A DNA stretch of 64,000 nt from Lachnospiraceae bacterium (GTDB lineage: Bacteria; Bacillota; Clostridia; Lachnospirales; Lachnospiraceae): contig JAHAYJ010000006.1 in NCBI GenBank assembly GCA_018384375.1, positions 1-64,000 on the forward strand, given 5' to 3'. The notes beneath the pieces were generated by a model. That model searched no databases. It worked only from the letters and a program-made list of their open reading frames with translations, and was not told the DNA's origin. Positions 1 to 64,000 of the stretch are shown here, one piece after another; position 1 is the first letter of the stretch, and every line of letters begins with the position of its first letter. The position numbers and the translations under genes were made by a program.

Positions 1-705
1 CTGCTTGTGACGGAAAAGGACAGAAGAATTCGGCTTTTGCTGGTCTATGCGCCTCTGATCATTGTGGTGCTGTTTCTGTTCCCCTTGAGTCGAAAATTGT
101 TTGTTGCAGCGGGACTGGATGGGGAGACCTACTACCGGATACTGTGGACGATTCCTATGGGAATCATTGCAGTTTTTGGAGCTTGCCGCATTTTTTCCAA
201 ATACAGGAAGCTTGGTCTTGTCATTACTTCTGCATTGATCATCCTCGGCGGCAAGCTTGTATATGAAAGCGACTATATTTCCAAAGCGGAGAATTTGTAC
301 CATATTCCGGATACAGTGATCAAAATCTGCGACCTGATCGCGCCGGAGGATGAGGACATGAGGGTATCTGCGGTGATGCCCACAGACCTGATCCACTTCG
401 TAAGGCAGTATAATGCAAGGATCAATATGCCCTATGGACGCGAAATGCTGGTGGCACGGTGGCAGTATTACAATGCCGTTTATGAGGTGATGGAGGCGGT
501 AGAGGTAGTCAATATGGAAGCACTTCTTGAAGCGACAAGAAGCGAATATTGTCAATATATTGTCATGGAGGAGGAAAAGGAGACTGATGTTCCTCCGGAA
601 GAAAGCGGACTGGTACTGCTTGCGGTCATTGACGGCTACAGAATCTATGAGGATCCGGTGACTGTCGAGATCGTAAAAGAATGGCAGAAATATTATGAGG
701 AATAG
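1..705 (+). CDS. C-terminal part of an unknown polytopic membrane protein (possibly truncated by window edge)
   Basis: The reading frame is open to the first base, so the gene may begin upstream; a GTG at 7 is the first usable start inside the window (232 residues from there). Three hydrophobic segments are visible at about residues 11-28, 45-60 and 68-84, followed by a soluble acidic tail of about 145 residues. I do not recognise the family. It ends 5 bp before an MBOAT acyltransferase gene on the same strand, so it is probably in the same operon and may act in surface-polysaccharide assembly or acylation; that role is inferred from position only. Confidence 0.6.
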   Translation: MLVTEKDRRIRLLLVYAPLIIVVLFLFPLSRKLFVAAGLDGETYYRILWTIPMGIIAVFGACRIFSKYRKLGLVITSALIILGGKLVYESDYISKAENLYHIPDTVIKICDLIAPEDEDMRVSAVMPTDLIHFVRQYNARINMPYGREMLVARWQYYNAVYEVMEAVEVVNMEALLEATRSEYCQYIVMEEEKETDVPPEESGLVLLAVIDGYRIYEDPVTVEIVKEWQKYYEE

Positions 706-710
706 AGCGT

Positions 711-2156
711 ATGTTGTTTAATTCTTACAGCTTCCTGTTTTTGTTTTTTCCTGCAGCACTTGCGGGATATTATCTGTGCAGGAAGGCAGGAGAAGGAGTC
801 AAAAATATTTATCTGATTGCGGTGTCTTTTGTTTTTTACAGCTGGTCTGCGCCGCAATATCTGCCGGTATTGATTGCAGGCATGGCAGTGAATTACGGAT
901 TTGGATGGCAGATCGAAAGAGTAAGCCACTCAAAACAGGTGCTTGCGGCAGGCCTGGTTTTCAATATTGGGTTGCTGGGCTGCTTTAAATATCTTGATAC
1001 GGCCGGATTCGTTCCACTTGGTATCAGCTTCTTTACCTTTACCCAGATTGCTTATCTGATGGAATGTTATCGCGGGAATTTGAAAGGAACAGGTGCGCTC
1101 TCCTATGGAGTGTATGTGAGCTGGTTTCCCAAGATGATGCAGGGACCCATTGCCCTTCCGGGAGAATTTCTGCCACAGCTTGAGAAGAAAAGCGCTGTGA
1201 TGGACTGGGAGGCAGCCTACAGGAATCTTTATCTGTTTGTACTGGGGCTATTTAAGAAGGTTCTCATTGCGGACACTCTTGGGAAGGCGGTAGATCTGGG
1301 ATATGCTAACCTGGCGACGTTGAATTCATGGGATGGAATGATTGTTATGCTTTCTTACACCCTGCAGCTTTACTTTGATTTCAGCGGTTACTGTGATATG
1401 GCGATGGGAATCTCAGGGATGTTTGGTATTACGCTGCCACTTAATTTTGATTCTCCCTATAAGGCGGCAAATATTCTGGAATTCTGGAAGGGCTGGCACA
1501 GGACGTTGACGGCATTTTTTACGAAATATCTGTATATTCCCCTTGGAGGAAATCGAAAGGGCAGAGGCAGAACTTACCTGAACTGCCTGATTGTTTTTTT
1601 CTTAAGCGGGATCTGGCACGGCAGCGGTCTTACGTTTATCGTCTGGGGAATGCTGCACGGTGTCTTGTATGTGCTGACCAGAGCGTGGAAGGAAAGCCGG
1701 ATTTGTGATGGACTGTCCGTACGGCTTGAAAAATCCGGTGGCTTCATCAGAAAGCTACGGCACGGAATCAGTGTGCTTTTGACCTTCCTGTATGTCAATG
1801 TTGCATGGGTATTTTTCCGGGCACCGTCAATAGAGGATGCGGGAACGCTGCTGAAGACAATTTTCAGCTTTCAGGGTGGTCGTGTGAACTGGGAGCTGGC
1901 AGGGTGCTTTAATCTGGATGAATTCTGGTATGTGATCAAGGTTCTGCATCTGGATCGCTGGCAATATGCCCATTACATTCTGATGGTGGTGATTCTTATC
2001 GCGGTGCTTTTCTTGGTATTTTTCGGGAAAAATGCAGTGAATTTTGTAAAGACGATAAAACCGGGATTTTTTCATGCCGTGTTAATCACTGTCTTGTTTG
2101 TCTGGAGTGTGCTTTCCCTATCGGGAGTCAGTTCATTCCTGTATGTAAATTTTTAG
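711..2156 (+). CDS. MBOAT family O-acyltransferase (AlgI/DltB-like)
   Basis: A 481-residue polytopic membrane protein. It shows the MBOAT hallmarks: a WKGWHRTLTAFF segment near residue 262, then the SGIWHG motif near residue 303 whose histidine is the conserved catalytic residue of the family. Length and hydrophobic pattern match AlgI/DltB/PatA-type enzymes, which pass acyl (usually acetyl) groups across the membrane to a partner that modifies an exported polymer. The next gene is an SGNH-fold membrane protein, the usual partner, 21 bp downstream. The substrate is probably a cell-surface polysaccharide or teichoic acid, but nothing here fixes which. Confidence 0.9.
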   Translation: MLFNSYSFLFLFFPAALAGYYLCRKAGEGVKNIYLIAVSFVFYSWSAPQYLPVLIAGMAVNYGFGWQIERVSHSKQVLAAGLVFNIGLLGCFKYLDTAGFVPLGISFFTFTQIAYLMECYRGNLKGTGALSYGVYVSWFPKMMQGPIALPGEFLPQLEKKSAVMDWEAAYRNLYLFVLGLFKKVLIADTLGKAVDLGYANLATLNSWDGMIVMLSYTLQLYFDFSGYCDMAMGISGMFGITLPLNFDSPYKAANILEFWKGWHRTLTAFFTKYLYIPLGGNRKGRGRTYLNCLIVFFLSGIWHGSGLTFIVWGMLHGVLYVLTRAWKESRICDGLSVRLEKSGGFIRKLRHGISVLLTFLYVNVAWVFFRAPSIEDAGTLLKTIFSFQGGRVNWELAGCFNLDEFWYVIKVLHLDRWQYAHYILMVVILIAVLFLVFFGKNAVNFVKTIKPGFFHAVLITVLFVWSVLSLSGVSSFLYVNF

Positions 2157-2177
2157 ACGGAAGGATTTTGAAAAAGG

Positions 2178-3302
2178 TTGAAAGAGAAACAGGATTTTCA
2201 ACAATTACATAAAAAAAATGGTAACCCATTCAGAAGAGTTCTGATAGCAGCGCTCACGATGGTGCTTGTATTGTTTGGGCTTACCACAGCACTGGTAGTG
2301 TACGTGGATCCCTTTTTTCACTATCATGCACCGCTTGAGGGCTTCCCCTATCTGGTGGATAACCAGCTGTCCCAGAATCCGGGGATGGCGGAGCATATGG
2401 AATATGACAGTGTCATCCTGGGGTCCTCCATGACAGTTAATTTTCAGACCACATGGTTTCAGGAATTGATGGGACTTAATACGATCAAGCTCAGTTACAG
2501 CGGGGCATTTCCAAAGGACCAGTCCAATATTATGAAGATTATTTTTGAAAGCAGGAACAATGCAGAAGAAAACAGACTGAAGAAGGTTTTCCTGGGGGTG
2601 GATGTGATCACCTATACCGGTGGTGTGGATGAGACCAAGTATCCTATACCGGAATATCTGTATGACGATAATTTGCTGAATGATATCAACTATGTGCTGA
2701 ACAAGGATGTGGTATTAAACTATATTCTGCGTCCGATCGCAGACCCGGAGCCCACGGATCTATCCAATGTATATGCCAGCTGGTGGACGGAGGAGTATTA
2801 TAGTGAGGAGTGGGTGCTTCATAACTATGAGTCACCGGAGCAGGTCGCTGAGGAAGCGGATCCCGGCGCATATATTGACGCAGTTGAGAAAAATTTGTCA
2901 CAGAACATCTGTCCCTACATTGAGCAGAATCCGGATACGGAATTTGTGATATTCTTTCCACCTTACAGTATTCTTTTCTGGAATGACGTGCAAAGGGAAA
3001 ATCATCTGGAAGCAACCCTTTCGGAATACCGGTATATCTCCGAGAGGCTGAATGCTTACGAAAATGTGTCGGTTTACTTTTTCCCGGATCAGGAGGAGAT
3101 TATCTGTGATCTAAACAATTATGCAGATTACAGTCATTACCATCCGCGCTTTAACCGCTATATGACGGAATGCTTTGCAGACGGAACAAATCTTGTTGCC
3201 AAAGAGGGGCAGGAGGGCAAACCCATTGAGGAATATCTGGCTCATATGAGAGAGATTGCCGTGACCTTTGATTATGAGAAGCTACTGGGTAGCGGTGGTT
3301 GA
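2178..3302 (+). CDS. SGNH-fold membrane-anchored acyltransferase partner of MBOAT protein
   Basis: A 374-residue protein with one N-terminal membrane segment (about residues 20-42) and an extracytoplasmic SGNH-like domain. Block I reads ILGSSMTVNF (Ser nucleophile near residue 82) and the C-terminal D-x-x-H dyad is in DYSHYHPRFN near residue 319. This is the layout of AlgJ/AlgX/DltD-type proteins that finish O-acylation together with an MBOAT protein, here the gene just upstream. The start is TTG at 2178; no in-frame ATG precedes the membrane segment and the ribosome site is unclear, so the exact start is uncertain. The 3' end overlaps the convergent gene by 21 bp. Confidence 0.78.
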   Translation: MKEKQDFQQLHKKNGNPFRRVLIAALTMVLVLFGLTTALVVYVDPFFHYHAPLEGFPYLVDNQLSQNPGMAEHMEYDSVILGSSMTVNFQTTWFQELMGLNTIKLSYSGAFPKDQSNIMKIIFESRNNAEENRLKKVFLGVDVITYTGGVDETKYPIPEYLYDDNLLNDINYVLNKDVVLNYILRPIADPEPTDLSNVYASWWTEEYYSEEWVLHNYESPEQVAEEADPGAYIDAVEKNLSQNICPYIEQNPDTEFVIFFPPYSILFWNDVQRENHLEATLSEYRYISERLNAYENVSVYFFPDQEEIICDLNNYADYSHYHPRFNRYMTECFADGTNLVAKEGQEGKPIEEYLAHMREIAVTFDYEKLLGSGG

Positions 3303-4361
3303 GTTTACGGTAGTCAGCCGGTTATTGATGATGTCTGCAAGCCTGTCGGCCAGTAATTCGCGGCCGGCATCGTTGTAGCGCATGTGATCCTTCATATATT
3401 TCTTATAATTGTCCTCGTTGATGGTGCCGTAATAATTATCAATGATGGAAACCCCACTATCGATGGCAGCGTCCACCTCTTTTACCAGATAATGATTTAA
3501 AGTTCCGTTGCCCAGGTCAGTAGTGGTTCCGTTGGAAAGATTACCATCTTCATCAATTGCCTGCGCATAGGTAGGAGACATGACGAAGATACGGATATAG
3601 GGCCAGGTATTTTTGATATTTTCCACCGTAACGCGAAGACCTCCGGTGAAGGCAGTGACATCATAGGGGTTGTCCGGGTTATCGGAGGGGGTCCCCATAT
3701 TATAGTCTGTGCTGTCATACATGATGACAATAATGTCCACCTTATCCATATCCACGGTCTTCATGACCTCTACAGTCTCTGCATACCGGGGATCCGGTTC
3801 GTCATTTGCAATAGAGGAAATGGCTGTAAAATCATTATTGCGGAAGCATTCAACCACATAATAAAAATTAAAATGATCCCTGGTGTATTCCGGGTTATAT
3901 ACAGGGTATTTACATGCCATTGAGGAGTCCGGAAAGGCACAGTCGTAAACAACAGCGTCTGTTTTTTGGGCAATCTGTGCAGCCAGACCGGTATCACCTC
4001 TGTCATCTGAAAAAGGATTATTTCCAAAGCAAAGAATCGTGGTCTGTCCGTCATCCTCTCTGCCTTCCAAAAGGGAAGTATCCATAGGGATGATCATGTC
4101 CAGTGCTTCCACATCAAACTGTGAGGTGTCGACATCTGTGTTGTCTTCCAGAACAGTACCCTGATTCCATTTCACCAGTCGATAAACGGAAATGACCGCG
4201 ATCAGTACAATGGCGACGATCAGAATCACGTGAAGATTGATTCTGAAGGGCGGCTTTGGGGTGTTGTTTCCTTCAGAAAGGCTGCCATTTCCTTCGGAAA
4301 GCGTTTCTGCTTCGTTTTCGGAATTGATAGGTTTATGATTGATAGGTTCATTGTTTGCCAT
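3282..4361 (-). CDS. SGNH/GDSL-like membrane protein with degenerate nucleophile motif
   Basis: A 359-residue protein with a cytoplasmic acidic/polar N-terminus, one membrane helix (about residues 43-64) and an outer domain that follows the SGNH hydrolase plan. Where GDS would be expected it has CFGNNPFSDDR, so the catalytic serine of block I is absent. Block III is IVIMYDSTDYN, and a C-terminal K-D-H-M-R-Y-N-D retains an Asp-His pair. It could be a non-catalytic carbohydrate-binding relative or could use another nucleophile. It is transcribed toward the MBOAT/SGNH pair and overlaps it by 21 bp, which hints at shared work on polysaccharide acyl groups. The ATG at 4361 is preceded by GAGGAGA. 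Confidence 0.72.
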   Translation of the reverse strand: MANNEPINHKPINSENEAETLSEGNGSLSEGNNTPKPPFRINLHVILIVAIVLIAVISVYRLVKWNQGTVLEDNTDVDTSQFDVEALDMIIPMDTSLLEGREDDGQTTILCFGNNPFSDDRGDTGLAAQIAQKTDAVVYDCAFPDSSMACKYPVYNPEYTRDHFNFYYVVECFRNNDFTAISSIANDEPDPRYAETVEVMKTVDMDKVDIIVIMYDSTDYNMGTPSDNPDNPYDVTAFTGGLRVTVENIKNTWPYIRIFVMSPTYAQAIDEDGNLSNGTTTDLGNGTLNHYLVKEVDAAIDSGVSIIDNYYGTINEDNYKKYMKDHMRYNDAGRELLADRLADIINNRLTTVNSTTATQ

Positions 4362-4511
4362 GTAGATTCTCCTCGTCTAAAGTTACTTCTGTTATTCTAC
4401 TATTATTTGACCGAAAAATCCACATATTCATAAAAATTTAATATACGCTAAAATTATCCTGTGATAAAATAGGGATAGTTTTTTTAAACAAGATGGAGAA
4501 AAGGTGAAAAC

Positions 4512-4871
4512 ATGAAGAAGGGTATTTGCATAAAGGATATGCTGTTGCTCCAGGCGGTTTTCTTGATCTACAGCATTTCCAGTGTGGTATCAAAATTTGC
4601 ATCGGAAAAAGAGATGCTAAGTATGGAATTTATTCTGCTCTACGGACTGGATGTGCTGGTGCTCGGTATTTATGCACTGCTCTGGCAGCAGGTAATCAAG
4701 AAATTTGAATTGTCGATTGCCTATGCCAACAAGGCAGTGACGCTGGTCTGGGCACTTATCTGGGGCATTTTTTTGTTTCATGAGCGGATTACGACAGGCA
4801 AGGTGGTCGGGATCATTCTGGTAATGCTTGGAATTCTGATCCTGAATACCGGAAAGGAGCAGCAGGAATGA
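4512..4871 (+). CDS. Small EamA/SMR-type membrane transporter, subunit 1
   Basis: A 119-residue, four-helix membrane protein of the small multidrug resistance/EamA group. The ATG at 4512 follows GGAGAAAAGG at about 4495-4504. The C-terminal half has the conserved pattern KAVTLVWALIWGIFLFHERITTGKVVG split over helices 3-4, with the typical E in the HERIT turn. It overlaps a second SMR-like gene by 4 bp (ATGA), so the two are translationally coupled and probably form a heterodimer, as ArnE/ArnF and paired SMR proteins do. The substrate is unknown; an undecaprenyl-linked sugar would suit the neighbourhood, but this is inference. Confidence 0.8.
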   Translation: MKKGICIKDMLLLQAVFLIYSISSVVSKFASEKEMLSMEFILLYGLDVLVLGIYALLWQQVIKKFELSIAYANKAVTLVWALIWGIFLFHERITTGKVVGIILVMLGILILNTGKEQQE

Positions 4872-5203
4872 ATTTGTATCTGATAATTTTGATTCTCTCC
4901 GTGGTCGTTGCATCCTTTGCCCAGATCCTTTTGAAAAAGGGGGCACGGAAAAATTACAGTTCGCCTATCAGAGAATATCTGAATGCCTATGTGATCTGCG
5001 GATATGGTCTGATGTTTCTTTCCATGTTTATGACGATCCTTGCGTATGGTGGACTGGATTTTACCAACGTGCCGGTGATAGAATCGCTTGGATATGTGAT
5101 GGTGATGGTGCTTGGTTATTTGTTCTTCCGTGAAAAGATCACGGGAAGAAAGCTGCTTGGCATGGCAGTGATCATGTGTGGGATTTTTGTATATTATATG
5201 TAG
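4868..5203 (+). CDS. Small EamA/SMR-type membrane transporter, subunit 2
   Basis: A 111-residue, four-helix partner of the preceding gene. It starts on the overlapping ATGA. Helix 1 contains the characteristic FAQILLKKGARK stretch seen in ArnF/SMR proteins, and the last loop has YLFFREKITGRKLLG, the counterpart of HERITTGK in subunit 1. The shared architecture without near-identity supports an obligate heterodimer rather than a recent duplication. The 3' end overlaps the convergent zinc-ribbon gene by 32 bp. Confidence 0.8.
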   Translation: MNLYLIILILSVVVASFAQILLKKGARKNYSSPIREYLNAYVICGYGLMFLSMFMTILAYGGLDFTNVPVIESLGYVMVMVLGYLFFREKITGRKLLGMAVIMCGIFVYYM

Positions 5204-5504
5204 TATGCTTCACGGAGTCGGCAAGCAGAGTGGTGACCGGAAGGTTATCCGTATTATGGGACTGGAGTTCCTTATACCATTTGCTGTATTTGTACATTCG
5301 ATAGGAGGCTTTCAGCTGATGCAGTTTTTCCTCGTCGGCGCAAGCTTCCTTGAAGGATTCCCTCTGTGCGGGACTAAGATCGACATAATCCAGATAGGAA
5401 ATCTGAAGTTCTGCCAAGGGGCCGGTACATTTCGGACAAATCAGTTTATGACCGTTCAACATAAAAATGTGTTGGCAATGCTTACAGTAATGCATGTACA
5501 TCAT
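5172..5504 (-). CDS. Small zinc-ribbon protein of unknown function
   Basis: A protein of about 110 residues starting with a CPxCG-type zinc ribbon: CKHC near the start and CPKC about 17 residues later. The remainder is helical and charged. The frame is open to an ATG at 5522, but that ATG lies upstream of AAGGAGG (about 5512-5518 on the minus strand); the ATG at 5504, 7-8 bases after this site, is the likely start. The last ten codons lie inside the coding region of the convergent SMR gene. Such ribbons bind zinc and often nucleic acid or protein, but I cannot assign a role. Confidence 0.72.
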   Translation of the reverse strand: MMYMHYCKHCQHIFMLNGHKLICPKCTGPLAELQISYLDYVDLSPAQRESFKEACADEEKLHQLKASYRMYKYSKWYKELQSHNTDNLPVTTLLADSVKHTTYNIQKSHT

Positions 5505-5704
5505 AAAGAATTCCTCCTTCATTTTCGCAGAATATAGGCTAGATATCCCGGGATGTATGTTTAGTTTAACGATTTGGCGAAAAATGTCAATGCCAAAAAT
5601 AGTGACGAAACATTCCCTTTTATGACGGAATTGGTCAAAAAATTATGTTAACCATCGAAAAACAGGAAAGAAATGGCATATCCTGCGATGGAATGATAAA
5701 ACAA

Positions 5705-5733
5705 TTGTGCTAACCCATGAACAATGATATAAT
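5705..5733 (+). promoter_or_regulatory. Candidate sigma-A promoter of the GH25 lysozyme gene
   Basis: TTGTGC (5705-5710), a 17-bp spacer and a perfect TATAAT (5728-5733). Transcription would start near 5740, giving a leader of about 190 nt that carries most of the hairpin repeats. The same TTGTGC -35 with a 17-bp spacer occurs again at 23957. Confidence 0.55.
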
Positions 5734-5891
5734 TAGCGCAAAGGAAAACCAAGCGACGCCGAAGGCGGCATTTGGTTTTCATGCGCTAATAACGAGCAAA
5801 CAGTCTGCGAAGCAGACAGGGAAGCACCGAAGGTGCGGGTTTGCGAGTAACAAATCCTGCAAAGGAAAACCAAGCGACGCCGAAGGCGGCA
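5733..5891. repeat. Cluster of inverted repeats with C-GAA-G triloops, including two copies of a 33-bp direct repeat
   Basis: This fills most of the 428-bp gap between the zinc-ribbon and lysozyme genes; the remainder (about 5505-5704) shows nothing I can assign. A 33-bp sequence at 5738-5770 recurs exactly at 5859-5891. The first copy sits in a long imperfect hairpin: TTAGCGCA (5733-5740) pairs with TGCGCTAA (5782-5789), AAAACCAA (5745-5752) with TTGGTTTT (5772-5779), and CGCC-GAA-GGCG caps it. The middle part (5796-5844) is closed by GCAAAC/GTTTGC and holds two further hairpins, GTCTGC-GAA-GCAGAC and GCACC-GAA-GGTGC. The second 33-bp copy lacks its outer arms and looks truncated. Confidence 0.85.
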
Positions 5892-5932
5892 ACGGGTATT
5901 GTAATAAATTATGAATTTGGAGGTTTACATAA

Positions 5933-8248
5933 ATGGGAAAGCTTTTACAGAAATTCCGCAAGGGGAAACAGAGCGGAGAAGAGCTGGATGAGCTTGATTG
6001 GATGGATTTTGATGATGAAGATGAGATAGAAGACGACGAAGAGTACGAGGACGACGAAGAGTACGAAGACGACGAAGAGTACGAAGACGACGAAGAGTAC
6101 GAGGAAGATGACGAAGAGTACGAGGACGACGAAGAGTACGAGGATGATGACGAAGAGTACGATGATGAATATGAGGAGGATGATGTCCCCGAAAGTGGTT
6201 TTGGCAGGATCATTTATCGATTAACACATTTGCCCGCGGTAGATTATATTGTGGCACTTACCGGAGTAGCAGTTCTTGTCCTTGCAGTAATTACCGGCTA
6301 CCTGTACATAGATGCCAAAAACACCCAGAACCAGATAGAAACCTTTGCGGAAATTGGTGTAGGCATGGAAGATATCAGCGTGATTGGAGGAGAAGGCCTG
6401 CTGGCAATTGCAGATGCACAGGCGGCGAAGCTGCTGGCAGCAAACATGGAAACGGAAGAGGAAGCAGAGGAGGAGACGCGGCAGGAGAGTGAAACCGGCG
6501 GAAAGCCTAGGGTGGAAATGAATTTGTCCTCCATACAAAAGGATCTGAAGATTAAGTTTGTTAACAGTCAGACAGGAAAACTGATTGCCAATGTTGGTTT
6601 TGAGGTTGAGATTACAAAGCCTTCCGGAGAGGTTTACAGTAAGGATGATCATGACCGGGATGGAATTATTTATCAAAAGGATATAGAACCCGGTAAGTAT
6701 TCGGTCAAGCTGATTGCTCCCTCCTCCAGTGATGAATACGATCTTTCTCATGATGCCATAAAAATTACGGTCAGAGATACCATTGAATATAAGAAAGTAG
6801 ATGTGGCAGATGAAGTAAAGAAGGAATCTGAAGTAAACGCAGCAGTAGAGGATACCAAGGTGAATGAGACTGTTGTGGAATCTGCCAATACGGATACGGT
6901 AGAATGGGTAGAATCTACGAAAACGTTGATAGAGGGAACCGAGCAGACAGAAGAAAGCTATGAAAAGGTAGACAGCAGTAAGATTGCTGATCCGGGAAAG
7001 AAAGCTGCTGCTGGATTCCGACTACTGACACAGGTGGATGGTACGGATACGACACCAGAGCCAACGGCGGAACCTACAGAAGAACCGACAGCGACAGCAG
7101 AACCCACAGCAGAACCCACAGCAGAACCGACGGAAAAGCCAACGGAGGAACCGACGGCTGCACCGACAGAAAAGCCCACACCGGAACCGGTTAAAACGCC
7201 TGATGCGACGGCAACACCTACGGCAAAGCCCAGTGCGGCACCTACAGCAACATCATCAATAAAGCCTTCGGCTTCACCGACTGCAACAGCATCGCCTAAG
7301 GCAACGACAACTCCTACGGCGAAGCCCAGTGCAAGCCCCACGGCAACCCCGAATAAGGCTGCAAGCGATACCAAGAGTGACCTAAAGACAACGGACGGTG
7401 AAAAGCTTTATGTCAAGAATTCTGACGGAACCTTCCGGGAAGCCAAGTATGCAGATTACTATAATAAGGACATTACCGCCTTTTATCGCAAAATCACCAA
7501 GACAACCGGCGAGTACCGCTACACCGGTTGGCAGGAAATTGATGGGAAAACCTATTTCTTTGATAAGAACGGAAATAAGGTTACCGGCGAGCAGGTCATC
7601 CAGGGCGCCAAATATACCTTCAACAGTGACGGCTCTTTAAATACCGGTTCAGGACATCTGGGCATCGATGTCTCCAAATGGAACGGAAGCATAGACTGGA
7701 ATGCAGTGAAAAACAGTGGGGTATCCTATGTGATCATCCGCTGTGGCTATCGGGGTTCCACGACAGGAGCGTTGATCGAGGATCCTACCTTCAGAACCAA
7801 TATAAAGGGAGCATTAAATGCAGGACTCAAGGTGGGCGTTTATTTCTTCACCCAGGCAACGAATGAGGTGGAGGCGGTAGAAGAGGCCTCTATGGTTCTG
7901 GGACTGATCAAGGGCTATAATATTTCTTATCCGGTATTTCTGGATGTAGAATCGAGCAACGGACGCGCGGACGGCATTGATACCGCAACCAGAACCGCCG
8001 TATGTAAGGCGTTCTGCCAGACGATTCAGAACTCCGGTTATAAGGCAGGAATCTATGCCAATAAGACCTGGCTTAATGAAAAGATCGACACACCCAGTCT
8101 GACGGGCTATAAAATCTGGCTGGCGCAGTATGCGGCAACGCCTACCTACAGCAGGACGAAATATGATATGTGGCAGTATTCCTCTAAGGGTTCGGTAGCG
8201 GGAATCAGTGGAAACGTGGATATGAATATCAGCTATATGGGATATTAG
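5933..8248 (+). CDS. Membrane-anchored GH25 lysozyme with acidic cytoplasmic repeat
   Basis: A 771-residue muramidase starting at an ATG preceded by TTGGAGG. Order of parts: basic start (1-16), an extremely acidic Asp/Glu/Tyr repeat (about 33-84), one membrane helix (about 104-126), a beta-sandwich resembling prealbumin/SpaA repeats (about 205-290), a Pro/Thr-rich spacer made of EPTAEPT- and KPSASPTA-like units (about 373-475), a choline-binding-like repeat region (YTGWQEIDGKTYFF, about 520-570), and a C-terminal glycoside hydrolase 25 domain (about 576-771). The GH25 active-site acids are in LGIDVSKWNG and FLDVE. The orientation implies the acidic repeat is inside the cell and the enzyme outside, reaching peptidoglycan. 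The position beside the polysaccharide locus suggests wall remodelling during polymer attachment. Confidence 0.9.
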   Translation: MGKLLQKFRKGKQSGEELDELDWMDFDDEDEIEDDEEYEDDEEYEDDEEYEDDEEYEEDDEEYEDDEEYEDDDEEYDDEYEEDDVPESGFGRIIYRLTHLPAVDYIVALTGVAVLVLAVITGYLYIDAKNTQNQIETFAEIGVGMEDISVIGGEGLLAIADAQAAKLLAANMETEEEAEEETRQESETGGKPRVEMNLSSIQKDLKIKFVNSQTGKLIANVGFEVEITKPSGEVYSKDDHDRDGIIYQKDIEPGKYSVKLIAPSSSDEYDLSHDAIKITVRDTIEYKKVDVADEVKKESEVNAAVEDTKVNETVVESANTDTVEWVESTKTLIEGTEQTEESYEKVDSSKIADPGKKAAAGFRLLTQVDGTDTTPEPTAEPTEEPTATAEPTAEPTAEPTEKPTEEPTAAPTEKPTPEPVKTPDATATPTAKPSAAPTATSSIKPSASPTATASPKATTTPTAKPSASPTATPNKAASDTKSDLKTTDGEKLYVKNSDGTFREAKYADYYNKDITAFYRKITKTTGEYRYTGWQEIDGKTYFFDKNGNKVTGEQVIQGAKYTFNSDGSLNTGSGHLGIDVSKWNGSIDWNAVKNSGVSYVIIRCGYRGSTTGALIEDPTFRTNIKGALNAGLKVGVYFFTQATNEVEAVEEASMVLGLIKGYNISYPVFLDVESSNGRADGIDTATRTAVCKAFCQTIQNSGYKAGIYANKTWLNEKIDTPSLTGYKIWLAQYAATPTYSRTKYDMWQYSSKGSVAGISGNVDMNISYMGY
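6031..6185 (+). repeat. In-frame 18-bp minisatellite encoding EEYEDD units
   Basis: About eight imperfect copies of an 18-bp unit (GACGAAGAGTACGAGGAC and variants) encode a repeated Glu-Glu-Tyr-Glu-Asp-Asp hexapeptide in the cytoplasmic segment of the lysozyme gene. Copies differ by single D or E insertions, and all keep the frame. Repeat number could vary by slippage or recombination without breaking the gene. Confidence 0.85.
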
Positions 8249-8285
8249 TGAAATAAAAGAATGATACACAGAATGGAGAAAGAAA

Positions 8286-9368
8286 ATGAGAACTTATCTG
8301 GTAACGGGTGGTGCGGGCTTTATCGGTTCCAACTATATTCACTATATGTTTAAGAAATACGATAATGAAATCCGCATTATTAATGTGGACGCATTGACCT
8401 ATGCGGGAAATCTTGAAAATCTCAAGGACGTGGAAGATCGCAGCAATTATACCTTTATCAAAGCAGATATCTGTGATAAAGAGGCAATCACCAAGATATT
8501 TGCGGAAAATGATATTGACAGAGTGGTTCATTTTGCGGCGGAGAGCCATGTGGACAGAAGCATCAAGAATCCTGAGGTTTTCGTACAGACCAATGTGCTG
8601 GGCACAGCTGTTATGCTGAATTGTGCAAAAGCAGCATGGGAAAAAACGGACGGAACCTTTCAGGAAGGAAAGAAATTCTTACATGTATCCACAGATGAGG
8701 TGTATGGTTCTCTTGAGGAGGATGGAGGCTATTTCTATGAGACAACCCCCTATGCACCCCACAGTCCTTATTCTGCCAGCAAGGCAAGCTCAGATATGCT
8801 GGTAAAGGCGTACATGGACACCTATAAGTTTCCTGCCAACATTACAAATTGCTCTAACAACTACGGGCCTTATCAGTTTCCGGAAAAACTGATTCCACTA
8901 ATCATCAACAATGCTCTTCAGGGAAAGAAGCTTCCTGTCTATGGAGACGGAAAGAATGTCCGTGACTGGCTTTATGTTGAGGATCATGCAAAGGCAATCG
9001 ATATGGTTCAGGAAAAGGGACGGCTTTTTGAAACGTATAATGTAGGTGGACATAATGAAAAGCAGAACATTGAGATCATTCATATTATTCTGGATACTCT
9101 TCAGGAGATGCTTCCGGATGATGATCCCAGAAAGAAGCTGGTAAGTGAGAACCTGATTACCTATGTGGAAGATCGCAAGGGGCATGACAGAAGATATGCC
9201 ATTGCACCGGATAAGATCAAGGCTGAAATCGGATGGGAGCCGGAAACGATGTTCAAGGAAGGAATCAGACGTACGATTGCATGGTTCTTTGAACATGAAG
9301 AGTGGATGAAAAATGTGACCAGCGGTGATTACCAGAAATATTATGAGGATATGTACAGAAACCGCTAG
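8286..9368 (+). CDS. rfbB: dTDP-glucose 4,6-dehydratase
   Basis: A 360-residue enzyme converting dTDP-glucose to dTDP-4-keto-6-deoxyglucose, step two of dTDP-L-rhamnose synthesis. It has the NAD-binding GGAGFIGSN at residues 8-16, the catalytic STDEVYG segment and the YSASK Tyr-Lys pair. Length is normal for RfbB/RmlB. The ATG at 8286 follows GGAGAAAGAAA. It is 37 bp behind the lysozyme gene and ahead of rfbA and rfbC. A hairpin and a new promoter separate it from rfbA. No rfbD (final reductase) is present in the window. Confidence 0.96.
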   Translation: MRTYLVTGGAGFIGSNYIHYMFKKYDNEIRIINVDALTYAGNLENLKDVEDRSNYTFIKADICDKEAITKIFAENDIDRVVHFAAESHVDRSIKNPEVFVQTNVLGTAVMLNCAKAAWEKTDGTFQEGKKFLHVSTDEVYGSLEEDGGYFYETTPYAPHSPYSASKASSDMLVKAYMDTYKFPANITNCSNNYGPYQFPEKLIPLIINNALQGKKLPVYGDGKNVRDWLYVEDHAKAIDMVQEKGRLFETYNVGGHNEKQNIEIIHIILDTLQEMLPDDDPRKKLVSENLITYVEDRKGHDRRYAIAPDKIKAEIGWEPETMFKEGIRRTIAWFFEHEEWMKNVTSGDYQKYYEDMYRNR

Positions 9369-9385
9369 AGAATAAAGGAAGCAAT

Positions 9386-9437
9386 TTGACGAGCTTGGTG
9401 GGAGTGATTTACAATCACTCCCATTTTGTGGTATACT
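9386..9437 (+). promoter_or_regulatory. Candidate promoter(s) of rfbA overlapping a hairpin
   Basis: Two overlapping sigma-A-like signals are possible: TTGACG (9386-9391), 18 bp, TACAAT (9410-9415); and TTACAA (9409-9414), 17 bp, TATACT (9432-9437). The first has its -10 across the loop and right arm of the hairpin at 9399-9423. Which one is used cannot be told from sequence. Confidence 0.5.
9399..9428 (+). terminator. Intrinsic terminator or attenuator after rfbB
   Basis: Perfect 11-bp arms TGGGAGTGATT (9399-9409) and AATCACTCCCA (9413-9423) with a 3-nt loop are followed by TTTTGTGG. The U run is short, so termination may be partial. It would lower read-through from rfbB into rfbA while the promoter nested here restores it. 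Confidence 0.65.
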
Positions 9438-9484
9438 TATTAAGGCTATGCGTATGAATACTTGGGAATGGAGGAAGTTTTAGA

Positions 9485-10354
9485 ATGAAAGGGATTATTT
9501 TAGCGGGAGGCTCGGGAACCAGATTGTATCCCCTGACAAAAGCGATCAGTAAACAGATTATGCCTGTTTACGACAAACCGATGATATATTATCCTCTATC
9601 CACCCTGATGCTGGCAGGAATCCGGGAGATCCTTATTATTTCCACTCCGAGAGATCTGCCTGTTTTTGAAGAACTTTTAGGAGATGGAAGACAGCTTGGA
9701 ATGTCTTTTTCCTATGCGATCCAGGAACAGCCAAGAGGGCTTGCGGATGCTTTCATTATCGGAGCAGACTTTATCGGAAAGGACAGCGTGGCGCTGGTCC
9801 TGGGGGACAATATCTTTTATGGACAGAGCTTCTCACGGGTGCTTCGTGAGGTGGCAGCAAGACAAAAGGGGGCAACGATTTTCGGCTATTATGTCCGCGA
9901 TCCCAGAGAATACGGTGTGGTAGAGTTTGACGAAAACGGCAGGGCACTTTCAATTGAAGAAAAGCCCGAAAATCCCAAAAGTAACTATGCTGTGCCGGGC
10001 TTATATTTTTATGACAATGACGTGGTAGAGATTGCAAAGAATGTGAAGCCCTCTGCCCGTGGCGAAATTGAAATTACCAGCATTAACAATGAATATTTGA
10101 AAAGAGGAACGCTGATGGTGGAAACGCTGGGAAGAGGATTTGCCTGGCTGGATACGGGAAATCATGATTCTCTCCTGGATGCAGCTGATTTTGTTGCTGC
10201 CTTCCAAAAGCGTCAGGGACTTTATATTTCCTGTATTGAAGAGATTGCCTATAAAAGAGGCTTTATTGACAAAGAGCAGCTCTTGAAGCTTGCTGAGCCG
10301 CTGATGAAGACTGATTACGGAAAATATATGAAGGAGGTTGCGGAGGGACTGTAA
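9485..10354 (+). CDS. rfbA: Glucose-1-phosphate thymidylyltransferase
   Basis: A 289-residue nucleotidyltransferase that makes dTDP-glucose from glucose-1-phosphate and dTTP. The N-terminal [17 protein letters not shown] loop, [10 protein letters not shown] and the late [13 protein letters not shown] segment are diagnostic of RmlA. The ATG at 9485 lies 10 bases after GGAGG. Its substrate can be supplied by the phosphoglucomutase encoded at 19752 in the same locus. rfbC follows 55 bp downstream. Confidence 0.96.
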
Positions 10355-10409
10355 TCCGGGAAAAGGAAGACCTTTTTACAGGCTGCTCCGGTGACGGAAA
10401 AGAGGAAAA

Positions 10410-10976
10410 ATGGGTAAGATAACAGTTGAAACATGTGAGATCGAGGGATTAAAGGTTATTACTCCCCAGGTGTTCGGAGATGCCAGAGGATACTTTATGG
10501 AAACTTATAATTATAATGATTATAAGGAAGCGGGTATTGATCAGATCTTTGTGCAGGATAATCAGTCAGCTTCTGCAAGAAATGTGCTGCGGGGATTACA
10601 TTTCCAGATCCAATATCCCCAGGATAAGCTTGTCAGAGTGGTGTCTGGAGAAGTGTTTGATGTGGCAGTGGACTTAAGACCGGGTTCTTCAACCTATGGA
10701 AAGTGGTATGGAGTTATCCTTTCGGCAGAAAATAAAAAGCAGTTTTTTATTCCCAAAAACTTCGCCCACGGCTTTCTGGTTTTGTCAGATTACGCCGAAT
10801 TCGCTTATAAGTGCACTGATTTCTACCATCCGAATGATGAGGGCGGTTTAAAATTTGATGATCCTGAAATCGGTGTGGAATGGCCGATTGCCCCCGGAAC
10901 AGAACTGATCATGTCTGAAAAGGATCAGAAGTGGGGCGGCATCAGAGAGTATACGGAAAGCAGAAAGAATGGATAG
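10410..10976 (+). CDS. rfbC: dTDP-4-dehydrorhamnose 3,5-epimerase
   Basis: A 188-residue cupin-type epimerase, step three of dTDP-L-rhamnose synthesis. Visible signatures are GDARGYFMETYN, the catalytic-His segment VLRGLHFQ, VDLRPGSSTYGKW, and the YKCTDFYHPNDEGG tail with the conserved tyrosine. The ATG at 10410 follows AGAGGAAAA. The ABC permease gene begins 5 bp after the stop if its ATG at 10982 is used, so polymer precursor synthesis and export are joined in one transcript. Confidence 0.95.
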   Translation: MGKITVETCEIEGLKVITPQVFGDARGYFMETYNYNDYKEAGIDQIFVQDNQSASARNVLRGLHFQIQYPQDKLVRVVSGEVFDVAVDLRPGSSTYGKWYGVILSAENKKQFFIPKNFAHGFLVLSDYAEFAYKCTDFYHPNDEGGLKFDDPEIGVEWPIAPGTELIMSEKDQKWGGIREYTESRKNG

Positions 10977-10981
10977 TTTGT

Positions 10982-12010
10982 ATGAAGAATAACAAAAAGA
11001 GAGAAAAATCGCAGAAGATAAGGCTGCCGAAGCCTGTCGGGATTGGGATTTTTTATGCAGTATGTCTGATCGTGGCTATCATAGTGCTGACCCACAATAA
11101 TCCTCTGGCTCCGGATCAGGATACGGAAAATCTAAAGAAATTTTGTGCCTGTGCATTACTTCTGCTGGCATGCATTATCTTCGGAGTCTATTATGACCGG
11201 CTTCTGATTTTGCCGAAGGAATTGATTCAGAGCAGAGAGCTGATCTGGAAGCTTTCTAAAAATGATTTCAAGAAAAGGTATGCAGGCTCCTACCTGGGAT
11301 TTGTGTGGGCACTGGTGCAGCCGGTGGTTACAGTGGTCATGTACTATATTGTATTTGACAAGGTATTTCAGACAAGAAGCCAGCTTGTGGCAAGCGGCGT
11401 GGAGGTCCCTTACGTCCTACATCTGACAGCGGGGCTTGTGCCGTGGTTCTTTTTTTCGGAAGCGATCACAAACGGAACCAATGCTCTTTTGGAATACAGC
11501 TATCTTGTTAAAAAGGTAGTATTTAATATCAGTATTTTACCGATCATCAAGCTGATCGCAGCCACGTTTATCCATGTGTTTTTCGTAGCGGTGCTGTTGG
11601 TTGTGGCGGCCTTTTATGGCTATTATCCTACGATCTATACGATTCAGGTGGTGTACTACAGCTTTTGCCTTTTCATGCTGGTGCTTGCTATGAGCTACTG
11701 TACCTGTGCTATTGTAGTTTTCTTTAAGGACCTAGCGCAGATTATTAATATCGCATTACAGGTGGGAATGTGGGCAACACCCATTTTATGGAACATTAAT
11801 ATGCTGAGTGATCCCAAGATCATTACCTTATTTAAGCTGAATCCGCTGGTATATATCGTAAACGGATATCGCAATGCAATTTATGGAAATGAGTGGTTCT
11901 TTGAACACTTTTATTCCTCCACATATTTTTGGATTTTTACAGTAACCCTTTTCTGCATCGGCTCTCTGATTTTTAAGAGGCTGAAGGTGCATTTTGCAGA
12001 TGTGCTTTAA
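10982..12010 (+). CDS. ABC-2 type polysaccharide export permease (Wzm/TagG-like)
   Basis: A 342-residue membrane protein of the polysaccharide export group. Two N-terminal helices (about residues 15-35 and 50-68) precede the classic entry LIWKLSKNDFKKRYAGSYLG and FVWALVQPVVTVVMYYIVF, followed by helices typical of ABC2 permeases. The frame is open upstream to 10931, but that would overlap rfbC by 46 bp; the ATG at 10982 is preferred even though its ribosome site is weak. The following gene encodes the matching ATPase. The extra N-terminal helix pair is longer than in minimal Wzm proteins. Confidence 0.88.
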   Translation: MKNNKKREKSQKIRLPKPVGIGIFYAVCLIVAIIVLTHNNPLAPDQDTENLKKFCACALLLLACIIFGVYYDRLLILPKELIQSRELIWKLSKNDFKKRYAGSYLGFVWALVQPVVTVVMYYIVFDKVFQTRSQLVASGVEVPYVLHLTAGLVPWFFFSEAITNGTNALLEYSYLVKKVVFNISILPIIKLIAATFIHVFFVAVLLVVAAFYGYYPTIYTIQVVYYSFCLFMLVLAMSYCTCAIVVFFKDLAQIINIALQVGMWATPILWNINMLSDPKIITLFKLNPLVYIVNGYRNAIYGNEWFFEHFYSSTYFWIFTVTLFCIGSLIFKRLKVHFADVL

Positions 12011-12042
12011 GGATAGAAGAGTTTTGGCGGGAGACGCATTGA

Positions 12043-13311
12043 ATGGAAGAAAGAAAGATTGCCATACAGGCAGAGAGTGTGGAAAAAGCTTACAAGCTTT
12101 ATGACAAGCCTTCAGACAGACTGAAGGAAGCACTTGGCTTAAGCCGCAAAAAAAGATATAAAGAGCATTATGCTTTAAAAGGTGTGGATCTGACCGTATA
12201 CCAGGGGGAGACCGTAGGAATCATCGGGACCAATGGCTCCGGGAAGTCCACTATTTTGAAAATTGTTACCGGTGTGCTGAATCCGACCGGAGGCTCTGTC
12301 TCGGTTAACGGAAGGATTTCCGCATTGTTGGAGCTTGGAGCAGGCTTCAATATGGAGTATAACGGAATTGAAAATATTTATTTAAACGGCACGATGATGG
12401 GCTTTTCCAAAAAGGAAATCGATGCAAAGATGGATGATATCTTAAGCTTTGCGGATATCGGAGAATATGTCAATCAGCCGGTTAAGACCTATTCAAGCGG
12501 CATGTTTGTGCGGCTTGCTTTTGCTGTTGCAATCAATATCGAGCCGGAAATTCTGATCGTGGATGAAGCGTTGTCTGTTGGGGACGTTTTCTTCCAGGCC
12601 AAATGCTACCACAAATTTGAAGAATTCAAGGAATTGGGGAAAACCATTCTTTTTGTGAGTCATGACTTGAGTAGCATCAGCAAATACTGTGACAGAGTGG
12701 TTCTGTTAAATCAGGGCATCAAGCTGGGAGAGGGATCTCCCAAAGAGATGATCGATGCCTACAAGCAGGTTCTGGTAGGGCAGTATCCGCTACCGGAAGA
12801 ACAGGAAATCGGCGCTTTTTCTGAAACAGATCCCGAAGCAGAAATATTAAATCCTGATTTACTGGAATATGGAACCAAAGAAGCTTGTATTGAATCGTAC
12901 TATATTGAGGATGATGCGGGCCGGCACAGCAGCTCGATTATCAAGGGAAGTGAATGCAGTATACACATGACAGTGCGTTTTGAGAAGACGATACAGGCAC
13001 CTATCTTTGCATTTACCATTAAAAATATTAAGGGTGTAGAGATATCCGGGACCAATACCATGATAGAGAAGGCGTTTCTCGAACCGGTGGAAGCGGGGAG
13101 CGTTAAGCATATTACCTTCCGACAGAAGCTGGATCTGCAGGGGGGAGAATATCTGCTTTCCCTTGGCGTGACAGGATACGAGAATGAAGATTTTAAGGTT
13201 TATCACAGACTGTATGATGTGATGAATATTACGGTCATATCAGATAAAAACACAGTAGGCTATTATGATATGAACTCTGCTGTCAGTGTGACAGACGAAC
13301 CGATAGGATAG
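12043..13311 (+). CDS. Polysaccharide ABC exporter ATPase with C-terminal Wzt carbohydrate-binding domain
   Basis: A 422-residue ATPase. Walker A is GTNGSGKST at residues 62-70, the ABC signature is YSSGMFVRLAFA, and Walker B is ILIVDEAL. A C-terminal domain (about residues 275-420) has the Wzt_C beta-sandwich look (IESYYIEDD near its start, then FTIKNIKGVEISGTNT). In E. coli O8/O9a this domain recognises the capped end of the finished polymer before export. That reading is supported here by a methyltransferase-kinase gene starting 12 bp downstream. It pairs with the permease gene 32 bp upstream. Confidence 0.93.
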   Translation: MEERKIAIQAESVEKAYKLYDKPSDRLKEALGLSRKKRYKEHYALKGVDLTVYQGETVGIIGTNGSGKSTILKIVTGVLNPTGGSVSVNGRISALLELGAGFNMEYNGIENIYLNGTMMGFSKKEIDAKMDDILSFADIGEYVNQPVKTYSSGMFVRLAFAVAINIEPEILIVDEALSVGDVFFQAKCYHKFEEFKELGKTILFVSHDLSSISKYCDRVVLLNQGIKLGEGSPKEMIDAYKQVLVGQYPLPEEQEIGAFSETDPEAEILNPDLLEYGTKEACIESYYIEDDAGRHSSSIIKGSECSIHMTVRFEKTIQAPIFAFTIKNIKGVEISGTNTMIEKAFLEPVEAGSVKHITFRQKLDLQGGEYLLSLGVTGYENEDFKVYHRLYDVMNITVISDKNTVGYYDMNSAVSVTDEPIG

Positions 13312-13323
13312 AGAGGACAAAAA

Positions 13324-15429
13324 ATGAGTGAAGCGGTGAAGAGACCACAGACCATTCATCTGACGCAGGAAGAGCTGATTTCCAAGCTGCCGGAGAAAAT
13401 AGGAAAGGTTACTCTGGACTACCGGTGTTATCCGGGTGAGGATTTATACAGCGATGGTGCGGTGGAAGAAGAAATACTGGATATCGTCAAGGAACGTTCC
13501 AGGGTAGAGTATCCATCTATCATTGAGGAGCGCAAAAGCTGGCCGATTCTCTATCATCTGTCTCCGCTTCGTGGGAATATCGTTGACTGGCTTCCCATTA
13601 AGCCTACCGATAAGATACTGGAGATCGGTTCGGGCTGTGGCGCTATTACGGAAAAATTATCCGATAAGGCAGGAAAAGTTACCTGTATAGAGCTTTCGGC
13701 AAGAAGAAGCCAGATCAATGCCTACAGAAATCAGGATAAGGATAATATTGAAATTCATGTGGGAAATTTCAGCGATATCGAGCCGACCCTGGAGGAGGAT
13801 TATGACTTCGCATGTATGATCGGTGTGTTTGAATATGGTCAATCCTATATTCATACCGAGGCGCCTTATGAGGATTTCTTAAGGATCATGCAGAAGCATG
13901 TTAAAAATAACGGTAGTATTGTAATTGCGATAGAGAACAAATTCGGGTTGAAATATTGGGCCGGCTGTAAGGAAGACCACACAGGAGCTTATTTTGACGG
14001 ATTGGAGGGATACCCTGAGGGAGGAAGTGCGAGAACCTTTACCCGAACAGGACTGGAAAGGATTTTCCGGAATTGTGGAATTACTGATTATTCTTTTTAT
14101 TATCCCTATCCGGACTATAAATTTCCGACAACGATCTATTCAGACAGAAGGCTTCCAAATTCCGGAGAATTAACAGATAACATGCGTAATTTTGACAGAG
14201 ACCGGATGGTTCTCTTCAATGAAAAATATGTGTTTGACGGAATCATTCAGGACCAGTTATTTGATCTTTTTTCCAATTCTTATCTTGCGGTGATCGGAAA
14301 TCAGCCGCAGATCAGCTATGTAAAGTATTCCAATGACAGAGCTGTGGAATATGAGTTGCGGACGGAAATCTTAGATACGCCGGATGGAAAGGTCGTCAGA
14401 AAGGTGGCTTTAAACGAGAGTGCCAGAGAGCATATCCGCAGGCTGGCACATTTTTACGAGCTACTAAAGGAACGTTATCAGGGAAGCGGTCTTTCGGTGA
14501 ATTCCTGCAGGCTTTCGGAGGACGGTGGTTATGCGGAGTTCCCTTATGAGGAAGGAACCACGCTGGAGGAGCTTCTGGATCAGTGCCTCAACGATGGAAA
14601 AATGGAAGAATTCTACAGGCTTTTTGACAGATATTGTGAACTGATCTCTTATGGGCAGGAAATGGATGTTTCGGATTATGATCTCATTTTTGCAAATATT
14701 CTGGTGGATGGAGATAAATGGACGATCATTGATTATGAATGGACCGTAGAAAAAAGAATCCCGTTTGAAGAGATTGCATTCAGAGCGGTTTACTGTTATG
14801 TTCTGGAAGAAGAAAAAAGAAATAAAATAAATCTTGATTTGATTTTGAACAAGCTTGGCATCAGCCAGCAAGGAGCAGAGGAATACCAGAAGAAAGAAAA
14901 GGAATTTCAAAAGCAGGTGACCGGTAAAAGGATGTCTATGGGGGAGATCAGGGCTGCCATGGGAACCTATGCGGTAGATTCCAAAGTGCTGATGGAACAT
15001 CATTTGCAGAAGATACTGGATCAACGGATCCAGGTGTATTTTGACAGAGGAAACGGATTCTGTGAAGAGGATTCAACCTATCTGCCGGATATCTATGTAG
15101 ATGAGAATCATATTGAAACGGAGATCTCTCTGGACGGAAATGTCAGAAATCTGCGAATTGACCCTGCAGACAGAAGCTGTGTGGTAAAAATTGGGGAATT
15201 GGTGCTGAATGGCAATGGAATCCCCCTTCAGAAGCGATATCTGGAAACCAATGGAAAAACAATAAAGAGCGGCTGCTACGTTTTTGAGACAAGTGATCCC
15301 AATATTGTAATTAAGGTGTCGGAGCTTCCTATGGCGGGAGAGAATACACTCACTGTGAAAATGGAAGTTTCACCGATTTCGACAGAGCTTGCGCAGGATG
15401 TGGCCGGTGCGGTTAAGAAGTGGTTTTAA
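13324..15429 (+). CDS. Methyltransferase-kinase fusion, WbdD-like polysaccharide chain-capping candidate
   Basis: A 701-residue cytoplasmic protein. Residues about 75-270 form a class I SAM-dependent methyltransferase (motif I ILEIGSGCG at 98-106). Residues about 320-510 look like a kinase/aminoglycoside-phosphotransferase fold: a lysine in VVRKVAL (about 358), a hinge FPYEEGTTLEELL, the catalytic-loop-like DYDLIFANILV (about 450) and a metal-site-like IIDYEWT (about 469). A short coiled segment and a beta-rich C-terminal domain (about 560-701) follow. E. coli WbdD combines the same two activities to cap O-antigen chains for Wzm/Wzt export. The order permease, ATPase with Wzt_C, then this gene argues for the same job. 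Kinase activity is inferred from motifs only. Confidence 0.75.
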   Translation: MSEAVKRPQTIHLTQEELISKLPEKIGKVTLDYRCYPGEDLYSDGAVEEEILDIVKERSRVEYPSIIEERKSWPILYHLSPLRGNIVDWLPIKPTDKILEIGSGCGAITEKLSDKAGKVTCIELSARRSQINAYRNQDKDNIEIHVGNFSDIEPTLEEDYDFACMIGVFEYGQSYIHTEAPYEDFLRIMQKHVKNNGSIVIAIENKFGLKYWAGCKEDHTGAYFDGLEGYPEGGSARTFTRTGLERIFRNCGITDYSFYYPYPDYKFPTTIYSDRRLPNSGELTDNMRNFDRDRMVLFNEKYVFDGIIQDQLFDLFSNSYLAVIGNQPQISYVKYSNDRAVEYELRTEILDTPDGKVVRKVALNESAREHIRRLAHFYELLKERYQGSGLSVNSCRLSEDGGYAEFPYEEGTTLEELLDQCLNDGKMEEFYRLFDRYCELISYGQEMDVSDYDLIFANILVDGDKWTIIDYEWTVEKRIPFEEIAFRAVYCYVLEEEKRNKINLDLILNKLGISQQGAEEYQKKEKEFQKQVTGKRMSMGEIRAAMGTYAVDSKVLMEHHLQKILDQRIQVYFDRGNGFCEEDSTYLPDIYVDENHIETEISLDGNVRNLRIDPADRSCVVKIGELVLNGNGIPLQKRYLETNGKTIKSGCYVFETSDPNIVIKVSELPMAGENTLTVKMEVSPISTELAQDVAGAVKKWF

Positions 15430-15458
15430 ATAGGACAATGTAGAGTGAGGGAAATCCT

Positions 15459-17672
15459 GTGGCAGGTCTGAAGCAGTGTGTGAAACAGATTTTAGTGAAC
15501 AAACAGCATAGGGCATATGATAGAGAAGTAAAGGCCAGAAATCTAAGCTATGACAGGTGGATCAGGGAAAAAGAAGATAAGCTTGGAATTGAGGAGTCGA
15601 TTTCAGAACAGAATGCAAGAAGTCTGACAAATGATTTTTTGACAACTGTTTTTGAAGGAAAGTACAAGAAAAATGAAGGAAATAATTCGGATTTTGACGA
15701 TTTTTGCCGAAAATTTGAAATTGAGCAAAGAAATTTCACTGTTGTGAGCCCCGAATTGTTCTCTTTACCGGTGAATATCCGATTTTGGAAGAATTTAAAT
15801 ACGGACGTTATTCTAATGCCGTTTTATTATGGAAATATCAGCAGAATTGCACTCAAATTTATCTGCCGTGAGTTTAAAAACAACAAAAATTTAATCCTGA
15901 TTTACGGGGATGAAGACGTTGTAAAAAAGGATGAGAATCAGAGGATGGTACGAACAGAGCCTTGGCTAAAACCGGACTGGTCTCCTGATCGGTTTTTATC
16001 CTCTTTTTATTTCGGGGGTCTGATTGCTGTCAGGACAGAGGCCTTTCAGGAAGCATTGGGTTACTGTGAAAGAGAGGAAGTCCCGGAAGCGGAAACTGAT
16101 GCCAGGTCTTTCTGCTATCGAATTCTGTTTGAGATGATCAGGCTTCATAATGGTTTCTCCAAAGGGCACAAGGAGGACGGTGTGCCTGTCTGTCATGTCA
16201 GACAGATCCTGTTTCACAGCATGGAAATCGGTTATGAGCAGATCAAGGATTTAAGACTTTTGCTGGCAGAGGAAAAACGGAAAGAAGAGATTTATAAGGA
16301 TGTGGCGGAGGCACAAAAGGAGGACGAAGGGGTGCTCCTTTCTGTCATCATCCCATCCAAAGATAACCCGGAAGTACTCCTTTCCTGTATTCATTCGATT
16401 CTCGCAAGAACCCGAACAGCGTATCGTTACGAAATCCTTGTTGTGGATAATGGAAGCAGCGAGGAAAACAAAAGAGCGATTATGGAGAAGCTTTCTGCGC
16501 TTCCGGAGACTGCAGGAATGAAAGGATGCAGATATCTCTATCAGCCAATGCCTTTCAATTTTTCGAAAATGTGTAATCTCGGAGCAAAAGAGGCCGGAGG
16601 AAATCTTTTGCTTTTCCTGAATGATGATATGGAGGTCATTCAGCCGGATTGGATGAGCCTTATGCTTGAAAAGGCACGTCTGCCCTATGTGGGCGGTGTG
16701 GGGGCAAAGCTTCTCTATCCGGATTCTGAGGTGATTCAGCACGCGGGAATTACGAATCTCCGCGTGGGACCGGCTCATAAGCTGCAATTTCTGGATGACG
16801 GGAAGGTTCATTATTATGGAATGAACAGAGGAGTCCATAATATGCTGGGAGCCACAGGCGCCTGCCTGATGATGCGCCGGGAGGTGTTTGAGGAGGCGGG
16901 AGGTTTTCGGGAAGAACTTGCGGTTGCATTTAACGATGTAGATCTTTGCTACACCATATACGAGAATGGTTATTATAATGTGGTAAGAAATGATGTTGTA
17001 CTGTATCATCATGAATCCCTGAGCAGGGGAAAGGACGGCGAATCTGAGGAGAAGCAGCTCCGTCTTCTCCGGGAAAAGGATATTCTCTATGAAAGACACC
17101 AGGAGCTTTACGGGAAGGATCCCTTCTACCATCCTTACCTGACTATGGATATGCTGGAGTCGGAGTATTCTCCGGCGTATCGCTATGAAGTGACGATCGA
17201 CATGCCCTGGGCAGAGGCGTCACTCTGCACGAAAGAGGTACTGAGTGCCCGAGAGGACCGATGTCTTGTGGTCGGTATGGAATGCGCCATGGATTTGTAC
17301 AAGTGGCAGTATGGAGTATCTCCGGATAAGGGGGAAGTGAAGATCAGCTCCGATGAAATGGGTTACTATTTCCAAGGATATTCTTTTGTGATCGGGGCAG
17401 ATAACGCATGTTATAAAAAGACACTTTTGCTGAAAAATAAGGAGTTTGGAGAGGTTTGGGGCATTGCTCTGGATCGCCGATATAGGCAGGATATCAAGGA
17501 AAACCTAAAGGATCAATTAAATGTAGATTTAACTGGTTACGCAGCGAAATTGAGAAAGAAAATCTTATCACCCGGAGTCTATCAGTTTGGTATGCTGGCG
17601 GTAGACCAATGCTCCAGGCAGAAGCTGGTGAACTGGAGCAACTGGGTACTGGAGGTTGACACAGATGAGTGA
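15459..17672 (+). CDS. Large GT2 glycosyltransferase with degenerate N-terminal domain (rhamnosyltransferase-like)
   Basis: A 737-residue protein starting at GTG 15459, about 8 bases after GTGAGGG. The C-terminal GT2 domain (about residues 292-530) begins LLSVIIPSKDN and carries FLNDDMEV as the metal-binding DxD-like motif, then GGVGAKLLYPDSEVIQHAG and a late FNDVDLCYTIYENGY acceptor-site segment. Residues about 110-215 (ILMPFYYGN, LIYGDEDVV, EPWLKPDWSPDRFLSS) resemble the second half of a GT2 domain that has lost its nucleotide-binding start. A beta-rich tail follows residue 590. It likely adds rhamnose or another hexose to the lipid-linked chain; the donor is inferred from rfbABC. Confidence 0.85.
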   Translation: MAGLKQCVKQILVNKQHRAYDREVKARNLSYDRWIREKEDKLGIEESISEQNARSLTNDFLTTVFEGKYKKNEGNNSDFDDFCRKFEIEQRNFTVVSPELFSLPVNIRFWKNLNTDVILMPFYYGNISRIALKFICREFKNNKNLILIYGDEDVVKKDENQRMVRTEPWLKPDWSPDRFLSSFYFGGLIAVRTEAFQEALGYCEREEVPEAETDARSFCYRILFEMIRLHNGFSKGHKEDGVPVCHVRQILFHSMEIGYEQIKDLRLLLAEEKRKEEIYKDVAEAQKEDEGVLLSVIIPSKDNPEVLLSCIHSILARTRTAYRYEILVVDNGSSEENKRAIMEKLSALPETAGMKGCRYLYQPMPFNFSKMCNLGAKEAGGNLLLFLNDDMEVIQPDWMSLMLEKARLPYVGGVGAKLLYPDSEVIQHAGITNLRVGPAHKLQFLDDGKVHYYGMNRGVHNMLGATGACLMMRREVFEEAGGFREELAVAFNDVDLCYTIYENGYYNVVRNDVVLYHHESLSRGKDGESEEKQLRLLREKDILYERHQELYGKDPFYHPYLTMDMLESEYSPAYRYEVTIDMPWAEASLCTKEVLSAREDRCLVVGMECAMDLYKWQYGVSPDKGEVKISSDEMGYYFQGYSFVIGADNACYKKTLLLKNKEFGEVWGIALDRRYRQDIKENLKDQLNVDLTGYAAKLRKKILSPGVYQFGMLAVDQCSRQKLVNWSNWVLEVDTDE

Positions 17673-19677
17673 ATCACAGAACAAAATGCAGAATCAGATA
17701 CAGGCAGAGCCTCAGAATGAGCTTGCCTTTTATAAGGATGCTTACGAAAAGGAGCATTTGCGGAATGCAGATCTTGCCGGACGAGTTGCGGATCTGGAGG
17801 CGAAATGTGATGACCTTGACTTTAAGCTGAACAGAATTAAAAATAATCCGCTATGGAAGGCATCAGCACCGCTCCGCCGGGGAATGCATTTTATCCTGCG
17901 TCAGAAGACGAGACTGAAAAATTGCGGAAATCTACGGGGGATTATAGCAAAAATAAAATATAAAAAAATTGAGCGGGAGGCAATGACAAATTACGGAACC
18001 CGAAGCTTTCCCACACCGGAGGAGGCACAGGCGCAGCGCGCGGAGCATTTTGACAGAATGGTAAAGATCAGTATTCTGGTTCCTCTTTGGAATACACCGG
18101 AAGATTTCCTTCGGGAAATGATAGAATCCGTAACCGCACAAACCTATGAGAATTGGGAACTTTGTCTTGCGGACGGGTCGGATGACGCACACGAAAATGT
18201 GGCGGTTATTGTCCGGGAATATCAGGAGAAGGATGGAAGAGGCAGGATCCTTTATAAAAAACTGGAAAAGAATGAGGGCATTGCAGGAAATACCAATCAG
18301 TGCCTTGCAATGGCGACGGGAGAATATATCGGCCTGTTTGATCATGATGACATCCTGCATCCCAGTGTACTCTATGAATATGTGAAGGTGATCAATGATA
18401 AGCAGGCAGATTACATATACTGTGACGAGACAACCTTTAAGAGCGGGGATATCAACAAGATGTTGACCATGCATTTTAAGCCCGATTTTGCTATTGACAA
18501 TCTGCGGGCCAATAACTATATCTGCCATTTCAGCGTGTTTGCAAGGGAACTTCTGGACGGGACGGAGCTGTTTCGCTCCCAATTTGATGGCAGTCAGGAT
18601 CATGATATGATCCTCCGCCTTACCGATCGGGCGAAAAATGTGGTTCATGTGCCCAAGCTTCTTTATTACTGGAGAAGCCATCCCGGCAGTGTGGCGTCTG
18701 ATATCAATGCAAAGCCTTATGCCATCCAGTCAGCAAAGAATGCGGTGGCTGACCATTTGCGCAGGCATGGATTTGACCATTTTCAGATTACTTCCACCAG
18801 AGCCTTTGAGACTATTTTTAAAATCCGGTATCAGATTCTGGGAAGCCCGCTGATTTCGATCGTGATTGCAAATAAAGACCATGTGGCTGATCTTCAGCGT
18901 TGCATTACCTCCATATTGGAAAAGTCCACCTACGAGAACTATGAGATCATTATCGTGGAGAACAACAGTGAGGAAAAGCAGACCTTCGATTATTATGAAG
19001 AATTGAAGGAGAATAATAGGATAACAGTAGTTACCTATGAAGGCGCTTTTAACTACTCTGCCGTGAATAATCTCGGTGTAAAGCATGCAAGAGGCGAATA
19101 TATACTGCTTCTCAATAATGATACGCAGGTCATTACCGTTAATTGGATGGAAGAGCTTTTGATGTATGCCCAGCGCGAGGATGTGGGTGCCGTGGGGGGG
19201 AAGCTTTATTATGCAGACAAGACGATTCAGCATGCGGGGGTCGTTCTGGGGCTTGGTGCCCATAGGACTGCAGGGCACAGCCATTACAAGCAGCACAGAG
19301 AAAATCTGGGATATATGGGCAGACTGTGTTATGCTCAGGACGTTTCGGCAGTGACGGGAGCCTGCCTCCTGGTGAAGAAGTCACTTTTTGAGGAAGTGGG
19401 AGGACTGGAGGAAGACTTTGCCATCTCTTTAAATGATGTGGATTTTTGCCTGAAACTTCGGGAAAAAGGTTACCTGAATGTATTCACTCCCTTTGCGGAG
19501 CTGTATCATTTTGAATCCATCTCCAGAGGTCTTGATGACCAGGGACAGAAGGCACAACGGTATGACAGAGAGTCGCAACAATTCCGGGAAAAGTGGAAGA
19601 AAGTGCTGGAAGTCGGAGATCCTTACTACAATCCGAACTTTTCGCTCGATCGCAGTGACTTTGCTTTGAAAACATGA
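17665..19677 (+). CDS. Tandem-domain GT2 glycosyltransferase
   Basis: A 670-residue protein with two complete GT2 domains after a coiled-coil N-terminus. Domain 1 (about residues 132-350) begins VKISILVPLWNTPEDF and has the FDHDD metal motif near 224. Domain 2 (about 393-640) begins PLISIVIANKDH and has LLNNDTQV near 483 and SLNDVDFCLKLREKGY. The start is the ATG at 17665, nine bases after GGAGG; it overlaps the previous gene by 8 bp. A TTG at 17656 is in frame but touches the ribosome site. Two active sites in one chain suggest that it makes a two-sugar repeat or two linkages. Confidence 0.88.
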   Translation: MSESQNKMQNQIQAEPQNELAFYKDAYEKEHLRNADLAGRVADLEAKCDDLDFKLNRIKNNPLWKASAPLRRGMHFILRQKTRLKNCGNLRGIIAKIKYKKIEREAMTNYGTRSFPTPEEAQAQRAEHFDRMVKISILVPLWNTPEDFLREMIESVTAQTYENWELCLADGSDDAHENVAVIVREYQEKDGRGRILYKKLEKNEGIAGNTNQCLAMATGEYIGLFDHDDILHPSVLYEYVKVINDKQADYIYCDETTFKSGDINKMLTMHFKPDFAIDNLRANNYICHFSVFARELLDGTELFRSQFDGSQDHDMILRLTDRAKNVVHVPKLLYYWRSHPGSVASDINAKPYAIQSAKNAVADHLRRHGFDHFQITSTRAFETIFKIRYQILGSPLISIVIANKDHVADLQRCITSILEKSTYENYEIIIVENNSEEKQTFDYYEELKENNRITVVTYEGAFNYSAVNNLGVKHARGEYILLLNNDTQVITVNWMEELLMYAQREDVGAVGGKLYYADKTIQHAGVVLGLGAHRTAGHSHYKQHRENLGYMGRLCYAQDVSAVTGACLLVKKSLFEEVGGLEEDFAISLNDVDFCLKLREKGYLNVFTPFAELYHFESISRGLDDQGQKAQRYDRESQQFREKWKKVLEVGDPYYNPNFSLDRSDFALKT

Positions 19678-19694
19678 GCAACTTGTGGTAGAAT
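19666..19694 (+). promoter_or_regulatory. Candidate promoter of phosphoglucomutase gene
   Basis: TTGAAA (19666-19671), a 17-bp spacer and TAGAAT (19689-19694), overlapping the 3' end of the glycosyltransferase gene. The start point would lie about 50 bp ahead of the coding sequence. Confidence 0.45.
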
Positions 19695-19751
19695 AAAAAA
19701 GCATGATGAATTTAAAATAAGTGAGACAAAACAGAACCAGGAGGGAAAAGA

Positions 19752-21473
19752 ATGAGCTACAAAGAGCAGTATCAATTTTGGCTTGAAGATGCTTACTTTG
19801 ACGAGAAGACCAAGGAGGAGCTCAGGGGCATCGCTGACAATGAAAAGGAAATTGAAGATCGTTTCTATAAAGAACTTGAATTCGGTACCGGCGGACTTCG
19901 GGGTGTGATCGGTGCCGGCACCAATCGTATGAACATCTACACGGTCAGAAAGGCAACCCAGGGACTTGCAAATTATATCATCAGTCAGGGAGGAAAGGAC
20001 AGAGGGGTGGCAATCGCCTATGACTCCAGAAGAATGTCTCCCGAATTTGCAGATGAAGCGGCGCTGTGCCTTTCGGCAAATGGCATTAAAGCGTATGTGT
20101 TTGATGCACTGCGCCCTACACCGGAGCTTTCCTTTGCACTTCGTAAGCTGAACTGTATTTCCGGCATTGTGATCACAGCAAGCCATAACCCTCCGGAGTA
20201 TAACGGTTATAAAGCATATTGGGAGGACGGCGCCCAGGTGACCGCACCCAGGGATAAGGAAATTATCACAGAGGTAAAGAAGGTTACCGATTATCATGCC
20301 GTGAAGACGATGGATAAGGCGGAAGCGATGAAGGCAGGTCTCTATCAGGTGATCGGCAAGGAAATCGACGATGCTTATATGGAAGAACTGAAAAAGCAGA
20401 TCATTCATCCGGAAATCATCAAGGAGGTTGCGGATGATATCAGAATCGTATATTCACCCTTCCACGGAACCGGTAATGTGCCGGTGAGAAGAATCCTTTC
20501 CGAGCTTGGTTTTAAGCACGTGTATGTAGTTCCCGAACAGGAACTTCCCGATCCTGATTTTACAACGCTGGAATATCCCAATCCGGAGGATCCGAAAGCA
20601 TTTACGCTTGCCCTTAAACTGGCGAAAGAGAAAAATGCAGATATTGTCCTGGCTACAGACCCGGATGCGGACAGACTGGGTATCTATGCATTGGATACCA
20701 AGACCGGTGAATATGTTCCTTTTACGGGAAATATGTCCGGTATGCTGATCGCAGAATATATTTTGAGGGAAAGAACGGCAACAGGAACCATGCCTGCAGA
20801 TCCGGCACTGGTTACAACAATCGTAACCACCAATATGGCAAAGGCAATCGCAGAGGATTATCATGTAAAATTCATTGAGGTTTTAACAGGATTTAAATAT
20901 ATCGGTGAGCAGATCAAGTTCTTTGAGCAGAGCGGCTCCAATCATTATGTGTTTGGTTTGGAGGAGAGCTATGGCTGTCTTGCAGGAACCCATGCGAGAG
21001 ATAAGGACGCGGTCGTTGCGGTCATGTGTCTGTGTGAGGTTGCTGCATGGTGTAAGAAGAATGGCATTACCGTATGGGATCAGATGCTGAAGCTCTATGA
21101 GAAATATGGCTATTTTAAGGAGACACAGTATGCGATCACTCTGAAGGGAATTGACGGCTCCAAGCAGATTGCAGAAATGATGGATAAGCTTCGCAGCAAT
21201 CCACCTAAGAGCTTTGGAGAACTGAAGGTAAAGGAACTGCGTGATTACGACAGGAACGTTACAAAAAATATGGAAACAGGCGAGGAAGGTCCCACAGGAC
21301 TTCCAAAATCCAATGTTCTTTACTTTGATCTGACCAATGACTCCTGGTGCTGTGCAAGACCATCAGGAACAGAACCCAAGATCAAGTTCTATATGGGTGT
21401 TAAGGGAACCAGCCTTGAGGATGCGCAGGCAAAGGTGGAGAGACTCACAGAGGATCTGAAGGCATATCTCTAA
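19752..21473 (+). CDS. pgcA: Phosphoglucomutase/phosphomannomutase
   Basis: A 573-residue alpha-D-phosphohexomutase interconverting glucose-6-phosphate and glucose-1-phosphate, which feeds rfbA. Signatures are the phosphoserine loop TASHNPPEYNGYK, the Mg site ATDPDADR, the sugar-binding GLEESYG and the phosphate-binding RPSGTEPKIKFY. Length fits the PgcA group. The ATG at 19752 follows CAGGAGGGAAAAG. It has its own candidate promoter and is closed by a strong terminator, so it seems to be a separately controlled unit within the polysaccharide locus. Confidence 0.95.
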   Translation: MSYKEQYQFWLEDAYFDEKTKEELRGIADNEKEIEDRFYKELEFGTGGLRGVIGAGTNRMNIYTVRKATQGLANYIISQGGKDRGVAIAYDSRRMSPEFADEAALCLSANGIKAYVFDALRPTPELSFALRKLNCISGIVITASHNPPEYNGYKAYWEDGAQVTAPRDKEIITEVKKVTDYHAVKTMDKAEAMKAGLYQVIGKEIDDAYMEELKKQIIHPEIIKEVADDIRIVYSPFHGTGNVPVRRILSELGFKHVYVVPEQELPDPDFTTLEYPNPEDPKAFTLALKLAKEKNADIVLATDPDADRLGIYALDTKTGEYVPFTGNMSGMLIAEYILRERTATGTMPADPALVTTIVTTNMAKAIAEDYHVKFIEVLTGFKYIGEQIKFFEQSGSNHYVFGLEESYGCLAGTHARDKDAVVAVMCLCEVAAWCKKNGITVWDQMLKLYEKYGYFKETQYAITLKGIDGSKQIAEMMDKLRSNPPKSFGELKVKELRDYDRNVTKNMETGEEGPTGLPKSNVLYFDLTNDSWCCARPSGTEPKIKFYMGVKGTSLEDAQAKVERLTEDLKAYL

Positions 21474-21515
21474 GAACAGATGGATATGACCGGAATACCT
21501 GAAAAATAAGAAAAT

Positions 21516-21539
21516 CGCCCTGGATGACAGGGCGTTTTT
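21516..21539 (+). terminator. Rho-independent terminator after pgcA
   Basis: CGCCCT (21516-21521) pairs with AGGGCG (21529-21534) around a 7-nt loop, followed by TTTTTC. Confidence 0.85.
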
Positions 21540-21584
21540 CATCTTCATGGAATAGGACTCTTAAGTGAACGGGGAATGAAGACT

Positions 21585-22967
21585 ATGAGCAGAATTTTGA
21601 AGGCCAGCAATATCAAAAAAACACTTCGCTATCTAAAGAAAAACGGAATAAGAGCGGCCTTTTATGCGGCAAAGGAGAGAATGGAGCGAGAAAGGGAAGA
21701 TACCTATGACTACGTGCCGGTGGAGGAAGCAGTTCTCGAGAGACAGAGACAAGAAGCTGATAGTTTTTCCGTGCGCTTCAGTATTCTTGTGCCCCTATAT
21801 GAGACGAAGGAAAGTTATCTTCGGGAAATGATCGATTCTGTTCTGCGACAGACCTATGGTAATTTTGAACTGATTCTGGCAGATGCCAGTAAAAGCGATG
21901 ACGTTTCACAGATTGTAAACACTTATTCCGATCAGCGTATTCTGTATAAAAGATTAAATCAGAATACAGGAATTGCGGCTAATACCAATCAGGCACTGAT
22001 GTATGCAACAGGCGACTATGCGGCGCTGCTGGATCATGATGATGTGCTGACGCCTGATGCTCTCTATGAGATGGCAACGGAGATTGAAAGACAGAAAAAA
22101 GAAGATATTCAATTACAGATGTTATATTCTGATGAGGATAAGCTGGATGAGAGAGAAAAGAAATATTTTGATTGGAATCAAAAACCAGAATTTAATCTTG
22201 ATTTAATATTATCCAATAATTATATTTGTCACTTCCTGGTTATGAAGCGGCAGCTGATGCAGGAGCTGGGCTTTCGCAGCGTATGTGACGGGGCACAGGA
22301 CTATGATCTGGTTTTGCGGGCTATCAATTTCCTGCTGGGAAAAGATAAAAGTCAAACCATCAAATCAGAGCTCCCCATAGCGCATATACCGAAGGTGCTT
22401 TACCACTGGAGATGTCATCAGGAATCCACGGCAGAAAATCCTGCCAGCAAGCAATATGCCTATGATGCAGGGAAACGGGCAATTGAGGATTTCCTGCGCA
22501 GCAGGGAGTGGAAGGGAATCGTACGGCATACCATGCATCTTGGCTTTTACCGAGTGGAATACCAGCCGGATCTTCTCAGCAACAGACCGGATACTGCTGT
22601 TGTGGGTGGAAAACTGATCAATAAGAAGAATAAAATAACGGGCGGTATATATAATCAGGATGGGGTATGCCCTTATCTGGGATTACATAGGGCTTACAGT
22701 GGATATCTGCACAGGGCATCTCTAATGCAGGAGGCAGAGATTGTGGACGTAAGATGTATGAAGGCTTCCCCTGAGGCGGCCGAGATTTTGGAAGAAATGC
22801 TGGGACTTCCTTATCTGGGAAACCGAAAAAACGGCCGATTTGACTGGCAGGGAAGCATAAGGGAATCAACTGATTATGTGGAACTGAGCAGGGAATTCTG
22901 TGAGAAGGTAAGACAGCGTGGCTGGAGAATTGTCTGGGATCCGGAAATGGTAGAAAAGATAAATTAA
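21585..22967 (+). CDS. GT2 glycosyltransferase with partial second domain
   Basis: About 460 residues. A basic helical start precedes a full GT2 domain (about residues 62-310) beginning FSILVPLYETKESY with LDHDDVLTPDAL as the metal motif. The remaining 130 residues (VGGKLINKKNKITGGIYNQDG to the end) resemble the tail of a second GT2 domain without its donor-binding half. The ATG at 21585 sits nine bases after GGGGA; an ATG at 21576 is in frame but abuts that site. Domain 1 is clearly related to domain 1 of the tandem enzyme at 17665. The role is chain extension in the same polysaccharide; donor unknown. Confidence 0.85.
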   Translation: MSRILKASNIKKTLRYLKKNGIRAAFYAAKERMEREREDTYDYVPVEEAVLERQRQEADSFSVRFSILVPLYETKESYLREMIDSVLRQTYGNFELILADASKSDDVSQIVNTYSDQRILYKRLNQNTGIAANTNQALMYATGDYAALLDHDDVLTPDALYEMATEIERQKKEDIQLQMLYSDEDKLDEREKKYFDWNQKPEFNLDLILSNNYICHFLVMKRQLMQELGFRSVCDGAQDYDLVLRAINFLLGKDKSQTIKSELPIAHIPKVLYHWRCHQESTAENPASKQYAYDAGKRAIEDFLRSREWKGIVRHTMHLGFYRVEYQPDLLSNRPDTAVVGGKLINKKNKITGGIYNQDGVCPYLGLHRAYSGYLHRASLMQEAEIVDVRCMKASPEAAEILEEMLGLPYLGNRKNGRFDWQGSIRESTDYVELSREFCEKVRQRGWRIVWDPEMVEKIN

Positions 22968-22982
22968 ATGAGGATTTAGCTG

Positions 22983-23948
22983 ATGCAGAGAACAACCGTA
23001 GTGATACCGAATTACAATGGGAGGCAATATATTGACGCCTGTCTGAAGTCGCTTCAGAAGAGCACCGTTCCGCTAAAGATTATTCTTGTGGATAATGGCT
23101 CAACGGATGGGAGTCTGAATTGTGTGAGAGAGAATTATCCTGATGTCAGGATCATTGCATTTCCGGAAAACACAGGATTCAGCAAGGCAGTGAATGCGGG
23201 AATCCTGGCGGCAGACACGGAATTTGTGCTGCTTCTTAACAATGACACTGTTGTGGATGAAAGGATGGCAGAGTATCTGGAGAATGCCATGGAAGCAGAT
23301 GAAGGGTGTTTTTCGGCAGCTGCAAGGATGTGCAGTCTTTCTGCACCGGAAAAGCTGGATGGTGCCGGCGACTTTTACTGTGCACTTGGATGGGCTTTTG
23401 CAAGAGGTAAGGACCAGCCGGCAGATCGCTATTTAAAGCCGGGAAGAGTTTTTTCGGCCTGCGCAGGGGCAGCAATCTATCGGAGAAGCCTTTTTTTAAA
23501 AATCGGATATTTTGACGAAAATCATTTTGCTTATCTGGAGGATATTGATATCGGGTATCGCGCCAATATTTATGGATATCCTAATCAATATGTTCCTCAG
23601 GCAGTGGTTTATCATGCGGGAAGCGCAGTCAGCGGTTCCAGGCATAATGAATTTAAGGTGAGACTCTCAGCAGCCAACAGTATTTATTTGATTTACAAAA
23701 ATATGCCATTTTTACAGCTTGTGTTGAACCTCCCCTTTTTGCTGGCAGGGTATCTGGTTAAGAGCCTTTTCTTTCTCACAAAGGGGATGGGAAGGGCATA
23801 TCTGGGTGGGCTTGCAAAGGGCTTTTGCCTTTCCGCTTCAGAGGCAGGCCGCCGGAATAAGGTTCCCTTCAGATGGAAAAACCTTCCTCATTATCTGTGG
23901 ATTCAGGGACAATTATGGCTGAATCTGTTACGGCGTTTGGGAGGCTGA
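22983..23948 (+). CDS. GT2 glycosyltransferase (rhamnosyltransferase-like)
   Basis: A 321-residue single-domain enzyme. It begins TTVVIPNYNGRQYIDAC, has ILVDNGSTDGS, the metal motif LLLNNDTVVDERM and the late segment YLEDIDIGYRANIYGY, as in rhamnosyltransferases of the WbbL/RfbF type. A hydrophobic stretch near residues 245-262 probably tethers it to the membrane. The ATG at 22983 follows GAGGATTTAGCTG, 15 bp behind the preceding GT2 gene, so the two are cotranscribed. Confidence 0.88.
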   Translation: MQRTTVVIPNYNGRQYIDACLKSLQKSTVPLKIILVDNGSTDGSLNCVRENYPDVRIIAFPENTGFSKAVNAGILAADTEFVLLLNNDTVVDERMAEYLENAMEADEGCFSAAARMCSLSAPEKLDGAGDFYCALGWAFARGKDQPADRYLKPGRVFSACAGAAIYRRSLFLKIGYFDENHFAYLEDIDIGYRANIYGYPNQYVPQAVVYHAGSAVSGSRHNEFKVRLSAANSIYLIYKNMPFLQLVLNLPFLLAGYLVKSLFFLTKGMGRAYLGGLAKGFCLSASEAGRRNKVPFRWKNLPHYLWIQGQLWLNLLRRLGG

Positions 23949-23956
23949 ATTTTGAG

Positions 23957-23985
23957 TTGTGCTTTTTGTAATAATATTGTAAAAT
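23957..23985 (+). promoter_or_regulatory. Candidate promoter of the initiating phosphotransferase gene
   Basis: TTGTGC (23957-23962), a 17-bp spacer and TAAAAT (23980-23985), just ahead of the glycosyl-phosphotransferase gene. Confidence 0.45.
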
Positions 23986-24007
23986 GTTTGCAAGAAGGTA
24001 GCAGGAT

Positions 24008-25417
24008 ATGATAAAGGACAACCAGAAACTTTTTAATAGATTGCATTTGCTGGTAGATGCCATTGTGGTGGCAATTTCCTACCTGCTTGCATGGTATATA
24101 AAGTTCTGCACTGTTTTTGCCGATACGGAACCCGGTGCAGGCGCTCTGGATATGGGAACTTATTTTAGTTTCCTTTATTTTGTTGTACCCGAATATATTA
24201 TTCTGTATTACTTTTTCAACATGTATGCGCCTAAGCGTGCAACCAGGCGGAAATATGAGATCGGAGGAATCCTGAAAGCCAATACGGTCGGTATTGTGCT
24301 CTTTATCGTTGTCCTCTATATGATCAAGCAGCAGCATTTCTCCCGGTTCATGATGGGTGCTTTTTTTGTGATTAACATAGTTCTGACGACGATCTGCAGA
24401 ACATTGATACGCAATACCCTTCTCTATTTTCGGAAAAAGGGCTACAACCTGAAATATATCCTGCTGATCGGCTATTCCAGGGCAGCGGAGGAATATATTA
24501 CCAGAATCAATGCCAATCCTCAGTGGGGGTATGTGGTTCGTGGTATCCTGGATGACAGAATTCCCAGCGGTACCATGTACAAGGGTGTTAAGGTAGTAGG
24601 GAGAATTGAGAATATCCGCTACATTCTTCCGGAGAATAAATTGGATGAGATTGCCATTACCCTCGCATTGAAGGATTATGATCATCTGGAATCTATTGTA
24701 GATCTATGTGAAAAATCCGGCGTGCATACCAAGTTTATACCGGATTATAATTCTCTGGTTCCAAGCCATCCCTATACAGAGGATCTGATGGGACTTCCTG
24801 TGATCAATATCCGGTATGTTCCGCTCACGAATACCCTGAACTGGGTGGCAAAGCGTGCGGTGGATATCATAGGCTCCTCTCTGGGAATCGTGATATCTTC
24901 CCCAATCATGTTGATTGCGGCAATTGCGATCAAGTGTACCAGCAGTGGACCTGTGATCTTTAAGCAGGAGAGAGTAGGGCTTCATAACAGAACTTTTAAA
25001 ATGTACAAATTCAGAACCATGGAGATGCAAAGACCCTCTGCCGAGGAGAAAGCATGGACGGTGAAGGACGATCCGAGAGTGACCGGAGTAGGCAGATTTT
25101 TACGGCGAACCAGCCTGGATGAACTGCCTCAGCTGTTTAATATTTTGGTGGGTGAGATGTCTCTGGTAGGGCCAAGACCTGAAAGACCTCAGTTTGTTGA
25201 AAAGTTTAAAGAAGAAATTCCGCGATATATGATCAAGCATCAGGTCAGACCCGGACTTACCGGATGGGCGCAGATCAACGGTTACCGGGGAGATACTTCT
25301 ATCCGCAAGAGAGTAGAATATGATCTTTTTTATATTGAAAACTGGACGATGGCCCTGGATATTAAGATCATGTTTTTAACACTGTTTAAAGGTTTTATCA
25401 ATAAGAATGCATATTAA
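24008..25417 (+). CDS. Undecaprenyl-phosphate glycosyl-1-phosphate transferase (WbaP/WcaJ-type)
   Basis: A 469-residue polyprenyl glycosyl-phosphotransferase that starts polymer synthesis by loading a sugar phosphate on undecaprenyl phosphate. Several N-terminal helices (within about 1-130) lead to a nucleotide-binding-like middle (YILLIGYSRAAEEY), then the catalytic C-terminal domain: FKQERVGLHNRTFKMYKFRTM, the Asp-Glu pair in SLDELPQLFNIL, SLVGPRPERPQF and RPGLTGWAQING. Length matches the large WbaP/WcaJ class. The ATG at 24008 follows AAGAAGGTAGCAGGAT. It stands at the end of the glycosyltransferase genes and ahead of the LCP gene. Confidence 0.94.
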   Translation: MIKDNQKLFNRLHLLVDAIVVAISYLLAWYIKFCTVFADTEPGAGALDMGTYFSFLYFVVPEYIILYYFFNMYAPKRATRRKYEIGGILKANTVGIVLFIVVLYMIKQQHFSRFMMGAFFVINIVLTTICRTLIRNTLLYFRKKGYNLKYILLIGYSRAAEEYITRINANPQWGYVVRGILDDRIPSGTMYKGVKVVGRIENIRYILPENKLDEIAITLALKDYDHLESIVDLCEKSGVHTKFIPDYNSLVPSHPYTEDLMGLPVINIRYVPLTNTLNWVAKRAVDIIGSSLGIVISSPIMLIAAIAIKCTSSGPVIFKQERVGLHNRTFKMYKFRTMEMQRPSAEEKAWTVKDDPRVTGVGRFLRRTSLDELPQLFNILVGEMSLVGPRPERPQFVEKFKEEIPRYMIKHQVRPGLTGWAQINGYRGDTSIRKRVEYDLFYIENWTMALDIKIMFLTLFKGFINKNAY

Positions 25418-25572
25418 GGAAGGGATTTACAAATCTTAAGGATACATTAAAAAAGCGCCGCAGGGCTTGCTTAAATATAGGTTTTATGAGACAATGATAT
25501 CTTGTGAGAGATCACAGATGATAAAGCCCAGATAAAATATACGAATTTGTGAATAAGGGAGAGATTAATTAT

Positions 25573-26727
25573 ATGACAACAGAATCAAGAAAACCTGTAA
25601 AAAAGAAGAAACCGGTAAGGCCTGATGCAGAAAGACAGGCAAGCAGCACCGGTAAAAAGAAAAAGGTACCTGCATCGGCAAAAAAGAATTCCAAAAAGAA
25701 ACGCACAAAGATCCTTCTGTTTATTGTGGAAATATTTGTATTGCTCCTCATGGTAGTTGTTCTTTACGGTGTGCTTAAGACAGAAAAAGTCGGCAAGGTA
25801 GAGATCCCCGAAGAGGATATCGTGATCAATCCCATTGTCGAACAAAAGGAAGAGACAACGATGAAGGGCTATCGTAACATTGCTCTTTTTGGTGTGGATT
25901 CAACAACCGGTGCACTGGATAAAAATACCAGAAGTGACAGTATCATGATTGCATCCATCAATCTGGATACCGGCGAGTGTAAGCTGGTCAGCGTTTACCG
26001 TGATACTTACCTGAACCTGAGCAATGACTCCTACAATAAATGTAATGCTGCTTACGCAAAGGGTGGACCCAAGCAGGCAATCAATATGCTGAACATGAAT
26101 CTGGATATGAATATCACTGATTTTGTGACTGTTGGTTTTGCAGGACTGACGGATACCATTGATGCGCTGGGCGGTATTATGATCGATGTGGATTCGGAGG
26201 AACTCAAGCACATAAACAGTTATCAGATCTGTATGGCTGAGGATCTTAAGAGAAGCTACACTCCTGTTACCGATACGGGTTATCAGCTGCTTGACGGTCT
26301 GCAGGCAACAGCCTACTGTCGTATCCGTTATACGGCAGGAGATGATTTTAAGAGAGCAGAGCGCCAGAGAGAGGTTTTGATGGCTATTGCAGATAAGGCA
26401 AAGAGTGCATCTCCTGCAACCTTGAACACAATTGCAAACGATGTATTTAAAGAGGTCTATACTTCATTGGATATTTCTGAGATCCTGGAGTTACTTGGCG
26501 ATATCGGCAAGTATGAAATCGTAGATCAGGGAGGCTTCCCGGAGGAGAGCATGAGAGCTACCGGAACCATCGGCTCCAAAGGAAGCTGCGTTGTACCGGT
26601 TAATCTGGAGCAGAATGTCGCATGGTTGCATGGCTTCCTGTTTAAGGATGAGGAATATACGCCATCTGATCAGGTTAAGGAATACAGTGAGAAGATTAAA
26701 GCTGACACCAGTGGATACATTAACTAA
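25573..26727 (+). CDS. LytR-CpsA-Psr family glycopolymer ligase
   Basis: About 384 residues. A lysine-rich cytoplasmic start (KKKKPVRPD, KKKKVPAS) precedes one membrane helix (about 46-66) and the outer LCP domain: NIALFGVDSTTG, RSDSIMIASINLDTGECKLVSVYRDTY with the pyrophosphate-binding arginines, and QATAYCRIRYTAGDDFKRAERQREVL. LCP enzymes transfer undecaprenyl-linked polymers to peptidoglycan, fitting the end of the locus. The ATG at 25573 is nine bases behind AAGGGAGAG; the frame is also open to a GTG at 25549. The 155-bp gap upstream shows no convincing sigma-A promoter. Confidence 0.93.
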   Translation: MTTESRKPVKKKKPVRPDAERQASSTGKKKKVPASAKKNSKKKRTKILLFIVEIFVLLLMVVVLYGVLKTEKVGKVEIPEEDIVINPIVEQKEETTMKGYRNIALFGVDSTTGALDKNTRSDSIMIASINLDTGECKLVSVYRDTYLNLSNDSYNKCNAAYAKGGPKQAINMLNMNLDMNITDFVTVGFAGLTDTIDALGGIMIDVDSEELKHINSYQICMAEDLKRSYTPVTDTGYQLLDGLQATAYCRIRYTAGDDFKRAERQREVLMAIADKAKSASPATLNTIANDVFKEVYTSLDISEILELLGDIGKYEIVDQGGFPEESMRATGTIGSKGSCVVPVNLEQNVAWLHGFLFKDEEYTPSDQVKEYSEKIKADTSGYIN

Positions 26728-26739
26728 AGTGATAACAGA

Positions 26740-26770
26740 AATAAGAGTCCGCAAGCGGGCTCTTATTTTT
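26740..26770 (+). terminator. Rho-independent terminator after LCP gene
   Basis: AATAAGAGTCCGC (26740-26752) pairs with GCGGGCTCTTATT (26755-26767), one mismatch, then TTT. It separates the LCP gene from the next glycosyltransferase, 26 bp further on, which may be read by escape through this terminator. Confidence 0.8.
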
Positions 26771-26795
26771 ACAATTTTCAGGTGGAGATAAAGCA

Positions 26796-27725
26796 ATGCA
26801 CAACAAAGTAGATGTCATTATCCCCGTCTATCGACCCACGCAAAGGTTCCTTAAGCTTCTTGAAATGCTGGATAAGCAGACGAGAAAAGCGGATAAAATT
26901 ATTCTGATCAATACGGAACAGAAATACTTTGATGAGTTGACGGAAGGGAAAAATCTCATAGATCAGTATAGAAATCTGGTAATCAGACATATTACCAAGG
27001 AAGAGTTTGATCACGGAAGAACCCGTAATCTGGGGGTCAGTCTTTCGGACAGTCCTTTTTTTATTATGATGACAGATGATGCCCAGCCGGTAGATGAGCA
27101 TCTGATCGAAAGGTTGCTTGCTCCGTTTGAACAGGAGCAGATCGGCATGAGCTATGCAAGGCAGCTACCGGCCCGAAATTGCGGGATCATAGAAGGTTTT
27201 ACGCGATCCTTTAATTATCCGGATACCTCTGTGGTGAAATCTGCAAAGGAGCTACCGGAAAAGGGAATCAAAACCTTTTTTGCCTCCAATGTTTGTGCTG
27301 CATACCGAAAAAAGATTTTTCAGGATTTGGGCGGTTTCGTGGATCATACCATATTCAATGAAGATATGATCTATGCACGTAGAATGATTGACGCTGGCTA
27401 CAAAATTGCATATGTGGCAGATGCCTGCATTGAGCATTCCCATAATTACAGTGGGGTGCAACAGTTCAAGAGAAATTTCGATCTGGGGGTATCTCACGCA
27501 ATGTATCCGGAAATATTTAGCGGCCTTTCGACGGAGTCGGAAGGAATTCGGCTGGTGAAGATGACCTGTGCCTACCTTGTGAGGAAACGAAAACCGCATC
27601 TCATCCTAAAGCTTGTCTGGCAGAGTGGCTGTAAATATGTCGGATATTTTCTGGGAAAACGTTACAGGAAGCTCCCGAAGCGGCTTGTGAGACAGTTTTC
27701 CATGAACAGAAGCTATTGGCAGTAA
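26796..27725 (+). CDS. GT2 glycosyltransferase (rhamnosyltransferase-like)
   Basis: A 309-residue enzyme beginning VDVIIPVYRPTQRF. It carries EEFDHGRTRNLG, the metal motif MTDDAQPVDEHL and the acceptor-side FNEDMIYARRMIDAGYKIAYV with EHSHNYS, features of the RfbF/rhamnosyltransferase subgroup. The ATG at 26796 follows GGTGGAGATAAAGC. It is the last gene of the polysaccharide locus and sits just behind the LCP terminator. The specificity for rhamnose is inferred from the subgroup and from rfbABC. Confidence 0.87.
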   Translation: MHNKVDVIIPVYRPTQRFLKLLEMLDKQTRKADKIILINTEQKYFDELTEGKNLIDQYRNLVIRHITKEEFDHGRTRNLGVSLSDSPFFIMMTDDAQPVDEHLIERLLAPFEQEQIGMSYARQLPARNCGIIEGFTRSFNYPDTSVVKSAKELPEKGIKTFFASNVCAAYRKKIFQDLGGFVDHTIFNEDMIYARRMIDAGYKIAYVADACIEHSHNYSGVQQFKRNFDLGVSHAMYPEIFSGLSTESEGIRLVKMTCAYLVRKRKPHLILKLVWQSGCKYVGYFLGKRYRKLPKRLVRQFSMNRSYWQ

Positions 27726-27850
27726 GAAGGGCGTACTTCAAAACGTAGGAACGATAACAGAAACATCATAAAGCCGTCACAAAAAGAACACAATTAGCAG
27801 ATATACTTGGGTCATAACAAAGGAAAAAGGACAGAAAAGAGGTAATTGTC

Positions 27851-29251
27851 ATGTATGAAAATAATTATCCAAATAATAATTATCATTATGAAACAGGAGG
27901 CAGCACAAGTGGTTCCTATCAGCCTCAGGGAGGACCGGGGAAGCCCGAAAAGGGAAATCATAAGGGTTTCGGTTTCTTTAAAAAGATTGTTGTGGGAATC
28001 TGCTGTGGCTTGTGCTTCGGTATTTTTGCAGGCTTGGGATTTCAGGCGGTCAATACAGCAGGTGAGCTGCTGAAGAATACAGCCCGGAAGCAGATTCAGG
28101 CAACCGACGAGGCAGAAGAGGAGCAGGTTACGGAAAAGGCTGAGAATGCAGAGGTGGCTGCAACCGAGGAGCCTGCAATTGCTACAACAGGGCAGACGGA
28201 CACTACCGGGCAGGTTATTCAGACTAATCTATTGAATGTAAGTGATGTTGTGAAAGAGGTCATGCCGGCGGTTGTTTCCGTGAATAATAAATATGTGGAA
28301 AAGATGACCTTTTTCGGGCAGTCCTACAGCAGCGAGGCAAACAGCTGTGGCTCCGGCATTATTGTAGGACAGAATGACTCAGAGCTGCTTCTGGTCTCCA
28401 ACCATCATGTGGTAGCATCCGCTGAGGAGCTTACGGTTCAATTTATTGATGGCTCTCAGGTACAGGCACAGATAAAGGGCACAGATGAAGAGAAGGATCT
28501 GGCTGTCATCGCAGTGCAGCTTTCCGATATCAGCGATGAGACAAAGGAGCAGATTGCTGTAGCAAAATTGGGAGATTCCAACGCCCTTACGGTAGGTGAG
28601 CCGGTTATTGCAATCGGTAATGCGCTGGGCTATGGTCAGTCTGTAACAACCGGTGTTGTCAGTGCACTCAACAGACCCATCGGAACGGCACAGGAAGTTA
28701 GTGCGCAGGAGAAGGAAGACGCAGAGATCAATACCTTTATTCAGACAGATGCTGCGATCAATCCCGGTAACTCCGGCGGTGCGTTGCTTAACATCAAGGG
28801 TGAAGTGATCGGAATCAATTCCAACAAGATCGGAGGATCTACCGTAGAGGGTATGGGCTATGCAATCCCGATCTCAGACGCTGAACCGATCATTGAAAAT
28901 CTGATGACAAAAGAGACCAGATTGAAGGTAGATACTGAGGATAGAGGTTACCTGGGAATTACAGGAGTCGATGTGGTGGCTGAATATTCTGAAATTTACG
29001 GTATGCCTCAGGGCGTGTATGTTTCTTCCGTGATGGATGGAACAGGAGCTTCCAAGGCAGGACTCGTAAAGGGCGATATCATTACAGCGATTAACGGAGA
29101 AGAAGTGGATTCCATGTCAAAGCTGAAGGAGGAACTGTGTTATTATTCTGCAGGAACGACAGTGGAACTGACGATCATGCAGGGAAGTCCTATCGGTTAT
29201 CAGGAAAAGAGTGTGAGTGTAACGCTGGGAGCACAGAGTAATACACAGTAA
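27851..29251 (+). CDS. Membrane-anchored HtrA/DegP-like serine protease with PDZ domain
   Basis: A 466-residue protein. A Gly/Asn/Tyr-rich cytoplasmic start is followed by one membrane helix (about 42-64), a low-complexity linker and a trypsin-like domain with the full triad: His in VSNHHVV (about 185), Asp in EEKDLAVI (about 217) and Ser in NPGNSGGAL (about 309). A PDZ domain covers about 365-460 (GVYVSSVMDGTGASKAGL, GDIITAINGEEV). It is a surface protein-quality-control enzyme. The ATG at 27851 follows AAGAGGTAATTGTC. A PrcB-like lipoprotein gene follows in the same direction, probably as a partner. Confidence 0.94.
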   Translation: MYENNYPNNNYHYETGGSTSGSYQPQGGPGKPEKGNHKGFGFFKKIVVGICCGLCFGIFAGLGFQAVNTAGELLKNTARKQIQATDEAEEEQVTEKAENAEVAATEEPAIATTGQTDTTGQVIQTNLLNVSDVVKEVMPAVVSVNNKYVEKMTFFGQSYSSEANSCGSGIIVGQNDSELLLVSNHHVVASAEELTVQFIDGSQVQAQIKGTDEEKDLAVIAVQLSDISDETKEQIAVAKLGDSNALTVGEPVIAIGNALGYGQSVTTGVVSALNRPIGTAQEVSAQEKEDAEINTFIQTDAAINPGNSGGALLNIKGEVIGINSNKIGGSTVEGMGYAIPISDAEPIIENLMTKETRLKVDTEDRGYLGITGVDVVAEYSEIYGMPQGVYVSSVMDGTGASKAGLVKGDIITAINGEEVDSMSKLKEELCYYSAGTTVELTIMQGSPIGYQEKSVSVTLGAQSNTQ

Positions 29252-29303
29252 CAGGCATTCTTTTGAGGGCAAAGTCATAGATTATTAGAAAGAACGGTAA
29301 TCG

Positions 29304-29753
29304 ATGGGTGGCCCGATGAAAAAAAATATGCAGGAACTGATCCGATACGGAATTTTGGCAACAGGATTTTTAGTGCTGTGCCTGCTGGCGGGATGCGGCA
29401 GGCACAGAGATCCCATGGAAAAAATAAAGGATTTGGAATTTACGGTACTGGCGGAGGAAAACATTCCGGAGGAATTAAGGACAGTTATAGAGGAAAAAAA
29501 GAGCTCTGCTTTTAAAGTGACCTATCAGGATAATGGTTTTTTATATATTTGCGTGGGATATGGACAGCAGGTAAGCGGGGGCTACAGTATTACAGTCAAT
29601 GCCCTGTACCTTACGGATAATGCAATCTATGCAGATACAACGCTCCTGGGACCGGATCCGGCAGATCCGGCTACAGAAAAGAAGAAAGCTCCTTCCTGCC
29701 CTTATATTGTTTTAAAGACAGAGTTCATAGATAAGCCGGTAGTGTTTGAATAG
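29304..29753 (+). CDS. PrcB-like lipoprotein
   Basis: About 145-149 residues. A signal peptide ends in the lipobox LLAGC, so the mature protein is lipid-anchored outside the cell. The C-terminal half (VGYGQQVSGGYSITV, then a Cys-Pro-Tyr near the end) resembles the PrcB C-terminal domain first described as part of a spirochaete protease complex. An ATG at 29316 is an alternative start that gives a classic MKKN signal peptide. The location 52 bp after the HtrA-like protease supports a protease-accessory role, though the family match is by eye. Confidence 0.7.
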   Translation: MGGPMKKNMQELIRYGILATGFLVLCLLAGCGRHRDPMEKIKDLEFTVLAEENIPEELRTVIEEKKSSAFKVTYQDNGFLYICVGYGQQVSGGYSITVNALYLTDNAIYADTTLLGPDPADPATEKKKAPSCPYIVLKTEFIDKPVVFE

Positions 29754-29760
29754 AAAAAGT

Positions 29761-29806
29761 AACGCAGCCGGTGGTATGATACATAGATACCACTGGCTGC
29801 GTTTTT
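29761..29806. terminator. Bidirectional terminator between lipoprotein and chemoreceptor genes
   Basis: AACGCAGCCGGTGGTAT (29761-29777) pairs with ATACCACTGGCTGCGTT (29787-29803) with one mismatch, followed by TTTT; AAAAAGT on the other side gives a U run for the convergent gene. Confidence 0.88.
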
Positions 29807-29839
29807 TGTGGAGTTTCAATGCAAAAGCTGTATAGCAAA

Positions 29840-31924
29840 CTAAATTTTAAATTGATCGATAATTTCTTTTAGCTTTTCAACACATTCCTTGCTCTCATTA
29901 ACCAGATCATAGCCCTCAGCGGTTTTTGTCACGGCATCACAGGACTTCTCAGCGATCAGGTTGACACCCTCTGCAGATTGGCTGATGGTTTCGTTGACAT
30001 TGTCGATTGCCTCGGCAATTTCATTGATCATCTGGGCAAGTTCCGTTACCTGGGAATTGATTTCTGTCATAGAGGAAGCAAAGGCGTTTGCATCTTCCTC
30101 ATACTTTTCACCTACCTCCTTGAGAGAGGCGTAATCGGATACAACAGTCTGCTCTAAGAAATCCATGATTGTCTTCAGGCAATCAGTCATGCTGGCAACC
30201 GCCTTATTAACTTCGGTGACAATTTCGTTGATGCCGTCCACCGTCTGGAAGGTCTGGTTTGCAAGGGAACCGATTTCTGTTGCAACAACGGCAAAGCCGC
30301 GTCCTGCTTCTCCTGCTCGGGCAGCTTCAATATTTGCATTTAAGGCAAGCAGATTGGTCTGGGAAGAGATATTTTTAATGTCTTCTGTAAGTTCATTGAT
30401 TTTGGCAACTGCTTTGGACTGCTCAATGGCAATTTCACTTTTTTCACGCATAGTTTCATACATGGACAGCGCTTTGTCACTGGAGGTATTTGTTGTATCG
30501 CGCAGCTGTCTGGCGCGGATGAGAACATCCCTGGAGGCAGCCTGTCCGTCCGCAGATAAAGAGCGGATGGAATCGGCATCGCTCCGGATGGTATTCACGT
30601 TTCCGGAAATCATGGAAGTGCTTGCGGTGGTTTCCTGCATACCGGCTGCAAGCTGTTGTGTGGTGGCTGAATTATCCTCGGAGACAGCGTTATTTTCCTG
30701 CATGATCTGATCCAGCTTTCCGACATTATCAAGGATTGTGGATTCCACATTTTCCAAATGGTCTACGATCTCACGGAGGATGCCCCGCATTTCACTGACT
30801 GCCTTTGCCATGACGCCTGTTTCATCCTTGTGCTTGAGCAGACCTGCATTGCCGTTGGTCTTTCTAAAATCCAACTGGGAGGTCTGCTGTATGACTTCAG
30901 TGATCTTCCGGATCGGATTAGCAATATTGCTGCCGATGATGATACCGAGAATGATGCTGATGATCAGATACAAGATAAGTGCACCTAAGATCTTTGCGGA
31001 CAGTGCATCTGCATTCGCATGGATCTCAGAATTAAGGGCTGTCAGTGCAAGGAACATTCCGTTGTCAAGCGGGTAGAATACCAGGGTTTTACTCTGCCCA
31101 TCATAGGAATAGTGGAGCGCTTTACCGGCATTGGAAGAATCTAAAAGGGAAGCTTTTAAGGACTCCAGACTGCCGTTTCCAACAGCGGAAAGGTCAGTTC
31201 CGACATCCAGAGCAGGGTGGTTCATGATGCAGCCCTGTGAGTCGAACAGAAATGCATAGTCGGATTCAAAAATTCCGGTATCCGTAGCAATATCGGTGAG
31301 CATGGAAAAATCAATATCCATACCAATGATTCCTACTGAGGTGCCGTCCACATAAAGAGGAACCACATAGGAAATCATATAGACGTTGATATTCTCATTC
31401 AAATAGGGAGACATCCAGATAGGAGCTCCGTTTTCAACGGGAATGTAATACCAGCCTACATGAGCAAGATCAGTCTTTTCGTACATGCTGAAATCGGTAG
31501 GTGTAACGCTGGTAAAGGGCTCTGAGGTATTTGTCCTTGTCAGAAAAATACCGGAGGTTGGATCCGTATAATCCGGGTTGTAGCGTATGTAGGAACAGAT
31601 GGCACCGGAGGTGTTTTCACTGAATTTTATAAAATCAGTCATGAGCTCGTTGGTGTATTGTGTCACATACGTGCTGTTCTTGAATTTGGAAAAATCAAGC
31701 CGGTCCAGGGCAATGCTGCTGAGTGTGTCCACAGATTGCTCAACCATTGCGATGAGAGAATTGATCTCTATACTTTTCGCTTCTACCGTTAAGGCGAGTG
31801 TCTGCTCCGCATCCTCGTTAGAGACTTTTCTGGAATTACTGATGCTCATGATTCCTACAAGGGACGAAGAAAGCAGGGAGCATAAAATAATGCTGATTGT
31901 AATTTTTAGTTTGATTGACTTCAA
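29840..31924 (-). CDS. Methyl-accepting chemotaxis protein with Cache sensor
   Basis: A 694-residue chemoreceptor. Helix 1 (about residues 8-28), an extracellular double-Cache-type sensor (about 35-280) and helix 2 (about 300-322) are followed by a HAMP-like linker and a long coiled signalling domain with the hairpin-tip signature [28 protein letters not shown]. The start is TTG at 31924, seven bases after AAGGAGGGG on the minus strand; the frame extends further to an ATG at 31987, which lies in the promoter. It implies a chemotaxis system elsewhere in the genome. The ligand cannot be told. Confidence 0.93.
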
Positions 31925-31958
31925 GTAAACCCCTCCTTGTATAAAGAATATATTCATA

Positions 31959-31987
31959 ATTATATTATAAATTTGTCGAAAACTCAA
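31959..31987 (-). promoter_or_regulatory. Promoter of the chemoreceptor gene
   Basis: On the minus strand, TTGAGT (31982-31987), a 17-bp spacer and TATAAT (31959-31964). Its upstream half overlaps the divergent pyrC promoter. Confidence 0.6.
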
Positions 31988-32001
31988 TTTTCATGTATAA
32001 T
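31973..32001 (+). promoter_or_regulatory. Promoter of the pyrC-pyrK-pyrD operon
   Basis: TTGTCG (31973-31978), a 17-bp spacer and a perfect TATAAT (31996-32001), giving a leader of about 55 nt. It overlaps the divergent chemoreceptor promoter, so the two polymerases should exclude each other. No obvious PyrR attenuator hairpin fits in the short leader. Confidence 0.65.
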
Positions 32002-32062
32002 AAGCGCGAAGAAAAACGAAATGATGCCAAAGGTGATATGTTTGGCGCGGAAATGAGGGAGC

Positions 32063-33343
32063 ATGCTATTCATCAAAAACGGTACGCTGATTGATCCGGA
32101 GAGTGGGAGACTCTATCTGGCAGATCTGGAGATTTCAGAAGGAAAGATTAACAAAATATGCGAAAAGAAGGCATTCTGCCAGGAAGCAACACCCGGGGAT
32201 GAGGTGATCGATGCCAAGGGGCTTATGATCGCTCCCGGACTTGCGGATACCCATGTCCACTTCAGAGACCCGGGCTTTACCTACAAGGAGGATATTCTGA
32301 GCGGAGGGGAGGCTGCAAAGAAAGGCGGATTTACGCAAATCGTACTGATGGCAAATACGAAGCCGCCTGTGGACAATCCGGAAATCCTTGCCTATGTTCT
32401 TGAGAAGGGGAAGAAGACAGGGATTCATATCCATTCCTGCGTGAATGTGACTGAAAAAATGGCGGGGAAAAAGCTTACCGATATGGAGCTTCTGGCGCGG
32501 GAAGGTGCAGCAGGATTCACCGATGACGGTATTCCCATTCTTGAGGAAGCCCTGGTAAGGGAAGCAATGGAGCGGGCAAAGAAGCTTGGAAAGCCTGTCA
32601 GTTTTCATGAGGAGGATCCAAGCCTTATTACCAATAACGGAATCCATGCAGGGAAGGCAGCGCAGTATTACGGTATCGGTGGTTCTCCCAGAGAAGCGGA
32701 AATCAGTCTGATCAGGCGGGATACGGCGCTTGCACTGGAAACCGGAGCGGAGGTCGTTATTCAGCACATCAGTACCAGGGAAGGAGTAGAGCTGGTCAGA
32801 CAGGCAAAGGCAAGGGGGGCTCATATTCATGCGGAAGCAACGCCCCATCATTTTACTATGACACAGGAGGCAGCCATTCAGAAGGGAACGCTGGCAAAGA
32901 TGAATCCGCCTCTTCGGGAGGAAGCGGACAGAATGGCGATCATCCGGGGACTTGCAGATGGCACGATTGATATGATCGCAACGGATCACGCCCCTCACAG
33001 CGGGGAGGAAAAGGAAAAGCCGATCACGGAAGCTCCCAGCGGGATCATCGGTCTGGAAACCTCACTTTCGCTGGGAATCAGAGAATTGGTCAATAAGGGC
33101 TATTTGACACTGCCACAGTTGATCGAGAGAATGAGCACGGCGCCGTGCCGGCTGTATGGACTGGCAGGTGGTACCCTATGTGAGGGGGCACCGGCTGATC
33201 TGGTTCTTTTTGCTTTGGATGAGCAGTGGACTGTAAGGGAGTTTGCTTCCAAATCCTCCAATTCTCCTTTTATCGGAGAAAAGCTGCCCGGAGTGATTTA
33301 CTATACCATCTGTGGCGGTAACGTGGTATACTGCAAGGGATAA
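32063..33343 (+). CDS. pyrC: Dihydroorotase
   Basis: A 426-residue metal-dependent amidohydrolase closing carbamoyl-aspartate to dihydroorotate in pyrimidine synthesis. Signatures are the metal site GLADTHVHFRDPG, HEEDPSL, HISTREGVELV, the ATPHHF histidines and IATDHAPHSGEEK with the catalytic aspartate. It is the class I type of Gram-positive bacteria. The ATG at 32063 follows GAGGGAGC. pyrK starts 12 bp after the stop. Confidence 0.96.
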   Translation: MLFIKNGTLIDPESGRLYLADLEISEGKINKICEKKAFCQEATPGDEVIDAKGLMIAPGLADTHVHFRDPGFTYKEDILSGGEAAKKGGFTQIVLMANTKPPVDNPEILAYVLEKGKKTGIHIHSCVNVTEKMAGKKLTDMELLAREGAAGFTDDGIPILEEALVREAMERAKKLGKPVSFHEEDPSLITNNGIHAGKAAQYYGIGGSPREAEISLIRRDTALALETGAEVVIQHISTREGVELVRQAKARGAHIHAEATPHHFTMTQEAAIQKGTLAKMNPPLREEADRMAIIRGLADGTIDMIATDHAPHSGEEKEKPITEAPSGIIGLETSLSLGIRELVNKGYLTLPQLIERMSTAPCRLYGLAGGTLCEGAPADLVLFALDEQWTVREFASKSSNSPFIGEKLPGVIYYTICGGNVVYCKG

Positions 33344-33354
33344 GGAGAGAGATT

Positions 33355-34140
33355 ATGAACAGGAAGAGAAAAGAACAGGCAAGGGTGCTTTCCCAGAGGA
33401 TGATCGCACCGGATATTTATGATATGTGGCTGGAGACAGAACTGGCGAAGGAGGCAAAGGCCGGGCAATTCATCGGAGTTTATACGAAGGATGCCTCCCG
33501 CCTGCTCCTGAGACCTATCAGTATCTGTGAGACAGACCGTGATAAAAATGCGCTTCGCATCGTATACCGGATCGCCGGAAAGGGAACGGCAGAATTTGCC
33601 ACTTTTGGGGAGGGACAAAGCGTGGAAATCCTCGGCGTCTTGGGAAATGGGTTTCCCGTGGAAGAAAAGAAAGATAAGAGGGTGGTTCTCATGGGAGGCG
33701 GGATCGGGATTCCGCCGATGCTGGAGCTTCTGAAGCAGCTGCGGGAAGCAGGGACGGAGGCAGCAATGATTGCAGGCTATCGTGACCGACAGCTGTTCTT
33801 AAAGGAGGACCTTGAAAAGTACGGTAAGGTCTATATTGCCACGGAAGACGGAAGTGTGGGAACGAAGGGAAATGTACTGGATGTGATGAGACAGGAGGAA
33901 CTGACAGCACAGGTGATCATGGCATGCGGTCCTATGCCCATGCTGCGGGCAATCAAGCATTTTGCCAAAGAAAGGCAGATGGAAGCTTATATTTCCCTGG
34001 AAGAGAGAATGGCATGCGGAGTAGGTGCCTGTCTGGGCTGTGTATGCAAGACAACCCGTAAGGATCATCATTCCCATGTGAACAATACAAGAATCTGTAC
34101 AGATGGACCGGTTTTTGATGCAAGGGAGGTGGATATCTGA
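33355..34140 (+). CDS. pyrK: Dihydroorotate dehydrogenase B, electron-transfer subunit
   Basis: A 261-residue flavin and iron-sulfur protein that passes electrons from the PyrD subunit to NAD. It has the FAD-binding LLLRPISICE, the NAD-binding GGGIGIPPMLELL and a C-terminal [2Fe-2S] cluster site CGVGACLGCVCKT with a fourth cysteine about 15 residues on. The ATG at 33355 follows AAGGAGAGAG. The stop overlaps the pyrD start by one base (TGATG), as usual for coupled subunits. Confidence 0.95.
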   Translation: MNRKRKEQARVLSQRMIAPDIYDMWLETELAKEAKAGQFIGVYTKDASRLLLRPISICETDRDKNALRIVYRIAGKGTAEFATFGEGQSVEILGVLGNGFPVEEKKDKRVVLMGGGIGIPPMLELLKQLREAGTEAAMIAGYRDRQLFLKEDLEKYGKVYIATEDGSVGTKGNVLDVMRQEELTAQVIMACGPMPMLRAIKHFAKERQMEAYISLEERMACGVGACLGCVCKTTRKDHHSHVNNTRICTDGPVFDAREVDI

Positions 34141-35045
34141 TGAACACCAGGGTGACAATTGCAGGTGTGGAATTTAAAAATCCGGTGATGACGGCATCGG
34201 GAACCTTTGGCTCCGGCATGGAATACAGTGAGTTTGTTGACTTAAACAGGCTGGGGGCAGTGGTGACAAAGGGAGTGGCAAATGTGCCATGGCCGGGAAA
34301 CCCGGTTCCCCGTGTGACTGAGACCTACGGCGGTATGCTGAATGCTATCGGTCTTCAGAATCCCGGAATTGACGTATTTATTGAAAGAGATATTCCGTTT
34401 TTGAAGCAGTTTGACACAAGGATCGTGGTTAATGTCTGTGGAAAGAGTGTGGAGGATTATCTGGAGGTTGTGGAAAAACTGGGAGATGCCGATGTGGACA
34501 TGCTTGAGATCAATGTATCCTGTCCAAATGTGAAGGAAGGTGCCATTGCTTTTGGGCAGAAAGCAGATTGTCTGTTTGACATTACTTCCCAAATAAAAAA
34601 GAAGGCAAAGCAGCCGGTAGTCATGAAGCTCAGCCCCAATGTTACGGATATCGCGGAGATGGCAAGAGCAGCTGAGGCGGCGGGAGCAGACGGGATTTCC
34701 CTGATCAATACGCTGACAGGTATGAAAATTGACATTCACAAACGCACCTTTGCCCTTGCCAATCGGACAGGAGGGCTTTCAGGTCCTGCCATTAAGCCTG
34801 TGGCGGTACGCATGGTCTATCAGGCTTCCCATGCGGTTAAGATCCCTGTGATCGGCATGGGGGGAATTGCCAATGCAGAGGATGCTATTGAATTTCTGCT
34901 TGCCGGTGCAAGTGCAGTGGCTGTCGGAGCCATGAACTTTGTCAATCCTTATACTACCGTGGAGATCGTAGAGGGAATTGAACAGTATATGGAGAAATAT
35001 GGAATCAAGGATATCAGTGAACTGATCGGCGGTGTGCGAGAATAA
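34140..35045 (+). CDS. pyrD: Dihydroorotate dehydrogenase B, catalytic subunit
   Basis: A 301-residue FMN barrel oxidising dihydroorotate to orotate. It shows NPVMTASGTFGSG near the start, the active-site cysteine segment EINVSCPNVKEG, PVVMKLSPNVTD, LINTLTGMKI and IPVIGMGGIANAEDA with the FMN-phosphate site AVAVGAMNF. Class 1B is confirmed by the coupled pyrK. The genes pyrF and pyrE, often adjacent, are not in the window. Confidence 0.96.
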   Translation: MNTRVTIAGVEFKNPVMTASGTFGSGMEYSEFVDLNRLGAVVTKGVANVPWPGNPVPRVTETYGGMLNAIGLQNPGIDVFIERDIPFLKQFDTRIVVNVCGKSVEDYLEVVEKLGDADVDMLEINVSCPNVKEGAIAFGQKADCLFDITSQIKKKAKQPVVMKLSPNVTDIAEMARAAEAAGADGISLINTLTGMKIDIHKRTFALANRTGGLSGPAIKPVAVRMVYQASHAVKIPVIGMGGIANAEDAIEFLLAGASAVAVGAMNFVNPYTTVEIVEGIEQYMEKYGIKDISELIGGVRE

Positions 35046-35085
35046 CGGGCGGTGGAACGATCCGACCGGTCTTTTGGATTTACGA

Positions 35086-35112
35086 ATATGTTACCTCCCT
35101 GTGGCATACATT
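35086..35112 (+). promoter_or_regulatory. Candidate sigma-E (mother-cell) promoter of the sipL-like gene
   Basis: ATATG (35086-35090), a 14-bp spacer and CATACATT (35105-35112) resemble the sigma-E consensus (ATATT, 14 bp, CATACAnT). The gene behind it is of a sporulation family, which fits. Transcription would start near 35119. Confidence 0.6.
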
Positions 35113-35137
35113 TACATTAAGTAGACACAGGGAGGTA
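35092..35137 (+). promoter_or_regulatory. Hairpin that would sequester the sipL ribosome site in read-through RNA
   Basis: Perfect 12-bp arms TACCTCCCTGTG (35092-35103) and CACAGGGAGGTA (35126-35137) enclose a 22-nt loop. The right arm contains the GGGAGG ribosome site for the GTG start at 35143; the left arm contains the complementary CCTCCC. The -10 box lies in the loop, so RNA started there lacks the left arm. The structure is seen in sequence; the regulatory effect is inferred. Confidence 0.75.
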
Positions 35138-35142
35138 TTTTT

Positions 35143-36714
35143 GTGGAATTAATCAAACGAAATATACATATGGATTGTCTGAGGTGCAGGGCATCAACCC
35201 AGATGACGCTGGAGGATGATGTTATTATTTCTGATTCCAGACCGGATGCCGCTAAGCTGATTATGGATAGAGGAAATGTAAGTATTGATGAGGTAAAGGT
35301 GACAGATGACCATGTCAATGTAAAGGGGAAGATGCATTTTCACGTTCTCTATCTGGCAGAAAAGGGAAGCGGAACGCAGGATGGGAGCAATGTGGATCAA
35401 ATGCAGGGAAGCCTCCCCTTTGAGGAAATGATCTTTATGGAAGGTGTCAGGGGCGGAGATCCGGTTACGACAGAGTGGGAAATTGAAGATCTCAGCATCA
35501 GTCTGATCAATTCCAGGAAGCTCAGTGTGCAGTCCCTGATCAGCCTGCAGCTTAGCTGTGAGGATATTTGTGACGAGGAGACGGCAGTGGATCTTTACAG
35601 TCAGGAACCGGTCGAATTCAGAAAAAAGCCTCTGGATGTGGCGACTATGGCAGTGCGGAAAAAGGATATTTTCAGAATTAAGGAGGAAATAGAAATTCCG
35701 GGGAGCTTTCCCAATATCCTTTCCATGATCTGGTCGGAAATAGTGCCGGGGGCGGTGGAATTCAAGGTGCTGGAGGATAAAATCACATTGCAGGGAGAAT
35801 TGCGGGCGTTCTTCCTTTACCGAGGAGAGGGGGACGAGGAGGAGATCTGCCATTATGAGACCACATTTCCGTTTGCCGGGAGCCTGGATTGTCCCGGCTG
35901 CAGAGAGGGAATGATTCCGGAGATCCGTTATCGGGCAGAGGATCGTGAGGTGGAGATCCGCCCTGATTTTGACGGAGAGGAGAGAGTAATCACCTTCGAA
36001 CAATGCCTGGATCTTGACATCTGTATTTATGAGGAGGACAGCATTGATATTCTTGCGGATGTATATGGCGTTGTGAAGGAAGTATCTGTCCTTGACAGAA
36101 ATGCACAGTTTAGAAGACTCCTTTCACGCAGCAGCGGCAAGACAAAGCTTTCCGGACATTTTAAGGCACAGGAGGAGAATCTTACTCTTCATAAGATCCT
36201 GCACACGGCAACCAATCTGCAGATCGCAGAGAAAAATATTGTGGAGAACGGAATCGAGATTGTGGGAGCTCTGAACCTTCAGATCTTTTGTGAATGTGGC
36301 AGTGAAGCCGGCAGCTATAGTGTGATCAGAGGAAGCATTCCTTTTCAGTATGTTTTGGAGGCAGAAGGGATAAGCGAAAATTGTATTTTCCCGGTGGGCG
36401 TATTCATAGATCAGATCACACCGGCGATTATTGACGGGGAAGAAGTGGATGTGAAATGCGTTCTGTACTTCCGTTCCAATATTTATGAGAAGTGGCAGGA
36501 AAAAATCGTGGAGGAGATCATTGTGTCCGAACCGGATGCGGAAAAAATGGCATCACTTCCGGGAATTGCAGTCTATATGGTAAAAGCGGGAGACAGCTTA
36601 TGGGATATCGGTAAGCGCTATTATGTGCCGGTATCAGCGATCCGTCAGACCAATAACCTGTCCTCGGATGAAATCAAGGCCGGCGATAAGCTGCTGATTG
36701 TGAAGGGCTGGTAA
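35143..36714 (+). CDS. sipL: SipL-like spore protein with DUF3794 (SPOCS) and LysM domains
   Basis: A 523-residue protein starting at GTG 35143, seven bases after GGGAGG. It contains repeated DUF3794/SPOCS-type segments (for example DDVIISDSRPDAAKLI near residue 25, then regions around 160-270 and 320-460) and a C-terminal LysM (about 476-520, YMVKAGDSLWDIGKRYYVP). C. difficile SipL has the same layout and binds the coat-basement ATPase SpoIVA through its LysM. The sigma-E-like promoter upstream agrees. The ortholog name is a family assignment. Confidence 0.85.
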   Translation: MELIKRNIHMDCLRCRASTQMTLEDDVIISDSRPDAAKLIMDRGNVSIDEVKVTDDHVNVKGKMHFHVLYLAEKGSGTQDGSNVDQMQGSLPFEEMIFMEGVRGGDPVTTEWEIEDLSISLINSRKLSVQSLISLQLSCEDICDEETAVDLYSQEPVEFRKKPLDVATMAVRKKDIFRIKEEIEIPGSFPNILSMIWSEIVPGAVEFKVLEDKITLQGELRAFFLYRGEGDEEEICHYETTFPFAGSLDCPGCREGMIPEIRYRAEDREVEIRPDFDGEERVITFEQCLDLDICIYEEDSIDILADVYGVVKEVSVLDRNAQFRRLLSRSSGKTKLSGHFKAQEENLTLHKILHTATNLQIAEKNIVENGIEIVGALNLQIFCECGSEAGSYSVIRGSIPFQYVLEAEGISENCIFPVGVFIDQITPAIIDGEEVDVKCVLYFRSNIYEKWQEKIVEEIIVSEPDAEKMASLPGIAVYMVKAGDSLWDIGKRYYVPVSAIRQTNNLSSDEIKAGDKLLIVKGW

Positions 36715-36753
36715 GCACAGAAGATTTATAGCAGATATAGGATGAAATGGAAA

Positions 36754-36794
36754 AGGAGCCTCACACAGATTACTTTGTGTGAGGCTCCTATTTC
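36754..36794. terminator. Bidirectional terminator after sipL
   Basis: AGGAGCCTCACACA (36754-36767) pairs perfectly with TGTGTGAGGCTCCT (36776-36789); the 5' flank is A-rich and the 3' flank is ATTTCT. It separates two convergent genes. Confidence 0.85.
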
Positions 36795-36815
36795 TGATTT
36801 GACAAAGGTTAATTT

Positions 36816-37427
36816 TTAGGCTTCCGTCCTGATTCCGGCAGCCTCTGCCATATCATCAAAGCCCTTCATAACGGCATCGTAGGTCTTCTGGGAAATTTCG
36901 GGAAGTTCACCGCCCCAGGTTTTTTCTGCCTGTTTAAAGCCCTTTTCAAATGCGGCACGCATTTCCTCAATCTTATCGGGATCTCCGCCTGTCAATGCTG
37001 TGGCAAAGTCCAAGATACGCTGAGAGGTCTGGGAAACACCCCAGTAACCATCCTCTGCGATATCAGCCTGTGCCTGCGCTTTGGTCGCAGGATCCACAGT
37101 GAAATCACCGCTGGATAAAATGCTCCAGATGTCGTTTGCGTTGTTGTAGGTTTTTCCCTGCCCTAAAAGCAGCTTTTCTACCAGGCTCTTGAACTGTGCG
37201 ACTCTGGCATCTGAATCGGCTTTCAGCTTGGCGATCATGTTGGTATCTGGTGTATATTTTTTGGCAGAAGCAGCCTTGGCTTCTTCCGAAGGTTCATAGA
37301 TTACACCGGTATCAGCAGCCGCGGCCTGGCCTGCTGTTTTTGTTTCATTCTTGACTTCCGTGCTCTTCGATGGTACAGAATAGGTACTGTAAGCATCCGT
37401 TGCACCTGTAACTCCGTTTACGCTCAT
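36816..37427 (-). CDS. Conserved hypothetical protein
   Basis: A 203-residue soluble protein without signal peptide. A Ser/Thr/Ala-rich, probably disordered start (about 1-55) precedes a helical domain with GYWGVSQTSQRILDFATAL and GGDPDKIEEMRAAFEKGF, ending TYDAVMKGFDDMAEAAG. I recognise this as a recurrent conserved domain in many bacteria but cannot name a function. The ATG at 37427 follows GGAGGGTAAACT on the minus strand. It is monocistronic, faces the sipL terminator, and its promoter region is shared with divergent ispE. Confidence 0.75.
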   Translation of the reverse strand: MSVNGVTGATDAYSTYSVPSKSTEVKNETKTAGQAAAADTGVIYEPSEEAKAASAKKYTPDTNMIAKLKADSDARVAQFKSLVEKLLLGQGKTYNNANDIWSILSSGDFTVDPATKAQAQADIAEDGYWGVSQTSQRILDFATALTGGDPDKIEEMRAAFEKGFKQAEKTWGGELPEISQKTYDAVMKGFDDMAEAAGIRTEA

Positions 37428-37513
37428 AGTTTACCCTCCTTGGCATAGCTTGTTTCTAATTACATTAATATTATCGGCATGACGGACAGAAAAGATTAGG
37501 GTACAGAAGCAAT

Positions 37514-37542
37514 TTGACAATAGATATAGGATTGTATATAAT
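37514..37542 (+). promoter_or_regulatory. Consensus sigma-A promoter of ispE-gntR
   Basis: A perfect TTGACA (37514-37519), a 17-bp spacer and a perfect TATAAT (37537-37542). The start point should be near 37549, leaving a leader of about 48 nt. A promoter this strong usually needs a repressor. Confidence 0.85.
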
Positions 37543-37572
37543 TAAGTACAATCTTGGTGTATAATGTATACA
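37530..37572. promoter_or_regulatory. Candidate operator sites for the GntR-family regulator
   Basis: GATTGTA (37530-37536) and TACAATC (37547-37553) form an inverted repeat bracketing the -10 box, and a second palindrome TGTATACA lies at 37565-37572. FadR/FCD-type GntR proteins commonly bind TTGTATACAA-like sites, and such a regulator is encoded two genes downstream in the same operon. Confidence 0.45.
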
Positions 37573-37596
37573 AAAAGCAACAGGGGTACAAAGGGT

Positions 37597-38481
37597 ATGG
37601 AAAAAGTAGTTAGGAAAGCATATGCAAAGATCAATCTTGGACTGGATGTTCTGCGGAGACGGCCGGATGGTTACCATGAAGTGAAAATGATCATGCAGAC
37701 TGTGGATATCTGGGATCAGCTTACTTTTTTGAGGAGCAGTAAGCCTGGTATTACGCTCAGAATCGCGGGGGCAGAGCTGCCGGCCGGGAAGGATAACCTG
37801 ATTGTCAGGGCAGCAGAGCTTGTTATGGCGGAAAGGAACCTTGGTGAAGGGGTGGAAATAGAACTTGAAAAGAGAATTCCCATTGCAGCCGGGATGGCGG
37901 GGGGAAGTACAGATGCTGCCGCCGTATTTCATGGCCTGAATGAATTGTTTGGACTGGGAATGAGTCCTGACAGGATGAAGGAGCTGGGGGTTAAGATCGG
38001 TGCTGATGTACCCTATTGTATCATGGGTGGCACAGCCCTTTCAGAGGGAATCGGGGAAAAGTTAACAGAGCTTCCGCCGCCGCCGGAGTGCATCTTGGTA
38101 GTGGCAAAACCGGACATCAATGTATCCACGAAATATGTGTATGAAAATCTTCATGCTGATCAGCTGACGGAGCATCCGGACATTGACGGAATGATTCAGG
38201 CGATCAGGGACGGGAGTCTTTCAGGAATCACACAACGGATGGCAAATGTGCTGGAAACTGTGACTGTGAAGGCATATCCGGTCATCCATCGGATCAAGAC
38301 GGTGATGAAAGAAACCGGGGCGGAAAACGCATTGATGAGTGGCAGCGGACCTACGGTTTTTGGTATTTTTACAGATGAGCGAAAGGCCCGGGATACAGCC
38401 TGCCGGATCGAGGAGGAGGGGCTGGCCATACAGGTCTTTGTAACGGGATTTTACAATGAGAAGAAGGAAAGGAGGGCATGA
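37597..38481 (+). CDS. ispE: 4-diphosphocytidyl-2-C-methyl-D-erythritol kinase
   Basis: A GHMP kinase of 294 residues in the MEP isoprenoid pathway. It shows AYAKINLGLDVL, the ATP loop PIAAGMAGGSTDAAAVFHGL and the C-terminal GSGPTVFGIF. The start is the ATG at 37597, nine bases after AGGGGTA; an in-frame ATG at 37564 lies within the candidate operator and is less likely. The stop is immediately followed by the GntR gene, the usual ispE neighbour in this group. Confidence 0.95.
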   Translation: MEKVVRKAYAKINLGLDVLRRRPDGYHEVKMIMQTVDIWDQLTFLRSSKPGITLRIAGAELPAGKDNLIVRAAELVMAERNLGEGVEIELEKRIPIAAGMAGGSTDAAAVFHGLNELFGLGMSPDRMKELGVKIGADVPYCIMGGTALSEGIGEKLTELPPPPECILVVAKPDINVSTKYVYENLHADQLTEHPDIDGMIQAIRDGSLSGITQRMANVLETVTVKAYPVIHRIKTVMKETGAENALMSGSGPTVFGIFTDERKARDTACRIEEEGLAIQVFVTGFYNEKKERRA

Positions 38482-38483
38482 GG

Positions 38484-39182
38484 ATGGACGAACAGTTGCA
38501 GATTGATATGGACGAGTTTCTGCCGCTTCGGGATGTGGTATTTAATACGCTCAGAAGGGCAATTCTGACAGGACAATTGAAACCGGGGGAACGGCTGATG
38601 GAAGTACATCTGGCAAATAAGCTCGGTGTGAGCAGGACGCCGATCCGTGAAGCAATCCGTAAACTGGAACTGGAAGGGCTGGTCATCATGATCCCAAGAC
38701 GCGGCGCTGAGGTGGCACGGATCACCGAAAAGAGTCTGAAGGACGTACTGGAGGTGCGGCGGGCTCTGGATGCCCTCAGTGTGGAGCTGGCCTGTGACAG
38801 AATTACGGAGGAGGATATGAAGCGCCTGTTACAAGCTTGTCAGGACTTTGAAAAGGCAGCAAAAGGAAAGGATGCATCTGTGATTGCCAAGGCAGATGTA
38901 GCGCTTCATGATATTATTGTGGAGGCAACAGGAAATCAGAGGCTTGCGCAGCTGGTCAACAATCTGTCGGAGCAGATGTACCGTTACCGGTTTGTGTATA
39001 TCAAAGAGGAGAGCAAGCATGACATGCTGGTGGCTGAACATCGGGAAATCTATGAGAGCATCGCCAGCAGAGACAAGGAGCGCGCTGCCAGAGCGGCAAA
39101 GCTACATATTGACAACCAGGAAAAATCTATTATCCGTCAGATCCGGCTGGAGAACGAAAGCCGTTTGAATAAACAGCCTTAA
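38484..39182 (+). CDS. GntR-family transcriptional regulator, FadR/FCD subgroup
   Basis: About 232 residues. An N-terminal winged helix (about 15-80: LRRAILTGQLKPGERL, then LGVSRTPIREAIRKLELEGL) is joined to an all-helical FCD ligand-binding domain with LEVRRALDALSVELA and the histidine pair of DVALHDIIVEA and VAEHREIYESI, usual metal ligands. The ATG at 38484 is eight bases after GGAGG; an ATG at 38478 is too close to it. It is cotranscribed with ispE and may control its own promoter. The effector is unknown. Confidence 0.9.
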   Translation: MDEQLQIDMDEFLPLRDVVFNTLRRAILTGQLKPGERLMEVHLANKLGVSRTPIREAIRKLELEGLVIMIPRRGAEVARITEKSLKDVLEVRRALDALSVELACDRITEEDMKRLLQACQDFEKAAKGKDASVIAKADVALHDIIVEATGNQRLAQLVNNLSEQMYRYRFVYIKEESKHDMLVAEHREIYESIASRDKERAARAAKLHIDNQEKSIIRQIRLENESRLNKQP

Positions 39183-39231
39183 AGGGGCAACACTCTTATT
39201 AAAGCGAAAATGCGTGAGAATAGGAGTGGAC

Positions 39232-39588
39232 ATGAAAAGGTTTTATGAGACAGCGGTTATTCTGATCGGCACTCTGGGCTGGTGGAGCTATGTATATCCG
39301 GAACTCTCCCAGACACAGCAGGCGTATGTGCAGGAGGCTGAGTCAGGTATACAGGAGGCAGGGACGGGCGCACAGGAGACAGGGACAGGTACGCGGAAGG
39401 CAGAGATGTGTAAAAAGAAGCCGAGGAAAAGTGTGCAGGAGACTGTTACCGGTGACGCAGGAATTCTGGAAAGACTGGGCGGAGAAGGAATCAGAGTCGG
39501 AGAGATTCGTATAAAAAGCAGGATCGCCGAATATGTATATCAGGTGAAGGAAGAACCATTGGAAAAGGGAGCAGAAGATGATCGATAA
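39232..39588 (+). CDS. Small single-pass membrane or secreted protein with QEAGTG repeats
   Basis: About 118 residues. One hydrophobic segment near the start (VILIGTLGWWSYVY) is followed by an imperfect repeat of QEAESGI, QEAGTGA and QETGTGT, a basic patch (KKKPRKS) and a short helical end. The ATG at 39232 follows AGGAGTGGAC; the frame opens at a GTG at 39214. It overlaps murI by 11 bp and is therefore translationally coupled to it. I do not recognise the family. Confidence 0.6.
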   Translation: MKRFYETAVILIGTLGWWSYVYPELSQTQQAYVQEAESGIQEAGTGAQETGTGTRKAEMCKKKPRKSVQETVTGDAGILERLGGEGIRVGEIRIKSRIAEYVYQVKEEPLEKGAEDDR

Positions 39589-40399
39589 AAATGCGCCGAT
39601 TGGCGTTTTTGACTCCGGGGTTGGAGGTCTGACGGTGGCCAGAGAAATCATGCGTCAGATACCAAACGAGAGAATTGTATATTTTGGGGATACGGCAAGA
39701 GTTCCCTATGGAAGCAAATCGAAGGAAACCGTAACCAGGTTTTCCAGGCAGATCGTCCGCTTTTTGCAGACGCAGAAGGTGAAGGCGATTGTGATTGCCT
39801 GCAATACGGCAAGTGCGTATGCCCTGGAAGAAATTGAGGCGGAGCTGGACATTCCGATTATCGGTGTTATCAAGCCGGGGGCAAAGGTGGCGGCACAGAC
39901 CACATTAAACGGAAAAATTGGTGTGATTGCAACCGAGGGCACTATCGGAAGTCATATTTATTCAAGATACATAAAAGAGATCAATCCCAAAGCTGAAGTG
40001 ATCGGAAAGGCATGTCCCCTTTTTGTACCGCTGGTGGAGGAGGGACTGTGGCAGGATCCTGTCACGGATGAGATTGCCAAGCGTTATTTGACAGAGCTGA
40101 TTGATATCGGGATTGATACGCTGATCCTGGGGTGCACTCATTATCCGCTGATAAGATCCACAGTAGGAAAAACAATGGGAGAGGGCGTGACTCTTGTAAA
40201 TCCTGCCTATGAGACGGCCAGAGAGCTGAAGGAGCTATTGACGGAGAAGGAAATGCTGAACGAGGAGGAGGCAAAGCTGGGAGATAACCGCTATTGCTTT
40301 TATGTAAGTGACGGTGCGGAGAAGTTTAAGCGTTTTGCCAATTCCATTATTAAGTACGGCATTTTATCAGCCAGAATTATCAACATAGAGGAGTATTAA
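39578..40399 (+). CDS. murI: Glutamate racemase
   Basis: A 273-residue cofactor-independent racemase making D-glutamate for peptidoglycan. Both catalytic cysteines are visible, in IACNTASAYAL and LGCTHYPLI, with the substrate loop VFDSGVGGLTV and the YFGDTARVPYGSK segment. The ATG at 39578 follows AAAGGGAGCAG and overlaps the preceding small gene by 11 bp. The stop shares a base with the next gene (TAATG). Confidence 0.96.
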   Translation: MIDKNAPIGVFDSGVGGLTVAREIMRQIPNERIVYFGDTARVPYGSKSKETVTRFSRQIVRFLQTQKVKAIVIACNTASAYALEEIEAELDIPIIGVIKPGAKVAAQTTLNGKIGVIATEGTIGSHIYSRYIKEINPKAEVIGKACPLFVPLVEEGLWQDPVTDEIAKRYLTELIDIGIDTLILGCTHYPLIRSTVGKTMGEGVTLVNPAYETARELKELLTEKEMLNEEEAKLGDNRYCFYVSDGAEKFKRFANSIIKYGILSARIINIEEY

Positions 40400-40842
40400 T
40401 GACTAAAGATATTTTTTTGTCCCTGAAGGGGCTTCAGATTGAAAACAGTGAACAGGCGCAGGAACTGGAAACCATCACACCTGCAGATTATTATTTAAGA
40501 AACGGCAGCCATTACGTGATTTACGATGAAGTCACGGAGGGCTTTGAGGAAAATACCAGGAATATGATCAAATTTAACGATTCCTGTGTAGAGGTTTCCA
40601 AAAAAGGACTTGTGAATGTTCACATGGTTTTTGAAGAGAACAAAAAGAATATGACCAGCTATATGACACCTTATGGAAATATTCTGATCGGAATTGATAC
40701 GGGCTCCATCTTTGTGGAGGAGGAAGAAAAGAGAATTCATGTGGAGGTTGCCTATACGCTGGAGGCGAATTACCAATATCTGGCAGACTGCAGGATTGAA
40801 ATGAATATAAAGCCTAGACAGGAAGGAATGGATTTGTTATAA
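40399..40842 (+). CDS. DUF1934 family protein (calycin-like beta-barrel)
   Basis: A 147-residue soluble protein with the alternating pattern of a small beta-barrel (YYLRNGSHYVIYDE, NMIKFNDSCVEVSKKG, TSYMTPYGNILIGIDTGSI). This matches DUF1934, a Firmicute family of calycin shape and unknown ligand often found near cell-wall or translation genes. It overlaps the murI stop by one base, so expression is coupled to glutamate racemase. Confidence 0.8.
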   Translation: MTKDIFLSLKGLQIENSEQAQELETITPADYYLRNGSHYVIYDEVTEGFEENTRNMIKFNDSCVEVSKKGLVNVHMVFEENKKNMTSYMTPYGNILIGIDTGSIFVEEEEKRIHVEVAYTLEANYQYLADCRIEMNIKPRQEGMDLL

Positions 40843-40933
40843 AATGCTTATTGCACTGCCTAGATGAAACTCAAAACGCAAAATGGAAGCTAAGTATAAG
40901 GAACAATTCGGAAGCGGGGTATCAAAAATCAAT

Positions 40934-41023
40934 CCACGCGTGAAAAATAAAACCCTTAGACTTTACCTGTTCGAAGCGAAGCAAGTTTAAAGTCTAAGGG
41001 TTGTTTTTATTTTTCATGCGTGG
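40934..41023. terminator. Very long bidirectional terminator palindrome
   Basis: Arms of about 32 bp: CCACGCGTGAAAAATAAAAC with CCTTAGACTTTA (40934-40965) pair with TTTAAAGTCTAAGGG continuing to TTTTTCATGCGTGG (40987-41023), with a 3-nt insertion and one mismatch. The stem contains A and U tracts for both directions. The loop holds TTCGAAGCGAAGC. It separates convergent genes. Confidence 0.88.
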
Positions 41024-41025
41024 AA

Positions 41026-41502
41026 CTACTTAACGGGCTTGGCTCCTGCTTTTTCCTGTGCCTTTTCCAATGCGCGTTTAAAGACACCCTTCTTCTTGGC
41101 AGGGGCAGCAACCGTTTTTCCGTGAAGCCCCTTCACATCAGTGATGTAAATACCGCTGACAACAGCCTTTACTTCCTTCTTTATGGGGACGGAATCAAAG
41201 ATCTTCTCATCACAGACAAGTGACATTACCTGAGGACCAACCTTTGCCTTTACGATGGGGAGTTTGGTGCCTCGCATCAGCTTGGGTGCCTGTTCAATGA
41301 CAGCCTGAGGAAGGCCGGATTCCTTCATCTTCATACGTTTCTTATCAATGATCAGCATGGAAACAGTCTGCTTCATGGCATCGAGCTGAGCCTGCTGTTC
41401 CGACTGGCGTTTCTGCGCCTTTTTTCCCAGAAAATATAAAACGACAACAATAATGATTAAAATTGCCAGAATGACTAATGAAACAATTAATCCAGTACTC
41501 AA
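41026..41502 (-). CDS. Conserved hypothetical single-pass membrane protein
   Basis: A 158-residue protein with an N-terminal hydrophobic helix (about 4-25), a charged coiled stretch (KKAQKRQSEQQAQLDAMKQ), a compact middle (LPIVKAKVGPQVMSLVCDEK, IFDSVPIKKEVKAVVSGIYI) and a basic Ala/Lys tail. I do not recognise a named family. The ATG at 41502 follows AAGGAGG on the minus strand. It has its own promoter divergent from cls, and ends at the long palindrome. Confidence 0.75.
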   Translation of the reverse strand: MSTGLIVSLVILAILIIIVVVLYFLGKKAQKRQSEQQAQLDAMKQTVSMLIIDKKRMKMKESGLPQAVIEQAPKLMRGTKLPIVKAKVGPQVMSLVCDEKIFDSVPIKKEVKAVVSGIYITDVKGLHGKTVAAPAKKKGVFKRALEKAQEKAGAKPVK

Positions 41503-41558
41503 AATAGACCTCCTTACGACAGCGCCCTAGTTTAATCAGAAAGCGCGGTGCAAAAGAT

Positions 41559-41587
41559 ATTTTAGCATTCTTCCCGTAAATAGGCAA
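41559..41587 (-). promoter_or_regulatory. Promoter of the hypothetical membrane protein gene
   Basis: On the minus strand, TTGCCT (41582-41587), a 17-bp spacer and TAAAAT (41559-41564) with a TG at the extended -10 position. Confidence 0.5.
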
Positions 41588-41596
41588 GAGGTTTCA

Positions 41597-41625
41597 TTGA
41601 ATTGAAAGGAGGATTGCGCTATAAT
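41597..41625 (+). promoter_or_regulatory. Promoter of the cardiolipin synthase gene
   Basis: TTGAAT (41597-41602), a 17-bp spacer and TATAAT (41620-41625), giving a leader of about 20 nt. Confidence 0.6.
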
Positions 41626-41651
41626 TTAGCGTAGAGAAAGGACGAAACGGC

Positions 41652-43124
41652 ATGGAGGCTTTTTTACAGGGCATACAGATTTTTTCAGACTTTATTTTCG
41701 GACACCTGGTTGTCATGAATCTGGTGTTTGCCATTGCCATTGTCTTTTTTCAACGTAGGGACCCTAAATCTGTCTGGGCATGGCTTCTGATCCTGTATTT
41801 TATTCCGGTTCTGGGCTTCATTTTTTATCTGTTGGTGGGAACCGACATGCACAAGAAAAAGATGTTCCGCACCAAGGAGATTGAGGATAAACTGAGCAAT
41901 GCCATCAGGCGGCAGGAGACACTTCTGCGCTGCCAGGAGTTACCGGATTCCTATGCGGATATGAAGGATTACGGCGATCTGGTACTCTATCACCTGCAGA
42001 CATCCGGTGCGATCCTTACCGAGGATAATGACGTGAGATTTATCGTGGACGGAAGGGAAAAATTCAGACTCCTTATGGAGGACATGAAGAAGGCCCGGAA
42101 ATCCATTCATATTCAGTACTATATCATCAAAGACGATGAAGTGTTTACCGCAATGAGGGAGATCCTTCTTGAGAAGGTCAGGGAGGGTGTTGAGGTGAGA
42201 ATCCTCTTTGATGGAATGGGAGGCAGATTTGTCAGGAAAAAGGTCTGGAGGGAACTGGAGGCACAGGGAATTGAGACCGCAGAATTTTTTCCACCCATTT
42301 TCGGAAAACTGAATTTGCGAATCAATTACAGAAATCACAGGAAAATTGTGGTCATTGACGGCAAAATAGGATATGTGGGTGGTTTCAACGTGGCAAGGGA
42401 GTATGTTGGACTGGATGAGAAGTTCGGTTACTGGCGGGACACGCATATGAGAATTACCGGCTCATCCGTCAGTGCTTTGCAGGCGAGGTTTATTCTTGAT
42501 TGGAATTTCGCGGCAAAGAAAAGGACGCTTCCCTTCGAAAAATATATGGAGGAGCCGGATATTCGTTCCGGAGCCCACTGTCCGATGCAGATCGTAACCA
42601 GTGGTCCGGACTCTCTGGTGCAGAGTATCCGGAATACCTATCTGCGCCTGATCCACAAAGCAAAGCATAGTATTTATATCCAGACTCCTTACTTTATTCC
42701 GGATGAAGCAATCATGTCGGCGCTGATGATTGCAGTGCGCTCCGGTGTAGAGGTCAATATCATGATTCCCTGCAAGCCGGATCATCCGTTTGTTTATTGG
42801 GCAACCTATTCCTATGTGGGAGAGCTGGCACTTCAGGGGGCTAATTGCTATACTTACAATAACGGTTTCCTTCATGCCAAGGGAATTGTGGTGGATGAGC
42901 TTGTGCTCAGTTATGGCACTGCCAATATGGATATCAGAAGCTTTTCCCTCAATTTTGAGGTAAATGCCATCATATATGACAGGGAGAAAGCAAGGGAGAT
43001 GACAGAGTACTTTAAGGAGGATCTGAAATATTCCAGACGGATCACCAGAGATGTGTATCAGGGAAGATCCCTGCTGATCAGATTTAAGGAACAGGTGAGC
43101 AGACTTCTGTCACCGGTTTTGTAG
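41652..43124 (+). CDS. cls: Cardiolipin synthase
   Basis: A 490-residue phospholipase D-type enzyme joining two phosphatidylglycerols. Two N-terminal helices (about 12-30 and 40-62, with RRDPKSVWAWLLILYFIPVLG between and within them) precede two HKD motifs: NHRKIVVIDGKIGYVGGFN and LHAKGIVVDELVLSYGTANMD. This is the standard bacterial ClsA layout and length. The ATG at 41652 follows AAAGGACGAAACGGC. No coupled neighbour. Confidence 0.95.
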   Translation: MEAFLQGIQIFSDFIFGHLVVMNLVFAIAIVFFQRRDPKSVWAWLLILYFIPVLGFIFYLLVGTDMHKKKMFRTKEIEDKLSNAIRRQETLLRCQELPDSYADMKDYGDLVLYHLQTSGAILTEDNDVRFIVDGREKFRLLMEDMKKARKSIHIQYYIIKDDEVFTAMREILLEKVREGVEVRILFDGMGGRFVRKKVWRELEAQGIETAEFFPPIFGKLNLRINYRNHRKIVVIDGKIGYVGGFNVAREYVGLDEKFGYWRDTHMRITGSSVSALQARFILDWNFAAKKRTLPFEKYMEEPDIRSGAHCPMQIVTSGPDSLVQSIRNTYLRLIHKAKHSIYIQTPYFIPDEAIMSALMIAVRSGVEVNIMIPCKPDHPFVYWATYSYVGELALQGANCYTYNNGFLHAKGIVVDELVLSYGTANMDIRSFSLNFEVNAIIYDREKAREMTEYFKEDLKYSRRITRDVYQGRSLLIRFKEQVSRLLSPVL

Positions 43125-43245
43125 GAATGATAAAAACTATGAAAAATTTATAAAAAATCGCATAAGTCTTTCGTTTATGTCCATTTTATGATATAAAAGA
43201 GAAGTGTGCTTTCGGGGAAAAAGGAAAAGGAGATCAGTAAATAGA

Positions 43246-44346
43246 ATGAAAAAAAGAATTTTAGCAGCAGGAATAGCTGTTATGCTTACAACAACACTTA
43301 TGGCATGCGGAAACAAGGATACCAGCGAATTGAAGTATCTGAAGGATTTTAAGGCAGACCGTTTTGTCACAGTGGGAGATTACAAAAATGTGGAGGTGGA
43401 GCTTGCTCAGCCTGAGGTTACGGACGAATATCTGGATCAGTATATTGAATATATCCTGATGAACAATCCGATTTCAACGCCGGTTACCGGTCGTCCGGCA
43501 CAGCTGGGTGATGTTGCAAATATTGATTATGAGGGGAAGCTTGACGGTGTGGCTTTTGAGGGCGGCACTGCGAAGGGAACAGATTTAAGCCTCGGATCAG
43601 GACGTTTTATTGATGGCTTTGAGGATGGCGTGGTAGGTATGGAGATTGGAGAAACGAAGGATCTGGAGCTTACTTTCCCGGATCCTTATGATAACAATCC
43701 GGATCTTGCCGGAAAGGCAGTTATCTTTACCGTGACGCTGAACAGTCTGAGTGAGCAGGAAATTCCGGAGCTTACCGATGCGTATGTGGCAGATCTTGGC
43801 ATGGAAGAATGTAAGACGGCTGAGGACTACAGAAATTATATATATGAAGGACTCTTAGAGCAGGAAACTGAGAGGTTTGAACAGGAAAAGCTCAATGAGA
43901 CCATTGTCAAGCTTGAGGAGGAAGCCGAATTTAAAGCAGCGCCTGAGGGGATGGTGAATCGTATGAGCGATACACTGATTGCCAATATTTCCTCCTATGC
44001 ACAGGTGTATGGCATGGATATCGGAGATTATGTTGCGGCTGTTTACGGCGGCAACGCCGAGGAATATGAAACAACGCTCCGGGAGCAGGCAAGTCTGATG
44101 GCACAGCGCTATATCATGCTGGCGGCGATCGCGGAGAAGGAAGGCATTTCCGTAACGGATGAGGAGCTGGAGGAGAAGCTTTCTGAAGAGGCGGAAGGCT
44201 ACGGATATACCACCGAGGAATACACGGAGGGTATGGATAAAGAGGCCTACAGGGAATATCTGTTGGTGGAAAAGGTCATGGACTACCTTGGAGAAAATGT
44301 CACTGTGAACAGTGAAGCGGTTCAGGGGGAAGATGCGGCGCAATAA
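43246..44346 (+). CDS. Lipoprotein foldase of trigger-factor/FKBP type
   Basis: About 366 residues. The signal peptide ends in a lipobox (TLMAC). It is followed by an FKBP-type peptidyl-prolyl isomerase domain (about 80-170: VANIDYEGKLDGVAFEGGTA, LGSGRFIDGFEDGVVGM, GKAVIFTVTLNSL) and a helical trigger-factor-C-like chaperone part (about 175-340). Trigger factor itself is cytoplasmic; this version would fold exported proteins outside the membrane. The ATG at 43246 follows AAGGAGA; the frame is open upstream to 43204. Confidence 0.88.
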   Translation: MKKRILAAGIAVMLTTTLMACGNKDTSELKYLKDFKADRFVTVGDYKNVEVELAQPEVTDEYLDQYIEYILMNNPISTPVTGRPAQLGDVANIDYEGKLDGVAFEGGTAKGTDLSLGSGRFIDGFEDGVVGMEIGETKDLELTFPDPYDNNPDLAGKAVIFTVTLNSLSEQEIPELTDAYVADLGMEECKTAEDYRNYIYEGLLEQETERFEQEKLNETIVKLEEEAEFKAAPEGMVNRMSDTLIANISSYAQVYGMDIGDYVAAVYGGNAEEYETTLREQASLMAQRYIMLAAIAEKEGISVTDEELEEKLSEEAEGYGYTTEEYTEGMDKEAYREYLLVEKVMDYLGENVTVNSEAVQGEDAAQ

Positions 44347-44385
44347 ACAGAGTGCTGACTGTAACCGTAGGTCAAGAGGCTGCAT

Positions 44386-45687
44386 ATGAGAAAAAAGCTG
44401 GTTAGGTTATTTGCAATTTTGATAGCGTTTTCCATGATGGTTTTAGTGGTAGAACCGGTGCGTGCTACCACTATTTCTGATTTGGAAAAAGAGAAACAAG
44501 AGCTGGAGCAAAAGAAAAAAGAAGCCGATGAGAAAAAGAAGCAGGAGCAGGAGAAGTATGACAATGCTTCCGGCAGAGTGGATACGATCCAGTCAGATGT
44601 GGATGAGATCGCAGGTGAGATCGATGAGATCGATGCGGCACTGGTAGAGACGCTTGCCAGCGTGGAGCTGATCGAGGAGGATATTGCGGATAAGGAAGAA
44701 CAGATTGAGGTAACTACTGCCGAGTATGAGGCTGCAAAGGCAACCGAAGAGGAGCAGTACGAAGCGATGAAGCTCCGCGTCAAGTTCATGTATGAGAAGG
44801 GAGATACTACCTATCTTCAGCTTCTTCTGGAAAGCAGCGGCTTCAGTGATATGATCAATAAGGTAGAATATATTGAAAAGCTTTATGAGTATGACAGGAC
44901 TCTGCTTGCCGAATATGTAGCAGCCAGAACCGCAGCCCAGGAGCTTAAGGACAAACTGGAGGAGGAAAAGGCAGAGCTGGAGGCCCAGCAGCATGAGCTG
45001 GAAGAGGAGAAGGAAAGTCTTGAGATCATTCTTGCCGAGAAGCAGCAGACCTATGACAATTATGAGGTGCAGCTTGCCCAGGCAAAGCAGGAGGCAGCAG
45101 TTTATAAGGCAAATATCAAAAAGCAGAACGATGAAATCAAGAAACTGGAAGCGGCAACTGCAGCAAAACAGTCCGAAATTGATGCTGCCAAGAAGGCGGA
45201 GGAGGAAGCCAGAAAGGCACAGGAGCTGGCTCTTCAGAAGCAGGCACAGGAATCCGGCAGTTCTTCAGGAAGCTCATCAAGCAGCTCTTCTTCAGGGAGC
45301 AAGAGCAGCTCTTATGCATCAGCCGCCAGCTATTCCGGCTCGGGAAGCAAGGGACAGCAGATTGCCAATTATGCCTGCCAGTTTATCGGAAATCCTTATG
45401 TTCCCGGGGGAACCAGCCTTACCGAGGGCGCGGACTGCTCCGGATTTGTGTGGAGAGTCTATAAGGACTTTGGTTATAGCGTACCGAGAACCTCTTATTC
45501 TCTGCGAAGCTACGGTACCGAAGTGAGCTATTCCGATGCCCAGCCCGGAGATGTGGTCTGCTATGCGGGGCATGTAGGGCTCTATATCGGTAATGGACAG
45601 ATCGTTCATGCCAGCACACAGAAAACAGGAATAAAGATTACCAATGCCACTTACAAGGAAATTTTGTCAGTGAGAAGAATTGTTTAA
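44386..45687 (+). CDS. Secreted NlpC/P60 peptidoglycan endopeptidase with coiled coil
   Basis: A 433-residue exported hydrolase. A signal peptide (about 1-27, ending PVRA) precedes a long coiled coil (about 30-270, rich in E/K/Q), a Ser/Gly linker (about 288-318) and an NlpC/P60 domain (about 322-433). The catalytic Cys is in GADCSGFVW, the His in AGHVGLYIG and the third polar residue in IVHAST. The coiled coil resembles PcsB/CwlO proteins that are gated by FtsEX. The ATG at 44386 follows AAGAGGCTGCAT. clpX follows 11 bp after the stop. Confidence 0.93.
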   Translation: MRKKLVRLFAILIAFSMMVLVVEPVRATTISDLEKEKQELEQKKKEADEKKKQEQEKYDNASGRVDTIQSDVDEIAGEIDEIDAALVETLASVELIEEDIADKEEQIEVTTAEYEAAKATEEEQYEAMKLRVKFMYEKGDTTYLQLLLESSGFSDMINKVEYIEKLYEYDRTLLAEYVAARTAAQELKDKLEEEKAELEAQQHELEEEKESLEIILAEKQQTYDNYEVQLAQAKQEAAVYKANIKKQNDEIKKLEAATAAKQSEIDAAKKAEEEARKAQELALQKQAQESGSSSGSSSSSSSSGSKSSSYASAASYSGSGSKGQQIANYACQFIGNPYVPGGTSLTEGADCSGFVWRVYKDFGYSVPRTSYSLRSYGTEVSYSDAQPGDVVCYAGHVGLYIGNGQIVHASTQKTGIKITNATYKEILSVRRIV

Positions 45688-45698
45688 TGGAGGAGAAC

Positions 45699-47240
45699 AT
45701 GTCAGATTTCGATGAAAAGGATATCGATAAAAAGGATATTGATGAGACAGAAAAAAAAGATGGCCAATTGACCGGGCAGGCTGACGGGGAAAAAGAGAAA
45801 GAAAAGGAAAGTGACTACGAGGATGTTTGCTTTATCTGCCGCAGACCGGAGAGTAAGGCGGGAAAGATGTTTAAGCTTCCCAATAATATTACCGTGTGCA
45901 ATGACTGTATGCACAAAACCATGGACACGGTAAGTCAGTTTGATTATCAGGGGATGCTCAACAATCCGGCTTTTATGGATGATCTGAACAAGAACATGAA
46001 CGGGCAGGGATTTCCCAACATCCGTTTTGTGAATCTGTCCGATCTCCAGGGAGAAGGCGGAATTCCCAACAAGCAGCGGATGAAGAAGAAAAAACCGGGG
46101 AAGGATACGGAGCCTGCTCTCGATATCAAAAACATTCCGCCTCCGCATAAGATCAAGGCTCAGCTGGATGATTATGTGATCGGGCAGGAGCATGCCAAGA
46201 AGGTGATTTCTGTTGCTGTCTATAATCATTATAAGAGAGTGGCAACCGGCACCATGGATGATATTGAAATTGAAAAATCCAATATGCTTATGATCGGGCC
46301 TACCGGCTGCGGAAAAACCTATCTGGTTAAGACACTTGCCAGGCTCCTGGACGTTCCTCTCGCCATTGCAGATGCCACCTCCCTTACTGAGGCAGGATAT
46401 ATCGGCGATGATATTGAAAGTGTGCTTTCCAAGCTTTTAATGGCGGCTGACAATGACGCGGAAAAGGCAGAGCGCGGTATCGTATTCATTGATGAAATTG
46501 ATAAGATAGCCAAGAAGAAAAACACCAACAGCAGGGATGTGAGTGGTGAGAGCGTACAGCAGGGGCTGCTGCGGCTTCTGGAGGGAGCGGATGTGGAGGT
46601 ACCGGTGGGTGCCAACAGCAAAAATGCCATGGTTCCGCTTACCACCATCAACACAAGAAATATTCTGTTTATCTGCGGTGGTGCTTTTCCGGATCTTGAG
46701 GAGATCATCAAACAGAGACTGACGAAGCAGACATCGATCGGCTTTAATGCGGAACTGAAGGACCGGTTTGACAAGGATAAGAATATTTTAAGCCAGGTGA
46801 CCGTGGAGGATCTGAAAAAGTTCGGCATGATACCGGAGTTCCTCGGAAGACTGCCTGTTATTTACACGTTGGCAGAGCTGGATAAGGATATGATGATCAA
46901 AATCCTCAAGGAGCCTAAGAATGCGATTCTCAAGCAGTATCAAAAGCTTCTTGAGCTGGATGAGGTGAAGCTTGAGTTTGATGAGGGCGCGCTGGAGGCT
47001 ATTGCAGAAAAGGCTATGAAGAAGGACACCGGAGCAAGAGCTCTGCGTGCCATTATCGAGGAATTCATGCTGGATATCATGTATGAAATCCCCAAGGATG
47101 ACAATATCGGACGGGTGACCATCACCAGGGAATACATCGAAGGGACAGGGGGACCGGTTATTGATATCCGTAGCATAGGCGGGGAAAATCCTGATGAGTT
47201 GAAAGTGATTGAAGACAAGAGCACAGAACAGAAGCAGTAG
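45699..47240 (+). CDS. clpX: Long ClpX-type unfoldase with acidic N-terminal extension
   Basis: About 513 residues, some 90 longer than usual ClpX. An acidic start (about 1-40) precedes a four-cysteine zinc-binding domain (CFICRRP then CNDC), a long linker (about 85-145) and the AAA+ core: IGQEHAKK, Walker A GPTGCGKT, pore loop EAGYIGDD, Walker B IVFIDEIDKI, the ClpP-docking IGF in TSIGFNAEL, and GARALRAIIEE in the C-terminal lid. The retained IGF motif means ClpP can dock. The ATG at 45699 is five bases after GGAGG. No clpP or tig is adjacent, so this may be a second ClpX. Confidence 0.88.
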   Translation: MSDFDEKDIDKKDIDETEKKDGQLTGQADGEKEKEKESDYEDVCFICRRPESKAGKMFKLPNNITVCNDCMHKTMDTVSQFDYQGMLNNPAFMDDLNKNMNGQGFPNIRFVNLSDLQGEGGIPNKQRMKKKKPGKDTEPALDIKNIPPPHKIKAQLDDYVIGQEHAKKVISVAVYNHYKRVATGTMDDIEIEKSNMLMIGPTGCGKTYLVKTLARLLDVPLAIADATSLTEAGYIGDDIESVLSKLLMAADNDAEKAERGIVFIDEIDKIAKKKNTNSRDVSGESVQQGLLRLLEGADVEVPVGANSKNAMVPLTTINTRNILFICGGAFPDLEEIIKQRLTKQTSIGFNAELKDRFDKDKNILSQVTVEDLKKFGMIPEFLGRLPVIYTLAELDKDMMIKILKEPKNAILKQYQKLLELDEVKLEFDEGALEAIAEKAMKKDTGARALRAIIEEFMLDIMYEIPKDDNIGRVTITREYIEGTGGPVIDIRSIGGENPDELKVIEDKSTEQKQ

Positions 47241-47270
47241 AAATAGAAGCTGAGCTGATGAGAAGAAAGG

Positions 47271-47303
47271 ACAGTGCAGGGGTTTCCCTTGCACTGTTTT
47301 TCT
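47271..47303 (+). terminator. Rho-independent terminator after clpX
   Basis: ACAGTGCAGGG (47271-47281) pairs with CCCTTGCACTGT (47286-47297, one bulge), followed by TTTTTC. Confidence 0.85.
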
Positions 47304-47329
47304 CATATAGTAAAGAAAAAAGAAGTTGG

Positions 47330-49039
47330 ATGAATATGACAGACAAGGAAAAAATTATTTCCAATGACTATTTTGATCTGATTACAGATTTTGTACTGCC
47401 CGGGGGTACGGGAGCATATCTTCAGGACGCCGTATACCAGCCGATAAGCGGAGAGATAGGGATAACTTATGTAAACCGAAATAGTATTCCACCTTTGAGT
47501 ATCAGCGCAATTACATATCCGGTGATACCGAGTTTATACGGATTGATGCAGCTTAGGGAAAGCTTTGATCCCACTCCTCTTGTCCGTAGCGGTATTACGC
47601 AGGTACAAGGCGGTTCCCTTGCGCTTACCGGAAGAGGTGTTGTGATCGGGTTCCTGGATACAGGAATCCGGTATGAGGAGGAGGTCTTCCGGAATGAGGA
47701 TGGCAGCACCCGGATTCTCGGAATCTGGGATCAGACGATACAGACCGGACAGCCACCCACCGGAATCCTTTACGGGACAGAATACCGGAGAGAGCAGATC
47801 AACGCGGCGCTTCAGAGTGAAAACCCAAGGCAGATCGTACCCAGTGAGGATGAGATCGGTCATGGGACAGCGCTTGCCAGTGTGGCGGCGGGAAGCGCTC
47901 TGCGGGGCGGATTGGGATTCCTGGGGGCAGCGCCCCAGGCAGATATTGTAATGGTGAAGCTCAGACAGGCAAAGCCTCACTTGCGGGAATTTTATCTGGT
48001 GGATGAGGAGGTTCCGGCTTATGCGGAGAGTGATATCATGGTAGCCCTCAAATATCTGGAAAGCTTTGCTATATCCGTAAGCAGACCGCTTATTATCTGT
48101 ATGGGAATCGGAACCAATATGGGAGACCATGAAGGTCATTCCACATTGGCGGCTTACTTGAATCAGATAGCAACCAGACGCAGTCGTGCTGTGATCGTAT
48201 GCGGAGGAAATGAGGGGAACAGTGCCCACCATTATATGGGAACCTCCATTGAAGGACTGAGAGAAACCGTAGATAATGTGGAGATACGGGTAGATGGAAG
48301 CCAAATGGGGTTTACGGCAGAACTGTGGGGAAGTGTTCCGGCAAGGCATTCCATTGCCATCCGTTCACCGGGAGGAGAAATTACACCCACTGTAGATTTC
48401 AGGGAACAGGAAAGCAGAAGATTTTCCTTTATTTATGAGAGAACAACGATAGAGGTGGATCACATTCTGGTGGAGCAGGGCTCCGGGGAGGAACTGATCT
48501 TCTTTCGCTTTCTTGCGCCTACTCCCGGAATATGGACGATACAGGTTACCATCAGTGAAAGTAACGGGGAGAGCAGTTTTCACATTTGGCTCCCCATCAC
48601 CCAGTTTTTGCAGAGTGACACCTATTTTTTGCGCCCATCACCCTATATTACACTGACAGAGCCTGCCAATATCAGGGAGGTGATTTCGGTCACCACCTAT
48701 AATGACACGAATGGAAGCTTCTGGGCAGATTCGGGAAGGGGTTTTACCAGACTCGGCAGGATCAAGCCCGATCTGTGCTCGCCGGGGGTTAACATTAGCA
48801 CTGTTTTCGGGAAGGAGACAGGGTCGAGTTTGGCAGCAGCATTGACGGCAGGGGCGGCAGCCCTGTTCATGGAGTGGGCTGTTGTAGAGGGAAACCGGCC
48901 TCAGGTGGAGAGCAGGGAGTTGAAAAATTATCTGATCCGGGGGGCTGACAGGTCGCCGGAGATCGATTATCCCAGCCGGGAATGGGGATATGGAAAGCTG
49001 GATATAGCAGGGACCTTTGATGTGCTGGCCGGAGTGTAA
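47330..49039 (+). CDS. Csp-like subtilisin-family (S8) protease
   Basis: About 569 residues without a signal peptide. The subtilisin triad is intact: Asp in GFLDTGIRY, His in IGHGTALAS and Ser in TGSSLAAALTAG, with the oxyanion Asn in CGGNEGN. A large beta-rich insertion lies between His and Ser. The layout matches the clostridial CspA/B/C germination group and related S8 enzymes. The usual GTSMA around the serine is GSSLAA. The ATG at 47330 (or 47336) lies just after the clpX terminator; the ribosome site is weak. Confidence 0.82.
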   Translation: MNMTDKEKIISNDYFDLITDFVLPGGTGAYLQDAVYQPISGEIGITYVNRNSIPPLSISAITYPVIPSLYGLMQLRESFDPTPLVRSGITQVQGGSLALTGRGVVIGFLDTGIRYEEEVFRNEDGSTRILGIWDQTIQTGQPPTGILYGTEYRREQINAALQSENPRQIVPSEDEIGHGTALASVAAGSALRGGLGFLGAAPQADIVMVKLRQAKPHLREFYLVDEEVPAYAESDIMVALKYLESFAISVSRPLIICMGIGTNMGDHEGHSTLAAYLNQIATRRSRAVIVCGGNEGNSAHHYMGTSIEGLRETVDNVEIRVDGSQMGFTAELWGSVPARHSIAIRSPGGEITPTVDFREQESRRFSFIYERTTIEVDHILVEQGSGEELIFFRFLAPTPGIWTIQVTISESNGESSFHIWLPITQFLQSDTYFLRPSPYITLTEPANIREVISVTTYNDTNGSFWADSGRGFTRLGRIKPDLCSPGVNISTVFGKETGSSLAAALTAGAAALFMEWAVVEGNRPQVESRELKNYLIRGADRSPEIDYPSREWGYGKLDIAGTFDVLAGV

Positions 49040-49050
49040 TTAACAAACTG

Positions 49051-49080
49051 GTGGAAAAATGCGTTTTTTTCCACTATAAT
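49051..49080 (+). promoter_or_regulatory. Inverted repeat and -10 box ahead of the hybrid histidine kinase
   Basis: GTGGAAAAA (49051-49059) and TTTTTTCCAC (49065-49074) form an inverted repeat immediately followed by TATAAT (49075-49080). TGGAAA (49052-49057) is a weak -35 at 17-bp spacing. The repeat could be an operator or a weak terminator of the preceding gene. Confidence 0.4.
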
Positions 49081-49114
49081 AGGAGATATCTTGTAGATTG
49101 GGAGGAAAAGGTAG

Positions 49115-51739
49115 ATGCTATTCTTATTTGAGGCGGTAAATATAGTAGCAATTCTGCTTATGGTCTTCATGCTGGTAGTCATATTGAGACAACAGCCGTC
49201 TAAGGCGCAGACGGCATTTGTTCTGTATGACATTTTTACCATCATATTTATTGTGGGGATCTATCTGGAGCAGATTCATTCCGATACGATCGGAGAGGCC
49301 TTGAGTGGTCTCTGTGTGCAATATGTGGGACAAGCCGGTTTCCTTATGGCACTTTTGTGGTTCGCTTCCGTATTTGCCCGCTGCGCTATTCCGAAATGGG
49401 TATATGGATTGGAAGCAGTGATCAATACAGCTGTGCTGGTTGGTGTCTTTACAGCGGAATTTCATCCCTATTTTTATACACATATGGAAATCCTCACGGA
49501 CGGTATGTACAATCGGATCGAAGTGGATGGTGGTGTCCTATGGTGTCTTCATTATCTTCACTTTGGGGCAGTTATTTTAACAATACTGATTCTCTGTGCG
49601 GCAAGATACAAAAAAAGTTCGTCTGTTCAGAAAAAGAGGATCCTCTATGTGAGTGTGGGAATCGGTGTGTTAGTGGCAGAACTGATTTTAAAAGGTGCAG
49701 GCGTGTTTGGCAGCTATAATCCTGTAGTGATTGCCATGGCTGTATCCATGTTCTGCCTAATGATGGCGATAGTAAGGTATGGATATTTTGGCTCTCTTCA
49801 TGCAGCGGTTGACAATGCTTTTAATCATGGAAATGAGGGACTGATCATTCTGGATGACGATGACAAGGTTGCGTTTGTAAATCGCAGAATGGAGGAACTG
49901 TTTCCGGATATTTGTGAAGGGGATCCCATCAGCGGACAGAAGGAAATTACGGAGATTATGGAGGAAGATCATCTTCTCAACAGGGATGGTGTCACCTATG
50001 AGCTTCGCATGGAGGATATTATTGAACACGGGGAAAAGAATGGCTGTATGCTGTGGCTGATCGACCAGACCCAGACGATCCGGACCATGCAGCAGCTTCG
50101 GGAGGCTGATGAGGCAAAGACACAGTTTTTGATGAAGGTCAGTCACGAACTTCGTACGCCTATGAATACTATGCTTGGCATGAATGAAATGATTCTGCGG
50201 GAAAGCAGCGAGAGAAGCATTCAGGATTACGCAAAGGAGATTAAAGATGCAGGGGAGCAGATGCTGTCCCTGATCGATGAGGTCTTAGAAACATCAAGAC
50301 TCAAAAGCGGTAAAGCTACTATTTCAGAAGCCCCGTACTGTATTGGAGAGGTTCTGCAAAGAGCCGAGGAAATGATACGGCCACAGGCTGACAAAAAAGG
50401 ATTGACTTTTTCGGTAGAGACGGACACGGAATTGACAAAAGAAGACCTGTTCCTGTGTGGAGATCGTGTACATCTTCTTCAGATATTAACAAACCTTCTC
50501 TCTAACGCCGTTAAATATACGGACAGAGGACACATTCTGCTGAAAGCAAAAACAGGGTTCATAGCAGAGAAGAAAGCGCTGGTACTGCAGATTTCCGACA
50601 CCGGAATCGGAATCCGGAAGGAGGAGAAGGAACAGATTTTTGAGAACTTTGGCCGTGGAAGTAATACCGGAGGCAAAGACGGAATGGGGCTTGGCCTTGC
50701 GATTGTGAAGCAGCTGGTTGAGGAGATGGGCGGAAGTATCTCTGTGGACAGTAATCTGGGAAAAGGAAGTACCTTTTGTTTATTACTGCCGTATCATGAG
50801 GCGACACCGGAGGAATTGACAGCATGGAAGGAGAAAGAAAAGACAGACAGGTCCTATGCTTCCGGCACAGGAAAGGATTCCTCTCCGGATTTCCATACAA
50901 AGACGATTCTTGCGGTGGACGACAACGAGCGCAATCTAATGGTGCTGACCTATCTGCTGAGACGGACAAAGGCACAGATAGAGACAGTAACAGACGGGCA
51001 GGCAGCTGTTGAAGCCTGTGCCCGCAAGCGTTATGACCTGATTCTTTTGGATCATATGATGCCGGAGATGGACGGGATAGAGACACTGCACCGGATTCGG
51101 GAGGATGGGGGCGGTCTTAACCGGGACACGGATGTCATTGCCCTTACCGCAAATGCCGCATCAGGAGCAGAACAGATGTATCTTATGGAGGGCTTCGCTG
51201 ACTATCTCGCAAAACCCATTGACCCGGGAAAATTGGAACAGATGCTGATTCACTATTTTACTACAGGGAACAGAGAAAATGCATCGGAGGTCAATGAAGA
51301 TGCAGTACCGGATGATATCTCCCGGTTGCGGCAGTTGGAACAATATGGGATTCTTATGGATAAGGGAATGTATTATGCGGATAACGACGTAACGTTTTAT
51401 ATGGAATTGCTGGATTTGTTTGCCGGGCAGCAGGAGGAAAGGCAAAAAAAGCTAGAAGCTGTCCGGGATAGCATTGTCCGGCAGATTGACAGACGGGAGA
51501 CAGAGCAGAAAACTCTTTGGAATACCTGGGTAGTATCATTCCATGGACTGAAAGGGGAGGCAAGAGGAATCGGAGCTTCGGACCTGGGCGAATATTTCTA
51601 TCAGATGGAGCTGGCCGGCCGGGAAAAGGATCTGAAAAAAATACAGGAGATATACCCTGTTGTTTTGGAAGAATGGAAAAGAGTGACGGAAGGGATTAAG
51701 ACTGTTATACAGGGAGGAAAAGGAACCGGTGAGGGATGA
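49115..51739 (+). CDS. Hybrid sensor histidine kinase with 7TM, PAS-like, receiver and Hpt domains
   Basis: An 874-residue protein carrying most of a phosphorelay. Seven-helix N-terminal sensor (about 1-228), PAS-like domain (about 235-325), HisKA with the phospho-His in VSHELRTPMN (about 343), HATPase with LTNLLSNAVKYT and GMGLGLAIVKQLV (about 445-560), a receiver (about 596-712; Asp in ILLDHMMPEMDG) and a C-terminal Hpt with His in FHGLKGEARG (about 809). The final response regulator must be elsewhere. The ATG at 49115 follows GGGAGGAAAAGG. birA overlaps its end by 11 bp. Confidence 0.94.
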   Translation: MLFLFEAVNIVAILLMVFMLVVILRQQPSKAQTAFVLYDIFTIIFIVGIYLEQIHSDTIGEALSGLCVQYVGQAGFLMALLWFASVFARCAIPKWVYGLEAVINTAVLVGVFTAEFHPYFYTHMEILTDGMYNRIEVDGGVLWCLHYLHFGAVILTILILCAARYKKSSSVQKKRILYVSVGIGVLVAELILKGAGVFGSYNPVVIAMAVSMFCLMMAIVRYGYFGSLHAAVDNAFNHGNEGLIILDDDDKVAFVNRRMEELFPDICEGDPISGQKEITEIMEEDHLLNRDGVTYELRMEDIIEHGEKNGCMLWLIDQTQTIRTMQQLREADEAKTQFLMKVSHELRTPMNTMLGMNEMILRESSERSIQDYAKEIKDAGEQMLSLIDEVLETSRLKSGKATISEAPYCIGEVLQRAEEMIRPQADKKGLTFSVETDTELTKEDLFLCGDRVHLLQILTNLLSNAVKYTDRGHILLKAKTGFIAEKKALVLQISDTGIGIRKEEKEQIFENFGRGSNTGGKDGMGLGLAIVKQLVEEMGGSISVDSNLGKGSTFCLLLPYHEATPEELTAWKEKEKTDRSYASGTGKDSSPDFHTKTILAVDDNERNLMVLTYLLRRTKAQIETVTDGQAAVEACARKRYDLILLDHMMPEMDGIETLHRIREDGGGLNRDTDVIALTANAASGAEQMYLMEGFADYLAKPIDPGKLEQMLIHYFTTGNRENASEVNEDAVPDDISRLRQLEQYGILMDKGMYYADNDVTFYMELLDLFAGQQEERQKKLEAVRDSIVRQIDRRETEQKTLWNTWVVSFHGLKGEARGIGASDLGEYFYQMELAGREKDLKKIQEIYPVVLEEWKRVTEGIKTVIQGGKGTGEG

Positions 51740-52559
51740 ATTGTCTGCGGATTTTATTGCGGGAAAACTGAAGGAGCGTGGAATCTTACTGGCAGTGCAG
51801 GTAGAGAAAACAGTAGATTCCACCAACAATGTACTGAAGAGCTATGCTGCAGCAGGAGAAAGCCGCGATCTGGTTCTTCTTTCGGAAGAGCAGAGTGCAG
51901 GGAGAGGCCGCAGAGGGCGTTCCTTTTTTTCTCCGGAAGGAACCGGGATTTATTTAAGCCTGCTGCTTCATCCTGATGTGACGCCGGAAGAGAGTACCAT
52001 GCTGACTACGCTTACAGCAGCTGCGGCCGCCGTTGCAATTGAGGCTGTCACAGGAGTGGAGACACAGATCAAGTGGGTCAATGATGTCTTTGTGCGAGGA
52101 AAAAAGATTGCGGGAATTCTGACAGAAGCTTCTCTGGAACCGGGGAAAAGCTCACCGGAGTACGTGGTGGTCGGGATCGGATTTAATCTTTATATGCCGG
52201 AGGATGGGTTTCCGGAGGAATTGCGGGAGGTGGCAGGATCCATACTGGAGAGCAGTAAGCATCTTAAAAATTTAAGAAACCGTCTTGCCGCAAAATTTCT
52301 GATCAGCTTCATGGAATATTACCGGACCTTTCCGGGCAGGAGCTATCTGGAGGAATACAGAAGACGCTGCTTTGCGATCGGAAGACGCGTGCGGATACTG
52401 GAACCGGAGGGAGCCCCCGGAAAAAGTGCAGAAAGAGCCGGCCTTGGCAGGGAATACGCAAAGGTGCTGGGAATTGATGAGGAATGTCATCTGCAGGTAC
52501 AGTATGATGACGGGACTGTAGAACTGCTTTCCGGCGGTGAGATCAGTATCAGATTGTGA
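51729..52559 (+). CDS. birA: Biotin-[acetyl-CoA-carboxylase] ligase
   Basis: A 276-residue ligase attaching biotin to carboxylase carrier domains. It has VDSTNNVLKSYA, the biotinyl-AMP loop QSAGRGRRGRSFFSP, IKWVNDVFVRGKKIAGIL and GIGFNLYMP, then the small C-terminal SH3-like domain. It lacks the N-terminal DNA-binding domain, so it is a class I enzyme and not a biotin repressor. The start is GTG 51729, ten bases after GGAGG, overlapping the kinase gene by 11 bp. Confidence 0.94.
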   Translation: MRDELSADFIAGKLKERGILLAVQVEKTVDSTNNVLKSYAAAGESRDLVLLSEEQSAGRGRRGRSFFSPEGTGIYLSLLLHPDVTPEESTMLTTLTAAAAAVAIEAVTGVETQIKWVNDVFVRGKKIAGILTEASLEPGKSSPEYVVVGIGFNLYMPEDGFPEELREVAGSILESSKHLKNLRNRLAAKFLISFMEYYRTFPGRSYLEEYRRRCFAIGRRVRILEPEGAPGKSAERAGLGREYAKVLGIDEECHLQVQYDDGTVELLSGGEISIRL

Positions 52560-52584
52560 TCAGCATTTCGGGATGGAGGAAGAA

Positions 52585-53529
52585 ATGGAGATTTATTTTG
52601 CGCCCCTTGAGGGAATCACGGGATATCTATACCGGAATGCGTTTCATGAAACCTTTGACTGCGGGATATCCAAGTATTTCACGCCTTTTATTGCAGTGAA
52701 CCGGAACGGGCTGACCAAATCCAGAGAGCTGGAGGATCTGAGAGCAGAGCACAATCAGGGAATGCGGGTGGTTCCGCAGCTTCTTGGCAATAATGGAAAG
52801 GAAACAGCCTCCTACATCCATCGGCTTAAAGAGATGGGGTATCCGGAGGTAAATTTAAATCTGGGGTGTCCCTACCAGACGGTGGTTTCCAAAGGAAAGG
52901 GCGCAGGGCTTTTGCAGGATACGGACAAACTGAACAGATTTTTGGAGGAGGTGTTTGCAGAAGCAGACACTTCTGTGTCGGTTAAAACCAGGATCGGTAT
53001 GAAGAATCCGGAGGAGTTTGAAGAAATCCTGGAGATTTACAATCAGTATCCTCTATCGGAACTGATCATTCATCCAAGAGTGCGGGAGGATCTTTACGGG
53101 AATCACCCCAATATGGAGGTGTTTCGCATGGCGGTGGAAAAGAGCAGAGCGCCGCTTTGTTATAATGGAGATCTTTTTACGGTAAGGGATTATCATAGCT
53201 TTACGGATGCTTTCCCGGAGATTCAAAGGGTCATGCTGGGGCGAGGGCTGCTTGCCAATCCAGGACTTTTAGGGGAAATTTTGATAGGAAAAACGGCAGA
53301 TAAGGGGACGCTTCAGTCTTTTCATGACAGAATTTATGAGGACTATCAAAGGATCATGTCGGGGGATACCAACACGCTGTTTAGGATGAAGGAGCTATGG
53401 AATTATATGCAGTTTTCATTTGAAGGCAGCGAGAAGTATGTGAAAAGGATTCGCAAAGCCAGGAATGGTTCGGAGTACCGGAGCGCAGTGAAGGCATTGT
53501 TTGCCGGATGTGCGTTGCTAATCAGATAA
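52585..53529 (+). CDS. dus: tRNA-dihydrouridine synthase
   Basis: About 314 residues, an FMN barrel reducing uridines in tRNA. It begins MEIYFAPLEGITGYLYRNA, has VVPQLLGNNG, the catalytic cysteine in VNLNLGCPYQTV with SKGKGAGLL after it, VSVKTRIGM, LIIHPRVREDLY and MLGRGLLANPGLLGEI. The ATG at 52585 is five bases after GGAGG; an ATG at 52573 lies inside that site. It probably belongs to the kinase-birA transcript. Confidence 0.93.
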   Translation: MEIYFAPLEGITGYLYRNAFHETFDCGISKYFTPFIAVNRNGLTKSRELEDLRAEHNQGMRVVPQLLGNNGKETASYIHRLKEMGYPEVNLNLGCPYQTVVSKGKGAGLLQDTDKLNRFLEEVFAEADTSVSVKTRIGMKNPEEFEEILEIYNQYPLSELIIHPRVREDLYGNHPNMEVFRMAVEKSRAPLCYNGDLFTVRDYHSFTDAFPEIQRVMLGRGLLANPGLLGEILIGKTADKGTLQSFHDRIYEDYQRIMSGDTNTLFRMKELWNYMQFSFEGSEKYVKRIRKARNGSEYRSAVKALFAGCALLIR

Positions 53530-53543
53530 AAAATTTTTATTTA

Positions 53544-53574
53544 TGCAACCTTTTACCGAGGTCACAGGTATTAT
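53544..53574 (+). promoter_or_regulatory. Possible ECF-type promoter of the lipoprotein gene
   Basis: TGCAACCTTTT (53544-53554) with GTCACA (53561-53566) and a TATTAT (53569-53574) lie about 45 bp ahead of the lipoprotein start. AAC-containing -35 elements are typical of ECF sigma factors and one is encoded just downstream, but the consensus of this sigma is not known. Confidence 0.25.
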
Positions 53575-53615
53575 AGATAGAAGCACAAAAAAATGGAGAG
53601 GATGGAGACAAACCA

Positions 53616-54911
53616 ATGAAAAAATTTCAGAACAAACTTTATCTTTGTGTAATGATGCTTTGCATGGCGATGATGTTTTCTGCCTGAGGCAGCGCTACAG
53701 ACATTGTAAAGGACACCTTAAAGAAACAGGCAGAGGATAAGGCAGAAAAAGGTGAAGAGCCTGTAGAAGGTGATGGGGAAGAGAGCGAAGAGGCCAAGAA
53801 TGCAGAAGAGGAAGCTGATTCAGAGGAAAAGAACAAGGATGGCGTTCCGGTTCTCGGTCAGGAAAATATCAAGGATTATGAAGGGTTTACTTATCTGTAT
53901 TGTGAGGAACTCAGAACCCAGTCAGAGGAAAATAAAGAGACTGGCAAGATGGAAAATAAATCGCTTCAGGTGTTTATTCCCCAGGCTGATTATGTGTATG
54001 TAAACATGGACTATGCAAATGTAGATAAACTGGGAGTAACCCTCAGAGTCGAATTGGAGCCGTCGATCCGCTATGATGCCGAAGATTACCTTACCTATGA
54101 AAATCTTCAGTATTATGTGGAAGAGCAGTTCGATCCTTTTTACACAAACCAGTATAAGGATGTTGTGATAAGTGATGTAGAGGAAATAGACAGGGACACT
54201 GCACGCATGACGGTAGAGAGCTGTTACTATAATGAATATGCTGACAGTTACAGTCCTGTTTTCAATACCTACTATCTGACAAAGCTTGAAAATGACTGTA
54301 CGGTTCTTGTGGAAATGAGTATCAACGGGGAGGATGTTACAGGAAAGACACCTGAACTGCTTGAGGAACTGGAAGCATTCTATGGATTCAAGATCGATTG
54401 GGACAAGGAAAGAGCAGACAAGAAGGTAGAGGACTTCCTTGCATCAGGCGGCGACAGCACCGTTTCAACCGGTTATGTCATGTTTGAACTTCCGGAAGGC
54501 TGGAGTAAGGATACAGATGCAAGTCAATATGATACCCCTGTATATGCCCCCGGCGGAGATGCTGAATTTGCAGGTTGTTTCGTATCTTTACAGGAAGAGT
54601 ATGCAGGATATGAAGCATTCAAGGGCGTTCAGAACAGCACAGATGAGCTGGTAGACCTGGTACAGTCTTACCTTGATGAGGAAGGATTGAAGGCGGAGGT
54701 CAGCGCTTACGGTGATACCTGTCTGGGAACAGCAATTCTTTCTGTCATGGAAATAGAAGACGCGGATGTAGGAACTGCAGTCTTCCATATTTATTGGGTC
54801 TTTGACGACAGCTATATGTACAGGATTTCAGCAGTGGCGATCGGCGACGCAACGGAGAATCCGTTTGCTGTAGCAGAAGGAATTTTGAAGAACGGTCAGG
54901 TACCGAACTAG
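53616..54911 (+). pseudogene. Lipoprotein gene with in-frame TGA at the lipobox cysteine position
   Basis: An ATG at 53616 opens a signal peptide (MKKFQNKLYL, then a Met/Leu-rich core ending MMFSA). Codon 24 is TGA (53685-53687) exactly where the lipobox Cys is expected, followed by Gly-Ser. The same frame then runs without a stop to 54911. It has an acidic linker of about 55 residues, a beta-rich middle and a C-terminal domain (FELPEGWSKD and after) resembling PsbP/DUF1795-like secreted domains. With a Cys codon it would be an ordinary 431-residue lipoprotein. The next in-frame ATG is 53949 with no good ribosome site. It is unclear whether this is a mutation, a sequence error or recoding. 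It lies directly ahead of the sigma module. Confidence 0.75.
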
Positions 54912-54969
54912 CCAAAAGTTTCCCTATCATGTATAATAAATAGTACGATTACATGCTGGGGGATTCCAA

Positions 54970-55266
54970 ATGGCAAAAGAGGAAGAAATTACAGCGGATG
55001 GTGCCATTGAACGGTATGCGGATATGGTGTACCGGCTGGCACTGTCCCAGATGAAGAACAGGACAGATGCAGACGATTTATTTCAGGAGGTTTTTGTACG
55101 TCTGGTCAGTCATATACAGGAGCTGCAGTCATGGGACCATGTGAAGGCATGGTTGCTTAAGGTGACAGCGAACTGTGCAAAAAAGCATTTTGAACAGTAT
55201 TGGAATAAGAATGTTTCATTTATAGAAGAACCGGAACAAATGGTGGATGCTAACGGCAGCTATTGA
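54970..55266 (+). CDS. ECF sigma factor, region 2 part (split by in-frame TGA)
   Basis: A 98-residue product covering region 2 of an ECF sigma factor: YADMVYRLALSQMKNRTDADDLFQEVFVRL (core- and -10-binding part, split here for reading) and WLLKVTANCAKKHFEQYW. It ends at TGA 55264-55266 in the inter-domain linker. The same frame continues into region 4, and the joined length (166 codons) is normal for an ECF protein. The ATG at 54970 follows TGGGGGATTCCAA. A TATAAT at 54932-54937 lacks a clear -35. Either a two-subunit sigma factor or a nonsense mutation. Confidence 0.75.
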   Translation: MAKEEEITADGAIERYADMVYRLALSQMKNRTDADDLFQEVFVRLVSHIQELQSWDHVKAWLLKVTANCAKKHFEQYWNKNVSFIEEPEQMVDANGSY

Positions 55267-55284
55267 ATGGAGGAGGAACATCCT

Positions 55285-55470
55285 GTGAGGGCTGCTGTTG
55301 GGTTATTGCCGCCAAAATACCGGATGGTGATACATCTCTTTTACTTTGAACAAATATCGATTGCGGAAATAGCGCAGCTGACAGAACAGAAGGAAAGCAC
55401 TGTTAAGTCACAGCTATTCAGAGCACGGGAGATGCTGAAGGAGACATTAAAAGGAGATCCCGATTTATGA
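55285..55470 (+). CDS. ECF sigma factor, region 4 part
   Basis: A 61-residue product starting at GTG 55285, eight bases after the strong ribosome site GGAGGAGG (55269-55276). The frame also offers an ATG at 55267 directly after the TGA, but that would place the ribosome site inside the gene. It encodes the helix-turn-helix of region 4: LPPKYRMVIHLFYFEQ, SIAEIAQLTEQKESTVKSQL and FRAREML. Free-standing region 4 occurs in B. subtilis SigO, which pairs with region-2 protein RsoA. The anti-sigma gene overlaps its stop by 4 bp. Confidence 0.65.
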   Translation: MRAAVGLLPPKYRMVIHLFYFEQISIAEIAQLTEQKESTVKSQLFRAREMLKETLKGDPDL

Positions 55471-56018
55471 TAGAGCAATACCGAAAGGACGTATCGCAGA
55501 TTCACGCATCATCTGAGCTGATACAGAGAACCAGAACGGCAATGAAGCAGGAAGAGGAGCGACTTAAGGAAGAGGAGGACGCGGCAGATCCTAAGAAGCC
55601 CGGGAAAAGGAATCCTTATGGTTTTTCGGCATGGAGGATTGCCATTCCTTTGTCAGCGGTGGCAGCAGCATTGTTTTTGGTGATTGTCCCGGGTGTGATT
55701 CATAAAGGTGCCACACAGGAAGATATCCAGATTCAAATGGCTGTTCCGCTGGGACAGAAGGAGGAGCAGCAGCCTGTAAGCATAGAGAATGGGAGCAATC
55801 AGCCAATTGAACTGACAGAAGTAGCAAGGATGCCTGCAGAATTTGCAGATGCAGAAAAAATAGAAAAGGATGGGGCAGTTTACTATATACTTCGGGGGGA
55901 ATCCACAGATGAGTGGAAGGCTTATGCTAAGATAAAGGGAAAAAAGTATCTGCTCTGTGGTAAAGCGGCTGGGAAAGAGGATTTTCTGAACCGGATAGAG
56001 GCTTTGCTTTTCGGATAA
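55467..56018 (+). CDS. Membrane-bound anti-sigma factor candidate
   Basis: A 183-residue single-pass protein: a cytoplasmic helical, Glu-rich part (about 1-50), one membrane helix (about 55-76) and an outer domain of about 105 residues with a small beta-rich end (GAVYYILRGESTDEWKAYAKI). This is the topology of ECF anti-sigma factors, and it directly follows and overlaps (ATGA) the sigma region 4 gene. It has no zinc-binding HxxxCxxC motif. The ATG at 55467 follows AAAGGAGATC. The outside signal is unknown. Confidence 0.75.
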   Translation: MIEQYRKDVSQIHASSELIQRTRTAMKQEEERLKEEEDAADPKKPGKRNPYGFSAWRIAIPLSAVAAALFLVIVPGVIHKGATQEDIQIQMAVPLGQKEEQQPVSIENGSNQPIELTEVARMPAEFADAEKIEKDGAVYYILRGESTDEWKAYAKIKGKKYLLCGKAAGKEDFLNRIEALLFG

Positions 56019-56033
56019 TAAGAACATTTTAGA

Positions 56034-56065
56034 AAGGCGGACAAAGGAAACTTTTGTACCGCCTT
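56034..56065 (+). terminator. Hairpin after the anti-sigma gene (weak terminator candidate)
   Basis: AAGGCGG plus ACAAAG (56034-56046) pair with CTTTTGT and CCGCCTT (56051-56065) around GAAA, with one bulge. It is followed by CTGATTT, so the U tract is poor and read-through to the transglutaminase gene is likely. Confidence 0.45.
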
Positions 56066-56093
56066 CTGATTTAATAAGGAATGGGAACACAGG

Positions 56094-58727
56094 ATGAAAT
56101 TTGAAAACGATCATATACGGATTATTATTGAAAAAAAGCAGCTCACGGAAGAACAGAAGGAAGCATGCAGGGTAAGGAGAAAGAAACGGCTGCCGTACGC
56201 TGCAGTAGCAATTGCTCTGGTGACTGCGATCCTGGCAGGGGCACTTTATGCACATTCCCGTAAACCGACAGCAGAAGCAGATCTGGCAGCTGCAGATGTC
56301 GGGGAGGATGCAACGACCGAAATAAAGACGGATACGGGCAGTGAGCAGGAAACGGAAACTGCTGAAGCAGACAGTGGGAAAAATGGAGAGGACGAAGAAG
56401 CGATAGAAGGCGTTTATGTCGATTCTGCAAGGCTGGCCTCCTCCATTATCGATAAGTACAAGGATCAGAGTCCCTTTGGGTACACCTATGGGGATCCCAT
56501 TGAGGAGCTTAAGCGTGACCAGAATATTGAACTTCAGCTGGGCTATGATGCCATGTCCCTTGAGAATGTGGATTACTGGTATCAGATATACGGAATTTAT
56601 CAGGATCCGGAGCTGACACAGAGAGTCCAGGGCTCTGATTACCTCTGGGATGAAGAAAGCAAGATACTGAGTATTACGCCGCCCAGCTATTCCATTAACA
56701 AAATAGGAACCGGGAATCTGGGTACAGACGTTGTAAATGAGTATGATCACTCCAAAAATTTCCTTTTTGATAAGAGCGATAAGGAGGACTGGGGAAATCT
56801 TGGAACCCTGTATCTGGCATGCTACTATGATCCCCAGACAGGAGATAAGCTGGAAACACCCACTGTCAGCATAATTACACGGGAGGGTGAGCTTTCGGAC
56901 ACGCCGAGACTGAGCTATTCCATTTTGGAGGATGGAAGGCCGGAGTTTTCCTGGACGCCTGTGGAGGGAGCTGAGCGGTATCTGATCTGCCAGGTGACCT
57001 ACAGCAGGGAGAAGGGTTATGGGACGACGATGTTTACCCTGGATTCCACGACAGATACGACATGGACGACACAGGCTCCGGAATATGGCAGCTATCAGTC
57101 CATGAATGTGGAATTTAAAACCTTCCGTGTCAGTGAGGATGACTGGAAGGATGAAACAAATTATGAGCTATACAAGGATAAATATGAGCCTGACCAGGTA
57201 GCCTATAAGGATACTACTTATGGGGAGGAAGGAATTGTTGTGATTGCCATCAGCAAGGATGGCACTTCCATGGTAAGCAACAGTTTTCTTGACAGCGAGA
57301 TAGCGCCGAACCTTCCCCAGGCGATTGCTTATCATGCAGAGAAGGAGAATGGGTTCCAATATCAATATGAAGATGTTAAGGAGCTTCCGGCTTATGATTA
57401 TGTAGTCATGTGTGACGGCATTACCAACAGAAAGCTGATTGATTACCATACGGAGGAAGCGGAGGTAGTCACGGAGCGTTTCCTTGAGACCGATGAGGAA
57501 GGAAAGCTTGTAAATGGAACGCAGGTTGTCTGTCTGAATATTCCTTATGTGGTGGAGGGAACCCCTTTTTCCTACAGCATGCAGATCCTGGACTATGATG
57601 AGAGCCGGCTCGATGAGGACCTAAAGTTCCTTGAGGACAGAGAGAGCGGGCTGCGCAAAAAGTCCGGCGATGTGACTCCCGGTGTTTCCACGGATATGGA
57701 AGATACCAGCGGTGAGGAGGCTGAAGATGTTCAGGTCCGGCAGGTGGAGGATACCCCAATTTTTGCAAGCAGTGCCCTGTCAGAGTATCTTGCAGCGAGT
57801 ATGCTTGGTGGAGCAACCTACATTGATCTTTCCGATTTTCCTGAGGCAAAAGATATTTCCTATACGGATGATGCACTGCTGGAGGCATATTTTCAAAATC
57901 CACTGATCCTTGGAATTGACGGATATCGTGTCAACCGCAAGGGAACTGCAATCAAAGTATCCTATGAAAATTCTGCTGTGGAGCAGGCAAGAAAGCAGGA
58001 GGAAATCAAGGCTAAGGTGGCAGAAATCATTCCGCAGATCATCACAGAGAAGATGACGGACGACGAGAAGGAGCTGGCAATCAACAAATATCTGTGTGAT
58101 ACCATTGTTTATGATGAGGATGCCCTGAAAAATGCCGAGGAAAATAATTATGAGTATGCAGATGAAAGATTTAATGATTCCTTTACTGCTTATGGAGCTC
58201 TGATCAACGGCAAATGTGTCTGTGCAGGTTATTCGGCTGCCTTTAAGCTGCTGGCAGATGCAGCGGGTCTGGAATCCATTGTTGTCACCGGTTTCCTGGA
58301 CGGCAGTCTTTCCCATGCATGGAATAAAGTGAAAATCGATGATGAATGGCAGATTGTGGATGTGACGAACAATGATAATGAATACCTCAGCAATGCCCTT
58401 CTGAATCTACCGTCCTATGTGGGAGACAGGGTACTGGTCGAGGATAAGGATTTTATGATCGATAAGGAGATCAAAAATTATACAGGCAGCAGTGAGGAAT
58501 ATGAATACTATCATATGACAGACAGCTACTTCCCGGCAAAGGAGATTGCCAGGGAACTGGCAGCTGATCTTGCGGATGACGGGGAAGCTACCCTGCGCAC
58601 GGATTATGAGCTGAATGATGAGGAATTCTATCAGATCACAGATGAAATTTATGAAATCATGGGAAGTGACATCGACTTGTACGGATACTATTGGATCGGA
58701 GTGATTTATCTGACCACGCAGGGATAA
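56094..58727 (+). CDS. Membrane-anchored transglutaminase-like surface protein
   Basis: An 877-residue protein with a short basic start, one membrane helix (about 35-55), an acidic linker and a large outer region. Around 275-345 a segment (RPEFSWTPVEGAERYLIC) looks like a fibronectin type III domain. The C-terminal part holds a transglutaminase-like domain with Cys in GKCVCAGYSAAFKLLA (about 707), His in SLSHAWNKVKI (about 741) and Asp in WQIVDVTNND (about 755). Such domains act as transglutaminases or cysteine proteases on the cell surface. It follows the sigma/anti-sigma genes and is a plausible target or partner. The ATG at 56094 follows ACAGG. Confidence 0.83.
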   Translation: MKFENDHIRIIIEKKQLTEEQKEACRVRRKKRLPYAAVAIALVTAILAGALYAHSRKPTAEADLAAADVGEDATTEIKTDTGSEQETETAEADSGKNGEDEEAIEGVYVDSARLASSIIDKYKDQSPFGYTYGDPIEELKRDQNIELQLGYDAMSLENVDYWYQIYGIYQDPELTQRVQGSDYLWDEESKILSITPPSYSINKIGTGNLGTDVVNEYDHSKNFLFDKSDKEDWGNLGTLYLACYYDPQTGDKLETPTVSIITREGELSDTPRLSYSILEDGRPEFSWTPVEGAERYLICQVTYSREKGYGTTMFTLDSTTDTTWTTQAPEYGSYQSMNVEFKTFRVSEDDWKDETNYELYKDKYEPDQVAYKDTTYGEEGIVVIAISKDGTSMVSNSFLDSEIAPNLPQAIAYHAEKENGFQYQYEDVKELPAYDYVVMCDGITNRKLIDYHTEEAEVVTERFLETDEEGKLVNGTQVVCLNIPYVVEGTPFSYSMQILDYDESRLDEDLKFLEDRESGLRKKSGDVTPGVSTDMEDTSGEEAEDVQVRQVEDTPIFASSALSEYLAASMLGGATYIDLSDFPEAKDISYTDDALLEAYFQNPLILGIDGYRVNRKGTAIKVSYENSAVEQARKQEEIKAKVAEIIPQIITEKMTDDEKELAINKYLCDTIVYDEDALKNAEENNYEYADERFNDSFTAYGALINGKCVCAGYSAAFKLLADAAGLESIVVTGFLDGSLSHAWNKVKIDDEWQIVDVTNNDNEYLSNALLNLPSYVGDRVLVEDKDFMIDKEIKNYTGSSEEYEYYHMTDSYFPAKEIARELAADLADDGEATLRTDYELNDEEFYQITDEIYEIMGSDIDLYGYYWIGVIYLTTQG

Positions 58728-58788
58728 GCAAGAGTAAGCAATATTTGATAAGTAATCCGTTTGAATTGAAAAGCAATTTTGAGAAAAA

Positions 58789-58820
58789 TGCCCTATACTG
58801 ATGTCAGTATAGGGTATTTT
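58789..58820 (+). terminator. Rho-independent terminator before the acetylesterase gene
   Basis: GCCCTATACTGA (58790-58801) pairs with TCAGTATAGGGT (58804-58815) around a 2-nt centre, then ATTTTG. The long stem with a poor U tract could also be an attenuator of the downstream sugar operon. Confidence 0.75.
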
Positions 58821-58844
58821 GATAAATTGTGGGAGGTTTTAGCG

Positions 58845-60752
58845 ATGAAGGAACTGAAGCTGCCGAGATTGATCAGTGACGGTATGATACTGCAGCAAAA
58901 AAAGAAAATTCATATCTGGGGATCTGACCAGCCGGGAAGAAGGGTGATGGTTTCTTTCCTGGGAGAAGAATATGTGGCACTTACGGATGAAAACGGACAG
59001 TGGGAGATCTGGCTTGGGGAAGCGGCATACGGGGGCCCGTATACCATGCAGATCAGCGATAATGGCGGGACGGAGATCGTGATCACAGATATCTTGATCG
59101 GTGATGTGTGGCTCTGCTCCGGTCAATCCAATATGGAGCTCCCCATGGAACGGGTAAAGGACCGGTATCCGGAGGAAATCAAAAATTGTGATAATCCGGC
59201 GATCAGGACATTTAAAATAACTGAGCATGCAGATTTTCATGGACCTCTTTCAGATCATCTGAGCGGGGAATGGAAGGCGGCGGGCAGAGACACCATCCTG
59301 CAATTCTCAGCAACGGCGTATTTCTTTGCCAAACAGATGTATCAGATGACAGGTGTACCCGTTGGCCTGATCAATGCCAGCCTTGGAGGCTCCCGAATTG
59401 AGTCCTGGATGAGCAGGGAAATGTTGGAGGGATGCCAGGAGGCACTTGCCACAGCAGACCGATATGCGGATGATGCATTTGTGCGCGGGCAGCTTTTGCA
59501 GAATGAGCGGCAATCGGAGGAATGGCACAGCAGGCTGGATGGGATGGACAGAGGACTACAGGAGCATTGGGAGCAGGAGCAGACAGCGTCTGCGGACTGG
59601 AAAAGGGTAAAGCTTCCCTTCTTTTTCCGGGATACGGAGCTTAAGGGATTTATAGGATGTGTATGGTTTCGGCGCACCTTTACGGTTCCGGTTGAAATGG
59701 CAGGAAAAGCCTGCAGACTCTGGCTGGGAACTATCGTGGACAGCGATACGGTATATCTCAACGGCACTCAGGTAGGGCATACAGATTATCAGTATCCGCC
59801 CAGGAAGTATCCTGTGCCGGAGGGACTGCTCAGAGAGGGAGAAAATACGATCGTTATTCGTGTCAAATGTGAGAATGGGCACGGAAGATTTACACCGGAT
59901 AAAAAGTATGCCATTTTTAATGAGGACGGAGAAGTTGAACTTCAGGGCGAATGGCTGTACAGGGTGGGAGCTGTCTGTGGGCAGATTGCGCCTACGGATT
60001 TTGTAAACTGGAAGCCTACCGGTCTTTATCATGGTATGACAGCTCCTTGCCGTAGCTATACCATCGCCGGATTTATCTGGTATCAGGGAGAGTCCAATAC
60101 GCATGTACCGTGGGTGTATCTTGACAGAATGAAACGGCTGGTAGAGGGCTATCGGAAGGAGTGGGGGGATGAGACACTGCCGTTCCTCTATGTGCAGCTT
60201 CCCAATTTTTCCATCGATATTTATGACAGTGATGCCGACGAAACAGGACAGGGCTGGCCTGCATTGCGAGAGCTGCAGAGGCAGGCTCTTAAAATACCGG
60301 AAACGGGAATGGCAGTTGCCATCGATCTTGGTGAGGATAATGATCTGCACCCTCTGAACAAGGAGGATATCGGACGGCGTCTTGCTATGCTGGCCGCAGG
60401 AAAACTGTACGGCATCCGGTCGGAGTGTGAAGGCCCCATGATCCTGAAAACAGTGATAGAAGACAGTGCTGCGGGAGGAAAAGTGGAAATTTTATGCGGC
60501 AATGCAGACTCGGGTATATATGTTGACGGAAAAGAGAAGGGAAATCGGCTCATTGATTTTGAACTTCGAAACGGAGACGGAGAATGGTTTTCTGCCCGGG
60601 CCGAACTGAAGGGAAACAGAATCTGTGTGTGGAATGAGGAAATGGTTGGCAGGCCTACAGGTGTGCGTTACTGTTACTCCAATACCAATAAAGGGGGGCT
60701 TATTTATAACGGCTCCGGCTTTCCCATGAGCCCTTTTGAGATAGAACTGTGA
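58845..60752 (+). CDS. Sialate O-acetylesterase family protein
   Basis: About 635 residues with no signal peptide. The SGNH-type block I is LCSGQSNMELPM (Ser about 94). A jelly-roll like that of GH2 enzymes is inserted (about 250-370, LWLGTIVDSDTVYLNGTQVG), then FIWYQGESNTH and the Asp/His segment EDNDLHPLNKEDIGRRLA (about 497-515) complete the active site. Enzymes of this family remove acetyl groups from sialic acid or plant polysaccharides. The ATG at 58845 follows GGGAGGTTTTAGCG. It is 32 bp ahead of the GH2 gene. Absence of a signal peptide suggests intracellular action on imported oligosaccharides. Confidence 0.9.
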   Translation: MKELKLPRLISDGMILQQKKKIHIWGSDQPGRRVMVSFLGEEYVALTDENGQWEIWLGEAAYGGPYTMQISDNGGTEIVITDILIGDVWLCSGQSNMELPMERVKDRYPEEIKNCDNPAIRTFKITEHADFHGPLSDHLSGEWKAAGRDTILQFSATAYFFAKQMYQMTGVPVGLINASLGGSRIESWMSREMLEGCQEALATADRYADDAFVRGQLLQNERQSEEWHSRLDGMDRGLQEHWEQEQTASADWKRVKLPFFFRDTELKGFIGCVWFRRTFTVPVEMAGKACRLWLGTIVDSDTVYLNGTQVGHTDYQYPPRKYPVPEGLLREGENTIVIRVKCENGHGRFTPDKKYAIFNEDGEVELQGEWLYRVGAVCGQIAPTDFVNWKPTGLYHGMTAPCRSYTIAGFIWYQGESNTHVPWVYLDRMKRLVEGYRKEWGDETLPFLYVQLPNFSIDIYDSDADETGQGWPALRELQRQALKIPETGMAVAIDLGEDNDLHPLNKEDIGRRLAMLAAGKLYGIRSECEGPMILKTVIEDSAAGGKVEILCGNADSGIYVDGKEKGNRLIDFELRNGDGEWFSARAELKGNRICVWNEEMVGRPTGVRYCYSNTNKGGLIYNGSGFPMSPFEIEL

Positions 60753-60784
60753 AAAGCATCGCAGGGAATGCGGAGGAAAACGGG

Positions 60785-63700
60785 ATGAAACGATTATGGA
60801 ATGACGGATGGACCTTTTTGAGAACGCAGACCGGAGCCCATCCGGAACAGATTCTTGCAAAGAAGGAGAGCTTTCAGGCAGTGGATCTTCCCCACGACTG
60901 GCTGATCTATGATTCTGAAAGGCTTTATGAGGACGGTATGGGCTGGTACCGGAAGCGTTTTACCTTTCAGGAAACGGGAAAAAGAGTATTCCTGATCTTT
61001 GAAGGAATCTATATGGACAGCAAAGTCTATGTCAACGGGCAAAAGGCAGGAGAATGGAAATACGGTTATTCCTCCTTTGATCTGGAGATAACGGAGTTTT
61101 TGGAAACAGGCGATAATGAGGTGCTGGTAAGCGTCTGCTTTATGAGTCCTAACAGCAGATGGTATTCCGGAGCCGGGATTTACAGGGATGTTTGGTTTAA
61201 GACCACAGAGAAGACCTATATCGAAGAAAACGGCATTTATGTCAGTACCGCTCCCAGAGGAAGGGATTTTAGTCTGTATGTGGAAACCGCTGTGCAGGGT
61301 ACGGAGTTACAGAATCGGGACGGGGAAGGTAACGTGCCGGAAGGACGGAAAAATATTCAGGTGGCGCACCGGCTGTTCCGTGACGCAGAGGAGATTAAGA
61401 TGCAGACGGTGAGCGAGCAGGGAACACTCGCTGAATATCTGGTGGAAAAACCGGAGCTGTGGGATGTGGAGAATCCGGTACTATATACGCTGCGCACAGA
61501 ACTGCTTGTGGATGGAAAGATTGTACAGACAGAGGTTAACAGGATCGGTTTCCGCTACACGGAGTTTCGTCCGAAGGAGGGCTTTTTCCTAAACGGCAGA
61601 CATCTGCGGCTGAACGGTGTCTGTGAGCATCACGATCTGGGCGCGCTTGGGGCAGCCTTCCATCGCGCTGCTATGAAACGAAAATTTTCCATATTAAAGG
61701 AGATGGGTGTTAACGCGGTGCGCGGAACCCATAACATGATGGCTCCGGGCTTTGTGGAATTGGCAGATGAAATGGGGATTCTGATGATATCAGAGGCCTT
61801 TGACATGTGGGAAAGCCCCAAGACTGACTATGATTATGCACGATTTTTCAAGGAGTGGCATGAAAGAGATGTAAAGAGTTGGGTGTGCCGTGACAGAAAT
61901 CACCCCAGTGTGATCATGTGGAGCATCGGAAATGAGATCTACGACACCCATGTGGATGAACACGGGCAGGAGATCACCGGGCAGCTGAAGGCGCTGGTGG
62001 AAGCCTATGATCCTAGAGGAAATGCCGCTGTCACCATCGGGTCCAATTATATGCCCTGGGAGAATGCACAGAAATGTGCGGATCTGGTCAAGCTGGCAGG
62101 CTATAATTATTCCGAAAAGTATTATGAGCAACATCATGAGCAGCACCCTGATTGGGTGATTTACGGAAGCGAAACCTCCTCTATCGTTCAGAGCAGGGGT
62201 GTATATCACTTCCCGCTGAAGGCAGGGATCCTGTCTGAGGATGATGAGCAATGCTCTGCCCTTGGAAACAGTATTACCAGCTGGGGAGCAAGATCCATGG
62301 AGGACTGTGTTACGGTAGACAGAGATACGCCCTTTTCCATGGGACAATTTCTCTGGACCGGTTTTGACTATATTGGCGAGCCTACACCCTACCATACAAA
62401 GAATTCCTATTTTGGTCAGATTGATACGGCGGGCTTTCCGAAGGATTCCTATTACGTCTGGCAGTCGGCATGGACAGATTATCGCAGGAAGCCGATGGTG
62501 CATCTGTTCCCCTACTGGGATTTTAATCCGGGACAGCTGATCGATGTGAGAGTCTGTTCTAATGCGCCGGAGGTAGAGCTTTTCTTAAACGGGGAAAGCC
62601 TTGGGCGGCAAAGTCTGTCCAATGAGCCAGGAAGCGGAAAAAAGATACTGGCGGATTACCAGGTACCATACCGGGAAGGGTGTCTTTACGCGGTTGCCTA
62701 TAACGAGAAGGGGGAAGAGATTGCCAGAAAGGAACGCCGTTCCTTCGGAAATTCCTTTACGATCGTTTTGAAGCCGGAAAATACAGTCGCTACAGCAGAC
62801 GGAAGGGATCTATTCTTTGTGGAGATCGGAACCGTGGATGCCCAGGGCAATCCGGTGGAAAATGCCTGTGACCGGGTGCGGGTGGAGGTGACCGGCAAGG
62901 GGAGACTGATCGGTCTTGATAACGGGGACAGCACTGACTATGATAGCTATAAGGGCGTAAGCCGCAGGTTGTTTAGCGGCAAGCTTCTTGCAATCATTCA
63001 GACAAATACGCAGCCGGGAGAAATCCGGATTCGTGTCACTGCCAAAGGCTTAAGGAGTGCGGAGCTTATGCTGCAAAGTGTGGCATCTGCTGAAAGTGAA
63101 GCTACGGAATGCGGACGCAGCACGCTGGAGGCAAACTGTGAGCGGAAGATTGTGACTGGTTGTTCCGGTGAGATTCCTGTGCGGAAGATCACTCTCTATG
63201 CAGAGAATGGACAGTGCTTTACTCCGGATAAAAAGGAGCTTACCGTGTGCGCCTGTCTGGAACCGGCTGAGGCAGAGGATCAGGAGGTCTTTTTCAGGGC
63301 AGTGAATGACGGCGGTGTGCCTTCCAACCTGGTAACGGTGAGGCAGGAGGGAAAGAAAGCCATCATGACGGCACTTGGAGACGGCAACTTCCGGCTGCGC
63401 TGTATGTCAAAAAGCGGCACGCCCGGTATAAGGCTGATTTCCCAATTGGAATTTTCTATAGAAGGACTTGGGCAGGCTTATCTTGATCCATATGGTTTCA
63501 TTTCGGGAAGCCTTTATACTTATTCCAGAGGGGAAGCCGGAAACGGAAATGAGAGAGGAGTTGCCACTGCAAGAGACGGAGAGACTGTGGTTTCCTATGA
63601 AAATATAGATTTCGGCAGGATTGGATCAGATGAGATTACGGTTCCGATTTTTGCCCTTGACAGCAATCCCTACCCGATAGAGATCTGGGAGGGGATTCCG

Positions 63701-64000
63701 GGGGCGGAAGGAAGTGAGCTTCTGGCGGATGTGGTCTATCAGAAGCCTTCTGTCTGGAATGTCTATCAGGAGGATACCTGGAAGCTTAGCAGGATGGTAA
63801 AGGGAATTACGACCATCAGCTTTCTCCTTCGCCAGAAGGTACATATCAAAGGTTTTTCCTTTACCCGCTATGAGAAGGCATGGATCAGGCTTTCGGCAGC
63901 GGACGCGGATGCAATCTACGGAGACAGCTTCCACATGACGGAAAATGCTGTGGAGGAGATTGGAAATAATGTTTCTCTTGCGTTTCAGGATATGGATTTC
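60785..64000 (+). CDS. Glycoside hydrolase family 2 (beta-galactosidase-like), 3' end outside window
   Basis: At least 1072 residues, still open at the last base. The N-terminal sugar-binding domain starts MKRLWNDGWTFL and has LPHDWLIYD and GMGWYRKRFTF; an immunoglobulin-like domain and the catalytic barrel follow. The acid/base Glu is in WSIGNEIYDTH (about 384) and the nucleophile Glu in IYGSETSS (about 463). Extra beta-domains continue after 600, with a C-terminal-type segment EIGNNVSLAFQDMDF at the edge. There is no signal peptide, as for the partner esterase. The ATG at 60785 is eight bases after CGGAGG. Galactoside specificity is inferred from subfamily resemblance. Confidence 0.9.
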   Translation, partial: MKRLWNDGWTFLRTQTGAHPEQILAKKESFQAVDLPHDWLIYDSERLYEDGMGWYRKRFTFQETGKRVFLIFEGIYMDSKVYVNGQKAGEWKYGYSSFDLEITEFLETGDNEVLVSVCFMSPNSRWYSGAGIYRDVWFKTTEKTYIEENGIYVSTAPRGRDFSLYVETAVQGTELQNRDGEGNVPEGRKNIQVAHRLFRDAEEIKMQTVSEQGTLAEYLVEKPELWDVENPVLYTLRTELLVDGKIVQTEVNRIGFRYTEFRPKEGFFLNGRHLRLNGVCEHHDLGALGAAFHRAAMKRKFSILKEMGVNAVRGTHNMMAPGFVELADEMGILMISEAFDMWESPKTDYDYARFFKEWHERDVKSWVCRDRNHPSVIMWSIGNEIYDTHVDEHGQEITGQLKALVEAYDPRGNAAVTIGSNYMPWENAQKCADLVKLAGYNYSEKYYEQHHEQHPDWVIYGSETSSIVQSRGVYHFPLKAGILSEDDEQCSALGNSITSWGARSMEDCVTVDRDTPFSMGQFLWTGFDYIGEPTPYHTKNSYFGQIDTAGFPKDSYYVWQSAWTDYRRKPMVHLFPYWDFNPGQLIDVRVCSNAPEVELFLNGESLGRQSLSNEPGSGKKILADYQVPYREGCLYAVAYNEKGEEIARKERRSFGNSFTIVLKPENTVATADGRDLFFVEIGTVDAQGNPVENACDRVRVEVTGKGRLIGLDNGDSTDYDSYKGVSRRLFSGKLLAIIQTNTQPGEIRIRVTAKGLRSAELMLQSVASAESEATECGRSTLEANCERKIVTGCSGEIPVRKITLYAENGQCFTPDKKELTVCACLEPAEAEDQEVFFRAVNDGGVPSNLVTVRQEGKKAIMTALGDGNFRLRCMSKSGTPGIRLISQLEFSIEGLGQAYLDPYGFISGSLYTYSRGEAGNGNERGVATARDGETVVSYENIDFGRIGSDEITVPIFALDSNPYPIEIWEGIPGAEGSELLADVVYQKPSVWNVYQEDTWKLSRMVKGITTISFLLRQKVHIKGFSFTRYEKAWIRLSAADADAIYGDSFHMTENAVEEIGNNVSLAFQDMDF

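Follow-up and report, generated by a model that had tools for sequence, protein, structure and literature searches.

In phage T4, the long early RNA of gene e hides the ribosome site in a hairpin, and late promoters a short way upstream give a translated RNA without the left strand (PMC3014915). A 100-fold effect is reported for this hairpin, and further read-through hairpins are given for soc, 49 and I-TevI, including homing-endonuclease cases, in the available parts of two sources (PMC3014915, PMC2988022). In Bacillus subtilis, sigG lies downstream of spoIIGA-sigE, and a hairpin of 20-plus pairs has been proposed to block the read-through RNA. It is unable to form in RNA from the sigG own promoter, according to the accessible part of that paper (PMC5942855). 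For sipL itself, a mapped sigma-E promoter has been reported upstream of the C. difficile gene, with ATA stated as the sigma-E -35 motif, and the available excerpt of that report describes no hairpin (PMC3789822).

The window analysed here, a stretch of 64,000 nucleotides from a Lachnospiraceae bacterium, carries a sipL gene that, like the one of C. difficile, stands behind a sigma-E promoter, predicted here and mapped there. Its promoter is interlaced with a hairpin in an element that shares with T4 gene e the logic of a site masked in the long RNA and free in the short one, as predicted at sipL from sequence. The T4 cases are phage genes with phage late promoters and are described as masking in the parts of the sources at hand, whereas sipL is a chromosomal sporulation gene. 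Unlike in T4, its predicted promoter is a two-part sigma-E promoter whose spacer contains the left arm, and a T-run gives the whole the shape of a terminator. Like sipL, sigG is a sporulation gene with a read-through hairpin, but it is another gene, in another lineage, with a sigma F/G promoter; its upstream operon is itself a sporulation operon, and the available part of its description mentions no terminator function (PMC5942855). Like intrinsic terminators, the sipL element lies behind an operon and has a GC-rich stem with a T-run after it; it differs in its 22-nt loop with a promoter, in a stem that doubles as ribosome site and in a T-run that doubles as start-codon spacer. On paper, the element would be a variation on the T4 gene e and sigG logic, differing in the spacer arm, the T-run, its spread and its dependence on context. 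No description of it was found in the open-access literature searched.

The features are collected in Table 1. Read directly from the DNA, the anatomy given by the initial annotation is right to the base, with two perfect 12-bp arms, the -10 within the loop, and a right arm that is the ribosome site of sipL. The -35 motif is an additional feature; because it lies exactly 16 nt before the -10, the left arm sits in the 16-nt promoter spacer. The start point is placed at about 6 nt downstream of the -10, which is the usual promoter geometry.

Table 1. Coordinates of the element, of its neighbouring genes and of a second element in the same genome (window positions unless a locus is named).
Feature	Position	Strand	Description	Basis
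ATA, -35 motif of predicted sigma-E promoter	35086-35088	+	outside hairpin, exactly 16 nt before -10	
Left arm TACCTCCCTGTG	35092-35103	+	ribosome-site complement and part of promoter spacer	sequence, fold, swap test
Loop, 22 nt	35104-35125	+	contains -10 and predicted transcription start	sequence
CATACATT, -10 of predicted sigma-E promoter	35105-35112	+	wholly inside loop	sequence
Predicted transcription start	35118-35120	+	about 6 nt past -10	promoter geometry
Right arm CACAGGGAGGTA	35126-35137	+	holds ribosome site GGGAGG (35130-35135)	sequence
TTTTT	35138-35142	+	spacer from ribosome site to start codon and U-tract of terminator-like structure	
GTG start of sipL	35143	+		sequence
sipL, spore coat morphogenetic protein, 523 residues	35143-36714	+	GTG start	PF12673 x3 and LysM
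pyrD, last of pyrC-pyrK-pyrD run	34140-35045	+	presumed source of read-through RNA	PF01180, TIGR01037
ATPase nested-promoter hairpin	L176:3938-3989		same genome (G000 C5)	

The fold of 35086-35145 has a predicted energy of -24.1 kcal/mol (z = -5.0), equalled by none of 200 dinucleotide shuffles; for the wider segment 35050-35180, z is -3.0 and two of 200 shuffles are equally good. No Rfam family matched anywhere in the window at gathering thresholds. The product of the gene is identified as SipL by three stretches of PF12673 (SPOCS, 4.4e-50) and a LysM domain (2.6e-12). A gene for an HtrA-type protease and, after it, one for a PrcB-domain protein lie at 27851-29753, and this own copy of prcB belongs to PF14343. 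Between sipL and the convergent ORF 36816-37427 (- strand), whose 203-residue product has no Pfam match at E 0.001, the scan gives a 16-pair hairpin (36754-36789), terminator-like on both strands. The ispE gene is directly preceded by a promoter-like TTGACA-17-TATAAT (37514-37542, 12/12 matches).

Start regions of sipL were matched in 131 of 200 genomes of the family and in 35 of 37 of the genus, to which seven loci of genome_contigs were added. One of the 131 family genomes, with only a C-terminal piece of sipL, was left out; starts were chosen by rule, that of L021 being set by hand. The 171 loci comprise 161 distinct sequences, of which 160 were scored, one being too short. Each locus was given the score of its best stem among those with a right arm ending 2-16 nt ahead of the start, and 30 dinucleotide shuffles per locus place the 95% level at 18, a threshold with roughly 5% false positives at which imperfect hairpins are lost, and the 99% level at 21.5. 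The sipL stem of the window scores 31. Among the distinct upstream regions, 80/160 lie above the 95% level and 63/160 above the 99% level; a stem of at least 18 is present in 30/32 distinct sequences of the genus against 50/128 from other genera, Parablautia muri (L032) being one of the relatives that carry the element. Of the 80 hairpin loci, 69 have 4 nt or more of the ribosome site within the right arm; in the remaining 11 the best stem covers fewer than 4 nt, which counts against the explanation preferred below.

The initial annotation had proposed that compensatory changes be sought in the arms among relatives, and such changes are present: the arms vary between genera and still pair. In a swap test, regions were cut at the promoter and each spacer was paired with its own or with another species' downstream part. 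Among the 129 family rows, 93 have a promoter-like match, and in these own pairs score 18.65 on average against 13.05 for permuted ones (z 18.8, 0/2000 permutations); z is 6.5 for the 32/32 rows of the genus and 1.1 for the no-hairpin rows (44/80 with a promoter-like match). As related rows are not independent, these figures, like the column counts, are not strict probabilities. The genus alignment (A1, 32 rows) holds 26 double-change cells versus 11.4 in shuffles (0/500 as high) and six pairs with double changes versus 3.8 (14/500 as high), and its column score falls whenever the partner is slid by 1, 2 or 3 columns; the swap test is preferred to these counts because A1 slips register at inner pairs. 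The CATA of the -10 and the GGAGG of the ribosome site are invariant in this alignment. At four loci where sipL lies behind a ttcA-like gene (L079, L104, L156 and L158), the right arm carries a GCAGGT-type sequence in place of GGAGG, as though the element had switched to a different core of the ribosome site while staying complementary.

It had been claimed that the ribosome site is masked in read-through RNA and free in RNA from the nested promoter, and the predicted energies agree. Opening the site in the window is predicted to cost 14.9 kcal/mol in the long RNA versus 3.2 in the short one. The predicted medians for 79 hairpin loci are 12.2 and 2.5 kcal/mol for the long and the nested-start RNA, and the two RNAs differ by at least 5 kcal/mol in 65 of these loci; in comparison, 35 of the 80 no-hairpin loci were scorable, and their predicted medians are 2.0 and 1.5 kcal/mol. 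In these models the site is paired in the long RNA and free in the short one, as in the read-through hairpins of T4 gene e and sigG.

The -10 consensus of sigma-E is of CATA type, and the promoter score was built on an ATA, 14-17 nt and such a -10. The sipL promoter of the window, which has the ATA, a spacing of about 16 nt and a CATA-type -10, scores 19.2. A score of at least 16 is reached in 68/80 hairpin loci (3.2% of shuffles) and in 19/80 no-hairpin loci (3.8% of shuffles). The spacing between -35 and -10 is 16 in 77 of 79 scored hairpin loci, a value that the score itself favours. In all 79, at least 5 nt separate the -10 from the right arm, and in 70 the -10 starts at most 4 nt into the left arm; in the other nine the best -10 is found deeper in that arm rather than in the loop, which argues against our best explanation. 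The predicted proximal promoter would thus lie within the hairpin DNA and its RNA would be devoid of the left arm, an arrangement of the T4 gene e and sigG kind.

Upstream genes were assigned to types by their tblastn similarity to a small set of examples; genes read as veg, ttcA and murA are taken to be vegetative. A hairpin (at least 18) is found behind pyrD in 39/43 loci, 28 of the 43 being from the genus of the window, behind veg in 17/25, behind ttcA-like genes in 7/11, behind murA in 1/1 and behind other genes in 6/15. Behind prcB it is found in 8/36 loci at a gap of at least 30 nt and in 2/29, near chance, at less than 30 nt, the latter spacing to a prcB-like gene being that of 29 of the 160 sipL loci. 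Since the element recurs behind veg, ttcA-like, murA and prcB genes, it is tied to sipL and not to the pyr neighbourhood. Outside the genus, the hairpin is present in 36/51 loci behind vegetative genes versus 2/29 close behind prcB (p 2e-8, uncorrected for kinship) and versus 10/65 for all spacings behind prcB together (p 1e-9); our counts as a whole correct for kinship only in part. Sigma-E-like sites upstream of prcB score at least 17.5 in 6 of the 29 close-prcB loci (1.1% of shuffles) and at least 16 in 13 (9.8% of shuffles), as would be expected if sipL is transcribed as part of a sigma-E operon at some of these loci. In a SipL tree of 69 proteins, 40 of which were chosen to cover the upstream-gene types and not at random, 25/66 inner branches are well supported, and the hairpin state changes at least 17 times. 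Only four independent pairs on well-supported branches compare context with hairpin (mean 3.0 agree, 0.1 disagree, median p 0.25). From these distributions, the element appears to tend to follow its upstream context.

The initial annotation held that sipL would be insulated from vegetative read-through with no terminator at all. Its arms and nested promoter stand, as does the predicted masking, but the absence of a terminator is doubtful, because the stem and T5 are terminator-shaped, the T-run tracks the hairpin, and conventional terminators substitute for it in some lineages. A run of at least four T before the start occurs in 68/80 hairpin loci versus 7/80 others and, outside the genus, in 40/50 loci with the hairpin versus 5/78 without; across 13 independent pairs, the T-run goes with the hairpin in a mean of 10.4 and against it in 0.3 (median p 0.002, values up to 0.02). 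At the window's sipL, a GC-rich 12-bp stem is directly followed by TTTTT, as in intrinsic terminators. The simple scan, which takes loops of 3-8 nt, does not list the element, and because its 22-nt loop is not a short one we call it terminator-like and not a terminator. Five T make a short U-tract and the loop is large for a terminator, and both points speak against termination.

No separate terminator before 35092, where an efficient one would have stopped the pyr transcription assumed in the initial annotation, is listed by the scan of the window; a stem at 35046-35084, considered as an upstream terminator, was rejected as an ordinary fold (z -0.55, 60/200 shuffles as good). Separate terminators were compared in loci behind vegetative genes on the same strand with a gap of at most 700 nt. 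A score of at least 20 is reached in 5/13 loci without the nested hairpin versus 1/64 with it (p 0.0004, uncorrected), and a score of at least 16 in 5/13 versus 3/64. All five lie behind veg, where they account for 5/6 of the no-hairpin loci examined, and none of the seven pyrD and ttcA loci without hairpin has a strong separate terminator. With some caution, this exchange of terminator and hairpin may be read as the pattern expected if both do the same job. Against it stand the 8/13 no-hairpin loci behind a vegetative gene that are also without a strong separate terminator, and the gaps are longer in no-hairpin loci (median 134 versus 76 nt), giving more sequence room in which a terminator could turn up.

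How common such elements are was evaluated in the same genome on 227 gene starts in about 0.33 Mb (the window, 20 stretches and eight short loci around CATACANT sites). A stem of at least 18 precedes 21 of these starts and a T-run seven; sipL is the only one with both such a stem and a run of at least four T within the 10 nt before the start. Pattern searches in this genome gave 8, 6 and 12 sites versus 6, 7 and 8 in the reversed control, without clear excess. By eye, extended complementary arms are present only at the sipL site and at that of an ATPase gene, and both are among the matches listed in the pattern search of the genus. A stem of at least 21.5 with a nested promoter of at least 17 was found at 3/483 gene starts in 0.66 Mb sampled, one of the three being AT-rich and doubtful. 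Outside the family, matches were obtained in 76/118 genomes of the class; a stem of at least 18 occurs in two of the best 29 loci examined besides L001, about chance level. Two other repeats were observed. At L198:315-362 (the same site lies upstream of L281:16337), an 18-position stem with one mismatch carries in its right arm the ribosome site of a gene for a von Willebrand-domain protein, with no convincing promoter in its loop. A 16-bp inverted repeat at L180:15512-15552, ahead of the gene of a TetR-type regulator, is perhaps the operator of this regulator.

The ATPase gene (P-type, calcium kind; PF00122, PF00689; L176:3987) has the same anatomy as sipL: an ATA resembling a -35, a spacer serving as left arm, a loop with a -10-like CATATAAA and a right arm that contains the ribosome site. 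YloB, its relative in B. subtilis, is linked to sporulation. Of 38 matched places, 30 were used, giving 27 distinct sequences of the genus; the stem reaches at least 18 in 21 of them and a T-run is present in two. As the hairpin is kept mostly without a T-run, masking seems to stand alone here. The predicted opening cost is 11.6 versus 1.4 kcal/mol, and the swap test gives z 7.0 (25/27 sequences with a promoter-like match); both this test and the stem counts began from all 27 sequences. The column counts are weaker than at sipL, with 10 double-change cells versus 4.8 in shuffles, though a one-column slide of the partner gives 12, and they come from an alignment (A2) of 22/27 sequences, in which the omission of L246, L249, L251, L252 and L253 as not lining up favours the structure. 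Among relatives in other genera with at least 55% identity and a located start, three of seven pass (L325, L327, L328), with different arm sequences; over all located loci in other genera, 4/23 pass.

In our view the 58-bp element is probably an insulated sigma-E promoter, which stops or masks read-through RNA and lets sigma-E RNA make SipL. Its anatomy, conservation, covariation, opening energies, association with upstream genes and partial exchange with terminators were obtained by computation. For sipL we infer sigma-E use, the start point, termination and a translational block as follows. The -10 and the start point would lie in the hairpin loop, the left arm being part of the promoter's own spacer and the right arm the ribosome site. 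RNA entering from the upstream vegetative gene would carry both arms; the hairpin would halt the polymerase in the T-run just ahead of the start codon and, where the polymerase reads on, would keep the ribosome site paired. Mother-cell sigma-E polymerase would start its RNA in the loop, and this RNA, being without the left arm, would neither terminate there nor hide the ribosome site, and SipL would be made. The reading we favour is that termination and masking both act at sipL, neither being singled out as dominant.

The hairpin with its T-run could instead do nothing but end the upstream operon, laid over the sipL promoter for compactness, with masking as a by-product. The T-run tracks the hairpin outside the genus and across the 13 pairs as this would predict, conventional terminators partly exchange with it, and in 57 hairpin loci the gap between the upstream stop codon and the left arm, with a median of 20 nt, leaves little room for another terminator. 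Such a reading is nonetheless unlikely, since the ATPase gene keeps the masking part without the terminator (hairpin in 21/27, T-run in 2/27) and the right arm covers the ribosome site in 69/80 sipL hairpin loci. The converse, proposed by the initial annotation, is that read-through passes and the ribosome site is locked without termination. It draws on the large predicted difference in opening cost, on the ATPase element without T-run and on the T4 and sigG precedents, described as masking in the accessible parts of their sources; we hold it to be rather improbable in view of the strong association of T-run and hairpin at sipL (68/80 versus 7/80) and of the rarity of such a T-run, present at just 7/227 gene starts of the genome.

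Inverted repeats near promoters are often operators, and the repeat might be bound as DNA by a protein, or might stabilise the leader of sipL, with no RNA switch involved. This is very improbable: the predicted sigma-E RNA is without the left arm and would have no hairpin leader, and the operator or cruciform reading is disfavoured because the arm sequence shifts between genera with complementarity kept, a pattern incompatible with a fixed operator. That the left arm matches a purine-rich ribosome site by chance is hardly credible, even though GGAGG and CCTCC are short, 21/227 control genes pass the 95% level and the pattern searches in the genome show no clear excess over the reversed control. 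The hairpin recurs in 80/160 distinct upstream regions and covaries, and the swap test contradicts chance.

Returning to the insulated sigma-E promoter, we lean slightly towards regarding it as a portable composite part, in which the spacer of a sigma-E promoter, free in sequence, is used for the anti-ribosome-site strand, so that promoter, terminator and ribosome-site lock occupy the same bases. This part would be kept in tight gaps between a vegetative operon and a mother-cell gene, swapped for a terminator in wider gaps and dropped in a sigma-E operon. To our knowledge, it is rarely known how developmental genes packed behind housekeeping operons are silenced. In the case of sipL the sequence itself offers an answer, and natural variation a way of testing it, as several upstream genes occur among the sampled genera (129 family rows). 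If true, the portable part would be a general and predictable way for bacteria to insulate developmental genes, and would extend a trick of T4 and of a single B. subtilis gene to a recurring chromosomal design. It would show a use for promoter spacers and offer a compact insulated promoter for synthetic biology. Reads over sipL in RNA-seq of growing cells would then not necessarily mean that SipL is produced in these bacteria.
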